This document shows, piece by piece, positions 1-40,382 of a stretch of DNA of 40,382 bases. The first letter of the stretch is position 1; every line of letters begins with the position of its first letter. Both the position numbers and the translations under genes were made by a program. Source of the stretch: SAR202 cluster bacterium bin22 (lineage in GTDB: Bacteria > Chloroflexota > Dehalococcoidia > Lucifugimonadales > UBA3495); assembly GCA_002238505.1 (NCBI GenBank), contig MPMM01000008.1:98589-138970 (forward strand), given 5' to 3'. Under the pieces are notes generated by a model that saw nothing but the letters and a program-made list of their open reading frames with translations, was not told the origin of the DNA and made no database searches.

Positions 1-2
1 GC

Positions 3-767
3 CGCACCGAGTCGGGCGGGGCAATGTTCCTGACCCTGGAGACCATCCCTTCGGAAATTGCCGACCAGGTAAAGGGCGGCCAGCCAGGCAGCGGCATGGA
101 AGCTGACCACGAGGGAGGGCAGGAGGCTACCACCCACATGTGGGCCGACCACCTCATCGAGATAGACGCCCAGGGCAACCAGGTCTGGAACTGGCACGCC
201 TGGGAACACCTCGATTTGGAAGAGGATATTATCACCCCCGGCGAACCCCGCCACGAGTGGAGCCACGGCAACACCATCGTGCCCCTGGGCGACCGGGTGC
301 TGGCCAGCTTCCGCAACATATCAACCGTGTTGATGATCGACAAGGCTTCCGGAGAAATCACCTGGAAGGTGGGTTGGGACGTGATCTCCCGCCAGCACGA
401 CCCCAGCCTGCTGCCCAACGGCAACATCCTGCTGTTCGACAACGGGGAACGGCGCAAGAATGACGTGCGCATATTCTCCCGCGTTGTGGAGATTGACCCC
501 AGCACCAACGAGATAGTCTGGGAATATCGCGACAATCCCTACTTCAATTTCTATAGCTCCCGCATCTCCGGCGCCCGCAGAATGCCCAACGGCAATACCA
601 TCGTAACCGAGGGTATGTTTGGCCGGATGTTCCAGGTCACGCCCCAGGGCGAGGTTGTGTGGGAATACATCAACCCCTATTTCCCTCAGGGGACCGACGG
701 CTACGAAGACAACCGGGTCTTTCGCTGTTCGTGGTACATGCCGGGGGAAATACCCCAACTGGGATAG
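3..767 (+). CDS. Arylsulfotransferase-like beta-propeller protein, 5'-truncated by window edge
   Basis: The reading frame is open to the left edge, so the N-terminus lies outside the window; the first internal ATG is at 24 but is probably not the start. The visible 250 or so residues contain repeated propeller blades with aspartate-box-like turns such as VWNWHAWEHLD, HEWSHGNTI, LLPNGNILLFDNG and EIVWEYRDNP. This pattern is typical of the arylsulfotransferase (ASST, PF05935/PF14269) superfamily, whose periplasmic members move sulfate between phenolic compounds. The invariant catalytic His of true ASSTs cannot be assigned from this fragment, so sulfotransferase activity is not shown and a generic PQQ-like propeller remains possible. 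The C-terminus ends cleanly in a stop at 765-767. A hairpin follows at 905-937. Confidence 0.75.
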   Translation, partial: RTESGGAMFLTLETIPSEIADQVKGGQPGSGMEADHEGGQEATTHMWADHLIEIDAQGNQVWNWHAWEHLDLEEDIITPGEPRHEWSHGNTIVPLGDRVLASFRNISTVLMIDKASGEITWKVGWDVISRQHDPSLLPNGNILLFDNGERRKNDVRIFSRVVEIDPSTNEIVWEYRDNPYFNFYSSRISGARRMPNGNTIVTEGMFGRMFQVTPQGEVVWEYINPYFPQGTDGYEDNRVFRCSWYMPGEIPQLG

Positions 768-904
768 ACGGCCAAGAATGTCAGCCCGGCAATGCACCCG
801 AATTCGGGGTAATCGCATCCTGGTTTGATGTTTCTCTGACCCCGCCGAAGGATTCAGCACGGCATTCCTCCATAATGTGATTGCCCTGTGAGACCTTCCA
901 GCTT

Positions 905-937
905 GTCCCTGCCCTTTTGGGCGGGTATCATAGGGAC
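905..937 (+). terminator. Hairpin downstream of the propeller gene, possible terminator
   Basis: GTCCCT (905-910) pairs with AGGGAC (932-937), and inside it GCCC (911-914) pairs with GGGC (919-922) around a tttt loop. There is no U-tract after it, so it could be Rho-assisted or simply a structured 3' end. It is the only good candidate terminator between the propeller gene and the next one. Confidence 0.35.
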
Positions 938-1004
938 GGCAGCCGTAACTGGTGATTAGCACTTCCGATTTTGTAGTGCAATGGCTGTCAACCCGGCAGC
1001 AGGT

Positions 1005-1120
1005 CTGGACGTGGCAGCCCTGGCCTGAACCCCTTCAGGCCGACGGTCAGAGATCCGGCGAAACCGGAAATTCTCAGGATGTGTGCCGCAGGCAACGCCC
1101 TGGGGCATAGCCTTGCCCCG
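1005..1120 (+). other. Hairpin-rich leader before the PIG-L gene (candidate structured RNA)
   Basis: The 397-base gap from 768 to 1164 holds no convincing gene. Its 3' half has three compact hairpins in a row: GGCCTGAA (1022-1029) with TTCAGGCC (1034-1041); CCGG (1055-1058) with CCGG (1064-1067) around CGAAA; and GGGGCA (1102-1107) with TGCCCC (1114-1119). The deacetylase start follows 45 bases later. I could not match it to a riboswitch class I know. It may be a leader RNA or chance GC-rich folding. Confidence 0.3.
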
Positions 1121-1164
1121 CTGCCTTGCCTTGAATCGGTCGGCTGGACCATAGGAGAGAACCA

Positions 1165-1872
1165 ATGGAAGAGACCCCTCAGCGTGTTCTGGTAGTCATA
1201 CCCCATCCCGATGACGCGGAAATCTGGTGCGGCGGCACCCTGGCCCGTTGGATTGGGCAGGGCGCCGAGGTCGTGTATGTGCTTTGCACCGATGGCGGCA
1301 AGGGCACGGACAAGGCTGGAATCACTGCCCAGGAACTGGCCGCAACCAGGGATCGGGAACAAGTGGCTGCCGCAGACGTGCTGGGGGTTAGAGAGATAGT
1401 CAAGCTGGGCTACCCCGACGGGGAATTGGAAGACACCGGTGATTTCCGCAAGCAACTGGTTCGCGAAATCCGGCGGGTACAGCCCGACGTGGTAATGGTC
1501 ACCGAACCTTACGTCCGCAGCATGGTATGGCACCGCGACCATCGCGTGGCCGGCCAGGTAGCCCTGGACGCCGTTTTCCCCTACGCCCGCGACCACCTTC
1601 ATTTCGGCGAACTCTGGAGCGAAGAGGGACTGGAACCCCACAAGACGGGCGCCATCCTGTTTTGGGGAACGGAGCGCGCCGACACCTTCATCGACATTGG
1701 CGAGACAATGGAGGTTAAGCTGGCGGCCGTGCAGGCCCACAAGAGCCAGGTTGCCGACCACCCGGAGCGAGAGGTCGTGGACTACGTGTACCAGCGCGCC
1801 CGGGACGCCGGCTCCGAGGGTGGCTGCCAATACGCCGAAGCCTTCCGCCGCGTAAACTTCCGCACTGGGTAG
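1165..1872 (+). CDS. PIG-L/LmbE family deacetylase
   Basis: The 235-residue protein belongs to the PIG-L (LmbE-like) zinc N-deacetylase family, which removes acetyl groups from amino sugars or related small molecules (for example in bacillithiol, mycothiol or GPI precursors). The metal and catalytic motif HPDDAE is at residues 14-19, and the downstream zinc-ligand motif HRDH is at 123-126, at the spacing usual for the family. Length is normal and there is no signal peptide, so it acts in the cytoplasm. The ATG at 1165 is preceded by an AGGAGAG ribosome binding site. It stands alone between a hairpin-rich leader and a strong terminator hairpin, so it is probably monocistronic. The substrate cannot be deduced. 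Confidence 0.88.
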   Translation: MEETPQRVLVVIPHPDDAEIWCGGTLARWIGQGAEVVYVLCTDGGKGTDKAGITAQELAATRDREQVAAADVLGVREIVKLGYPDGELEDTGDFRKQLVREIRRVQPDVVMVTEPYVRSMVWHRDHRVAGQVALDAVFPYARDHLHFGELWSEEGLEPHKTGAILFWGTERADTFIDIGETMEVKLAAVQAHKSQVADHPEREVVDYVYQRARDAGSEGGCQYAEAFRRVNFRTG

Positions 1873-1921
1873 GGTAGGTTATCCACGAACAGGCGCGAAT
1901 GATCACTGGTTTACTGTAATA

Positions 1922-1954
1922 ACGCAGGGGCAGCCACAAAGGCCGCCCCTGCGT
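1922..1954 (+). terminator. Terminator hairpin after the PIG-L gene
   Basis: ACGCAGGGGC (1922-1931) pairs perfectly with GCCCCTGCGT (1945-1954), with inner GCC/GGC pairing that extends the stem. It lies 50 bases after the deacetylase stop. There is no T-run, so termination strength is uncertain; it could also serve the convergent toxin pseudogene on the minus strand. Confidence 0.55.
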
Positions 1955-2028
1955 CTAAGACCTTTCACGTTCCTGGAGTGGCGGGAATCGATCTTCCTTC
2001 CAAGAGCGATTTGTTGCTTGCAGTCTAT

Positions 2029-2288
2029 CTACAGGCCCCGATAGGCATCCCGTCGGTGACTAATGCGAATTACGTAAACAAGAAGCTCCAAGCGTTCTAC
2101 TTCATGGATGATACGATAGTCTCCAACTCTCACGCGACTCAGTCCTCGCAACGCTCCTTGCAGTGGAGCGCCTGACAACGGACTCTCCGTCAGGCTTCAA
2201 TGGCCCTGCTAATCCTCCGACGGTCAACCCTGGGTAAATCCGCCAGGTCCTTGACTGCGCTTTCCTTAATCCTTACTGAGTAAGTCAC
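2029..2288 (-). pseudogene. RelE/ParE-family toxin, broken by a single-base frameshift
   Basis: Reading the minus strand from the GTG at 2288 gives a RelE-like N-terminus (VTYSVRIKESAVKDLADLPR, then VDRRRISRAIEA) that hits a stop at about 2190-2195. Shifting frame by one base there continues as LTESPLSGAPLQGALRGL, then SRVRVGDYRIIHEV, then VYVIRISHRRDAYRGL, ending at 2029. Together they make a full-length toxin of about 86 residues with the conserved RVGDYRI and HRR.Y core of RelE/ParE mRNA interferases. The GTG overlaps the 3' end of the antitoxin gene, the classical antitoxin-toxin coupling. The lesion is one missing base, probably a C lost from GCC-CTG. It is either a real inactivation or a consensus error. 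Confidence 0.8.
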
Positions 2289-2487
2289 GCTTGACGTCTT
2301 CCCAATCCAGGAACCTGTCGCTATGGTCGTTCAGTCTTTCCGTGGCCAGGGCCGCATCCTTCAGGTCTTCCAGGTAGCTCTCTACAGCTTGCCGTATGAT
2401 GTCGTTCCTGCTCTGATTGGTAGCCGCCGACGCCTCATCCAGGGCCTCCACAAGTTCGTCAGGCATGGTGGCCGATATCTCTGCCAT
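2266..2487 (-). CDS. Ribbon-helix-helix antitoxin (CopG/RelB type)
   Basis: This 73-residue protein starts at the ATG at 2487, preceded by a CAGGAG site eight bases upstream; an upstream in-frame extension to 2520 lacks such a site. It opens with an MAEISATMPDELVEALDEA ribbon and helix, followed by NQSRNDIIRQAVESYL, the usual CopG/RHH DNA-binding fold, and ends in an acidic, toxin-binding tail. Its last codons overlap the GTG of the frameshifted RelE-like toxin, so the two formed a type II toxin-antitoxin operon, probably autoregulated by the antitoxin. If the toxin really is dead, this is an orphan antitoxin. Confidence 0.85.
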   Translation of the reverse strand: MAEISATMPDELVEALDEASAATNQSRNDIIRQAVESYLEDLKDAALATERLNDHSDRFLDWEDVKRDLLSKD

Positions 2488-2529
2488 CTGATTTGCTCCT
2501 GGCATTAGTTGGCTTCCCATTGGAAAATT

Positions 2530-4209
2530 CTACAGCGGCCCGTCCCCGGGCTCCGAGAGCATAACCTCCCGCAGCAGGGGCAATGGCGGCGCACCGTAGG
2601 ACAGCAGCTTGTCGTGGAATCCCCTCAGCGAGTACGCTGCCCCCTGCTCCCGCCGGTAATCATCCCGGAGCTTCAGGATCATCAGCTTGCCCAGGGTATA
2701 GTTCAAATACCCGGGGTCAAAGGTGCCCCGCAGCGCCTCTCTCCGTGCCGGCAGTTCTTCCATGTAGGCGTTGTCGATGAAGAACTGCGTCGCCTCCTCC
2801 AGCGTCATCCCCTGCGTGTGCATGCCCAGGGCGCACAGGTATCGGCAGTTGCGCACCAGGGCCTCCAGCAGCTGCGTTACCTGCAGCGCCTCCTGGCCCC
2901 GGGCGTACTCCGTCTCCAGCATCATCTCTTCCGTATAGTGGGCCCAGCCTTCGGTAAAGGCATAGGACGACGCCACCCGGTTTACCAGGGGCAGCGGGCG
3001 CCCGTAGCTGCTGTGCAGGTGGTGGACGAAGTGGCCCGGATAGACCTCGTGGATGGAGATTATGCGCAGGGTGTCATAGTTAAAATTGGTCAGCCATTCC
3101 TCCGCCTGGGTGGCCGTCCACGTATCCTCCACCGGCGTCACATAGTAGTAGGACTCGGTGGCCCGGGTTTCCAGCGAACCCGGGCTGTCCATGGCCGCGA
3201 AGGCGTACCGCATATAGGTGGGAGTCTCAATAACCTGGCAGCGGTCCTCCGCGGGCAGGGAGATAATGTCGTGGTCCAGCAGCGACTGCCGGATGTCCTC
3301 CAGCATGGCTTGGGTCTCGGGAATCAATGCGTCGGCGGCCGGGTGGTTCCGGCCAATCTCCCCCACAATCTCCCGTATGGAACGCCCCGGCCCGATGGCT
3401 GCCGTGGCCTCCGCCAGACGCTCCAGGTTCCGTTCCATGTTGGCCTGTCCCAGGGCGATAATGTCCCGCAACGGAACGTTGACGCCCTCGCCGTAGGCCA
3501 GCATGTCCGAATAAAGCTGGGAACCGATGGCAAAGTCCCCATCCACGCCCTCGGGCAGCCTGCCCAGCCGTTCCTCCAGCTTCACCGCAAAGCCATCCAG
3601 GGCCAGGGCCGCCCTTGTACGCGCCTGGTCGAAGCTTGCCAGGGTTTCCGCATCCCCCACTTCGCTCCCCGACTGGTCCAGGTCCACCCGGTAGAATCGG
3701 GCCATCCCCCGGTAGCTTTCGATGCTCATCTCCAGCACCGGACGGCTCAGTTCCGCCGTCAGGGCCGTGTCAATGACCTGCAGAAAGTCGGGGACCTGCT
3801 CCATGGCCTGGGTTGCGGCGCGCAGGCGGTCCACCAGGGGCGCGTAGTCCCGCTTAACGTACCCGCCCACGTTCAGGTAGCCCACCTGCCGCATGGGGTT
3901 GTTCTCCAGCGGCCGCATCTCCTCCAGGTTGAACAACTCCCGGCGCAGGAACAGTTCCAGGAGGCGATGGGTGAGGCGGTCCTCGGACTCAGATCCGTTG
4001 CCGTTGCCGTTCCCGTCGGCCAGCCCCGACAACTGTGCCAGCCCCCGCCGCAACTCCTCCACCCGGCGGGTTATGCGGTGGGGCGAAAGGTCGGGCAACT
4101 GTCCGTCATACTCGTGGCGGCCAATCCGCGAACCGGCGGTGGGAAAGAAGTCCCAGTGCTCCTTGACCAACCGCTCGGCCAAACTCTCAAAAGCGGCGCT
4201 CATAGCCAT
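2530..4209 (-). CDS. DUF885 family protein (putative metallopeptidase-like)
   Basis: The 559-residue protein is a full-length DUF885 member. The hallmark HEVYPGH motif, a variant of HExxPGH, is at residues 387-393, and a second conserved block, TEGWAHYTEEM, is at 419-429; together they resemble a zinc-peptidase active site with a downstream glutamate. The biochemical role of most DUF885 proteins is unknown. No signal peptide is evident, although many relatives have one. Residues 64-75 are an unusual low-complexity insert of repeated Gly-Asn. Two ATGs compete: 4209, and 4203, which has the better spacing from a GAAGAGAG site. It is transcribed toward the antitoxin gene, with only about 40 bases between them. 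Confidence 0.88.
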   Translation of the reverse strand: MAMSAAFESLAERLVKEHWDFFPTAGSRIGRHEYDGQLPDLSPHRITRRVEELRRGLAQLSGLADGNGNGNGSESEDRLTHRLLELFLRRELFNLEEMRPLENNPMRQVGYLNVGGYVKRDYAPLVDRLRAATQAMEQVPDFLQVIDTALTAELSRPVLEMSIESYRGMARFYRVDLDQSGSEVGDAETLASFDQARTRAALALDGFAVKLEERLGRLPEGVDGDFAIGSQLYSDMLAYGEGVNVPLRDIIALGQANMERNLERLAEATAAIGPGRSIREIVGEIGRNHPAADALIPETQAMLEDIRQSLLDHDIISLPAEDRCQVIETPTYMRYAFAAMDSPGSLETRATESYYYVTPVEDTWTATQAEEWLTNFNYDTLRIISIHEVYPGHFVHHLHSSYGRPLPLVNRVASSYAFTEGWAHYTEEMMLETEYARGQEALQVTQLLEALVRNCRYLCALGMHTQGMTLEEATQFFIDNAYMEELPARREALRGTFDPGYLNYTLGKLMILKLRDDYRREQGAAYSLRGFHDKLLSYGAPPLPLLREVMLSEPGDGPL

Positions 4210-4400
4210 CTCTCTTCAATCCACCAATGAACACGAAGAATCACCAATGTCTTTCTGGGTTCTCTCCACGAGGGCTTGCGCCCAGGGAAGAGGTCAAGCC
4301 CAATCCTGGACTAACCCACTGGTGAACATTCGTGCCCATTCGGGGAAAAATACGCTCGTCCCGGGCCCGTCGAAGGACGTGTCCTTCGTGAATAAATGGA

Positions 4401-4712
4401 CTAAACCAGTTCGCTGATCTGGATTTGCGGGCGGATGTCGGTGTAGTTGGGGGTGTCGCCCATCAGTTCCCGCCCGTGGGTCTTGAAGCCCTCGTGGACC
4501 TCATCGGTGGTATTGAAATACAGGTTGCCCACAGCCACAAAGGGCGCGTCGGCGTTGGGGTCGGCGGAACTCACCCCGCTCTCAATCTCGCTCCGCAGCA
4601 ACCCCATCGAGTCCAGCCGCTGGTGCACCAGGGGCATATGCGTCCCCGTGTAGTAGTCCATATTAAAACTCTTCCCCTCTTCATTGGGGTAAAGAAAAGA
4701 AACTTTAATCAT
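4401..4712 (-). CDS. EthD family protein
   Basis: The 103-residue protein begins at the ATG at 4712, directly after an AAGGAG ribosome binding site; the longer open frame upstream is not supported by base composition or motifs. It opens MIKVSFLYPN and carries the D-YYTGTHMPLV block typical of EthD-like dimeric alpha-beta barrel proteins, whose founding member is needed for ethyl tert-butyl ether degradation by a P450 system. Family members are small cytoplasmic proteins of mostly unknown chemistry. No catabolic partner genes are adjacent, so the substrate is unknown. It stands apart, with 190 bases before the DUF885 gene. Confidence 0.85.
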   Translation of the reverse strand: MIKVSFLYPNEEGKSFNMDYYTGTHMPLVHQRLDSMGLLRSEIESGVSSADPNADAPFVAVGNLYFNTTDEVHEGFKTHGRELMGDTPNYTDIRPQIQISELV

Positions 4713-5020
4713 CGAAAAACTCCTTGTAGGTTTGGTGGTCTGGCTAGGAAGCCATTTTACAACAGGGGTATGGGGGTGACTACGGTGGACTTGGTTAAGT
4801 TTAGGCTTGCTGGCGAAAAGCATCAATAAATTCACCTTAGGATTCCACCACTCCTTGACTCCTGTAAACAGCCCTTTCGAGCCAGTTACTATTGTCGATA
4901 TGTCAAGACAGAAATGCGGCCACAATTTGCCTCAGTCTTTCTAAGGATGAGTTTTTCCGGTAAAATCTGACCTACCTAGACAATCCATTCTGGGGTTTAT
5001 CTCAGACATATGAGCAACCA
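4713..5020. other. AT-richer gap before the PIN module; no gene seen
   Basis: This stretch of about 308 bases separates divergent genes. It carries the EthD ribosome binding site at its left edge and no convincing coding frame. A weak promoter-like pair for the plus strand, ending in TAAAAT near 4961-4966, is possible but far from consensus. Base composition falls here and stays low through 6549, the left edge of a probably acquired segment. Confidence 0.4.
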
Positions 5021-5824
5021 GTGGTGGGAATAATGCCAGGCAGCATCAACTTAAGGATTGAGGGGCAGGACGAGGTCTTGAATCCAGCAGCCTTCATCAA
5101 TGCTGTACGGTATTTTTGGGGTATGCTTCGAGACTTAGACTCGGCGCTTTCCAAGGGGGAGAAAGGCGCTATCAAGTGGGAGATTGAGTCTCTAACCAAG
5201 AATAGCCCCGCGGTTGTCGCATTTAGAGGTAGTTCTCTTACCGATAGGGATACGTTAGTCAAGATCGAAGACACATGCATCGGTGGATTGAGGGAACTTT
5301 CGGAAGGTAAGAGGCTTCCGTATTACTCGGATTCAGCTATCAGAAATGCCCTTCGACTTGCCAGATTACACAGTCCAAACAAAAGGAGCGGCTTAAGACT
5401 GATCCAGGTATTTAGTGACAGTCACCAGGTTGACTTGGGGCCCCATACAGTTGAAGGAATTCAGTCCCTTACCGAGTTCTCGTATGAGTCGGTTGGTTCA
5501 GTAGTAGGTAATCTGGACTCTATTTCAGTCCATCGGGGAAACGAGTTCCGCGTGTGGGAAGAGCTTGAGGCTCGTCCTGTAACGTGTCGGTTCCCGCCAG
5601 CAATCTTGGAGCAAGCTAAGCAAGCACTGGGCAACCGTGTTCTGGTCTCAGGGAATGTTAGGTCTAATTCCCACGGGCAGCACACGTCAGTGCTGGTTCA
5701 TGGTATTGAGCTTTATCCTGAGGATTCCGAGCTTCCTACAATCGAGCAAATGTCGGGAATCGTCGACGACTTTACTGGAGGTATTTCTTTAGGGGACTAC
5801 ATAGAGGAAGTCCGAAGTGGTTGA
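5021..5824 (+). CDS. Hypothetical protein coupled to a PIN-domain gene
   Basis: I do not recognise this 267-residue protein. Two GTG codons (5021, 5024) and an ATG (5033) compete as start; the ATG has GGTGGGA just upstream and is my favourite. The sequence looks soluble and mixed alpha/beta, with an N-terminal segment rich in acidic residues and a C-terminal portion (residues about 190-265) containing alternating hydrophobic strands. There are no membrane segments. The next gene, a PIN nuclease, starts at a GTG inside its last codons, so they are translationally coupled. By position it could be the antitoxin or a specificity partner, but it is much larger than usual VapB/PHD antitoxins. Codon and base usage are AT-richer than in flanking genes. 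Confidence 0.75.
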   Translation: MVGIMPGSINLRIEGQDEVLNPAAFINAVRYFWGMLRDLDSALSKGEKGAIKWEIESLTKNSPAVVAFRGSSLTDRDTLVKIEDTCIGGLRELSEGKRLPYYSDSAIRNALRLARLHSPNKRSGLRLIQVFSDSHQVDLGPHTVEGIQSLTEFSYESVGSVVGNLDSISVHRGNEFRVWEELEARPVTCRFPPAILEQAKQALGNRVLVSGNVRSNSHGQHTSVLVHGIELYPEDSELPTIEQMSGIVDDFTGGISLGDYIEEVRSG

Positions 5825-6332
5825 ACGCCTGAACCATCATATCTATTGGGACACCACCTGCTTCATTTGCTTCTTGAACCGGAGTGAGCTAGATCGGAGG
5901 GCTATTTGCGAGGATGTATTGAGGAATGCCAAAGAAGGTCATGTTTCCCTCTATACCTCGACCTTAACGATTGCCGAAACGCTGTATCCTAGGCGCGCCA
6001 ACTTACCGAATCCCAGAAGATTAACACCTGATGAAAGTCAGCTTATCGATGGAATGTTCAGATGGAGTTGGCTCAAGAAGATTGATGTTGACCAACGAAT
6101 CGCTTTCTATGCCGCGGAACTTGCTCGCGACTATAATCTTTATCCTAGTGACTCGATTCATGCAGCTACGGCAATTCTCACACCCTCTATAAGTACCTTA
6201 CAAAGGTGGGATAGAGATTTCAGCAGAGTTTCGCACTTGGTTGACGTTGGAGACCCCAGCAGACTAAGCCTGCAAGGTACGTTCGACGATATCTTGGAAC
6301 GTATTGGGCCTCATCCCGATGACCTCTCTTAA
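5817..6332 (+). CDS. PIN-domain ribonuclease-like protein
   Basis: The 171-residue protein has the acidic constellation of PIN nucleases: Asp12 in IYWDTTCFICFL, Glu54 in TSTLTIAETL, Asp112 in YPSDSIHAATAI, and Asp132 or Asp134 in LQRWDRDF. PIN domains cut RNA with Mg2+ or Mn2+ and are the toxins of VapBC systems. The domain is slightly longer than a typical VapC (about 130 residues), with about 25 extra residues at the C-terminus. Translation starts at a GTG overlapping the upstream 267-residue gene by eight bases, so the two form one operon. Composition is AT-richer than the neighbours, in keeping with transfer as a pair. Confidence 0.85.
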   Translation: MVERLNHHIYWDTTCFICFLNRSELDRRAICEDVLRNAKEGHVSLYTSTLTIAETLYPRRANLPNPRRLTPDESQLIDGMFRWSWLKKIDVDQRIAFYAAELARDYNLYPSDSIHAATAILTPSISTLQRWDRDFSRVSHLVDVGDPSRLSLQGTFDDILERIGPHPDDLS

Positions 6333-6494
6333 TGATACGAGGCTAACTCAGCTTTAAACTGGCTGCTTCGTTGCACCGAATTTGTAAAGAGGTCGGTGAG
6401 GAATGGAAAACAATGGCACCCCTTTCTGCCGTGCTGTATGCCACACATTCCCAATTGACACCAACCCCCCAATACCCGATAATTCCACCCAACT

Positions 6495-6522
6495 ATAATC
6501 ATTCGCAAACAACAATGATTAT
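6495..6522. promoter_or_regulatory. Dyad before the DUF1800 operon, possible operator
   Basis: ATAATCATT (6495-6503) is repeated inverted as AATGATTAT (6514-6522) with a ten-base spacer, just upstream of the AAGAAGGAGG ribosome binding site of the DUF1800 gene. The AT-rich arms vaguely recall Fur-family half sites, but the spacer is not that of a standard Fur box. The 216-base gap 6333-6549 holds nothing else I can support. Confidence 0.35.
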
Positions 6523-6549
6523 TGAAGAGTTCAAGAAGGAGGATTGGCT

Positions 6550-7941
6550 ATGGCGAACCAGGATATTGCCCTGATGGCCCACCTTATGCGCCGCGCCGGT
6601 TTTGGCGCCACCCGCGAAGAGCTGGAAGCCCTGTGCGAAAAGGGCTACGACAACGTGGTGGAAGAACTGCTCAACCCCACGGAAGAGCCGCTGGACCGCT
6701 TTGAAATGATGCGCTACCAGCCCTGGACCTGGCGTCCCGGCACCCTGCCCGGCATGGGCGCCGCCGAATGGCTTTGGTGGATGGTCAACACCCGCCGACC
6801 CCTGGAAGAGAAGATGACCCTCTTCTGGCACCACATCTTCGCCACCGGTGTGTCCAAGGTGGACCACTACGACGAAATCCAGAACATGATCACCCTGTTC
6901 CGCGAACAGGGCATGGGCAACTACAAGGAACTGCTCCTGGGCATGGCGAAGAACCCGGCCATGATTTACTGGCTGGACAACAACGATAACCACGCCCACG
7001 CGGTCAACGAGAACTGGGGCCGCGAGCTTCTGGAACTGTTCAGCATGGGTGTTGGCAACTACACCGAGGTTGACGTCCGCGAGTGCTCCCGCGCCTTTAC
7101 CGGCTGGACCTTCGAGGCCAAGCTCCCCCGCGGTCCCCTGGGCCGCCACGACTGGCGCTTCGAATACCGCCCCGATGACCACGACAACGGCGAGAAGACC
7201 TTCCTGGGCGAGTCGGGCAACTTCAACGGCGACGACATCATCGACATCGTCTGCCAGCATCCTGCCACCGCCGGCTTCATCGCCCGCCACCTGTACAACT
7301 TCTTCGTGGCCGACGAGGCCCAGGTTCCCGCCTGGCAGGTTATTCCCCCCGTGGACGAGGATGCCATCGACGCCCTGACCGACGCTTTCATCGAGTCCGG
7401 CTACGACATCAAGGCGACCCTGCGAGTCCTGTTCACCTCCGACTTCTTCAAGAACGCCCGCTTTGCCAAGCTGAAGAGCCCGGCCGAAGTGGTGGTTGGC
7501 ACCCTGAAGCTGGTGGGCGGCGCCGGATTCCCGGCCCCCGGCATCGGCGACCTTTCCCGACAGCCCAACTACATGGGCCAGGACCTGCTCAATCCCCCCA
7601 GCGTGGAAGGCTGGCACACCGGCGCTGAGTGGATCAACAGCGGCTCCCTGATGCGCCGCATCAACTTCACCGCCGACATGGTGGGCGACACTTCCCGCCC
7701 CGGCGTCCAGTCCATCGTCAGCCGCCTGCGCAGTCAGGGCGATGTGGGCCCGGAGCAGTTCGTTGACATCTGCCTGGACCTGATGGGCCCTCTGGATGTC
7801 AGCAGCGACACTCGCCAGGAACTGCTGGACCACGCCGTCCCCGGCGGCAGCCTGAACTGGAGCAACGAAGACGCCGCCACCGAGCGCGTATCCGAACTGT
7901 TGCAGCTTATCGTCTCCCTGAGGGACTACCAGTACGCCTAA
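6550..7941 (+). CDS. DUF1800 family protein
   Basis: The 463-residue protein is a DUF1800 member. It starts LMRRAGFGATREELEAL, continues with the W-W-x-N-TRRPLEEKMTLFWHHIFATG block and the NENWGRELLELFSMGVGNYTE block, and ends with the conserved LLNPPSVEGW segment. The function of the family is unknown; its genes usually sit directly before DUF1501 genes, as here. The ATG at 6550 follows an AAGGAGG site; a TTG at 6544 is in frame but inside the ribosome binding region. No signal peptide is visible. It is the first gene of a DUF1800-DUF1501-NHL operon, with 88 bases to the next gene. Confidence 0.9.
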   Translation: MANQDIALMAHLMRRAGFGATREELEALCEKGYDNVVEELLNPTEEPLDRFEMMRYQPWTWRPGTLPGMGAAEWLWWMVNTRRPLEEKMTLFWHHIFATGVSKVDHYDEIQNMITLFREQGMGNYKELLLGMAKNPAMIYWLDNNDNHAHAVNENWGRELLELFSMGVGNYTEVDVRECSRAFTGWTFEAKLPRGPLGRHDWRFEYRPDDHDNGEKTFLGESGNFNGDDIIDIVCQHPATAGFIARHLYNFFVADEAQVPAWQVIPPVDEDAIDALTDAFIESGYDIKATLRVLFTSDFFKNARFAKLKSPAEVVVGTLKLVGGAGFPAPGIGDLSRQPNYMGQDLLNPPSVEGWHTGAEWINSGSLMRRINFTADMVGDTSRPGVQSIVSRLRSQGDVGPEQFVDICLDLMGPLDVSSDTRQELLDHAVPGGSLNWSNEDAATERVSELLQLIVSLRDYQYA

Positions 7942-8029
7942 AGTCTTGAAAACTTCTGGGGCGGCCATGGCCAAGGGCTGCCCCAGCCAGAATTGATCAG
8001 AAACCACAAACTTCCAGGAGGAAAAGCAA

Positions 8030-9157
8030 ATGGCCAGTACCAAGAAAGACCCCGTGCTGGTGGTTCTGCAGCTTACCGGCGGCAATGACTACCTGAACAC
8101 GGTAATTCCCATTACCGACCCCCTCTATCGCGACAACCGCCCGGCAGTGGGCGTGGCCGATGAGCGCATTTTGAAGCTCAACGACAAGGTCGGCCTGCAC
8201 CCCACTATGGGCCCCATGAAGAACCTTTGGGACCAGGGCAACTTGGCCATCATCCACGGCGTCGGCTATGCCAACTCCCCTCGCTCCCACTTCCGCTCCA
8301 TGGACATCTGGCACACCTGCGAGCCGGACAAGCTGGGCACCGAGGGCTGGCTGGGCCGTGCCACCAAGGAAATCGACCCCAACAAGGAAAACGTGGTAAC
8401 CGCCGTCAGCTTCGGCCCCAGCCTTCCCCGTGCCCTGGCCCTGCCCACCGTGCCGGTGGCCTGCGTGGACGACCTGGACTCCTTTGGTCTGCTGACCGGT
8501 ATCAACGAGGCCGAACAGCGGGACAAGATTCTTGACCGCTTCACCCGCCTCTACTCCCCCACCATCGGCACCGGCGCCGTAATGGACTATCTGGGCCAGA
8601 CCGGTCTCGACTCCATGAAGGCCGCCGACATCCTGAAGGTAGCGCCGGAGATGTACTCCTCCAATATCGAGTACCCGGACACTACCATCGCCTCCAAGCT
8701 GAAGGGCATCTCCCAGGTGCACCAGGCCAACCTGGGCACCCGGGTCTTCTACTGCGACCACGGCAGCTTCGACAGCCACTCCAACCAGGTTGGCATGCAC
8801 GACAAGCTGTGGACCGACGTTTCCCAGGCCGTGGAGAGCTTCTTCGACGACCTGCGCGAGAACGACGCTGCTGACAACGTCATAATGCTGATGTTCACCG
8901 AGTTCGGCCGCCGTGTCCATGACAACGGCTCTGGCACCGACCACGGCGCTGGCGGCGTAGCCTTCCTGGCCGGTGATGCCATTAAGGGCGGCGAGTACGG
9001 CGAATACCCGTCCCTGCGCCCCGAGCACCTGGAGCAGGGTGACCTGGTCCCCCACACCGACTTCCGCAGCGTTTACACCGCCATCGTGGAAGACTGGATG
9101 GGTATGGACGCCCAGCCCCTGGTTGGCGGCGTCTTCGAGAAGCCGGCCTACTTCTAG
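8030..9157 (+). CDS. DUF1501 family protein
   Basis: The 375-residue protein matches DUF1501, a family in the alkaline phosphatase/sulfatase-like fold. Recognisable blocks are VVLQLTGGNDYLNTVIP near the N-terminus, SPRSHFRSMDIWHT, the FYCDHGSFDSHSNQ block, and MLMFTEFGRRVHDNGSGTDHG followed by GAGGVAFL. Many DUF1501 proteins carry a Tat signal; this one starts directly at the domain, so it is probably cytoplasmic unless carried by a partner. A GGAGGAAAAGC site precedes the ATG. Its position between DUF1800 and an NHL propeller suggests the three act together, but the reaction is unknown. Confidence 0.9.
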   Translation: MASTKKDPVLVVLQLTGGNDYLNTVIPITDPLYRDNRPAVGVADERILKLNDKVGLHPTMGPMKNLWDQGNLAIIHGVGYANSPRSHFRSMDIWHTCEPDKLGTEGWLGRATKEIDPNKENVVTAVSFGPSLPRALALPTVPVACVDDLDSFGLLTGINEAEQRDKILDRFTRLYSPTIGTGAVMDYLGQTGLDSMKAADILKVAPEMYSSNIEYPDTTIASKLKGISQVHQANLGTRVFYCDHGSFDSHSNQVGMHDKLWTDVSQAVESFFDDLRENDAADNVIMLMFTEFGRRVHDNGSGTDHGAGGVAFLAGDAIKGGEYGEYPSLRPEHLEQGDLVPHTDFRSVYTAIVEDWMGMDAQPLVGGVFEKPAYF

Positions 9158-9192
9158 GCTGGACGCCAAATAACAAAACTGGAGAGTGCACA

Positions 9193-10263
9193 ATGCTAAC
9201 GCAAGTAGCAGCCGGGCGCACTTACGACTTTAGCCACTCCGTGGGCCGCGGCGCCCAGTCGGGTATGGGTTTCAGCCAGCCCGTGGCCGCCGCCCAGGGT
9301 CCCAATGGCGTCGTTTACGTCGTCAACCGGGGTAGCGAGGGAATCAGCAATGTTTCCTGGAATCGCATTGGCTACGGCGCCCGGGTTTCCCAGATTACCA
9401 TCGGCGCAGAATGGGGCCAGGAAGAGTTCCTCGGCGAGTTCTCCAAGTACGGGGACGGCAACGGGGAGTATATCTGGGGTTCCGGCGTGGTGGTGGACAG
9501 CCAGGGTCGGGTCTATGTCTCCGACGAATGGCTGAACCAGATCAACGTTTATGACCAGGACGGTAACTTCCTGAACCGCTGGAGCACCGTGGAATCCGAC
9601 GACGGCAGGGAGCACGGCACCGCCAGCATCGCCATCGACGCTGACGATAATATCTACTTGACCGACGGTCGCTGTCACGAAGTACGCAAGTTCAGTTCCG
9701 ATGGCAAGTTCATCGCTTCCTGGGGTAGCCAGGGCTCGGACAACGGCCAGTTCAACGCTCCCTGGGGCATCACCGTGGATCAGGCTGGCAACGTTTACGT
9801 AGCCGACCATCGCAACCACCGCGTCCAGAAGTTCACCTCTGACGGACGCTGGATGGCCAGCTTCGGCACCCCCGGCACGGGCCGCGGCCAGTTGCACCTG
9901 CCCACCTCCGTAGCCGTGGACCCGGAAGGCGACGTTTACATCGCCGACTGGAGCGACAACGGGCAGCACCCAGGTCGCGTCCACATCTTCGACGCTGAAG
10001 GCGCCTTCATCATTACCCTCGTAGGCGATGCCCAGGAACTGTCTGCGTGGGCCAAGCTGACGGTGGATGCCAATGCCGACTATCTGAAGCGCCGCCGGGA
10101 AGTAAACCTGCAAAATATGGAATCCGAATGGCGTTTCGCCCTGCCCACCGGCCTGCTGTATGACGCGGAAAAGGGTCGGTTGATGGTGGTGGACAGCCAG
10201 CGCAGCCGCTTCCAGATATACAACAAGGTCAGCGGCTACATGGTTCCCCAGATGAACCTGTAA
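9193..10263 (+). CDS. NHL-repeat beta-propeller protein
   Basis: The 356-residue protein is built of NHL repeats, with clear blades such as VVVDSQGRVYVSDEWLNQI, ITVDQAGNVYVADHRNHRVQ and VAVDPEGDVYIADWSD; about six can be counted, enough for one closed propeller. NHL propellers bind proteins, RNA or small ligands or act as lyases (peptidylglycine lyase-like); no catalytic set can be assigned. No signal peptide is apparent. It begins at the ATG at 9193 after GGAGAG, 35 bases behind the DUF1501 stop, and is the last gene of the operon, followed by a terminator hairpin. Confidence 0.88.
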   Translation: MLTQVAAGRTYDFSHSVGRGAQSGMGFSQPVAAAQGPNGVVYVVNRGSEGISNVSWNRIGYGARVSQITIGAEWGQEEFLGEFSKYGDGNGEYIWGSGVVVDSQGRVYVSDEWLNQINVYDQDGNFLNRWSTVESDDGREHGTASIAIDADDNIYLTDGRCHEVRKFSSDGKFIASWGSQGSDNGQFNAPWGITVDQAGNVYVADHRNHRVQKFTSDGRWMASFGTPGTGRGQLHLPTSVAVDPEGDVYIADWSDNGQHPGRVHIFDAEGAFIITLVGDAQELSAWAKLTVDANADYLKRRREVNLQNMESEWRFALPTGLLYDAEKGRLMVVDSQRSRFQIYNKVSGYMVPQMNL

Positions 10264-10306
10264 GCCCGGACTGACTGTTCCCATTGGTTGGGAGATTGGT
10301 TATGAA

Positions 10307-10335
10307 GAAGGGGCGGGTCGTAAATCCGCCCCTTC
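10307..10335 (+). terminator. Terminator hairpin of the DUF1800-DUF1501-NHL operon
   Basis: GAAGGGGCGG (10307-10316) pairs perfectly with CCGCCCCTTC (10326-10335) around a nine-base loop, 44 bases after the NHL gene stop. The following bases are only modestly U-rich. Similar GGGGC-type hairpins close other genes in this window. Confidence 0.65.
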
Positions 10336-10473
10336 GTCGTTGCTCAAGGGTCGTTGTTCAAATCGGTCTCTGAAAGCGCAGGCAGGTGGAGAGAGAAAGT
10401 GCCCCCGCAATCCTCTCAGGCTTTGCAGGCGCGAATTTAACGCCAATTACCCGGAGGAAGAGGAAAACTGCCA

Positions 10474-10797
10474 ATGGACAGGGAGCGGGAAGAATACTAC
10501 ATCGATTTCGCTGCGGAAAACCCGGAGATGCTGTGCTCTGAGGCCCCTGATGAGATTCTGGAGGCCTGCGCTGCCGAAGCGGAACCCACGGCCTTCATGG
10601 AGGAATTCCTGGGAACAGGACACGCCCAGTGGATTCTTCTTACCTACCGCCGCCGGCTTCCCCAATCCATCATCAATAACAACGTCCTGCAGCTTTGGCT
10701 GCGGGCCTGTCGCCTCCACACCCGAAGGCTGACCGGAGAATCCGACCCTGACTGGGGAAAGCCCTTCTTCTCAATCGAAGATATGACGGTTGTCTAG
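10474..10797 (+). CDS. Small hypothetical protein
   Basis: This 107-residue acidic protein is not recognised. It is helix-prone, with a strongly acidic first half (MDREREEYYIDFAAENPEML) and a more basic middle containing YRRRLPQSIINNNVLQLWL. There are no membrane segments or Cys motifs. A GGAGGAAGAGG stretch lies about 12-20 bases upstream of the ATG, a longer than ideal spacing. A possible leader fold precedes it: AAAGC pairs with GCTTT and GAGAG with CTCTC between about 10374 and 10425. It could be regulatory or a genuine orphan. Confidence 0.55.
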   Translation: MDREREEYYIDFAAENPEMLCSEAPDEILEACAAEAEPTAFMEEFLGTGHAQWILLTYRRRLPQSIINNNVLQLWLRACRLHTRRLTGESDPDWGKPFFSIEDMTVV

Positions 10798-10871
10798 CTA
10801 ATGCAGGCATCTGCGCCAGTCTTGCAATGCGCCCTCTTTAAACCCGCATTGCGTCCGGTTGGTGGGTAAGG

Positions 10872-11066
10872 TTACTTACTGAAGCTCTCAGCGTCACCGG
10901 GTGGCGGCTCAGTGAATTCCCTGCCTTCCCGCAAGGCCTCCTCACGGCGCTGGTTCCAGGCCAGCCACTGTTCTCGCTCTTCTTCGCGACCTTCCTGATG
11001 ACCTTCCTTTAAGCCTTCTGCCTTCGCCTTGGCGTACCTGGACCTCAGGTATCTCTCAGCAAGCAT
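10872..11066 (-). pseudogene. Truncated tandem copy of the neighbouring coiled-coil gene
   Basis: The 64-residue frame repeats the C-terminal part of the neighbouring gene (11117-11572) almost exactly: both run MLAERYLRSRYAK, then KAEGLKEG, EEEREQWLAWNQRREEAL-type sequence and REGREFTEPPPG. This copy lacks the two N-terminal membrane helices and four residues of the charged repeat. DNA identity starts abruptly at about 11067. It could be translated from the internal ATG, but no good ribosome binding site precedes it, so I read it as a duplication remnant lying downstream of the intact gene on the same strand. Confidence 0.6.
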
Positions 11067-11116
11067 GGACTGTTCCTTAATGAATTTAAGGCGAATGCGG
11101 CAATAAGAGCCAATTG

Positions 11117-11572
11117 CTACTCGCTGACGTTCGTCGGATTACCGGGTGGTGGCTCAGTAAACTCCCTGCCTTCCCGCAGGGCTGCCTCGCGGCGCTGGTT
11201 CCAGGCCAGCCACTGTTCTCGCTCTTCTTCGCGACCTTCTTGCCTTCCCTCGTCGCGTCCTTCCTTTAAGCCTTCTGCCTTCCCCTTGGCGTACCGGGAT
11301 CTCAGGTATCTCTCAGCAAGCATGGACAAGCCCTCCACCAGGTAATAAGCAAATACTATCAGCCACGGAATTAAAGCGGAAGCTTCCTTCAGGGAAGCCA
11401 TGGCCGTATCTATGTGTTGCGCGGTTGGTCCGGCAGTTGCAAACCCTCTCCATAGGCTCAAGCCGGTGGACAGGATGTACAAGATCGCGAATGCGACGTA
11501 GTACGGAATCAGGGAAAGCTGGCGAAGGCTCCAGATACTCTCCCTGCGGTTGTCGGGTCCCTTGCTTGCCAC
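11117..11572 (-). CDS. Small membrane protein with charged coiled-coil tail
   Basis: The 151-residue protein starts at a GTG (11572) after an AGGCGA site. It has two hydrophobic helices, about residues 24-46 (PYYVAFAILYILSTGLSLW) and 68-88 (IPWLIVFAYYLVEGLSML), followed by a highly charged helical tail of about 65 residues rich in Glu, Arg and Lys with short KEGR-type repeats. The tail probably forms a cytoplasmic coiled coil. I do not recognise a family and cannot name a role. The tail is duplicated immediately downstream. Confidence 0.7.
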   Translation of the reverse strand: MASKGPDNRRESIWSLRQLSLIPYYVAFAILYILSTGLSLWRGFATAGPTAQHIDTAMASLKEASALIPWLIVFAYYLVEGLSMLAERYLRSRYAKGKAEGLKEGRDEGRQEGREEEREQWLAWNQRREAALREGREFTEPPPGNPTNVSE

Positions 11573-11710
11573 TCGCCTGAATCCTCCATCGCAATTGGAT
11601 GTGAGCTAAGGCATAAAGCTCACGACTGCGATGAGAATTCTACCCGGCAAGCCCTGGAACCGTCCTGCCTCGCCTGACAGTAGTTATTCGAGGTAGTAGA
11701 TGGCCAGAAT

Positions 11711-11932
11711 CTAGTCGTCCTGGCATCTGAGGCAAACGAACGAGGCCCGGTCCTCCGGCAAGGTCTCTACCGGCACATTGCGCCGCCTGTTGCAGACCGA
11801 GCATACTGCCGACTCCAGTACTGGCGGCGGTATCGGGGTGGCGACAACAGTGTCGGCGCCCCGGAACCCCGTGTATTCGGGGTTCTGCTCCTTTATCCGC
11901 TGGAATCGTTCCCGATCCTTGCGACGGCTCAT
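11711..11932 (-). CDS. Small zinc-ribbon-like protein downstream of rplL
   Basis: The 73-residue protein has two CxxC knuckles near its C-terminus (CSVC and CLRC, about 22 residues apart), the usual pattern of a zinc ribbon, after a basic N-terminus (MSRRKDRERFQRIKEQNPEY). Such small ribbons often bind nucleic acid or ribosomes, but I cannot name a family. The ATG has a strong GGGAGG site. It lies 76 bases after rplL on the same strand with no clear terminator between, so it may be the last cistron of the ribosomal operon, where rpoB is found in many bacteria. Confidence 0.75.
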   Translation of the reverse strand: MSRRKDRERFQRIKEQNPEYTGFRGADTVVATPIPPPVLESAVCSVCNRRRNVPVETLPEDRASFVCLRCQDD

Positions 11933-12008
11933 TGCGACCTCCCTTGCGGCGGGCCGGGCCTCGTTAAGTTGTAGCTAGTTGGCTGCTGGCTGATGGAGCA
12001 AACGGGTA

Positions 12009-12395
12009 TTAGCGGACTTCCGCGACTGCTCCGGCCTCTTCCAGCTTGGCCTTGATGGTGTCGGCCTCGTCCTTGGCCACGCCTTCCTTGACGCGAGCAG
12101 GGGCAGACTCCACCAGTTCCTTGGCTTCCCGCAGGCCCAGGGACGTGATTTCCCGTACGGCCTTAATGACGTTAATCTTGTTGGGGCCGATGTCCTGCAG
12201 GCTGACATCGAACTCGCTCTGTTCGTCTTCGGCAGCGGCAGGGGCGCCACCATCACCGGCGGCAGGGGCGGCGGCAACGGCCACAGGAGCCGCAGCCGTG
12301 ATGCCAAATTCATCCTCAAGAGCCTTGACCAGGTCGGCCAGCTCCAGCACGCTCATGCCTTTGATGGTTTCCAGCAGTTCCTCTTTAGTAGCCAT
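12009..12395 (-). CDS. rplL: Ribosomal protein L7/L12
   Basis: This 128-residue protein is bL12, the flexible stalk protein that recruits translational GTPases to the large subunit. The N-terminal dimerisation segment ([20 protein letters not shown]) is followed by the Ala/Pro/Gly hinge and the C-terminal domain with [24 protein letters not shown]. The start has an ideal AAGGAGG site. It follows rplJ by about 94 bases, the usual order, and is the last canonical gene of the block; rpoB does not follow. Confidence 0.98.
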
Positions 12396-12489
12396 GGGGC
12401 CTCCTTAAATATGTTTGTCTTGTCTGTGCTGAATTAGAGTGAAAATGCACTCCTAAGTTGCTTGCGGTATTGGCGTTTGGCAGGACCTG

Positions 12490-13029
12490 TTAGGCTGCCT
12501 GTCCTTCTTCTTCCAGTTGTCGTATGCGGGCCTGCAAAAGGCCGTCAAGGTTCTGCAACGGCCCGTTGAGTACGCCAAGCAGCCTGGTGAGGGGCGCCTG
12601 CATCTGGCCCAGGAGATTGGCAACCAGTTGCGGCTTGGCCGGCAGGCTGGCCAGCCTTTCCACCTCCTGGGGCTGCAGGGCAACTCCGTCGCCCAGGATT
12701 GCGCCGTGGATTGCCAGCGGCGACCTGGTGGACCGTATGTAGTCGCTCACCGCCTTCGCGGTGTCCACCGGGTCATCGTAGCCAAAGGCGATGGCTGTAG
12801 GACCCTCCACGATGTCGTTGAACTGGGGAACGTTGGCCTCCTCGGCTGCCAGGCTTGCCAAGGTGTTCTTCACCACTATGAATTCCACGTTGGCTTCCCG
12901 CATCCGGCGCCGCAGTTCGGTCATTTCGTTAACGGCTATACCAGAGTAACCCGCAGTCAAGGCGATGGAACAATTTTCAATCTTTTCCTTGAGTTCGGCT
13001 ACCCGGTCTATTTTGGCCTGAGTCGGCAA
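12490..13029 (-). CDS. rplJ: Ribosomal protein L10
   Basis: The protein uL10 anchors L7/L12 dimers to the ribosome and represses its own operon. I place the start at the TTG at 13029 (MPTQAKIDRVAELKEKIEN), because AAGGAGG lies seven bases upstream; the longer frame from 13047 would start inside the attenuator. This gives 179 residues, normal for the family. The conserved blocks FIVVKNTLASLA and EGPTAIAFGYDDPV are present, and the C-terminal helix that binds L12 ends the protein. It is preceded by an L10-type leader with an intrinsic terminator, so its expression is likely attenuated. Confidence 0.97.
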   Translation of the reverse strand: MPTQAKIDRVAELKEKIENCSIALTAGYSGIAVNEMTELRRRMREANVEFIVVKNTLASLAAEEANVPQFNDIVEGPTAIAFGYDDPVDTAKAVSDYIRSTRSPLAIHGAILGDGVALQPQEVERLASLPAKPQLVANLLGQMQAPLTRLLGVLNGPLQNLDGLLQARIRQLEEEGQAA

Positions 13030-13045
13030 ATGGTTACCTCCTTGC

Positions 13046-13190
13046 AAAAAAATCCCTGCGTCTGCAAGGGAGACGCAGGGATAATCGGCAATAAAAGTCG
13101 ATGAACCCGTTAAATGCGCCTCGGCAGGCGGCCCATAGTTGGACCCTTGGCTCCCGGGGGAGACCGGCGGTCTGCAGCGTGAAGGGTTAT
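13046..13190 (-). ncRNA. Ribosomal L10 leader with intrinsic attenuator
   Basis: On the minus strand the rplA-rplJ gap contains the signature strings of the L10 leader: GCAGACCGCCGGT near 13162-13175 and GCCTGCCGAGGCGC near 13116-13129, which together form the L10/L12-binding kink-turn region. It is followed by a perfect 11-bp stem, TCCCTGCGTCT/AGACGCAGGGA (13053-13063 with 13071-13081), and a run of seven T (13046-13052). The ribosome binding site of rplJ begins right after this U-tract. The arrangement is that of autoregulated attenuation in which L10 or L10-L12 binding favours termination. The rest of the gap up to 13276 shows no gene. Confidence 0.85.
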
Positions 13191-13276
13191 GTTTTATCTG
13201 TGGTTTCGGCTTAGGATCTGACCTCGATAACCTGTTTAAGAGCCTTTAAGAGATTAGCACGAAAAGCTGGAAAAGG

Positions 13277-13990
13277 CTAATCCGGCTTCAGAGCCTGTAG
13301 GGCGCTCAGGTCCAGGGGAATGCTGGGCCCCATGGACGACGTAATGTATGCGGATCGCAGGAACGAGCCCTTCACCGCCGCTGGCCGTGCCCGCACTATG
13401 GAGTCAATCAGCACTGCCAGGTTGTCCATAAGCAGGTCGGTATCGAAGCTGGCCTTCCCAAAAGCCGAGTGAATGATGGCCGTCCGGTCGGTCCGGTATT
13501 CCACCCGCCCGGCCTTGGACTCTTCAATTACCCGTCCCAGGTCCCGGGGCTGCACCATGGTTCCGGTTCGGGGGTTGGGCATCAACCCGCGACGGCCCAG
13601 AATCCGCCCCAGCTTGCCTATCTTGGGCATAATCTCCGGTGTGGCCAGTCCAACTTCAAAATCCAGCCACCCGCCTTCGATCTGGGAAATCAAGTCGTCG
13701 TCGCCCACATAGTCGGCGCCGGCCTGGCGGGCAATGTCGGCTCCCTCGCCGCTGGTGAAAACCAGCACCCGGATCTGCTTCCCCAGGCCATGGGGCAATA
13801 CCGTTACTTCCCGCACCATCTGGTCAGCATGACGGGGATCCGCGCTGGTCCGGATGTGAATCTCGATGGTCTCGTCGAACTTGGTGTTGGAAAGCTCCTT
13901 AAGGAGGTCGATAGCCTCCCGGGGCTGGTACAGCTTGTCGGCATCGACCCTTTCCGCCACCGCGTCATATCTTCTGCTGTGCTTGGGCAT
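13277..13990 (-). CDS. rplA: Ribosomal protein L1
   Basis: The 237-residue uL1 of the ribosomal L1 stalk, which moves with the E-site tRNA. The signature block of domain II, GKIGKLGRILGRRGLMPNP, is intact, as is the C-terminal AVKGSFLRSAYITSSMGPSI segment. The start is only five bases from the rplK stop, so the two are co-translated, as in nearly all bacteria. Length is normal. In many bacteria L1 represses the rplK-rplA message by binding near the rplK start; I did not identify that site. Confidence 0.98.
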   Translation of the reverse strand: MPKHSRRYDAVAERVDADKLYQPREAIDLLKELSNTKFDETIEIHIRTSADPRHADQMVREVTVLPHGLGKQIRVLVFTSGEGADIARQAGADYVGDDDLISQIEGGWLDFEVGLATPEIMPKIGKLGRILGRRGLMPNPRTGTMVQPRDLGRVIEESKAGRVEYRTDRTAIIHSAFGKASFDTDLLMDNLAVLIDSIVRARPAAVKGSFLRSAYITSSMGPSIPLDLSALQALKPD

Positions 13991-13995
13991 AACTG

Positions 13996-14424
13996 TTAAT
14001 CCCCTTCCACGCTGATGCCCATGCTGCGAGCGGTGCCTTCAATTATGGACATAGCCTGTTCTACCGAGTTGGCGTTCAGATCTTTCAGCTTGGTTTCGGC
14101 AATTTCGCGAAGGGCGTCGCGGCTAATGACTCCCGCGCTGTCTCGCCGGGTCTCGCCTGCTCCCTTCTCCACCCCGGCCGCCCGCCTTAGCAGGTCCGAA
14201 GCCGGAGGGGTGCGGGTCACGAAAGTAAAGGAGCGGTCCTCAAACACTGTGAGGTGCACCGGCACAATGGTGCCAGCCTGGGAGGACGTACGCTCGTTGT
14301 ATTCCTTTACGAATCCCATAATATTGACACCGTGCTGACCCAGGGCCGGGCCCACCGGTGGCGCGGGCGTCGCCTTGCCCGCTTCCAGTTGCAACTTGAT
14401 TACTGCTCTGACCTTTTTTGCCAA
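13996..14424 (-). CDS. rplK: Ribosomal protein L11
   Basis: The 142-residue uL11 of the GTPase-associated centre. The N-terminal [20 protein letters not shown] block and the C-terminal RNA-binding domain ([20 protein letters not shown]) are complete. It follows nusG by 15 bases and immediately precedes rplA, the conserved order. AGGAGG lies upstream of the ATG. Nothing unusual was seen. Confidence 0.98.
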
Positions 14425-14439
14425 AGGGGCCTCCTAAAC

Positions 14440-15024
14440 CTACGCGCGTTCCACTTGCAAGAAGTCCAGTTCCACCGGTGTTTCCCTGCCAAAGAAGGAA
14501 ACCAGCACCCGCACCTTGCCCTTGCTCTCGTCAACGTCGCCCACCGCCCCCACAAAGTCAATGAAGGGACCTTCGGTGATGCGGACCGTGTCGCCGTTCT
14601 GCAGGCCAATTTTGATTCGTGCCGGGCCGGACTCAGACTGCTTGAGGATGGACTCCAGCTGGGTATCTTCCAGGGGCACCGGCTTCGGACGGCTGTCGTA
14701 GTCGTCCTCCGTCGAGATAAAGCCCGTGACGCCCGGCGTGTTGCGAACAACGTACCAGCTTTCGTCGTCCATGTTCATTTGTACCAGGATGTAGCCCGGG
14801 AAGAGCTTGCGCTGTTCCGACTTGCGCTTCCCGTCCTTGAAGATTACCTCTTCCTCGGTGGGAACCACTACCTGGAAAATGCGGTCCTGCATATCCAGGC
14901 TCTGGATGCGAAGATCCAGGTTCTTCTTGACCCGGTCTTCCTGGCCCGAGTAAGTATGAACAATGTACCAGTGAAATTCCTGGTCTTGTTCCTCTTCAGT
15001 TCGAATGTCTCTCTCAGTGGTCAT
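14440..15024 (-). CDS. nusG: Transcription termination/antitermination factor NusG
   Basis: The 194-residue protein has an NGN domain (EFHWYIVHTYSGQEDRVKKN to about residue 120, including FPGYILVQM) and a C-terminal KOW domain (NGDTVRITEGPFIDFVGAVG). NusG binds RNA polymerase and couples it to Rho or to the leading ribosome. The acidic N-terminal extension (MTTERDIRTEEEQDQ) is short and variable in the family. It lies between secE and rplK as usual, but is separated from secE by 150 bases containing a long inverted repeat. Confidence 0.97.
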   Translation of the reverse strand: MTTERDIRTEEEQDQEFHWYIVHTYSGQEDRVKKNLDLRIQSLDMQDRIFQVVVPTEEEVIFKDGKRKSEQRKLFPGYILVQMNMDDESWYVVRNTPGVTGFISTEDDYDSRPKPVPLEDTQLESILKQSESGPARIKIGLQNGDTVRITEGPFIDFVGAVGDVDESKGKVRVLVSFFGRETPVELDFLQVERA

Positions 15025-15066
15025 AAGCCGTCACGCTCCCTTCAAACTTCGGGTCGCGGGCCTGTG

Positions 15067-15113
15067 CCATTGACTTCACAAGCCCGCCGCGCTGGCGGGC
15101 TTGCTGTCAATGG
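15067..15113. repeat. Long inverted repeat between secE and nusG
   Basis: CCATTGAC (15067-15074) pairs with GTCAATGG (15106-15113) and, nested inside, CAAGCCCGCC (15079-15088) pairs with GGCGGGCTTG (15094-15103) around a five-base loop. The structure would be very stable in the message. No U-run follows on the minus strand, so it is not a standard intrinsic terminator; it may mark a processing site, attenuate transcription, or be a small repeat element. Confidence 0.7.
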
Positions 15114-15174
15114 GCTGTAGTTTCATATCCGGGGCTTGAGGCGAAACCCGTTCCGCCTGCGCCCCCCGTAGCCT

Positions 15175-15435
15175 TTAGAAAAACCGGAACACGGCGAATA
15201 TTCCCCGGTTAAACAACTCGGCAAACACCCGGTCCAGGCCTCCCAGGAAGAATCCCACGGCTACCGACAGGGCAATCACTATGGCCGTAAGCCGGGCCGT
15301 CTCTTCCTTGCTGGGCCAGACCGACTTGCGTAACTCCGACACCACTTCCTGCAGAAAGAGGATCGGGCTGACCCGCCCTACACTGCGCGGAGTGATTGGT
15401 GACTGGTTGCGCTGCTGCGCTCCGGCGCGTGCCAT
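15175..15435 (-). CDS. secE: Preprotein translocase subunit SecE
   Basis: The 86-residue protein has the single-helix SecE architecture: a basic, disordered N-terminus, the conserved amphipathic segment FLQEVVSELRKSVWPSKEET, and a C-terminal membrane helix (TAIVIALSVAVGFFLGGLDR). SecE clamps SecY in the Sec translocon. It begins six bases after the rpmG stop, so the two are co-translated. No tRNA-Trp lies here, unlike in some other phyla. Confidence 0.96.
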   Translation of the reverse strand: MARAGAQQRNQSPITPRSVGRVSPILFLQEVVSELRKSVWPSKEETARLTAIVIALSVAVGFFLGGLDRVFAELFNRGIFAVFRFF

Positions 15436-15441
15436 AAAAGA

Positions 15442-15612
15442 CTACCGTACTTCGCGGTGAGTCTTGTGTCCCCGGCAGCGGGAACAGTACTTGCGCAGTT
15501 CCAACCGCTGGGTGTCGTTCCGGCGGTTCTTTACCGTGGCGTAGTTCCGCTCCCGGCATTCCCCGCACTGGAGAGTTATCACCCCACGGACATCAGCAGT
15601 CTTTCGAGCCAT
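15442..15612 (-). CDS. rpmG: Ribosomal protein L33
   Basis: A 56-residue bL33 read from the ATG at 15612 to the stop at 15442. It starts [20 protein letters not shown] and carries a second knuckle, CSRC, so it is the zinc-binding (C+) form with two CxxC pairs; the core [13 protein letters not shown] and the LRKYC segment are typical. It lies between tuf and secE in the usual order, with a GAAGAAGG site upstream. Confidence 0.97.
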
Positions 15613-15659
15613 AATTCACCTTCTTCCTTTTTCGCCTGCCCGGCAGGCGAAGGGGACTA

Positions 15660-16844
15660 TTAGTCCAGCAGCCTGGTGATGACGCCGGAACCTACGGTGC
15701 GTCCACCTTCACGAATGGCGAACCGCTGCCGCTCTTCCAGGGCGATGGGGGTGATCAGGTTCAGGATCATGGTGATGTTGTCGCCAGGCATGACCATTTC
15801 CACCCCGTCTGGCAGGGTAATTTCGCCGGTAATGTCGCTGGTTCGAATGTAGAACTGGGGCTTGTAACCCGAGAAGAAGGGAGTATGGCGGCCACCTTCC
15901 TCACGGCTCAGTACGTAAACCTCAGCCTCGGCATGCCGGTGGGGCTGCATGGAGCCTGGCTTTACCACCACCTGCCCGCGCTCTACCTCGTCCCGGTCCA
16001 CGCCGCGCAGCAGGATGCCTACCGCGTCGCCGGCTTCAGTGGAGTCCAGCAGCTTGTGGAACATTTCCAGGCCGGTGGCCACCGTGCGGCGTACGTCGCC
16101 GGACCGGATAATTTCGATCTCTTCGCCCTGCTTCAGCATTCCGCGCTCTACCCGGCCCGTTACCACGGTTCCGCGACCCTTGATGCCGAATACGTCCTCA
16201 ATGGGCATCAGGAAGGGGCGGTCCGTCAGGCGCTCGGGGACGGGTATGTAGTCGTCCATGGCGCTTACCAGCTCGGCCACGCCGTTCATGGCTTCGGGGT
16301 CGCCTTCCATGGCGCTAAGGGCGCTTACCCGAACGATGGGGGTGTCGTCGCCGGGGAAGTCGTAAGTGCTCAGCAACTCCCGTACTTCCAGCTCCACCAG
16401 CTCAAGCAGCTCCTCGTCATCCATCATGTCCACCTTGTTCAGGGCGACCAGGATGCGGGGCACTTCTACCTGGCGGGCCAGCAGAATGTGCTCACGGGTC
16501 TGGGGCATGGGGCCGTCCGGGGCGCTCACTACCAGCACTGCCCCGTCCATCTGGGCGGCGCCGGTAATCATGTTCTTGATGTAGTCAGCGTGGCCAGGGC
16601 AGTCCACGTGCGCATAGTGACGGCTGTCGCTCTCGTATTCCACGTGGGCGATGGCGATAGTTACGCCGCGCTCCCGTTCTTCCGGCGCATTGTCGATGCT
16701 GCCGAAATCCCGGAAGCTGGCCATCCCCTTCTCCGCCATCACCCTGGTGATCGCGGCCGTAAGGGTGGTCTTGCCGTGGTCAACGTGACCGATGGTGCCC
16801 ACATTTACGTGGGGTTTGGTACGATCGAACTGCTGCTTGGCCAT
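15660..16844 (-). CDS. tuf: Translation elongation factor Tu
   Basis: The 394-residue GTPase delivers aminoacyl-tRNA to the ribosomal A site. The P-loop GHVDHGKT is at residues 19-26, the DCPGH switch II motif and the NKVD guanine-specificity motif are intact, and domains II and III are complete (for example [13 protein letters not shown] and the C-terminal [14 protein letters not shown] block). It is first in the protein-coding block and directly follows three tRNA genes, so tRNAs and EF-Tu are probably transcribed together. Confidence 0.99.
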
Positions 16845-16881
16845 TTCTTGTCCTACTCTCCTGCTTTTCCTTTGGGATTGA

Positions 16882-16956
16882 TGGAGCCCAGAGGCGGGAT
16901 TGAACCGCCGACCCCGTTCTTACCAAGAACGTGCTCTACCGCTGAGCTATCTGGGC
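16882..16956 (-). tRNA. tRNA-Thr(GGU)
   Basis: This 75-nt cloverleaf on the minus strand has acceptor GCCCAGA/TCTGGGC, anticodon stem CGTTC/GAACG with loop TTGGTAA (anticodon GGT), a GGTTCAATCC T arm and an encoded CCA (16882-16884). It lies 37 bases before tuf. Confidence 0.97.
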
Positions 16957-17013
16957 TCGTTACCCCAAAATTATAGATTAAATTTGGTTTGCTTGTATCC
17001 TGCATGTTTGGGT

Positions 17014-17100
17014 GGTGGAGGGGGCAGGATTCGAACCTGCGAAGTCCTTCCGGACGCCAGATTTACAGTCTGGTGGCTTTAACCACTCACCCACCCCTCC
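17014..17100 (-). tRNA. tRNA-Tyr(GUA)
   Basis: This 87-nt class II tRNA has acceptor GGAGGGG/CCCCTCC, anticodon stem CCAGA/TCTGG with loop CTGTAAA (anticodon GTA), a long variable arm (CGTCCGGAAGGACTTCG), a GGTTCGAATCC T arm and an encoded CCA at 17014-17016. Confidence 0.97.
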
Positions 17101-17174
17101 CTGCCTGTCCTCCGCTCCGTTTCCGGAGTGAGCTTCAACCCAGCTCGGCAACACTGGGTTTGGATAGTAATCTA

Positions 17175-17250
17175 TGGAGCCCCAGAGGGGACTCGAACCC
17201 CTAACCTGTCGATTACAAGTCGACTGCGCTTCCAATTGCGCCACAGGGGC
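17175..17250 (-). tRNA. tRNA-Thr(UGU)
   Basis: This 76-nt cloverleaf has acceptor GCCCCTG/CTGGGGC with one T-T mismatch at pair 6-67, anticodon stem GTCGA/TCGAC with loop CTTGTAA (anticodon TGT), T arm AGGGGTTCGAGTCCCCT and an encoded CCA (17175-17177). It is the first gene behind the promoter at 17324-17353. Confidence 0.96.
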
Positions 17251-17270
17251 AGACACTATCTTCAGACTAG

Positions 17271-17295
17271 AAAAAGGCCCCGTAAAGTCGGGGCC
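17271..17295 (-). terminator. Intrinsic terminator in the leader of the tRNA-tuf operon
   Basis: On the minus strand GGCCCCG (17289-17295) pairs with CGGGGCC (17276-17282) around a six-base loop and is followed by five T (17271-17275). It lies between the promoter and the first tRNA, so it would act as an early terminator or attenuator, or end a short leader RNA. Confidence 0.75.
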
Positions 17296-17323
17296 ACTAC
17301 GCCAGCCTGCTTGATACGGGAAA

Positions 17324-17353
17324 ATTATATAAACACCAGGGGTTGCTTGTCAA
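17324..17353 (-). promoter_or_regulatory. Sigma-70-type promoter of the tRNA-tuf-ribosomal operon
   Basis: On the minus strand TTGACA (17348-17353) and TATAAT (17324-17329) are both consensus, separated by 18 bases. It points at tRNA-Thr(UGU), about 75 bases downstream, and is the best promoter I see in the window. It is probably the main promoter for the tRNAs, tuf and possibly everything to rplL. Confidence 0.85.
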
Positions 17354-17501
17354 TTGGTCGAGTCAACCCATGAGTCCCTAGTTCCCTATGGGTATCCTCG
17401 TATCCCGCCTCCCCTTCTCCAGGGGTGGCGCGCATGGGATCAACGCCGAATTAATCGCCATTCCCGCCGGGGCGCCATTACCCTACTGCAGCAAGACCAG
17501 C

Positions 17502-17535
17502 CACAGGCCCGGCATTAATACGTGCCGGGCCTGTG
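17502..17535 (-). terminator. Terminator hairpin after the ThDP decarboxylase genes
   Basis: CACAGGCCCGGCA (17502-17514) pairs with TGCCGGGCCTGTG (17523-17535), 13 perfect pairs with an eight-base loop, 28 bases beyond the stop of the beta-subunit gene. There is no strong U-run. It separates this unit from the tRNA-tuf promoter. Confidence 0.65.
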
Positions 17536-17562
17536 TCATTGCTTTCGGTTCAAACTCCCGTG

Positions 17563-18153
17563 CTACGGCCCTTCAATTCCCAGTTCTCCCTTCAGGTCGT
17601 CAATAACCTGGGTGCGGGAGCGGGTCTGCCACCGTACGCGGGCGCCAATGGGGGTGTTCTCGACTTCCGGATTCACCTTCAATGCCACGAATACCGGCCC
17701 CGGCTGGCCCAGAATTTCCTCCAGGTGGGTGGCGAAGTCTTCCAGGTTGTCGAAGGCGTAGGTGGCCGGGTAGCCCGAGCCCTTGGCTATAACGTCGTAG
17801 GCGATGTTCTTGGCGTTGGGCACAGGCTGGCCGCCGGTGGTGGCGTAGCACTCGTTGTCCAGCATGAAATGGTAGAAGTTCTTCGGCGCCTTCTCGGCGA
17901 TGGTGGGCAGCGCGCCCATGTTCATCAGTATATCGCCTTCCGAGTCGAACAGAATCACCCGCTCGTCAGGCAGCGACATCGCCACGCCCAGGCCGAAGGA
18001 CGCGTGCCCGCCCATGGCCGGGTCGCCCACTGGCAGATCCCGGTTGGGCTGGTCGCTTATCTGGGTCCAGTGCCGCCCGCCGCGACCGGGGATAACGATT
18101 GAATCGCCCCGGTGGGGGGCAAAGGCCTGTAGCATCTCCGCAGTGTCAATCAT
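17563..18153 (-). CDS. ThDP-dependent decarboxylase-like beta subunit (sulfopyruvate decarboxylase type)
   Basis: The 196-residue protein is the C-terminal ThDP-pyrophosphate-binding half of a ThDP enzyme. The GDG-type cofactor motif appears as DSEGDILMNMGALPTIAE, followed by LDNECYATTGGQ, where the metal-coordinating Asn lies; this layout is typical of ComE, sulfopyruvate/phosphonopyruvate decarboxylase beta chains, and of split acetolactate-synthase-like enzymes. The upstream partner gene encodes the matching PYR domain. The active holoenzyme should be alpha-beta and decarboxylate a 2-oxo acid; the precise substrate is not determined by sequence. The ATG is preceded by GCGAGG. It ends at a strong hairpin. 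Confidence 0.8.
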   Translation of the reverse strand: MIDTAEMLQAFAPHRGDSIVIPGRGGRHWTQISDQPNRDLPVGDPAMGGHASFGLGVAMSLPDERVILFDSEGDILMNMGALPTIAEKAPKNFYHFMLDNECYATTGGQPVPNAKNIAYDVIAKGSGYPATYAFDNLEDFATHLEEILGQPGPVFVALKVNPEVENTPIGARVRWQTRSRTQVIDDLKGELGIEGP

Positions 18154-18278
18154 GTTGCCTCGCTAACTTTCCTGGTTGGCAGGAATTACAGGACAGGCCG
18201 CATCGCCGTGAATGGACCGAGTCGCAGTAGGCGGCCAGTACCCTAAATCCTGTAAATCCTGTGTATCGATGTTTGAAT

Positions 18279-18797
18279 CTACCGGTTAAACCCGTGGTAC
18301 TCATCCCCCACCAGCACTGCCACCGGGCGGCGGGTGCGGGACGCCTCTTCAAATGCTACGGAAATGCGGGGCGCATCCTCGCCATTCTCCACCAGGTAGT
18401 ATTGAATGCCGAAGGCGTTCAGAAACCGCTCGGTGTAGGTGGCGGCGGTGTCCGTGTTCACGCCGTGGCGCGTCCAGCCGCGATAGCCCACCATCATTAC
18501 CACCGGAATGTTCAGGCTCAGGCCCCAGCCCCGCAGGGAGTCTCCCGACTCCATCATCCCCGTGTTCTGGATGAGTATGACGGGCTTCTTGCCGCCTACC
18601 GTCAGGCCGGCGGCGGTGGAAAAGGCCTGCCCTTCCCGGCTTACTGGTATCAGGTCCAGGTCCGGGTCGGCCTCCATAAGTAGATACAGGAAGTTTGTCT
18701 CGCTGTCCGGCAGCCACACTACGTGGGTGACGCCGTTCTTCTTCATTTCAGCCATGACCACTTCGGGGCTGAGTTCGCCTTCCGCGTGTTGGGTCAT
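18279..18797 (-). CDS. ThDP-dependent decarboxylase-like alpha subunit (PYR domain)
   Basis: The 172-residue protein is a stand-alone PYR domain of a ThDP enzyme, like ComD or the N-terminal half of phosphonopyruvate decarboxylase. The ThDP-activating glutamate is in SREGQAFSTAAGL, and the core strand IQNTGMMESGDSLRGW is conserved. Its partner is the ThDP-binding subunit 125 bases downstream, an unusually wide gap for paired subunits. The ATG follows AGGTAAGAG. In methanogens such pairs make sulfoacetaldehyde in coenzyme M synthesis; here an organosulfonate, phosphonate or other 2-oxo acid role is possible. Confidence 0.78.
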   Translation of the reverse strand: MTQHAEGELSPEVVMAEMKKNGVTHVVWLPDSETNFLYLLMEADPDLDLIPVSREGQAFSTAAGLTVGGKKPVILIQNTGMMESGDSLRGWGLSLNIPVVMMVGYRGWTRHGVNTDTAATYTERFLNAFGIQYYLVENGEDAPRISVAFEEASRTRRPVAVLVGDEYHGFNR

Positions 18798-19159
18798 TCT
18801 CTTACCTGCCTTCGTCGGGCCATGCCCGTCAGCTTTGGATTGGCTTGATTATAGCCCCGGTAGATACGATGTCAACTTGCCGCAAACTCCCCTGGCCCCC
18901 GGGCATAAGCACAGAACGCCTGCCGCGAACATGCCCTGAAGTGCGGGAAATAGTCAATCACGGAACTGCGGCTGTGTGGGGTGTCAGTGGGGCGGCCCCG
19001 CCAGGTCACCGGTGGTACGACCTTTCCCCGTGGGCGTTGTCGGGCAATGCGTAGGGAATCCCCCTGTAGTCGTTTATGGAGACCTCAAGCAAGGGCATAC
19101 TTTTCGACATCGCTGCCTGTCTCGGCAGCTAACGGGGGCAAGCCGCCAGGGATCCAGCT
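18798..19159. other. Gap between the ThDP enzyme and repeat element A; no gene seen
   Basis: I find no plausible coding frame or ribosome binding site here. The left edge should contain the promoter of the decarboxylase operon, but no consensus pair stands out. The short open frames look like shadows of non-coding sequence. Confidence 0.4.
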
Positions 19160-19324
19160 AGGGGGCGTCGTTAAGAGCCGAGTTTCGTCTTTCCGGCGAA
19201 AGCTGGAATCCAGGTCCGTCAAGTAAATGGGTGATATGTTCCACGATATACCAGGACTCTGGTATATCGCCTGTTTATACCCGATACCTGACCGGCAGTA
19301 ATGGCTAATTTGACGACACCCCTT
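19160..19324. mobile_element. Repeat element A, copy 1 (MITE-like)
   Basis: This element of about 165 bp matches the stretch 31042-31205 along its whole length. Ends are imperfect inverted repeats: AGGGGGCGTCGTTAA on the left and, read inward from the right, AGGGGTGTCGTCAAA. TA dinucleotides flank it, as expected for IS630/mariner-type insertion. It contains the perfect palindrome GATATACCAG-gact-CTGGTATATC (19245-19268) and a shorter hairpin, TTTCCGGCGAAAGCTGGAA. No coding capacity was seen. The following bases up to 19429 are unremarkable. Confidence 0.75.
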
Positions 19325-19429
19325 ATGGGGCAAGGATCCAGCCAATGGAGAAGGCAACAGTAGCTTTGCGGCGCAGTCCGACCCAAATCCCGCTGTTCCG
19401 GTCAGCCCCGTAAGCTGGATGTCCTCCGC

Positions 19430-21751
19430 TCAGGCGTTTTCCGATCCCCCGCTGCCCTGTTCCGGATGCTCCTCAGGCGCTTCCACCCGCAGGTCGGGAA
19501 GCCAGCGCAGCCACGACGGCAGGTACCAGTTGCCCTTTCCCAGCACCTCCATGCTCGCCGGCACCAGCACCGACCGCACCAGCGTGGCATCCAGGAACAC
19601 CGCTATGGCCAGTCCGAACCCCATCAACTGGTTCACCACTGTTTCGCCGGCTGCGAAAGCCCCGAACACCACCACCATTATCAGGGCAGCCCCGGTAATA
19701 ATCCCCGCGGTGGAGCGCAGCCCGTAGGCCACTGCCTCCGTATTGTTCTCCGTCTCATCGTACCGTTCCCTGATCCGGCTGAGCAGGAACACGTGGTAGT
19801 CCATCGACAGCCCGAACAGGATGGTAAACAGGAACAACGGCAGCCATGCGTCAATCACTTCTGCTTGCTGGAACCCGAACAGGCTGGCCCCCACGCCCTT
19901 TTGGAACACTATCACCAGCAGCCCGTAGGTCGCGCCCACCGACAGCAGGTTCATGATAATTGCCTTTATCGGTATCACTATCGACCGGAACACCATCATC
20001 AGAATGATGAAGCTGAGGCCCAGCACAAAGACAAATACGATTGGCGTGTAGAAATCGACTATCCCGTAGAAGTCCGCAGTCTCGGCGGTAAGGCCCCCCA
20101 CGTACACTTCGGCGGGAACGCCGTCGAAGGCCGCCGGTATCAGATCCTCCCGAAGTGTGGTCAGGTGGCCGGTGGCTTCCCGGCTGGAAGACTCTCCCGG
20201 GAAAGGCAGGGTCAGCAGCGCAAGATCTCCGGCCTCGTTTATCTCCAGCAATGGCGGCACCGGGAACGTCGGGGAATCAACGATGGACTGTGTCAGCCCG
20301 GCAATTGCCTCCTGTACCTGCGGGTTGCTGGGGTCTCCGTCAATCACTATCTCGGCGGGACTGAGGACCCCGGCCGGGCTCACGTCCCCCACGGAGAATT
20401 TCTCCTTCAGGACCAGGAAGGCCTTCTTGGTCTCCGCCTTGTCCGGGAAGGTGTTTACGTCATTCAGGCCCGTATTGATGCCGTCGATGCCCAGGAAACT
20501 GACGTTGAAGTAAAACAGGGTCACCGCAACCATGGGTATGGCAATGGCGAGGATGCTGATCACCGGAAATCTGGTTACCGCCCGGGTGATCGACTCCCAG
20601 AATCCATGCTCCGTCTCCTCCGGCGTCTTGATGGCGAACCTGGCAAGGAACCGGATGGAAAGCAGGTCCACCTTGGGCCCAAGCAGCGCCAGCACGGCGG
20701 GCAGGAGCGTCAGGGTCGCCGCCAGCGCGGCTATCACCACCAGGATCGCCCCCAGCGCCAGCGACTGGTAGAAGGACGCCGGAACTATCAGCAGTCCCAC
20801 CAGGGCCAGCACTACCGTCGTCCCGCTGAAGAACACTGTTCGACCGGCAGTGCGTCCGGTAATCACCACTGCTTCCCTCGGAGGCGTGCCGCGACCCATC
20901 TCCTCCTTGAATCTGGACACGATCAGCAAAGAGTAATCTATGCCCACCGCCAGCCCGATCATCACCACCATCATCGACACGAAAAAGACCAGCTGGTTCA
21001 CCTGGCCGATGACCGCCACCGCCGCCATCGCAATGATGATGGACACTATCGCCAGCCCCAGCGGCAGCAGGGTGGCCACAACCGCCCCGAACAGCAGCAA
21101 AAGGACCAGCAGCGCTACGGGCACCCCAAACTGCTCCCCCTTCCTCAGATCCTCCTCTGCCAGTTCGTTATTCTCGTGGGCTACGCTGGCGTCCCCGCCA
21201 ATCAGCACCAGAAAGTCGTCTGCGGCGTTGGCCTCCTCTACCTTGTGGATCACGTCTGCAACGTTGGACGTGGCTTCCTGGGAATTGCCTGCCAGGGTGT
21301 AGTGCATCAAAACCGTCTGCTGATCGAGGGAGACCATTAGCGGCAGTATCCGCGCCAGTTGCTCCTGGGGAATCAGCGGGCCGGCGTCGATGGCCTGGTA
21401 ATAGTGGTACAGCGGTTCACCGTTTATTCCGCCTGCAATCGTCCCGGTACCCAGGGACACAATATCCTCGTGGACCGTCTCTACCTTGGCTCGAAATGCC
21501 TCGTCCTCCACCGTCAGGGTCGGCGACTGTATGATGACAATCTCCGCCAGCTTCTCCGGCCCCCTCATTCGCTCTTCCAGCAGGGCGGCGGCTCTCTCCG
21601 ACTCGTACCGGCCGGCCAGCCGGAAGTCGGTAGTGGTTGCCGTCGGCAGCAGGCTCTGGATAAGGCCCAGGGCGACAACAACTAACACCACCCATACGCC
21701 GATCACTATCCAGGGCCGCCGGGAACTGAAACGAGCCAGCAATTCAGTCAT
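19430..21751 (-). CDS. MMPL/RND family transporter
   Basis: The 773-residue membrane protein has the two-fold MMPL architecture: a helix at residues about 15-35, a large extracytoplasmic loop (about 36-185), five helices including MIGLAVGIDYSLLIVSRFKE, then a sixth membrane helix, a second loop (about 400-560) and six more helices including ILFGLSMDYHVFLLSRIRE. The GIDY and SMDYH aspartates are the proton-relay type residues of this family. MMPL proteins export lipids or hydrophobic molecules using proton motive force. Length fits shorter, actinobacterial YdfJ-type members. No regulator or lipid synthesis gene is adjacent, so its cargo is unknown. Confidence 0.93.
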   Translation of the reverse strand: MTELLARFSSRRPWIVIGVWVVLVVVALGLIQSLLPTATTTDFRLAGRYESERAAALLEERMRGPEKLAEIVIIQSPTLTVEDEAFRAKVETVHEDIVSLGTGTIAGGINGEPLYHYYQAIDAGPLIPQEQLARILPLMVSLDQQTVLMHYTLAGNSQEATSNVADVIHKVEEANAADDFLVLIGGDASVAHENNELAEEDLRKGEQFGVPVALLVLLLLFGAVVATLLPLGLAIVSIIIAMAAVAVIGQVNQLVFFVSMMVVMIGLAVGIDYSLLIVSRFKEEMGRGTPPREAVVITGRTAGRTVFFSGTTVVLALVGLLIVPASFYQSLALGAILVVIAALAATLTLLPAVLALLGPKVDLLSIRFLARFAIKTPEETEHGFWESITRAVTRFPVISILAIAIPMVAVTLFYFNVSFLGIDGINTGLNDVNTFPDKAETKKAFLVLKEKFSVGDVSPAGVLSPAEIVIDGDPSNPQVQEAIAGLTQSIVDSPTFPVPPLLEINEAGDLALLTLPFPGESSSREATGHLTTLREDLIPAAFDGVPAEVYVGGLTAETADFYGIVDFYTPIVFVFVLGLSFIILMMVFRSIVIPIKAIIMNLLSVGATYGLLVIVFQKGVGASLFGFQQAEVIDAWLPLFLFTILFGLSMDYHVFLLSRIRERYDETENNTEAVAYGLRSTAGIITGAALIMVVVFGAFAAGETVVNQLMGFGLAIAVFLDATLVRSVLVPASMEVLGKGNWYLPSWLRWLPDLRVEAPEEHPEQGSGGSENA

Positions 21752-22277
21752 ATTGCACTCTCTTTTGCCTGTAGATGCCTGTTATCTATTCTCGTCTGTG
21801 AGGCGGCGAAACCGCAGTTCGCTCGCCAATTCCAGGATTCATGAGCCTATGATTCAATATCGGATTTCAACTGAGCCAATTGTGCCCAGCGGTCGGTGGT
21901 ACCCATAGCCGAATTTCTGCCATCACGGCGTCATCAAATATTCGGGAATCAGCTACATCTTACACCCATCGCAGGTGCGCTTGTGACAGGAATTGCGACC
22001 TGTTATCTGCAATATTGCCACACCATAGCCAGGCAGTTCCTCCTATCGGCTTCGGCTTGGAAACGGGGCATCAGGGCCATCACGTCCCAAACTCAAACCA
22101 TAGGAGGCCCACACCCCCCAAACCTCAAGTCATGTCGCCCTGAGCCTGCCGAAGGGCCTCAAATCCTTCCCGACAATTGGCTACGGGTCCGAAAGCCGGC
22201 TTGCCGAATCGTGCTTGCGCTCTCTAACCCTTGCGGAACCACAATTTCCCTATGCGCGACTTCCCTGGGCGCAGCCT
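21752..22277. other. Non-coding gap with a CCCTGAGCCTGCCGAAGGG repeat
   Basis: No gene is supported between the transporter start and element B. A copy of the short repeat CGCCCTGAGCCTGCCGAAGGG is at about 22137-22157; related copies lie at 22319, 30610, 33453, 33573 and 33691. The string is a common dispersed intergenic repeat with the potential to form a short GCCCT/AGGGC stem. Confidence 0.5.
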
Positions 22278-22411
22278 CAGGGTATTTCGATTATTTTGGT
22301 AGAGTCTCTTCCACCGTTCGCCCTGAGCCTGTCGAAGGGCCGCCCGGAATGGTTCTCCAAGCTCACCACCAACGGACTCGAGGAGTTGCCACCGACAATC
22401 GGAAGACCCCG
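22278..22411. mobile_element. Repeat element B, copy 1 (MITE-like, target duplication)
   Basis: This 134-bp element is about 90 percent identical by eye to 30569-30702. Ends are inverted: CAGGGTATTTCGATT on the left, and CGGGGTCTTCCGATT reading inward from the right. Flanking 10-mers GGCGCAGCCT (22268-22277) and AGCGCAGCCC (22412-22421) agree at eight of ten positions, an eroded target-site duplication. It also contains the CCCTGAGCCTGTCGAAGGG repeat. No gene is inside; 22412-22516 is unremarkable leader for ccmE. Confidence 0.8.
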
Positions 22412-22516
22412 AGCGCAGCCCTCCACCTGATGACACCCCCGAACTGCGGGTGGTATCATATCTGTCGCGCCTTCACTATGGGCGGCAAAAAGAACTTTCA
22501 GAGATGAGGCAAACCC

Positions 22517-23050
22517 GTGGCAGAGGACCATCCCGTACCCGCTGGCTATTTACCGGCAGATGAAGTGGCGGAGGAGAACAACGGGCGGCGCACCCGCAAC
22601 CGCCTGATCATCCTGGGCGCGGTGGTTGCCCTGGCCGTGGGTTATATGATCTATGCGGCCTTCCCCGGCAGCGCCCTCTATTTCCTCACGGTAAGCGAGT
22701 TCAAGGGCGGTGAAGAGTACCAGGACGGTCGGCTGCTTCGGGTATCCGGCAAGCTGGTACCCGACTCCTTCCAGCGGGAAGACAACGGCACCATGGCCCG
22801 GTTCCAGTTGGTGGACAAGGAGGGGGACGGAGCCGGCGCCAGCCTCGACGCCTCTTACGTCGGCGTGATGCCCGACCTCTTCTTCAATCCCCACTCGGAG
22901 ATTATCCTGGAAGGCAGCTATTCCACCGTGGGCGTGTTCGAGACCGACAGCATCCTGGTGAAATGCCCCTCCAAGTACCAGTCCCTGGATGGAGAAACCC
23001 CGGAAGACTACAACACCTACAACTCGGGAAGCGAAGCCCAGGCCTCCTGA
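22517..23050 (+). CDS. ccmE: Cytochrome c maturation heme chaperone CcmE, CxxxY type
   Basis: The 177-residue protein is the periplasmic heme chaperone of System I cytochrome c maturation. A cytoplasmic tail of about 28 residues precedes one membrane anchor (RLIILGAVVALAVGYMIY) and an OB-fold domain with the family blocks LRVSGKLVPDSFQ and VGVMPDLF. The heme-attachment site is CPSKY at residues 150-154: Cys replaces the usual His of HxxxY, which marks the CxxxY subfamily. Translation starts at a GTG (22517) with a GAGG site. It is divergent from, and 430 bases away from, the ccmD end of the other ccm genes. Confidence 0.92.
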   Translation: MAEDHPVPAGYLPADEVAEENNGRRTRNRLIILGAVVALAVGYMIYAAFPGSALYFLTVSEFKGGEEYQDGRLLRVSGKLVPDSFQREDNGTMARFQLVDKEGDGAGASLDASYVGVMPDLFFNPHSEIILEGSYSTVGVFETDSILVKCPSKYQSLDGETPEDYNTYNSGSEAQAS

Positions 23051-23114
23051 CCCTTCCCCCTAATCCACCGTTCCCTTATCGGCTCAGCCCGCCATCCCTT
23101 TCTGCTGGGACGTC

Positions 23115-23142
23115 AAAAACCCTCCTGCCATCGCCAGGAGGG
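23115..23142 (-). terminator. Intrinsic terminator facing the ccmABCD genes
   Basis: On the minus strand CCCTCCTG (23135-23142) pairs with CAGGAGGG (23120-23127), followed by five T (23115-23119). It terminates leftward transcription, so it fits the end of the ccmA-ccmD unit, 340 bases downstream, with element D inserted between. The hairpin alone may also help end ccmE. Confidence 0.65.
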
Positions 23143-23306
23143 CCCAAACCCCAGTCCCCAATCCCGTCATACCTGCTAAACCGGTTATCCGGTCGCCTTC
23201 CTTACGGTCACGTCTCTCTCACAAAAAAGGGCATTCCAGAAATCCCCCGGCAGTGCAACGGCAATGTGTAGTTCAACAGCATCGTAATGAAGGGTTGCGG
23301 TTTAAC

Positions 23307-23404
23307 CGTCATTCCGGCCTTGAGTCGGAATCCAGGATGGTTGCGTAAGGTCAACTACATGGTACAAGAGGGGCTCTGGATCCCGGTTCAAGGCCGGAAT
23401 GACG
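23307..23404. mobile_element. Repeat element D, copy 1 (MITE-like)
   Basis: This 98-bp element has perfect 17-bp terminal inverted repeats, CGTCATTCCGGCCTTGA (23307-23323) and its complement (23388-23404). A related copy is at 26563-26659, so the heme-export genes are bracketed by two copies. The centre includes GGTCAACTACATGGTACAAG. No coding capacity and no clear target duplication were seen. Confidence 0.78.
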
Positions 23405-23481
23405 ATACAAACTTAGCCGTCATCATTTCAAACCAGTGGGCCCACCGGTACTCAAGATGGGTGATTGCCCCACTCCCCAAT

Positions 23482-23676
23482 CTAACCCCCCGTCCCGTCT
23501 TCCTCCTCGCCGCCATGCAACTCCCGCTGCAGGTCGCCAATCTCCCGCTCCAGGTCCTGGCGGCGGCGGGAAATGAAAAAGGCGTACACGAAGAAAATAA
23601 CCCACGTTACGGCGAACGCAGCAAACAGGAACCACAGGTTGGTGGGCGGTTGGCTCTGGAGCAGCATCACTGGCAT
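23482..23676 (-). CDS. ccmD: CcmD-like small membrane protein
   Basis: The 64-residue protein has one membrane helix (NLWFLFAAFAVTWVIFFVYAF) followed by SRRRQDLEREIGDLQREL, the pattern of the CcmD/heme exporter D family. CcmD stabilises the CcmABC complex and helps release holo-CcmE. AAGGAAG precedes the ATG. It follows ccmC by 125 bases and is the last gene of the heme-export unit. Its acidic C-terminus is longer than in some homologues. Confidence 0.85.
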   Translation of the reverse strand: MPVMLLQSQPPTNLWFLFAAFAVTWVIFFVYAFFISRRRQDLEREIGDLQRELHGGEEEDGTGG

Positions 23677-23801
23677 TTTGACTTCACTTCCTTAAGGGCA
23701 GGCCCGCCGCACATGGTGTGCCCATATGGTGGGTCCAATGGCGCATTTCTCCGGGGACAGCATGCCGTCCCTTCCGTTCATTTCAGCGCCGAACTTGCTG
23801 A

Positions 23802-24536
23802 TCAGCGACGCATCCTGCTCAAGAATCGCAGCGCCGACAGCCGGTCTTCCACATTGCGCAGGTGCATTCGTTCCAGCAGCAGGTACAGGAACAGTAGCAG
23901 GAACACGGCCAGGGAGTAGAACAACACCCACTGCATTATTGGCTCCAGCGCCCCCGCATCTGCCAGGGGCCCCACCACCGCCGATGGATGGATGGACCGC
24001 CACCACTGCACCGAGTAATACACGATGGGCACGTCCACGAACCCGATGATGCCCAGGCCCGCCGCATAAAGCGCGCCCTGGGACTTGTTCGGTACGTACG
24101 AGCGGAGCATCAGGTACGCCACGTAAATCAGCCACAGTATCAGGGTGGTGGTTAATCGAGGCTCCCAGGTCCACCACACCCCCCAGACCGGCCTGGCCCA
24201 GACAATGCCCGTCAGCAGCGCCAGGCTGACGAACACCACCCCCACCTCGGCAGCGGCATGGGCCACGCTGTCCCACTTGCTCTTCCGCGTCACCAGGTAT
24301 CCAATGCTGGCCACAAACACCACAAAGAAGGCGACAAAGGAAACTATGGCAATGGGCACATGGAAGTAGAAAACGCGCTGCACTTCGCCCAGCACCGCGT
24401 CGGTCGGCGCCACCAGGAAAATCAGGTACAGATTCACCAGCATCAGGACGCCTGTGCCGACCAGCAAAACGCCGTTCAACCCTGGAAATGCCAAGCCGGA
24501 CCTTGGGGAGGAAGAGGCTCCCTGGGCAGAGGCCAA
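23802..24536 (-). CDS. ccmC: Heme exporter/cytochrome c assembly protein CcmC
   Basis: The 244-residue, six-helix membrane protein carries the tryptophan-rich WWD-type motif VWGVWWTWEPRLTT, where heme is presented to CcmE, and the two flanking heme-ligand histidines, in FYFHVPIAIV and in WWRSIHPSAV. I place the start at a TTG (24536), because the GAGGAG site that overlaps the end of ccmB fits it. CcmC loads heme onto CcmE with CcmA, CcmB and CcmD. It is co-translated with ccmB. Confidence 0.93.
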   Translation of the reverse strand: MASAQGASSSPRSGLAFPGLNGVLLVGTGVLMLVNLYLIFLVAPTDAVLGEVQRVFYFHVPIAIVSFVAFFVVFVASIGYLVTRKSKWDSVAHAAAEVGVVFVSLALLTGIVWARPVWGVWWTWEPRLTTTLILWLIYVAYLMLRSYVPNKSQGALYAAGLGIIGFVDVPIVYYSVQWWRSIHPSAVVGPLADAGALEPIMQWVLFYSLAVFLLLFLYLLLERMHLRNVEDRLSALRFLSRMRR

Positions 24537-24542
24537 AACGGT

Positions 24543-25217
24543 TCACTCCTCAACGATTATCGAAAAAATCCACGGACATATTACCAGAAAAACGGCATCA
24601 AACACCGCCAGCAGCGGCAGCCACCGGGTTACCACGCCCGTTTCCGGCCCGCTGCCCACGGCCGCTCCCGTAACCTCCACCGCCCCAATTAGCACCGGCA
24701 AAATGATGGGGAAGAAGAGCACCGGCAGCATCACCTCCCGCGAGCGGGTCTGCACCGCTATGGCCGAGAACAGCGTCCCCACCGTCGCGAAGCCCAGCGT
24801 GGCCAGCAGGATGGCCCCCGCCAGGGTCAGCGTGAACGAGGTGAAGTTGAGCAGAATGGCAAACACGGGCAGCAGGGCCGCCTCAATTACCAGCATAAAC
24901 AGGAAACTGACCAGAGCCTTGCCCAGGAAAATGGCGTCGCGGCTGACCGGCGCCAGCAACAGACCTTCCAGTCCCCCCTGTTCCCGCTCCCGTACAAAGG
25001 CCCGGCTCATGGCCAGGGTGCCGGCAAAAGCGAAGGCCACCCACAAAATGCCGGGAGCCAGTTCCGCCACCCGTTCCGGGCTTACCTTCAGCGCAAAGTT
25101 AAAAACCACCACCACCAGGAACCCGAACACCAGGGCCGAGACGACAATGTCCCGCGAACGCAGTTCCAGCAGGAGGTCCTTCCAGACCAGGGCGGCCATC
25201 GGCCTGAGCATGCGCAT
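24543..25217 (-). CDS. ccmB: Heme exporter membrane protein CcmB
   Basis: The 224-residue integral membrane protein has about six helices and the CcmB family blocks LVWKDLLLELRSRDIV near the N-terminus and REREQGGLEGLLLAPVSRDAIFLGKA in the middle. It is the permease partner of the CcmA ATPase. Length is normal. It is separated from ccmA by an unusual 248-base gap holding a small DUF6883-like fragment on the other strand, while it is tightly linked to ccmC downstream. Confidence 0.93.
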   Translation of the reverse strand: MRMLRPMAALVWKDLLLELRSRDIVVSALVFGFLVVVVFNFALKVSPERVAELAPGILWVAFAFAGTLAMSRAFVREREQGGLEGLLLAPVSRDAIFLGKALVSFLFMLVIEAALLPVFAILLNFTSFTLTLAGAILLATLGFATVGTLFSAIAVQTRSREVMLPVLFFPIILPVLIGAVEVTGAAVGSGPETGVVTRWLPLLAVFDAVFLVICPWIFSIIVEE

Positions 25218-25331
25218 CAGTTAACTCTGTAAGGCGGTTGGGGAGGCGCTATACAAAACAAAAATTGTATCAGACAGCCCATCCCAGGGTATGCCACATT
25301 GATTTGCGGCTTAAGGAGGAGGTCACAAGGG

Positions 25332-25469
25332 TTGAGGCTGCCAGATGCGAACAAGGCTGTGGTGGCGCAGGAGAAAATTACCGAGCATTTGCTGGCGTCA
25401 GCTAAAGAAGGCGGAAAGCCTGAAGCCAAATACTTCAGCCTTGCGTCCATCCGCCTGCCTGTCGGTTAA
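25332..25469 (+). pseudogene. Small DUF6883-like fragment within the ccm locus
   Basis: A 45-codon frame starts at a TTG with a strong AAGGAGGAGGT site and reads LRLPDANKAVVAQEKITEHL, then LASAKEGGKPEAKYF. This resembles the first half of DUF6883 proteins (about 110 residues; K-LP-A-KAVV-E-K-YLL). It stops early and overlaps the stop of ccmA on the opposite strand. It is probably a remnant, possibly of a toxin-antitoxin-like module. The remaining bases 25218-25331 hold nothing recognisable. Confidence 0.45.
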
Positions 25470-26218
25470 CTCCCCACCCCCAGGTAATCCCCCGCCCCGT
25501 CAAAGTCCAGCCTTCCGTTAGACATTACCGCCACCCTGCTGCTCCAGGCCAGACCCAAGTCCACATTGTGGGTGGTCATCACTACCGACCGACCCGACGC
25601 CGTCCATTCCCGCAGTAATTCAGCCAGGGATGCTACCGAGTCCCGGTCCAGGCCCGACTCGGGTTCGTCCAGCAGCAGCAGCGAGGGCTGATGGAGGATG
25701 GCCCGGGCAATTGCCAGTCGCTTCTGCATTCCGTGGGACAGGCTGCGGACCCGACGGTCCGCCCGCCGGTTCAGGCCAACCAGCTCCAGTACTTCCTCAA
25801 TCCGGCCCTTCAGGTTCTCCACGGAATAGAGCCGGCCGTAGAACGTCAGGTTTTCCCGGCACGTAAGGTCCTCGTAAAGGAACGCGCTGTGGGCTACCAC
25901 CCCAACCTGCCGGCGGGCCGCCGCTGGCCGTCGGCGCGTATCAAAGCCCGCGATCCGGATGGACCCGCTGTCTGGCCTCGCCTGCCCCGCCAGCGCCCGC
26001 AGCAGGGTAGTCTTGCCGGAACCGTTGGCCCCGAAAAGGGCCAGGAACTCCCCCCAGCCCAGTTCCAGGTCGAGATCCCACAGCACCGGCAGGTCGCCAA
26101 ACCCCTTGTGAAGGCCGGTTACCTCTATGGAATTATTGGTATTGCCCACAGGGCCGGTCTGGGCCAAAGCCGCTCGATGCTCCCTGGAAGAATGTTGCCG
26201 GATGTTGTCAGCCACCAC
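25466..26218 (-). CDS. ccmA: Heme exporter ATP-binding protein CcmA
   Basis: The 250-residue ABC ATPase has Walker A GANGSGKTT from residue 63, the ABC signature LSHGMQKRLAI around 160-169, Walker B LLLLDEP near 181 and the switch His in MTTHNVD near 217. The helical domain FYEDLT-type stretch (FLYEDLTCRENLTFYGRL) fits CcmA. Hydrolysis by CcmA drives release of heme-loaded CcmE from CcmC. An N-terminal extension of about 30 residues precedes the domain, so the true start could be internal. It is first in the ccmA-B-C-D order. Confidence 0.9.
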   Translation of the reverse strand: MVADNIRQHSSREHRAALAQTGPVGNTNNSIEVTGLHKGFGDLPVLWDLDLELGWGEFLALFGANGSGKTTLLRALAGQARPDSGSIRIAGFDTRRRPAAARRQVGVVAHSAFLYEDLTCRENLTFYGRLYSVENLKGRIEEVLELVGLNRRADRRVRSLSHGMQKRLAIARAILHQPSLLLLDEPESGLDRDSVASLAELLREWTASGRSVVMTTHNVDLGLAWSSRVAVMSNGRLDFDGAGDYLGVGS

Positions 26219-26562
26219 TTCACGCTAATTCTACACAAGCGACAACGGAATTGAACAATCCCGCCCCCAGGGCATCGCATTTCAGCTTTGGGGCAAGCAC
26301 GTCGTTCTCGCGAAGGCGGGAACCTCGAACCTGGAGGGAATTACGGCTCATTTGGAATTCTTCAAGCGCGATTGCCCTGCCCCGCCCCAGCGTCGCCATG
26401 GGCCATCCTGGGCAATTGCCACGGACTCCGATGCAGCCTTGTTATGGTGTGTTCCTTGCTGTTAATGTAAATGCGACCCTCTTCTCAACTGTCATCACCT
26501 GAAGGCGCTCCGGACTGCATAGCAGGCCAACTTGTTTGAAATGATGACTGCTAAATCTGTAT
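26219..26562. other. Gap upstream of ccmA; no gene seen
   Basis: This stretch should hold the ccmA promoter, but I see no consensus pair. The string GTCGTTCTCGCGAAGGCGGGAA near 26303-26322 is a degenerate relative of the CATTCCGGCGAAAGCCGGAAT repeats in the window. Nothing else can be supported. Confidence 0.4.
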
Positions 26563-26659
26563 CGTCATTCCGGCCTTGAGCCGGAATCCAGGCAGGTTGC
26601 GAAGGGTCAACTGCGTGGTACAAGAGAGGCTATAGATTCCGGCTTACGCCGGGAAGACG
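26563..26659. mobile_element. Repeat element D, copy 2
   Basis: About 97 bp similar to 23307-23404: the left end CGTCATTCCGGCCTTGA is identical and the interior GGTCAACT-CGTGGTACAAGAG is shared, but the right end has diverged (CCGGCTTACGCCGGGAAGACG). Same orientation as copy 1. Confidence 0.72.
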
Positions 26660-26785
26660 GACTAAACCCCCAACCCATCATTACAATGCCGTTAAACTGA
26701 TAGTCTCTGATTCACCCACCAGGCGGATCCCCTGTTGCGCCGTCAATAAAGCCGGTGGAGAGAAAAGCCCGTGGAGGGGAAGCCC

Positions 26786-27136
26786 ATGTTCAGCTACGGC
26801 CACATAAAGCATCGCAATATGTTCCTGCAGATCATCCTGGTGCTTATCACCCTGGGGCTCTATGGCATCTACTGGTTTCACGTCACCCTGGGCGAACTGC
26901 AGCGGGCCAACGGCAGGGGCCCCGAAGCCGGCCGCTGGAAGTGGACCATTCTTTTCTGTATCCCGCTGTTGGACTTCTTCAGTTTCTGGCATTACTCCGG
27001 CGAGTACTCAGAGTTTGCACGGGGAAAGTATCCCCGCATACTGATATTCATCCTGTGGATTGTCTTCTTTCCCGCTGTCTGGTTCCTGGCGCAAAGCGAT
27101 CTGAACCGGTCGGCCAGCGTTCAATACATGGGCTGA
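26786..27136 (+). CDS. DUF4234-like small membrane protein
   Basis: This protein of about 116 residues starts at the ATG at 26786 behind GGAGGGGAAG; a GTG at 26771 lies inside that site. It carries IKHRNMFLQIILVLITLGLY followed by GIYWFHVTLGELQRANG, the DUF4234 core, and two more helices (FCIPLLDFFSFWHYSGEYSEF, ILIFILWIVFFPAVWFLAQS). It lacks the zinc ribbon of its paralogue next door. It is the first of five small membrane-protein genes in one direction, 21 bases before the next. The function of DUF4234 is unknown. Confidence 0.85.
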   Translation: MFSYGHIKHRNMFLQIILVLITLGLYGIYWFHVTLGELQRANGRGPEAGRWKWTILFCIPLLDFFSFWHYSGEYSEFARGKYPRILIFILWIVFFPAVWFLAQSDLNRSASVQYMG

Positions 27137-27157
27137 AATCTGTGAGGAAACCTGCAA

Positions 27158-27646
27158 ATGGCGGATATTAATAACCCGGCCGGTCCTCCCACCATCTTTT
27201 GCTCCAGTTGTGGCGTCGTTATGGAACACGATGCCCGTTTCTGTTCCAGTTGCGGCGCTGCCAATCCTCATGCGCCCGCCGTGGTCAGCGCTGGCAGCGG
27301 TGCGCGGCGTACCGACCACATCAAGTACCGGAATATGTGGGTGCAGGTACTACTGGCGATCATCACCCTGGGTATCTACACCATCTACTGGTTCCACGTT
27401 ACCCTGGGGGAACTTTACCGGGCCAACGGCGCCGAGGACAGAAGGCGCTGGCTCTGGACGATTCTATACATTATCCCCATAGCCCAGTTTTTCGCCTACT
27501 GGCATCAAGGCTATGAGTACGACAAGTTCGTCAACGGCAAGTTTCCGGGCATTGTCATTTTTGTCCTTTGGATAGTTTTCGGCCCGGCGGTATGGTTCCT
27601 GCTGCAGCGGGACCTGAACGCCGCTGCCAAAGCCACCCAGCGCTAA
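27158..27646 (+). CDS. Zinc-ribbon DUF4234 membrane protein
   Basis: The 162-residue protein joins an N-terminal zinc ribbon (Cys15, 18, 29, 32; FCSSCGVV and FCSSCGAAN) to a DUF4234 domain closely similar to the preceding gene: IKYRNMWVQVLLAIITLGIY, TIYWFHVTLGELYRANG and GIVIFVLWIVFGPAVWFLLQ. The pair is clearly a tandem duplication in which only one copy has the ribbon. It should be a three-helix inner-membrane protein with the ribbon in the cytoplasm. Role unknown; co-transcription with neighbours is likely (19 bases to the next gene). Confidence 0.87.
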   Translation: MADINNPAGPPTIFCSSCGVVMEHDARFCSSCGAANPHAPAVVSAGSGARRTDHIKYRNMWVQVLLAIITLGIYTIYWFHVTLGELYRANGAEDRRRWLWTILYIIPIAQFFAYWHQGYEYDKFVNGKFPGIVIFVLWIVFGPAVWFLLQRDLNAAAKATQR

Positions 27647-27664
27647 ACCACCCAGGAGAGTCCC

Positions 27665-28228
27665 ATGGCCCACATGTACGACGACAACCCCATCTACTGC
27701 TCCACCTGCGGACGCGAATCCGACCCCAGCGCCCGCTTCTGCGACAACTGCGGAGCGACGCTTGAATCGCAGGCCGTCGCCCCCCAGTACGCCCCGGGTA
27801 TGCCCTACTTCGACCAGGACGCCCGCACTGTGGAATACATGGGCTTCTGGATTCGGGCGGCAGCCTTCTTGATTGACGCCATTTTGCTTACCATTGTCAG
27901 ACTGGTTATCCAGGGAGCGCTGGGCGACTCCATACCCGTAACTCTGTTTAATGTGGTGATTAACCTGGCGTATGGGGTGATCATGATCGCCTGGCGCGGC
28001 CAGACCATCGGCAAAATGATCGTTGGCATCCAGGTAGTGGACGCCAACGGCAACGTCCCCGGCATCGGCAGCGTGATACTCAGGGAAGTCGTAGGCAAGT
28101 TCCTGTCAACCATCGCGCTGTTCCTCGGTTACCTGTGGGTAGCCTGGGACAAGGACAAGCGCGGCTGGCACGACCACATCTCGGGAACATATGTGGTGCG
28201 TAAGAGCCGGGCAGACCGGACTCGCTGA
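27665..28228 (+). CDS. Zinc-ribbon RDD family membrane protein
   Basis: The 187-residue protein has a zinc ribbon (Cys12, 15, 26, 29; YCSTCGRE, FCDNCGATL), a short linker, and an RDD domain: GFWIRAAAFLIDAILLTIVR with the Arg and Asp that name the family, GQTIGKMIVGIQVVD, and the C-terminal WDKDKRGWHDHISGTYVV block. RDD proteins are three-helix membrane proteins, some acting as Na+(K+)/H+ antiporters, most uncharacterised. It is the third gene of the small-membrane-protein cluster, 17 bases before the next. Confidence 0.88.
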   Translation: MAHMYDDNPIYCSTCGRESDPSARFCDNCGATLESQAVAPQYAPGMPYFDQDARTVEYMGFWIRAAAFLIDAILLTIVRLVIQGALGDSIPVTLFNVVINLAYGVIMIAWRGQTIGKMIVGIQVVDANGNVPGIGSVILREVVGKFLSTIALFLGYLWVAWDKDKRGWHDHISGTYVVRKSRADRTR

Positions 28229-28245
28229 TCGAGGAGAATCCAGGA

Positions 28246-28647
28246 ATGTTTTGCGTTACCTGCGGCCGGGAAGTCGGCCCCGAAGCCCGCTTCTGCGACA
28301 ATTGCGGCTCGGTTATAGATCGGACCGAAGAACCCGCAACCAACTACGCTCCGGGGGAGCCCCAGCCCGTTCAACCTGGCTATGGCTCTGCTGTTAACAT
28401 CCCCAATTACCTGGTTCAGGCGATCCTGGTCACCATCTTTTGCTGTCTGCCAGCCGGCGTCGTAGCCATAGTCTTTGCCGCCCAGGTGAACGGGAAAGTG
28501 GCCGAGGGTAACCTGCCCGAAGCTCGCCGGCTCTCCAGGAACGCCAGGATCTGGTGCTGGGTCTCCTTCGGCGTGGGCCTGGCCATCGGCATCATCTACG
28601 CCGCCGTCATCATTGCCGCCATAATCGCCGGCTTCGCCCTGGGCTGA
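28246..28647 (+). CDS. Zinc-ribbon CD225/dispanin-like membrane protein
   Basis: The 133-residue protein begins with a zinc ribbon (Cys3, 6, 17, 20; FCVTCGRE, FCDNCGSV), then a Pro-rich linker and a CD225 domain: PNYLVQAILVTIFCCLPAGV, VAIVFAAQVNGKVAEGN, and the second helix ARIWCWVSFGVGLAIGIIY. Eukaryotic CD225 proteins (IFITMs) modify membranes and block viral fusion; bacterial members are common but their roles are unknown. It is fourth in the cluster, only five bases before the DUF2752 start. Confidence 0.88.
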   Translation: MFCVTCGREVGPEARFCDNCGSVIDRTEEPATNYAPGEPQPVQPGYGSAVNIPNYLVQAILVTIFCCLPAGVVAIVFAAQVNGKVAEGNLPEARRLSRNARIWCWVSFGVGLAIGIIYAAVIIAAIIAGFALG

Positions 28648-28652
28648 CAACG

Positions 28653-29096
28653 GTGTTGGAAGCTATCTACAACCGGGGATGGACCTTGGCCGACTTGCCC
28701 CTGTGGCGCTGGCGGTTCCTGCTGCTGGGCTTCGCCATGCTGCCCTGCCTCGCGCTCCTTTACGCCCGCAACCCCGAGGAGCAGGGCCTCTACCCCGTCT
28801 GCCCCTTCTACTTCCTCACCGGGCTCCACTGCCCCGGCTGCGGCGCCCTGCGGGGCCTGCACCAGCTTCTGAATGGCAATGTCATAGCCGCCCTTGGCTA
28901 CAACCCTTTCGCCATGCTGACGTTGCCCTTCATCGGCTACGCCTTCCTCTCCGCCCTGCTGGTCACCACCTGGGGCAAACGCCTGCCCTCTCCCTTCATC
29001 CATCCCGCGCTCATCTGGACGCTCCTGGCCGCCATCCTTGCCTTCTGGACCTTGCGAAACGTCCCCGTTTTCCCCTTCGCCCTGTTGGCTCCCTGA
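28653..29096 (+). CDS. DUF2752 membrane protein
   Basis: I place the start at the GTG at 28653, right after the CD225 stop, because the longer open frame only shadows that gene. The 147-residue protein has the DUF2752 signature YPVCPFYFLTGLHCPGCG followed by ALRGLHQLLNGNVIAALGYNP, with Cys50, Cys60 and Cys63, and three hydrophobic helices. DUF2752 proteins are small membrane proteins of unknown role, often found beside CD225 or TM2 genes. It closes the five-gene cluster; no clear terminator follows. Confidence 0.85.
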   Translation: MLEAIYNRGWTLADLPLWRWRFLLLGFAMLPCLALLYARNPEEQGLYPVCPFYFLTGLHCPGCGALRGLHQLLNGNVIAALGYNPFAMLTLPFIGYAFLSALLVTTWGKRLPSPFIHPALIWTLLAAILAFWTLRNVPVFPFALLAP

Positions 29097-29204
29097 CCGA
29101 CCCCCCGGATTCCTGCGGGCGCTGCCAACCGGTTCCACATGGGAAATCAGCATTCCCTGGCTGGGGAGGCCCGGAGCCCTACTGTTTTGCCTCCCCCCAA
29201 CTTC

Positions 29205-29399
29205 ATGGAAGGCATCGACGATGTGGCAGTTGAAACACTGAAAGCTCCCGAGGAGATTCGAAGGTCCATTACCCGGCCGGAAAATGTCCGGTTATACTAC
29301 AGGCGGGTTGCCGGTACGCCCATCGCGGATAAGCGGGTGAGCGTAGTGGCAAACATCTCGGGACGAAGCCCGAGATTATTTGGACGCTGCCTGAGGTAA
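29205..29399 (+). pseudogene. Fragment of a small DUF4258/PBECR-like nuclease-fold protein
   Basis: From the ATG at 29205 the frame reads GIDDVAVETLKAPEEIRRSI, then TRPENVRLYYRRV and KRVSVVANI. This resembles the ETL-P-E-R--D-NV-LYYRR---T---K-L-VVVK core of small toxin-like proteins of the DUF4258/PBECR type. After this the frame is lost, and a shifted frame continues KPEIIWTLPEVIPTPA. I read it as a decayed gene in an otherwise empty 507-base gap. A further short frame at 29440-29559 (starting MALVDMRYNVPSL) may be the remnant of a partner. Confidence 0.4.
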
Positions 29400-29560
29400 T
29401 TCCCACGCCTGCCATACCGCCCCGCCGATGAGCGAGCGATGGCGCTGGTAGATATGAGGTACAACGTGCCAAGCTTGAAGATAGACGGCGTCAGCGCCAT
29501 TAATGACATACCTCTCAACGTGTACCTCTACCCCTCCAGTCCGCCCAGTCATTCCTGACT

Positions 29561-29592
29561 CCAAACTTCTAACTTCTAACTCTTAACTCAGA
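29561..29592. repeat. Short TAACTTC-type tandem repeat, copy 1
   Basis: The motif AACTTCTAACTTCTAACTCT is repeated just before the monooxygenase start. Related stretches occur at 32251-32286 (inverted) and 32671-32707. They are short intergenic repeats of unknown role. Confidence 0.6.
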
Positions 29593-29603
29593 CGAGGTGC
29601 CCC

Positions 29604-30554
29604 ATGCCTGTAACTTTCGGATGCTCCCTTCCCAGTCGCGGCCCCATGGCCAGCCCCCAGGCCCTGCGCTCCCTGGCCCAGCGGGCCGAGGAACTGGGCT
29701 TCGACTCCGCCTGGGTCAGCGACCACATCATCCTGCCCCGCCAGGTGGACTCCTTCTATCCTTATTCCCCCGACGGTGTGGCGGTGTTCAGCCCCGACCA
29801 GCCCTACTACGACCCCCTCTCCACCCTGAACTTCCTGGCCGGCTGCACCCACCGCCTGCGTCTCGGCACCCACGTGCTCATCATCCCTTACCGCAACCCC
29901 GTCCTGACCGCCAAGATGATCGCCACCCTGGACACCCTCTCCGAGGGCCGGGTGACCCTCGGCATCGGCGTGGGCTGGATGGAGGAGGAGTTCAAAGCCC
30001 TGGGCCTGGACACCTTCGCCGACCGGGGCGAGGTCACCAACGAGTACCTGCGCCTCTTCAAGGAGTTGTGGACAAAGGAAGAAGCGGAGTTCAACGGCCG
30101 CTTCGTCCAGACTTCCGGCGCCGGCTTCCTCCCCAAGCCCGTGCAGCAGCCTCACCCGCCCATCTGGATTGGCGGCCACACCGGACCGGCCCTGCGCCGC
30201 GCCGCCGAACTGGGCGACGGCTGGATGCCCATCGGCCTGCGCCCCCCTGCCATCCTGGAGCCCGAGGAACTGGCCGGCAAAATCGCCCAGCTTCGCCGCC
30301 TGACTGTCCGCGCCGGACGCCCCGAAGACGCGGTCACTCCCTGCTTCAGCACCGACATTGTGTTCAACCGGGCGGCCGGACCGGAGCGGCGGATGATGCA
30401 CGGCATTGCGGAGCAGATAGCCGCCGATCTGCGCCAGTACCAGGACCTGGGCGTTCAAAACTTCATCCTGGGCTTCCCCGCCGACAGCGTCGAGGGCCAG
30501 CGGGAGGCCATGGAACAGTTCTCCCGCGAGGTTATGCCCCTGATACCCCAGTAG
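29604..30554 (+). CDS. Luciferase-like (LLM class) F420/FMN-dependent oxidoreductase
   Basis: The 316-residue protein is a bacterial-luciferase-like TIM-barrel enzyme that uses F420 or FMN. Recognisable blocks are ELGFDSAWVSDHIILP near the N-terminus, LRLGTHVLIIPYRNPVLTAK, LSEGRVTLGIGVGWMEEEF, and HPPIWIGGHTGPALRRAAELGDGW. Length fits the family. The GVGWMEEEF block is typical of the F420-dependent subgroup, but the cofactor is not proven. A GAGGTG site precedes the ATG. It is monocistronic, followed by element B. Numerous paralogues of this family are known in SAR202 Chloroflexota, where roles in oxidising recalcitrant organics have been proposed. Confidence 0.9.
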   Translation: MPVTFGCSLPSRGPMASPQALRSLAQRAEELGFDSAWVSDHIILPRQVDSFYPYSPDGVAVFSPDQPYYDPLSTLNFLAGCTHRLRLGTHVLIIPYRNPVLTAKMIATLDTLSEGRVTLGIGVGWMEEEFKALGLDTFADRGEVTNEYLRLFKELWTKEEAEFNGRFVQTSGAGFLPKPVQQPHPPIWIGGHTGPALRRAAELGDGWMPIGLRPPAILEPEELAGKIAQLRRLTVRAGRPEDAVTPCFSTDIVFNRAAGPERRMMHGIAEQIAADLRQYQDLGVQNFILGFPADSVEGQREAMEQFSREVMPLIPQ

Positions 30555-30568
30555 CGGCCCTACTCCGC

Positions 30569-30702
30569 CAGGGTCATTCGATTATTGTGGTAGAGTCTCT
30601 TCCACAGTTCGCCCTGAGCCCGTCGAAGGGCCGCCCGGAATGGCTCTCCAAGCTCACCACGAACGGACTCGAGGAGTTGCCACCGACAATCGAAAGACCC
30701 TG
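30569..30702. mobile_element. Repeat element B, copy 2, with perfect 10-bp target duplication
   Basis: This 134-bp element matches 22278-22411. The ends CAGGGTCATTCGATT and, inward from the right, CAGGGTCTTTCGATT are inverted. Directly flanking it, CCTACTCCGC occurs at 30559-30568 and again at 30703-30712, an exact target-site duplication. It inserted 15 bases after the monooxygenase stop. No coding capacity was seen. Confidence 0.88.
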
Positions 30703-30712
30703 CCTACTCCGC

Positions 30713-30979
30713 TGGATTTATGGCTGATTGCCCCTTCGTCCCGCGCCTGTCCAGGGGTCGCCATCTGTGGTCAGCAGGTCGGATGTAGTCAGCAGGCTGG
30801 CGACTTGCCCGTCCGCCTCGGGTGTGCTCAAAGCTGCCCGTCTGCGGAAATGCGGGCTGAAGTCGAGGCCCTCATCAGCCTGCCCGAATACCAGCAGGTG
30901 GAGGCCGAGCCCACCGAACGGGATTCCCAGGGCAGAGACTACCATTAGGCCCGCCCTCGGCCAGGGTCAACCCGCAACG
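30713..30979. other. Non-coding stretch after element B; no gene supported
   Basis: Short open frames exist on both strands, but none has a ribosome binding site or family resemblance. It may contain decayed sequence between the monooxygenase gene and the terminator at 30980-31005. Confidence 0.35.
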
Positions 30980-31005
30980 AAAAAGGGCGGCCGCAACGGC
31001 CGCCC
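30980..31005 (-). terminator. Intrinsic terminator, leftward
   Basis: On the minus strand GGGCGGCCG (30997-31005) pairs with CGGCCGCCC (30985-30993) around a three-base loop, followed by five T (30980-30984). It would stop transcription from the PEP-mutase-like gene, whose end at 31371 is now about 370 bases away because elements A and C lie between. Confidence 0.72.
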
Positions 31006-31041
31006 CTCCCTGGTACTTCCTTAGCGCATCTTCACGCCCTA

Positions 31042-31205
31042 AGGGGTGTAGTCAAAAGCCGAGTTTCGTCATTCTGGCGAAAGCCAGAATCCAGAGCCGT
31101 CGAAAGAAAGGGTGATATGCGCAACGATATACCAGGACTCTGGTATATCGCCTGCTTACACCCGATACCCAACCGGCAGGAAGGACTAATTTGACGACAG
31201 CCCCT
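31042..31205. mobile_element. Repeat element A, copy 2
   Basis: The 164-bp partner of 19160-19324. The left end is AGGGGTGTAGTCAAA; the right end, read inward, is AGGGGCTGTCGTCAAA. The internal palindrome GATATACCAG-gact-CTGGTATATC is at 31126-31149. TA precedes the left end. It abuts element C with one base between. Confidence 0.78.
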
Positions 31206-31206
31206 A

Positions 31207-31353
31207 AGAGACTATCTCAAAATCCCTTCCCCCTTGGCGGGCGAAGGTTAGAGCCTGTCCTGAGCCTGCCGAAGGAATGGGGGTGAAAAGCAATCTCTTT
31301 TGCTGTCGCATTTTGCCCAATGCTCTGCCTTGAATAATCTTGAGATAGTTTCT
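31207..31353. mobile_element. Element C, single MITE-like element
   Basis: AGAGACTATCTCAAAAT (31207-31223) is inverted at 31337-31353 (inward AGAAACTATCTCAAGAT), 15 of 17 matching, with TA next to both ends. The 147 bp between carry a partial CCTGAGCCTGCCGAAGG repeat but no gene. Only one copy is in the window, so mobility is inferred from structure. Confidence 0.6.
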
Positions 31354-31370
31354 ACGTGGACGAGCGCTTT

Positions 31371-32234
31371 CTAATCAGCGCTGTACTTGCGCTCCAGTTC
31401 ATAAACCTCGTCCAGCCCCAGCAGGTTGGCCACGTCCCAGCGCGACCCGAACCGCGCGGCGTCCACCCGCCCCGTCTCCTTCAGTTCCTCAAAGGCTGCC
31501 ATCAGTTGCTTGTAAATCAGCCAGATAGTGCTGCCGCAGATCATTACCTTGTAGCCCATGGCTTCCACGTCCCGGGTATTGGCCAGGTCGCCGTTGTACA
31601 GGCGGGGCATATCCGGCAGGTCCCGGGCGTAAATCTCCAGGTCCTCCACCGACTTGATGCCGTCCACGAACACCATGTCCGCCCCCGCGTCCCGGTATGC
31701 CTTGCAGCGGCGCACCGTGTCCTCCCACCCCGTGACGGCGTAGGCGTCGCAGCGGGCGATAATGACAAAGTCCGGGTCCCGGCGGGCGTCCAGCGCCGCG
31801 CGAATCTTCTGGACGTGCTCCTCCATGGGAACCACCTGCTTGCCCTCGAAGAAGCCGCACTTCTTGGGGAACGCCTGGTCCTCAATGTGGATTCCGGCCA
31901 CGCCTGCGGCCTCATACTCCCGTACCGTCCGCTGGGTGGTCAGGGCGTTGCCGTAGCCCGTGTCCGCGTCGCAGATGACCGGAATGTCCACCGCGTTGGC
32001 GATGTACTTCGCGTTGGTCACCATCTCGGTCATAGTCAGCATCCCCACATCGGGAAAGCCCTTCTCCGCCGAGGTACCCGCCCCGGTCATATATACAGCG
32101 TTAAACCCCACCGACTCTGCAATGCGGGCATGCAGGGCATTACAAATAAACGGCGCAACAACAAGGCCGTCCGCGGCCAGCAACTCCCGCAGTCGAGTGG
32201 TAGGCCTGGTCTCGGTCTTCGCGGTAATGGTCAT
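31371..32234 (-). CDS. Isocitrate lyase/PEP mutase superfamily enzyme
   Basis: The 287-residue protein is a TIM-barrel member of the ICL/PEPM superfamily, which makes or breaks C-C or P-C bonds next to 2-oxo acids. Visible motifs are VYMTGAGTSAEKGFPDVG, the metal-binding VICDADTGYGN, and the HIEDQAFPKKCGFFEGK loop carrying the catalytic Cys. The loop reads KKCGF rather than the KKCGH of isocitrate lyases, which points to a 2-methylisocitrate- or dimethylmalate-lyase-like or oxaloacetate hydrolase-like subgroup. The start follows GAAGGGGG. It is monocistronic, and its substrate is uncertain. Confidence 0.9.
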   Translation of the reverse strand: MTITAKTETRPTTRLRELLAADGLVVAPFICNALHARIAESVGFNAVYMTGAGTSAEKGFPDVGMLTMTEMVTNAKYIANAVDIPVICDADTGYGNALTTQRTVREYEAAGVAGIHIEDQAFPKKCGFFEGKQVVPMEEHVQKIRAALDARRDPDFVIIARCDAYAVTGWEDTVRRCKAYRDAGADMVFVDGIKSVEDLEIYARDLPDMPRLYNGDLANTRDVEAMGYKVMICGSTIWLIYKQLMAAFEELKETGRVDAARFGSRWDVANLLGLDEVYELERKYSAD

Positions 32235-32244
32235 CGTGTTCCCC

Positions 32245-32286
32245 CTTCAAGTTAAGAGTTAAGAGTTGGAAGTTGGAAGTTGATTG
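32245..32286. repeat. TAACTTC-type repeat, copy 2 (inverted)
   Basis: Several units of GTTAAGAGTTAAGAGTTGGA and GAAGTTGGAAGTT lie on the left side of the broken four-helix-bundle gene. They are the reverse complement of the repeats on its right side (32671-32707). Confidence 0.6.
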
Positions 32287-32294
32287 CGGCGGAT

Positions 32295-32672
32295 TCAAGG
32301 TCGAATTTCTTTGGTTCGGTCGCGCTTGGCAGTTTTCTGGACAGACCCAAGGAGTCGGCACAATTCCAATGCTTCCGGGTAAATGCTCTCAAACTCGGGT
32401 TCCGAAAGGTAATCAGTGTCCTTCAGCAGGCGAAGCCAGTAGGCCGTTTCCCGGGCCTCCTTGTAGGCAATAGCCAGCTTGCTAAAAAAGTCTGCTCGGG
32501 ATTGTCCCCCAATTCCCTCTTCAGCGTTAGCTCCGATACTTGTGCCAGAGCGTAACAATTGTCTCGAATGAGTTTACTCCTTCTTCTCTGCGGATAGGTA
32601 CTGATAAAGCCGGACCACCCTGACAGCAAAGGCATAGCTCTTAACCTGAATCGGGCTGTCATCCTTTGCCAC
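32295..32672 (-). pseudogene. S23-type four-helix-bundle protein with an in-frame stop
   Basis: Read from a GTG at 32672, the frame gives VAKDDSPIQVKSYAFAVRVV, then RLYQYLSAEKKE, then a TAA at 32574-32576, and continues in the same frame THSRQLLRSGTSIGANAEEG, then IGGQSRADFFSKLAIAYKEA and RETAYWLRLLKDTDYL. This is the complete fold of the S23 ribosomal intervening-sequence-type four-helix bundle family (about 120 residues, also related to Avd). The stop replaces about the first of three residues normally reading (F/Y)VL before S-QLLRSG. It is either a nonsense-inactivated gene or a sequence error. The second half could restart at the TTG at 32558. Confidence 0.78.
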
Positions 32673-32707
32673 TTCTAACTCTCAACTTCTAACTTCTAAC
32701 TCAACTC
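32671..32707. repeat. TAACTTC-type repeat, copy 3
   Basis: Units such as AACTTCTAACTTCTAACTC lie to the right of the four-helix-bundle pseudogene, inverted relative to the copy at 32245-32286; they overlap its GTG start and the end of the next gene. Confidence 0.6.
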
Positions 32708-33325
32708 GTAAGAGTTGACCATCCTCCAGCTCAGGTCCGAAGCCCAGCTGCCCTCGCTCCACTCCTCATTCGCGGCGTCAGACTCAAAGCGGAAAAGGGC
32801 CAGTTCAGATACTGAAACCTGCGAGGACAGTTGCAGCCCGTTCACCACGCCCTCGGCAAAGCGCGCCGCGCTTCGAAACACCTCAGAGGGCAGTCCCGAA
32901 TGCTGCAAGAGGGCAAAGCGAAGGACTGGGGCATACCCTCCTACCATCAGGTTCAGGCGACTCAACGCCTCGGCAATGTCGGCTCGCAGCAGGCCAATGG
33001 CCCCCGCTTCCGCGGTCAACCCTGCTCCATCCGCAAATGCCAGGTAAACGCTACCCTTGTCATCGGTCTCGGCAACGGTTCTCTTCCGAGCCAGGAAAGC
33101 GCCCTGTTGTTCCCCTCGAAACTCTTCGGCAATCTTCCCCAGGATCACGCCCAGGGATGGCGCCTCCTCTTCGGGACAGTCGAAGTAGTCGGTAAGCGGA
33201 ACGTGGACCGAGTGCATCTCTGCCGCCCAGCAGCCGTACTGGCTGCAAATCACCTGCCGGGCCCGGTGCAGCCCTGCGGTAAACGCGGGTTCCAGAATCA
33301 GCGAAATGCCATACCTTACTGACAA
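32696..33325 (-). CDS. Hypothetical protein, possibly 2H phosphoesterase-like
   Basis: I favour the TTG at 33325 as start (MSVRYGISLILEP), since GGAGGGATCG lies directly before it; the frame is open to 33337. The protein of about 209 residues begins like 2'-5' RNA ligase/2H family proteins (YGISLILEPAFTAGLHRARQ, then AAEMHSVHVPLTDYF) and later has VSELALFRFES, a strand often seen at the same place in that fold. The second catalytic HxT/S motif is not clear (RFALLQHSG), so the assignment is weak. Its stop codon lies within the TAACTTC-type repeat. Confidence 0.6.
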   Translation of the reverse strand: MSVRYGISLILEPAFTAGLHRARQVICSQYGCWAAEMHSVHVPLTDYFDCPEEEAPSLGVILGKIAEEFRGEQQGAFLARKRTVAETDDKGSVYLAFADGAGLTAEAGAIGLLRADIAEALSRLNLMVGGYAPVLRFALLQHSGLPSEVFRSAARFAEGVVNGLQLSSQVSVSELALFRFESDAANEEWSEGSWASDLSWRMVNSYELS

Positions 33326-33400
33326 CGATCCCTCCAATTTGAAAACGCCTGCATCCCGGCCTTGCCCGGTCGGTGGTCAACCAACTGCCGAACCTCGTAG

Positions 33401-33422
33401 GGGCAGACCTGTGTGTCTGCCC
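33401..33422 (+). repeat. REP palindrome, copy 1
   Basis: GGGCAGAC (33401-33408) is inverted as GTCTGCCC (33415-33422) around a CTGTGT loop and is preceded by GTAG. The same structure appears at 35739, 35980 and 36309, next to or within the RAYT gene. Confidence 0.72.
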
Positions 33423-33448
33423 TTCCCCCTCTGTGGAACCCCTGCCAC

Positions 33449-33716
33449 AATGTCGCCCTGAGCTTGCCGAAGGGCCTCAAATCGCCGCCACAGTACCAGG
33501 CAGGGGCAACTCAACCACCGCCATCCTCAGTCTCTCCGCAACAGAACCACCTCGCCCTCAGCGTCAACAATGTCGCCCTGAGCTTGCCGAAGGGCCTCAA
33601 ATCGCCGCCACAGTACAAGGCAGGGGCAACTCAACCACCGCCATCCTCAGTCTCTCCGCAGCGGAACCACGTCACCCTGAGCTTGTAATGTCGCCCTGAG
33701 CTTGCCGAAGGGCCCG
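33449..33716 (+). repeat. 120-bp tandem repeat, about 2.2 units
   Basis: Units start at 33449, 33569 and (partial) 33687 with AATGTCGCCCTGAGCTTGCC. The first two are almost identical over 120 bases and contain the CCCTGAGC-TGCCGAAGGG dispersed repeat and a CAGGGGCAACTCAACCACCG stretch. They occupy most of the gap between the 2H-like gene and acs. I see no gene here. Confidence 0.85.
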
Positions 33717-33753
33717 AACTCCTTGCAGTCACCCCGTCCCCGTACTCTCGCCC

Positions 33754-35658
33754 CTAATCCTCCAGCGTCGTAATGTCACCCGGGTCCAGCCCCAGCTCAT
33801 TGGCCTTCAGCAGGCGGCGCATAATCTTGCCCGAGCGCGTCTTGGGCAAAGCCGGGGTGAACTCAATCTCGGCCGGCACCGCAATGGGACCCAAAACGCT
33901 CCGAACGTGGTTCCTCAGGGTATCAATCATCAGGTCCGACGGGTCATTGCCCACTCGCAGCGTAACGAAACCCTTGATCACCTCGCCCCGCAGTTCGTCC
34001 GGCTTGCCGATCACCGCCGCCTCAGCCACCGACGGATGAGACACCAGCGCGCTCTCTACCTCCGCTGAACCGATGCGGTGCCCCGCCACGTTCAGCACGT
34101 CGTCGGCGCGACCCACCACCATGTAGTAGCCGTCAGCGTCGCGCAGGGCCACGTCGCCCGAAGAATAGACGCCAGGTATCTGGTTCCAGGTGTCGTTGTA
34201 GCGGTCCGGGTCGCCCCAAACGGTGCGTGAGAAGTGGGGGAAAGGCCGCTTGATCACCAGGAAGCCGCCCTTGTCCGGTTCCTCAATGGGCTGTCCCTCC
34301 CGGTCCACAATGTCCATCAACGCCCCGGGCAGCGGACGCCCCACCCGGCCGGGGCGCGTCTCCATCGTGGCCATCGTGCCCAGGCACGGCCCGCCCGTTT
34401 CCGTCTGCCACCAGTTGTCTACTATGTGCGCCCACTCCCCGCTGCCGCAGATGTGCTCGTAGGCCCAGCGCAGGGCTTCGGGATTCAGCGGCTCGCCGGC
34501 GCAAGTCAGGAATCGCAGCGACCGCAGGTTGTACTGCTTGGCCGACTCTTCCCCGTACCGCATCAGCATCCGCACCGCCGTGGGCGCGGTGAAGATTACG
34601 TTGACTCCATACTTCTCGATTATTTCGTAGAAGACGGCGTTGTGGGGGTAGTCGGGCGCTCCCTCTCGAAAAACAGTGGTAGCACCGGCCACCAGCGGCG
34701 CATAGACGATATAGCTGTGTCCTACCACCCAGCCGATATCCGACATGCACCAGAAGACGTCGTTGTCCTTCACGTCCCAGAAGTTCTTGAAGTGGTAGTG
34801 GGTTCCCACCATGTACCCGCCGTGAACGTGTACCACGCCCTTGGGCTTGCCGGTGGTGCCGCTAGTGTAAAGGATGTATAGCGGGTCCTCCGCGTCCATT
34901 ACCTCTGCTTCGCATTCAATGGACTGGCTGGCCAGCAGTTCCTCGAAGTCCACCTGCCCGTCCTTCAGGTCCTCCCGGGCCATCTCTCGCCGCCAGACCA
35001 GCACCGAAGCCAGCGAGTCACAGCCTTCCGCCGCCTCGTTGGCGATGCCGATCAGGTCCACCTTGTTGCCCCGCCGGTACCCCACGTCGCCGGTAATCAG
35101 CAGCTTGGCCGAGGCATCCTGTATCCGGTCCCGCAGCGAACCCACGCTGAATCCCGCATACACCACGCTGTGAATTGCCCCGATGCGGGCGCAGGCCAGC
35201 ATGGTTATGGCCCCCTCAGGCGTCAGGGGCATGTATATGACCACCCGGTCGCCCTTGCCCACGCCCAAAGACTTCAGCCCGTTGGCGCACCGGTTAACCT
35301 GCTGGGCCAGGCGGGCGTAGGTATATACCTGCTCAGTGCCATCCTCCCCCAGCCATATCAGGGCCGCCTTGTTGCGCCGCTCCGTGGTCAGGTGGACGTC
35401 CAGGGCGTTGTAGCAAATGTTGGTCTGCCCGCCAACAAACCACCGGAAGTTGGGGTACTCCCACTGGAAAACCTCATCCCAGCGTCGGAACCAGTGCAGC
35501 CCCTCGGCGGCCTCGGCCCAAAACCCCTCCGGGTCCTCCATGGAACGGGCATACACCCCGTCGTAGTCCTGCAGCGCCGCCTGCGCCGAAACATGCGGCG
35601 GCGGCGGAATCTGCCCCGACTCGCGCAAAAGGTTGTCAATCTGTCCCTGCTGAACCAT
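33754..35658 (-). CDS. acsA: Acetyl-CoA synthetase (AMP-forming)
   Basis: The 634-residue protein is an ANL-superfamily acyl-CoA synthetase of the acetyl/propionyl type. Visible motifs are the P-loop YTSGTTGKPKGVVHVHGG, the WCMSDIGWVVGHSYIVYAPL block typical of Acs, WWQTETG, the hinge region YKGDVALRDADGY-like SSGDVALRDADGYYMVVGR, and the C-terminal PKTRSGKIMRR with the lysine that is acetylated by Pat-type enzymes. It makes acetyl-CoA from acetate, ATP and CoA. AAAGGAG precedes the ATG. The gene is monocistronic in appearance. Confidence 0.95.
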   Translation of the reverse strand: MVQQGQIDNLLRESGQIPPPPHVSAQAALQDYDGVYARSMEDPEGFWAEAAEGLHWFRRWDEVFQWEYPNFRWFVGGQTNICYNALDVHLTTERRNKAALIWLGEDGTEQVYTYARLAQQVNRCANGLKSLGVGKGDRVVIYMPLTPEGAITMLACARIGAIHSVVYAGFSVGSLRDRIQDASAKLLITGDVGYRRGNKVDLIGIANEAAEGCDSLASVLVWRREMAREDLKDGQVDFEELLASQSIECEAEVMDAEDPLYILYTSGTTGKPKGVVHVHGGYMVGTHYHFKNFWDVKDNDVFWCMSDIGWVVGHSYIVYAPLVAGATTVFREGAPDYPHNAVFYEIIEKYGVNVIFTAPTAVRMLMRYGEESAKQYNLRSLRFLTCAGEPLNPEALRWAYEHICGSGEWAHIVDNWWQTETGGPCLGTMATMETRPGRVGRPLPGALMDIVDREGQPIEEPDKGGFLVIKRPFPHFSRTVWGDPDRYNDTWNQIPGVYSSGDVALRDADGYYMVVGRADDVLNVAGHRIGSAEVESALVSHPSVAEAAVIGKPDELRGEVIKGFVTLRVGNDPSDLMIDTLRNHVRSVLGPIAVPAEIEFTPALPKTRSGKIMRRLLKANELGLDPGDITTLED

Positions 35659-35738
35659 GCTGTTGCTCCTTTGGGGGTATTGATATTAGAGGTGGATTGC
35701 GGGAACTTGGCTTAACGGGAAGTTGTGGCCCCCCGACA

Positions 35739-35760
35739 GGGCAGACACATAGGTCTGCCC
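35739..35760 (-). repeat. REP palindrome, copy 2, abutting the RAYT stop
   Basis: GGGCAGAC (35739-35746) and GTCTGCCC (35753-35760) form a hairpin with a six-base loop. The last base touches the RAYT stop codon (35761-35763). On the minus strand it reads as copy 1 does. Confidence 0.75.
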
Positions 35761-36294
35761 CTACCAGTGTGACGGGTTCTCGTGATCAAGCTGCCATTTA
35801 GCCGGGTTCTGGGAAATGTACAAGCGTATTGAATCCAGCTCTCTCTCGTTGCGAATAATATGCTCGAAATAGTTACGTTGCCAAAGTTTTCCCTCGAAAG
35901 GAGGGAAAGAACCGCTCTTCACGCCACGAATATACTCGTTGGTTGTCATGGTCTTAAACCACTGTACCATTGTTGGTAGGGGCGCACCTGTGTGTGCGCC
36001 CTGCCCGGTAATGGAATCAATCTTGTTATCGATACATACTATCCCGTGAACGTGGTCGGGCATAACAATATAGCTGTCCACAGATGCAGTGGAAAACTTC
36101 GATGCCAATTCTAACCACCACGTCGCGATCATCCTCCCTGCGTCATTCAGCAACAATTCGCCATCATTGATTTCCCCAAACAGGCAAGACCTGTTCTGGG
36201 TGCAGATGGTAACGAAATATGCTCCTGGCTGGCTGTAGTCATAATTCTTCAGGCGAATAGAACTGCGGGAGCGATCTGTCCAGTGGATGTTCAT
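35761..36294 (-). CDS. REP-associated tyrosine transposase (RAYT, Y1/IS200-like)
   Basis: The protein of about 177 residues starts at the ATG at 36294 (MNIHWTDRSRSSIRLKNYDY). It has the Y1 transposase fold of TnpA_REP proteins: GAYFVTICTQNRSCLFGEI, the HUH metal motif in SYIVMPDHVHGIV, and the candidate nucleophile tyrosine in KLWQRNYFEHIIRNERELD. RAYTs cut and rejoin single-stranded REP palindromes and are usually domesticated single-copy genes. REP palindromes lie at both ends (35739-35760 and 36309-36330), and one sits inside the gene (35980-36001), encoding GQGAHTGAPLP. No terminal insertion-sequence ends were seen. Confidence 0.9.
   Translation of the reverse strand: MNIHWTDRSRSSIRLKNYDYSQPGAYFVTICTQNRSCLFGEINDGELLLNDAGRMIATWWLELASKFSTASVDSYIVMPDHVHGIVCIDNKIDSITGQGAHTGAPLPTMVQWFKTMTTNEYIRGVKSGSFPPFEGKLWQRNYFEHIIRNERELDSIRLYISQNPAKWQLDHENPSHW
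35980..36001 (+). repeat. REP palindrome, copy 3, inside the RAYT coding region
   Basis: GGGCGCAC (35980-35987) pairs with GTGCGCCC (35994-36001) around CTGTGT. Relative to copies 1 and 2, compensatory changes keep the stem. It is in frame within the transposase gene. Confidence 0.72.
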
Positions 36295-36308
36295 ACTTCC
36301 TGGGTCCA

Positions 36309-36330
36309 GGGCAGAAACGCAGGTCTGCAC
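36309..36330 (-). repeat. REP palindrome, copy 4, between hicB and RAYT
   Basis: GGGCAGA (36309-36315) faces TCTGCAC (36324-36330), six of seven pairs. It ends at the stop codon of the HicB-like gene (36331-36333). Confidence 0.65.
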
Positions 36331-36579
36331 CTACGTTTGGGTGAATTCTCCTTCGGGCAGCGCATCGGGAATGACTATGGTCTCCGGTTTGACACCGTAA
36401 GGAATGCTCCTCATCCCGTCTTCTCGTCGGTCCTTGAGGATCAAGGCAATGGCGCAGGCCAGGTCGGTACGACATTCTTCCTTGGTCTTGCCTTGCCCGT
36501 TGGCCCCCGGAATTTCCAGGCAATACCCGATGTACCAGTCGTCATCCTTTACGTAAACCACGGTAAATTCATTGTGCAT
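36331..36579 (-). CDS. HicB-like protein without a HicA partner
   Basis: The protein of about 82 residues (ATG at 36579; a GTG at 36588 is in frame) has the HicB/UPF0150 partial RNase H fold: FTVVYVKDDDWYIGYCLEIPGANGQGKTKEEC and LACAIALILKDRRED. HicB proteins neutralise HicA mRNA interferases. No HicA-like frame exists on either side: 136 bases separate it from the next gene on one side, and the RAYT gene lies on the other. It lacks the C-terminal DNA-binding domain of full HicB antitoxins. It could be a solitary regulator or a relic. Confidence 0.8.
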   Translation of the reverse strand: MHNEFTVVYVKDDDWYIGYCLEIPGANGQGKTKEECRTDLACAIALILKDRREDGMRSIPYGVKPETIVIPDALPEGEFTQT

Positions 36580-36748
36580 AGTTGGCACCCCTGAGGAGAC
36601 GATTTCCCCTATTCTAACCTTGCCTTACGGGCGGAACAACGTTTGGATGACATAAACGGTGATATGTGGCATTCTATGCTGACGAATTGCCTATTAGCCC
36701 AGACGAAAGTCTGTCCATAAATGAGTGCATGACTACGGGGGTTGCATC

Positions 36749-37702
36749 ATGCCATTAGATGACCTTGTCGAAGTAATCGAAACCCTCCAGCAACGCATCC
36801 GCGACCACGGCGATTCCCTGCGCCAAAACGAGATTCGCACGCGGGTGGCGTTGATCGATCCGCTGCTGACTGCGCTGGGTTGGGATGTTTCGAATCCAGG
36901 GTTCGTGGCGGCGGAGTACGACGTTAACGGCAAAAGGGCCGACTATGCCTTGTTGGATGGGCAAGGCAATCCCGTAGTCTTTCTGGAAGCTAAACGTTTG
37001 GATGAGCCTTTATCCAACCATCGGTCGCAAGTTGTAGCATATGCCAGCGAGCTTGGTATTAGATATCCGGCTCTTACCAACGGCAAGGAATGGGAAGTTT
37101 ACGATAATTCCAAGTTGGTGCCAATTGACCAGCGCCTCATTCTGAACGCTTCGGTCAGCAGTAATTCCTCCGCAGCATCTGCTCTACAGTTCTTACTATT
37201 GTGGCGGCCTAGTTTAGCAACTGGTAGGGCGATAACTGCGAACGAGCCTCTTTTCGACTTTGAGACCTCCACAAAGCCCGAGTCTGATAGTCCCATAGTC
37301 GATCCACAACTAATGCCAGCAAATGATGTCCGTTGGACGCGACTTACTGAACTAAGCAATCCACAGGGCACTCGCCGTCCAACAGGTTTGCGCCTACCTA
37401 CCAACGAGGAGAGAGTCATAACTAACTGGTCGATGCTCTTTTCTCAAGTAGCGGAATGGCTTATTGATATCAATAAGCTTTCCCCAAACCAATGCCCAAT
37501 AAAATTTCGACATCGGCAAAGGTATCTAGTCCATACAGACCGTAGGCATCCATCTGGTAAGGTCTTTAGGCGAAGCCATGGGTTATCCAATGGTCTGTAC
37601 TGTGAGCTCAATTGGAAGGCTGACGAAATTGTAGATGCAGCTTCCTTCCTCATCCAGCAGTTCGACCAAGATCCTGCTGCTGTATTTGTGAAGGTTGGCT
37701 AG
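36749..37702 (+). CDS. Stand-alone HsdR_N-type PD-(D/E)xK endonuclease domain protein
   Basis: The protein of about 317 residues starts best at the ATG at 36749, after GGGGG. Residues about 25-130 match the N-terminal nuclease domain of type I restriction R subunits (NEIRTRVALIDPLLTALGWD), with the active-site aspartate in KRADYALLD (Asp65) and E-x-K in VVFLEAKRL (Glu80, Lys82). A linker and a separate C-terminal domain of about 100 residues (LPTNEERVITNWSMLFSQVA to the end) follow, with no helicase motifs. Similar proteins are annotated as predicted restriction-like nucleases. No methylase or specificity gene is adjacent, so it may be a solitary defence effector. Composition is AT-richer than neighbouring genes. 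Confidence 0.82.
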   Translation: MPLDDLVEVIETLQQRIRDHGDSLRQNEIRTRVALIDPLLTALGWDVSNPGFVAAEYDVNGKRADYALLDGQGNPVVFLEAKRLDEPLSNHRSQVVAYASELGIRYPALTNGKEWEVYDNSKLVPIDQRLILNASVSSNSSAASALQFLLLWRPSLATGRAITANEPLFDFETSTKPESDSPIVDPQLMPANDVRWTRLTELSNPQGTRRPTGLRLPTNEERVITNWSMLFSQVAEWLIDINKLSPNQCPIKFRHRQRYLVHTDRRHPSGKVFRRSHGLSNGLYCELNWKADEIVDAASFLIQQFDQDPAAVFVKVG

Positions 37703-37739
37703 CTGAACAGTTCCAACGGAAAAGGAGAAACCCACCACC

Positions 37740-38961
37740 ATGAAAGTCTATTACTTCAGCGAATTCCCCTACCACGAATACCCCGACGACGAGGGCGAAA
37801 AGTACCCCTCTCTGCGCCTTACCTTCCCCAACACCTACTTTGAACCCGATACCGCCACCGACCTGTTCAAGCGCTACTTCGACGAGTGCACCTACGTCGA
37901 CGAAATGGGCTTCGACGGCATCATGGTCAACGAGCACCACAACACCCCCTCCTGCATGAACGCCTCCTGCAACCTGGCCGCCGCAGTCCTAGCCCGCACC
38001 ACCCAGCAGGCCAAAATCCTGATGCTGGGCAACATCCTGCCCATCCACGACAACCCCGTCCGCCTGGCCGAGGAAATCGCCATGATCGACGTCATCTCCG
38101 GCGGTCGTGTCATCTCCGGCATGGTGCGCGGCACCGGCGTTGAAACCCTGGCCACCAACGGCAACCCCATGTACAACCGCGAGCGCTTCGAGGAGTGCCA
38201 CGACCTGGTCATCAAGACCTGGACCACCCCCGGCCCCTTCCGCTGGGAGGGCAGGCACTACAATTTCCGCGTGGTCAACCCCTGGATGGTCCCCGTCCAG
38301 AAGCCCCATCCGCCCGTATGGGTTCCCGGCACCGCCAGCCCCGAAACGGCCCAGTGGGCCGCGTCCCACGGCTACACCTACGTGGCCTTCCTTACGCCCC
38401 TGGACGTAACCGAAGACCTGTTCCAGATTTACCGCACCACCGCCGCCGAGGAAGGCTACGAGCCCACCCCCGACAACTTCGGCTACCTACTCTGTTGCTA
38501 CGTTGCCGACACCCAGGAGGAGGCCGACGAGCAGGCCCGCCACTTCATCTGGCGCATGGGCACCACCACCCGCGGCCCCCGCGAGTACATGAACCCGGTT
38601 GGCTACCGCTCCCAGCAGGGCGAGCAGGTGGGTGCCCGCCGGGCGCAGGCCCCCCCCCCCCCGCGCCCCCCGAGAGAACAGGACCCCGGTGGCCTCCCGC
38701 GCCCAGCAGGGCGAGCAGGTGCCGGCCCTCCGCGCCGTACGACCCCTCATCCAGCAGAGCTACGAGGAACTCAACGAGAACTACCACATCGTGGCCGGCA
38801 CTCCCGACACAGTGCTGGAAAAGATTCGCTACCTCCACGACCGCCTGGGCATGGAACACCTGATCTTCTACGGCCAGGAATCAAAAATGTCCCACGACGC
38901 CACCATGAAGAACATCGGCCTCTTCGGCAAGGAAGTGCTGCCGGAGATACAGAGGTGGTAG
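37740..38961 (+). pseudogene. Luciferase-like monooxygenase with frameshift at a 13-C tract
   Basis: The gene starts with KVYYFSEFPYHEYPDDEGEK-type sequence after AAAAGGAG and encodes a luciferase-like flavin monooxygenase: DEMGFDGIMVNEHHNTP, VISGGRVISGMVRGTGVE, HPPVWVPGTASPETAQWAA. At 38650-38662 a run of 13 C shifts the frame; the true C-terminus (LIQQSYEELNENYHIVAGTP to EVLPEIQRW) continues in the next frame to 38961. Removing one C restores one open frame of about 406 codons. Around the tract the 20-mer CCCAGCAGGGCGAGCAGGTG occurs twice, 91 bases apart, so a partial duplication is also present. It is either a phase-variable or dead gene, or an assembly error. Confidence 0.82.
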
Positions 38962-38993
38962 AAGAGGGGAAAATTAGCTTGTAATTGCGGCCT

Positions 38994-40298
38994 TTACTGA
39001 TCTTGTCCGAAGGGGTCGCCATAGTACCAGCGGTCAATTATCTCTTCGGCGATGGCTGCGTCGGCGGTAGAGGCATCGACTACGAATGCCTGCTTTACGT
39101 AGCAGAGCCTCCGTTCCACGCCGCCGCATATGGTCGCGTGGTTTGAGTTACTGAAATCCATTTCAAGTTTTCGGAATTTTTGCTGGAAGCTATGAGGGCC
39201 CAGGCTGTTTTTCAGTTCCTCGAAGAAACCACCCCCAAGAACGAAGTCGCAGTTTGACCTGCCAATTATTCCATGAACATCTTCGTTTTGTTCTTCTTTT
39301 AGTTTGGCTTCCAGCCTGTCCAGCTCCTGCATATTTGGGGCGAGGATGCAGAACCCGATACGATTGGCGACTCGTCTGCCTGCAAGTCGTTCGGTTTCCT
39401 TTCTCAAGGCTTCGACCCCTCCGGCAGTTAGCCATGACTCCCCACCTCCCCAATGGAATACAGCTGCCCAGTGAGCCAGCGTCGGAAAGTCTTCTGCAGT
39501 TATCCGTTTATCCGTAAAGACGATGCCCCCCTTTAATGTTGAACTCCCATTGAGCAGCACATCGGCCTGCAATACTCCGACGAAGGACGTTGGAATGGGC
39601 TGACGCATGTAATCTTCCTGGATACGGAATGCCTCCTCCAGGAGGTCTAGGGTTTCAAAGGTACCGGGGCTTGTGTAGATAGCTGCCAGAGTGACCTCGC
39701 CAGCTCGGGGAAGCATTATTGTACGCGTCTCCAGTCTGGACTTCTCGGGGTCAAGCAACGTATTAAGCAATTCCGAACGGTCTATTGTGAGTTCGCTTTT
39801 AAAGTGAAGGGCGCCCTTCAGAAAAGCTACAATCGTGGTCTCCCGGTCAGTAATACCATCCTGCAATGCGGGATGGGACATTATTTCTTCAACCCTGGGC
39901 CCCAGGTTGCCCCACGACTGTATTTCGGACAATGACTTCATCGCTGCCACGTCCATGGGCTCAACAGATTCCAGGAAGGGCATTGAAACAATCTCGAGAG
40001 CCATTGGGCCGTAGTCAAATGCGTATCTCTCTTGTGAAATTCCTTTCAGGTATCTAACTAGACGGAATTCATACTCGCCCAGGCCGTCTTTTACCCAGGG
40101 TTTGGCCAAAAGCTTGAGAAGCACAGGTTCTGCGATCGCGGCGAACTCCTTAAATTGCAGTACATGCGATTTCTCTATGTCCGTTAGCCCGTCCCTTACC
40201 CACGGGAGATTACCGATAGTGGTGGCAGAGTCCGGAAAGAGGATCTCCATATAGATGTCAATAATCAGGAACATTAGGCCAGTGATATTCACAGACAT
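38994..40298 (-). CDS. Peptidase-like protein with degenerate active site (Chloroflexota-type repeat protein)
   Basis: The 434-residue protein has an N-terminal hydrophobic stretch (TGLMFLIIDIYMEILF), helical repeats with the motif LPWVRDGLTDIEKSHVLQF, KPWVKDGLGEYEFRLVRYL and HPALQDGITDRETTIVAFL, then a domain starting near residue 192 (TIMLPRAGEVTLAAIYTSPG). Related Dehalococcoidia proteins I recall carry an HExxH zinc-peptidase motif (HEVAHYYW-like) at the spot where this one reads HWAAVFHW (276-283). Catalytic Glu and second His are missing, so it is probably not a peptidase. Location is uncertain: the N-terminus could be a weak signal anchor. Composition is AT-richer than neighbours. The last 84 bases of the window hold nothing recognised. 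Confidence 0.65.
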   Translation of the reverse strand: MSVNITGLMFLIIDIYMEILFPDSATTIGNLPWVRDGLTDIEKSHVLQFKEFAAIAEPVLLKLLAKPWVKDGLGEYEFRLVRYLKGISQERYAFDYGPMALEIVSMPFLESVEPMDVAAMKSLSEIQSWGNLGPRVEEIMSHPALQDGITDRETTIVAFLKGALHFKSELTIDRSELLNTLLDPEKSRLETRTIMLPRAGEVTLAAIYTSPGTFETLDLLEEAFRIQEDYMRQPIPTSFVGVLQADVLLNGSSTLKGGIVFTDKRITAEDFPTLAHWAAVFHWGGGESWLTAGGVEALRKETERLAGRRVANRIGFCILAPNMQELDRLEAKLKEEQNEDVHGIIGRSNCDFVLGGGFFEELKNSLGPHSFQQKFRKLEMDFSNSNHATICGGVERRLCYVKQAFVVDASTADAAIAEEIIDRWYYGDPFGQDQ

Positions 40299-40382
40299 CC
40301 AGCCACGCTGATCACCGGAGTTATGTACTTTTATCAGGTTGCAGTTGACCGGTCAATCACCCCCTTGCCATCCAGGAGCTTT

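Follow-up and report, generated by a model that had tools for sequence, protein, structure and literature searches.

A CD225-DUF2752 gene pair shared among bacterial phyla forms the core of a five-gene membrane protein cluster in a SAR202 bacterium

Organization of the gene cluster

The window, by which we mean the whole 40,382-nucleotide stretch of DNA analysed, is located at positions 98589-138970 of contig C12 in the 4.39 Mb assembly of a SAR202 cluster bacterium (G000). Positions 26786-29096 of the window are occupied by five tandem genes, designated A to E, with gaps of 21, 18, 17 and 5 bases (Table 1), in agreement with the first-pass annotation, which described five same-strand genes spaced 5-21 bases apart. 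The membrane domain of each product exceeded its Pfam gathering score, which is 25.3 bits for DUF4234, 24.1 bits for RDD (matched by C over nearly the full length of the profile), 27.1 bits for CD225 and 27.0 bits for DUF2752; gene E additionally carries the CPGCG..R motif. A and B are paralogues.

Table 1. Features of the gene cluster, in window coordinates
Feature	Position	Strand	Description	Evidence
Gene A	26786..27136	+	DUF4234 membrane protein without ribbon, 116 aa	PF14018 33.0 bits; GGAGG upstream
Gene B	27158..27646	+	N-terminal zinc ribbon plus DUF4234, 162 aa	PF14018 27.1 bits; dN/dS 0.09-0.20
Ribbon of B	27200..27253	+	CSSCGVVMEHDARFCSSC	C..C-x10-C..C pattern scan
Gene C	27665..28228	+	N-terminal zinc ribbon plus RDD, 187 aa	PF06271 84.1 bits; Zn_Ribbon_1 25.2 bits
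Ribbon of C	27698..27751	+	CSTCGRESDPSARFCDNC	C..C-x10-C..C pattern scan
Gene D	28246..28647	+	N-terminal zinc ribbon plus CD225 (dispanin/IFITM), 133 aa	PF04505 84.4 bits; Zn_Ribbon_1 29.9 bits
Ribbon of D	28252..28305	+	CVTCGREVGPEARFCDNC	C..C-x10-C..C pattern scan
Gene E	28653..29096	+	DUF2752, predicted 3-helix membrane protein, 147 aa, GTG start at 28653	PF10825 61.1 bits

Shine-Dalgarno-like sequences precede A to D, and a GTG at 26771 is a possible alternative start for A. As the start codon of E lies five bases past the stop codon of D, translation of E is probably coupled to that of D. When G000 was compared with its genus orthologues (NG86), dN/dS was between 0.05 and 0.28 for all five genes (0.05-0.07 for A, which has orthologues in three congeners) and internal stops were absent. 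Therefore, A to E are real genes under purifying selection.

Palindrome-bearing repeats are dispersed through intergenic regions of the window (22129-22409, 23307-23399, 26563-26655, 30569-30700 and 33447-33731), with one copy just upstream of the cluster; they are of the types CCCTGAGC.TG.CGAAGGG and ATTCCGGC...GCCGGAAT. Separately, 91-nt tandem copies with 79% identity and long C runs were found at 38551-38732, inside an ORF at 37740-38984, and look like a degraded sequence or an assembly error.

Zinc ribbon heads of B, C and D

The same N-terminal CxxC-x10-CxxC ribbon had been noted on DUF4234, RDD and CD225 proteins, and B, C and D do carry it. The earlier title implied a ribbon on all five proteins, which was an overstatement, as the ribbon is confined to these three. 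A six-frame scan of the 40 kb window for C..C-x10-C..C returned these three sites only, whereas the pattern was absent from 100 third-order Markov resamples of the window; the trio is therefore not attributable to chance. Genome-wide, Zn_Ribbon_1 (PF13240; cut-off 25 bits) had nine matches above cut-off, including those of B, C and D. The ribbon of B is borderline, scoring 24.1 bits by hmmscan, just below the cut-off, versus 26.4 bits in the genome search. All four ribbon cysteines, comprising two CxxC knuckles, were retained in every genus orthologue.

The heads of C and D have in common the ribbon and a YAPGxP linker, and their ribbon DNA is 82% identical over 50 nt (repeat family D9). In congener G004, the CD225 protein has a C-like head over 147 bases including the leader, with local DNA scores of 97-109 versus 54-66 for D heads. 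Since a genome outside the genus, G007, has a CD225 head similar to this C-type head, the G004 arrangement may reflect either exchange or ancestry. Short N-terminal four-Cys ribbons are likewise found, by weak matches, in zinc-ribbon regulators such as ArnA of Sulfolobus and the '4-Cys prefix' protein kinases (NF045510); these differ from B, C and D in their attached domains and are alike only as docking-type heads.

Conservation within the genus and order

The full five-gene set was found in the same order in congeners G001 and G003, both of which thus have an orthologue of C. In congener G004, A, B and D precede a contig break and E lies at the terminus of a second contig; C is missing from the assembled stretch. 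Outside the genus, G007 has DUF4234, ribbon-CD225 and DUF2752 genes, and in G017 DUF2752 is flanked on both sides by ribbon-RDD. The five-gene form was seen in one genus only, and because most other relatives have just CD225 (one to three copies) and DUF2752, we regard the CD225-DUF2752 pair as the core and the five-gene form as a local enlargement. Within the window's order, CD225 adjoins DUF2752 in 16 of 18 genomes, or 17 if one pair split across contigs is counted.

The cluster has stable synteny in the genus, where it adjoins ccm genes together with a luciferase-like oxidoreductase gene and a lyase-type gene. A functional link to the ccm genes was considered and rejected, as the complete set is adjacent in the genus only. 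In most genomes of the window's family (L082-L089, L093, L095), DUF2752 is followed downstream by a same-strand gene for a luciferase-like monooxygenase. Related SAR202-type Chloroflexota are described as rich in paralogues of catabolic enzymes, and we therefore treat this gene's position as probably synteny only.

The CD225-DUF2752 pair across bacteria

A DUF2752 profile search yielded 80 loci from more than ten phyla, a set biased towards DUF2752 proteins close to the query. The loci are from Chloroflexota, Actinomycetota, Bacteroidota, Cyanobacteria, Planctomycetota (Sedimentisphaerales), Verrucomicrobiota, Lentisphaerota, Hydrogenedentota, Omnitrophota, Armatimonadota, Nitrospirae, Deltaproteobacteria and Clostridia. 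CD225 was present at 62 of these loci and lay directly upstream on the same strand at 59, with spacing mostly between -20 and +60 bases. At two loci (L122, L171) CD225 is downstream of DUF2752, and on an actinobacterial contig (L098) the pair is apparently split by a 450-aa ORF (296-1648) with a transposase-like reading. No natural CD225-DUF2752 fusion was seen.

As the 80-locus set was biased towards relatives of the query, genomes were also sampled by CD225 first. Among 149 Actinomycetota genomes, 12 had CD225 above cut-off, and DUF2752 was adjacent in 11 of the 12. The corresponding figures were three of three for Bacteroidota (148 genomes; one of the three is the seed) and two of two for Chloroflexota (151 genomes; one of the two is the window's own). 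By our own estimate, if a genome of 3-5 Mb holds one DUF2752, the two genes would adjoin by chance in fewer than 1 in 1000 genomes, although related genomes are non-independent. The converse association holds less well, as CD225 was absent from 14 of the 16 Chloroflexota genomes carrying DUF2752.

Divergence of CD225 was correlated with that of DUF2752 (Mantel r 0.53; within-group permutations reached at most 0.44), and the parallel holds within phyla too. Neighbouring genes co-diverge even in the absence of contact, so this result fits transmission of the pair as a unit without proving contact. The first-pass annotation proposed that the genes form one membrane system, a suggestion that would have failed had the cluster been unique to this contig with neighbouring domains not co-conserved; instead, the cluster is kept in the genus and its core pair in more than ten phyla, which supports the proposal.

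Predicted features of the CD225 protein

Gene D belongs to the CD225/dispanin family (PF04505), with IFITM1-3, PRRT1/SynDIG4, PRRT2 and TRARG1, both by profile and by a match to PRRT1/SynDIG4 (phmmer E 2.3e-8). A CC motif (C66, C67) at the first hydrophobic segment was invariant in a 54-sequence alignment of CD225 proteins. The AlphaFold2 model of D, of middling confidence (pLDDT 75, pTM 0.46), has helices at 56-65, 68-86 and 90-132. At that confidence, the helix order is that of SynDIG4 (H1a-H1b, H2), and a Foldseek search with the same model (pLDDT 75) returned nothing significant. Cryo-EM of native AMPA receptors resolved SynDIG4 as a re-entrant H1a-H1b plus H2 (PMC13262616). Gene D resembles dispanins in its CC motif, putatively in a cytosolic N-terminal extension and, as modelled at middling confidence, in a helix pair followed by a long helix. 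It differs from them in having an N-terminal zinc ribbon in place of a Pro-rich or IFITM tail, and in its operon with DUF2752, RDD and DUF4234, in which an antiviral context is absent.

Predicted features of the DUF2752 protein

Gene E is a full-length member of the DUF2752 family (PF10825) with CPGCG..R, and nothing sets it apart from other members. In a 77-sequence alignment, T56, G57, C60, P61, G62, C63, G64, R67, R135 and N136 were invariant, and C50 and N84 were kept in 76 sequences. The AlphaFold2 model (pLDDT 88.8) has three long helices, and the CPGC motif starts a shorter helix at 61-73. Profile, Foldseek and VIA-align searches of the PDB found no solved structure resembling DUF2752. 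Mean net charge across the 77 sequences was +2.0 for the N-terminus, +2.3 for loop 2, +0.2 for the Cys loop and -0.2 for the C-terminus; by the positive-inside rule, this distribution predicts that the Cys loop and the RN end lie on the extracytoplasmic side. From their conservation, the most economical guess is that the C..CPGCG..R and RN residues probably form a thiol or metal site, though any specific CPGC chemistry would be a long shot. The idea of a thiol system shared between the CD225 CC motif and the DUF2752 CPGC motif was set aside, as their predicted membrane sides differ and TM2 can replace CD225.

Variation in partners and heads

The partner of DUF2752 varies among loci. Among 93 Bacteroidota DUF2752 copies, TM2 was within 1 kb in 56, CD225 in 3 and neither in 34. 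These TM2-DUF2752 pairs likewise have a small hairpin membrane protein beside DUF2752, with about 300-450 bases between domain starts, and have TM2 where the window operon has CD225. DUF2752 loci without CD225 have DUF4190, RDD or TM2 upstream. Given the 14 of 16 Chloroflexota genomes described above and these 34 Bacteroidota copies, CD225 is not essential to DUF2752. In Streptosporangiales (L113, L134, L145, L158, L162, L167, L170, L175 and others), the DUF2752 locus lies between a Trp_oprn_chp membrane gene and trpC, and the hairpin partner may be CD225, DUF4190 or RDD. In six Bacteroidota loci (L107, L116, L136, L148, L165, L191), an additional DUF2752-like gene of reduced length (94-109 aa) adjoins an MpPF26/DUF4190-like hairpin gene; this possible parallel pair sometimes adjoins the CD225-DUF2752 pair.

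The CD225 heads vary as well. Ribbon heads were found in Chloroflexota, Sedimentisphaerales, Clostridia, Lentisphaerota, Hydrogenedentota, Omnitrophota, Nitrospirae and Deltaproteobacteria, while heads are Gly/Pro-rich in Actinomycetota and short in Bacteroidota and Cyanobacteria. In an Armatimonadota locus (L164:4646-5929), a Ser/Thr protein kinase-ribbon-CD225 fusion is followed by DUF2752, which argues for a cytosolic location of the CD225 head. The first-pass annotation suggested a common cytosolic docking partner for the ribbons. Head sharing between C and D, the C-type head of the G004 CD225 protein and the kinase fusion make such a partner plausible.

The small membrane families that recur beside CD225 loci are MpPF26 and DUF4190, at two loci each. 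A third partner shared by CD225-DUF2752 pairs was sought and rejected, the flanks being mixed housekeeping genes.

Search for links to phage defense

A phage-related or antiviral role had been raised for the cluster. PADLOC returned zero family matches for A to E at E 0.01, and the flanks of CD225 loci held no recurrent defense family. Searches with short peptide patterns found no relatives in 2.9 million viral contigs, and 50,697 phage records gave one weak match only, without annotation. Considering these results together with PHROGs, we rejected a defense-island or phage origin, and the suggested role, in a cluster with ordinary neighbours, gained no support.

Discussion

Conservation of the CD225-DUF2752 pair across bacteria is a direct observation, as are the content and order of the genes, the exchange of hairpin partners and of heads, and the invariant residues. 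On balance, we lean towards reading the pair as an old two-gene module and, jointly with this, the operon as encoding a membrane complex whose hairpin proteins, their heads in the cytosol, would be accessory subunits of DUF2752. The conserved core of this complex would be D and E. As a dispanin, D would have a re-entrant helix pair and one transmembrane helix, with its N-terminus and loop in the cytosol, and it would serve E as an accessory subunit. That role is suggested by the match to SynDIG4/PRRT1, an AMPA-receptor auxiliary subunit. E would be a three-helix protein in which the C..CPGCG..R and RN residues cluster extracytoplasmically. In the genus of the window, the module would have been enlarged by the RDD protein C and the two DUF4234 proteins, A and B. 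The similar ribbons heading B, C and D, predicted to be cytosolic, may bind each other or one shared cytosolic regulator, and would thereby join further hairpin subunits to the D-E core. The complex probably works in some general function of the envelope or membrane, and less likely in phage defense.

Alternatively, the five genes might be co-transcribed for general use, their small membrane proteins forming no stoichiometric complex and the ribbons being a cytosolic cap spread by local duplication. The similarity of the C and D ribbon DNA means that the heads may simply be copies; ribbons also occur on other proteins in the window genome, A and B are paralogous, and the module's flanks hold housekeeping genes of many kinds, among which no third partner recurs. 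However, nearly every CD225 genome has an adjacent DUF2752, across phyla with wholly different surroundings, which co-expression explains poorly, and we consider this alternative rather unlikely.

It is improbable that the cluster is instead a thiol-redox module, with E as an outer-face thiol/disulfide or metal-handling protein for exported Cys proteins, perhaps in cytochrome c maturation. The nearly or fully invariant C50, C60-P-G-C63, R67, R135 and N136, the position of CPGC at the N-terminus of a helix and the adjacent ccmE, ccmC, ccmB and ccmA genes in the window and two congeners are all in keeping with such a function. Yet a complete ccm set adjoins the cluster within the genus only, the module lies between trp genes in Streptosporangiales and beside unrelated genes elsewhere, and the CxxC of DUF2752 may bind metal or be structural. 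That the cluster is an anti-phage membrane system and bacterial forerunner of IFITM restriction is highly improbable given that the scans above found no PADLOC family, recurrent defense flank or viral-contig relative and that, throughout the genus, the cluster keeps its place next to ccm, luciferase-like and lyase-type genes, even though D has a CD225 domain and mycobacterial CD225 proteins conferred moderate influenza resistance on human cells (PMC4488726).

Animal CD225 proteins have been studied intensively for their parts in virus restriction, at synapses and in glucose transport, and bacterial relatives have been proposed as their evolutionary source. We know of no function for these bacterial relatives. 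The founding dispanin paper covers bacterial members without gene context, and the words 'operon' and 'zinc' are absent from it (PMC3282796). In the open-licence literature searched, no paper mentioned DUF2752, alone or with CD225. All of the domains are already catalogued, and on that coverage priority for the CD225-DUF2752 pairing cannot be claimed.

We read the swaps of hairpin partner (CD225, TM2, DUF4190, RDD) and of head (ribbon, Pro-rich, kinase) as suggesting one modular membrane system that databases list as separate domains of unknown function. We propose tentatively, and with some doubt, that the dispanins of bacteria serve DUF2752 as its dedicated accessory subunits, and that this membrane protein bears a CPGC active site or metal site on its extracytoplasmic face. 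If this is true, the ancestors of animal IFITM/PRRT-type proteins would have been accessory subunits in a membrane machine of bacteria, with ribbon, Pro-rich and kinase heads acting as interchangeable cytosolic control modules. The near-constant neighbour DUF2752 provides a first concrete partner with which the role of bacterial IFITM relatives can be tested, and such tests could include Bacteroidota and Actinomycetota that grow in culture.
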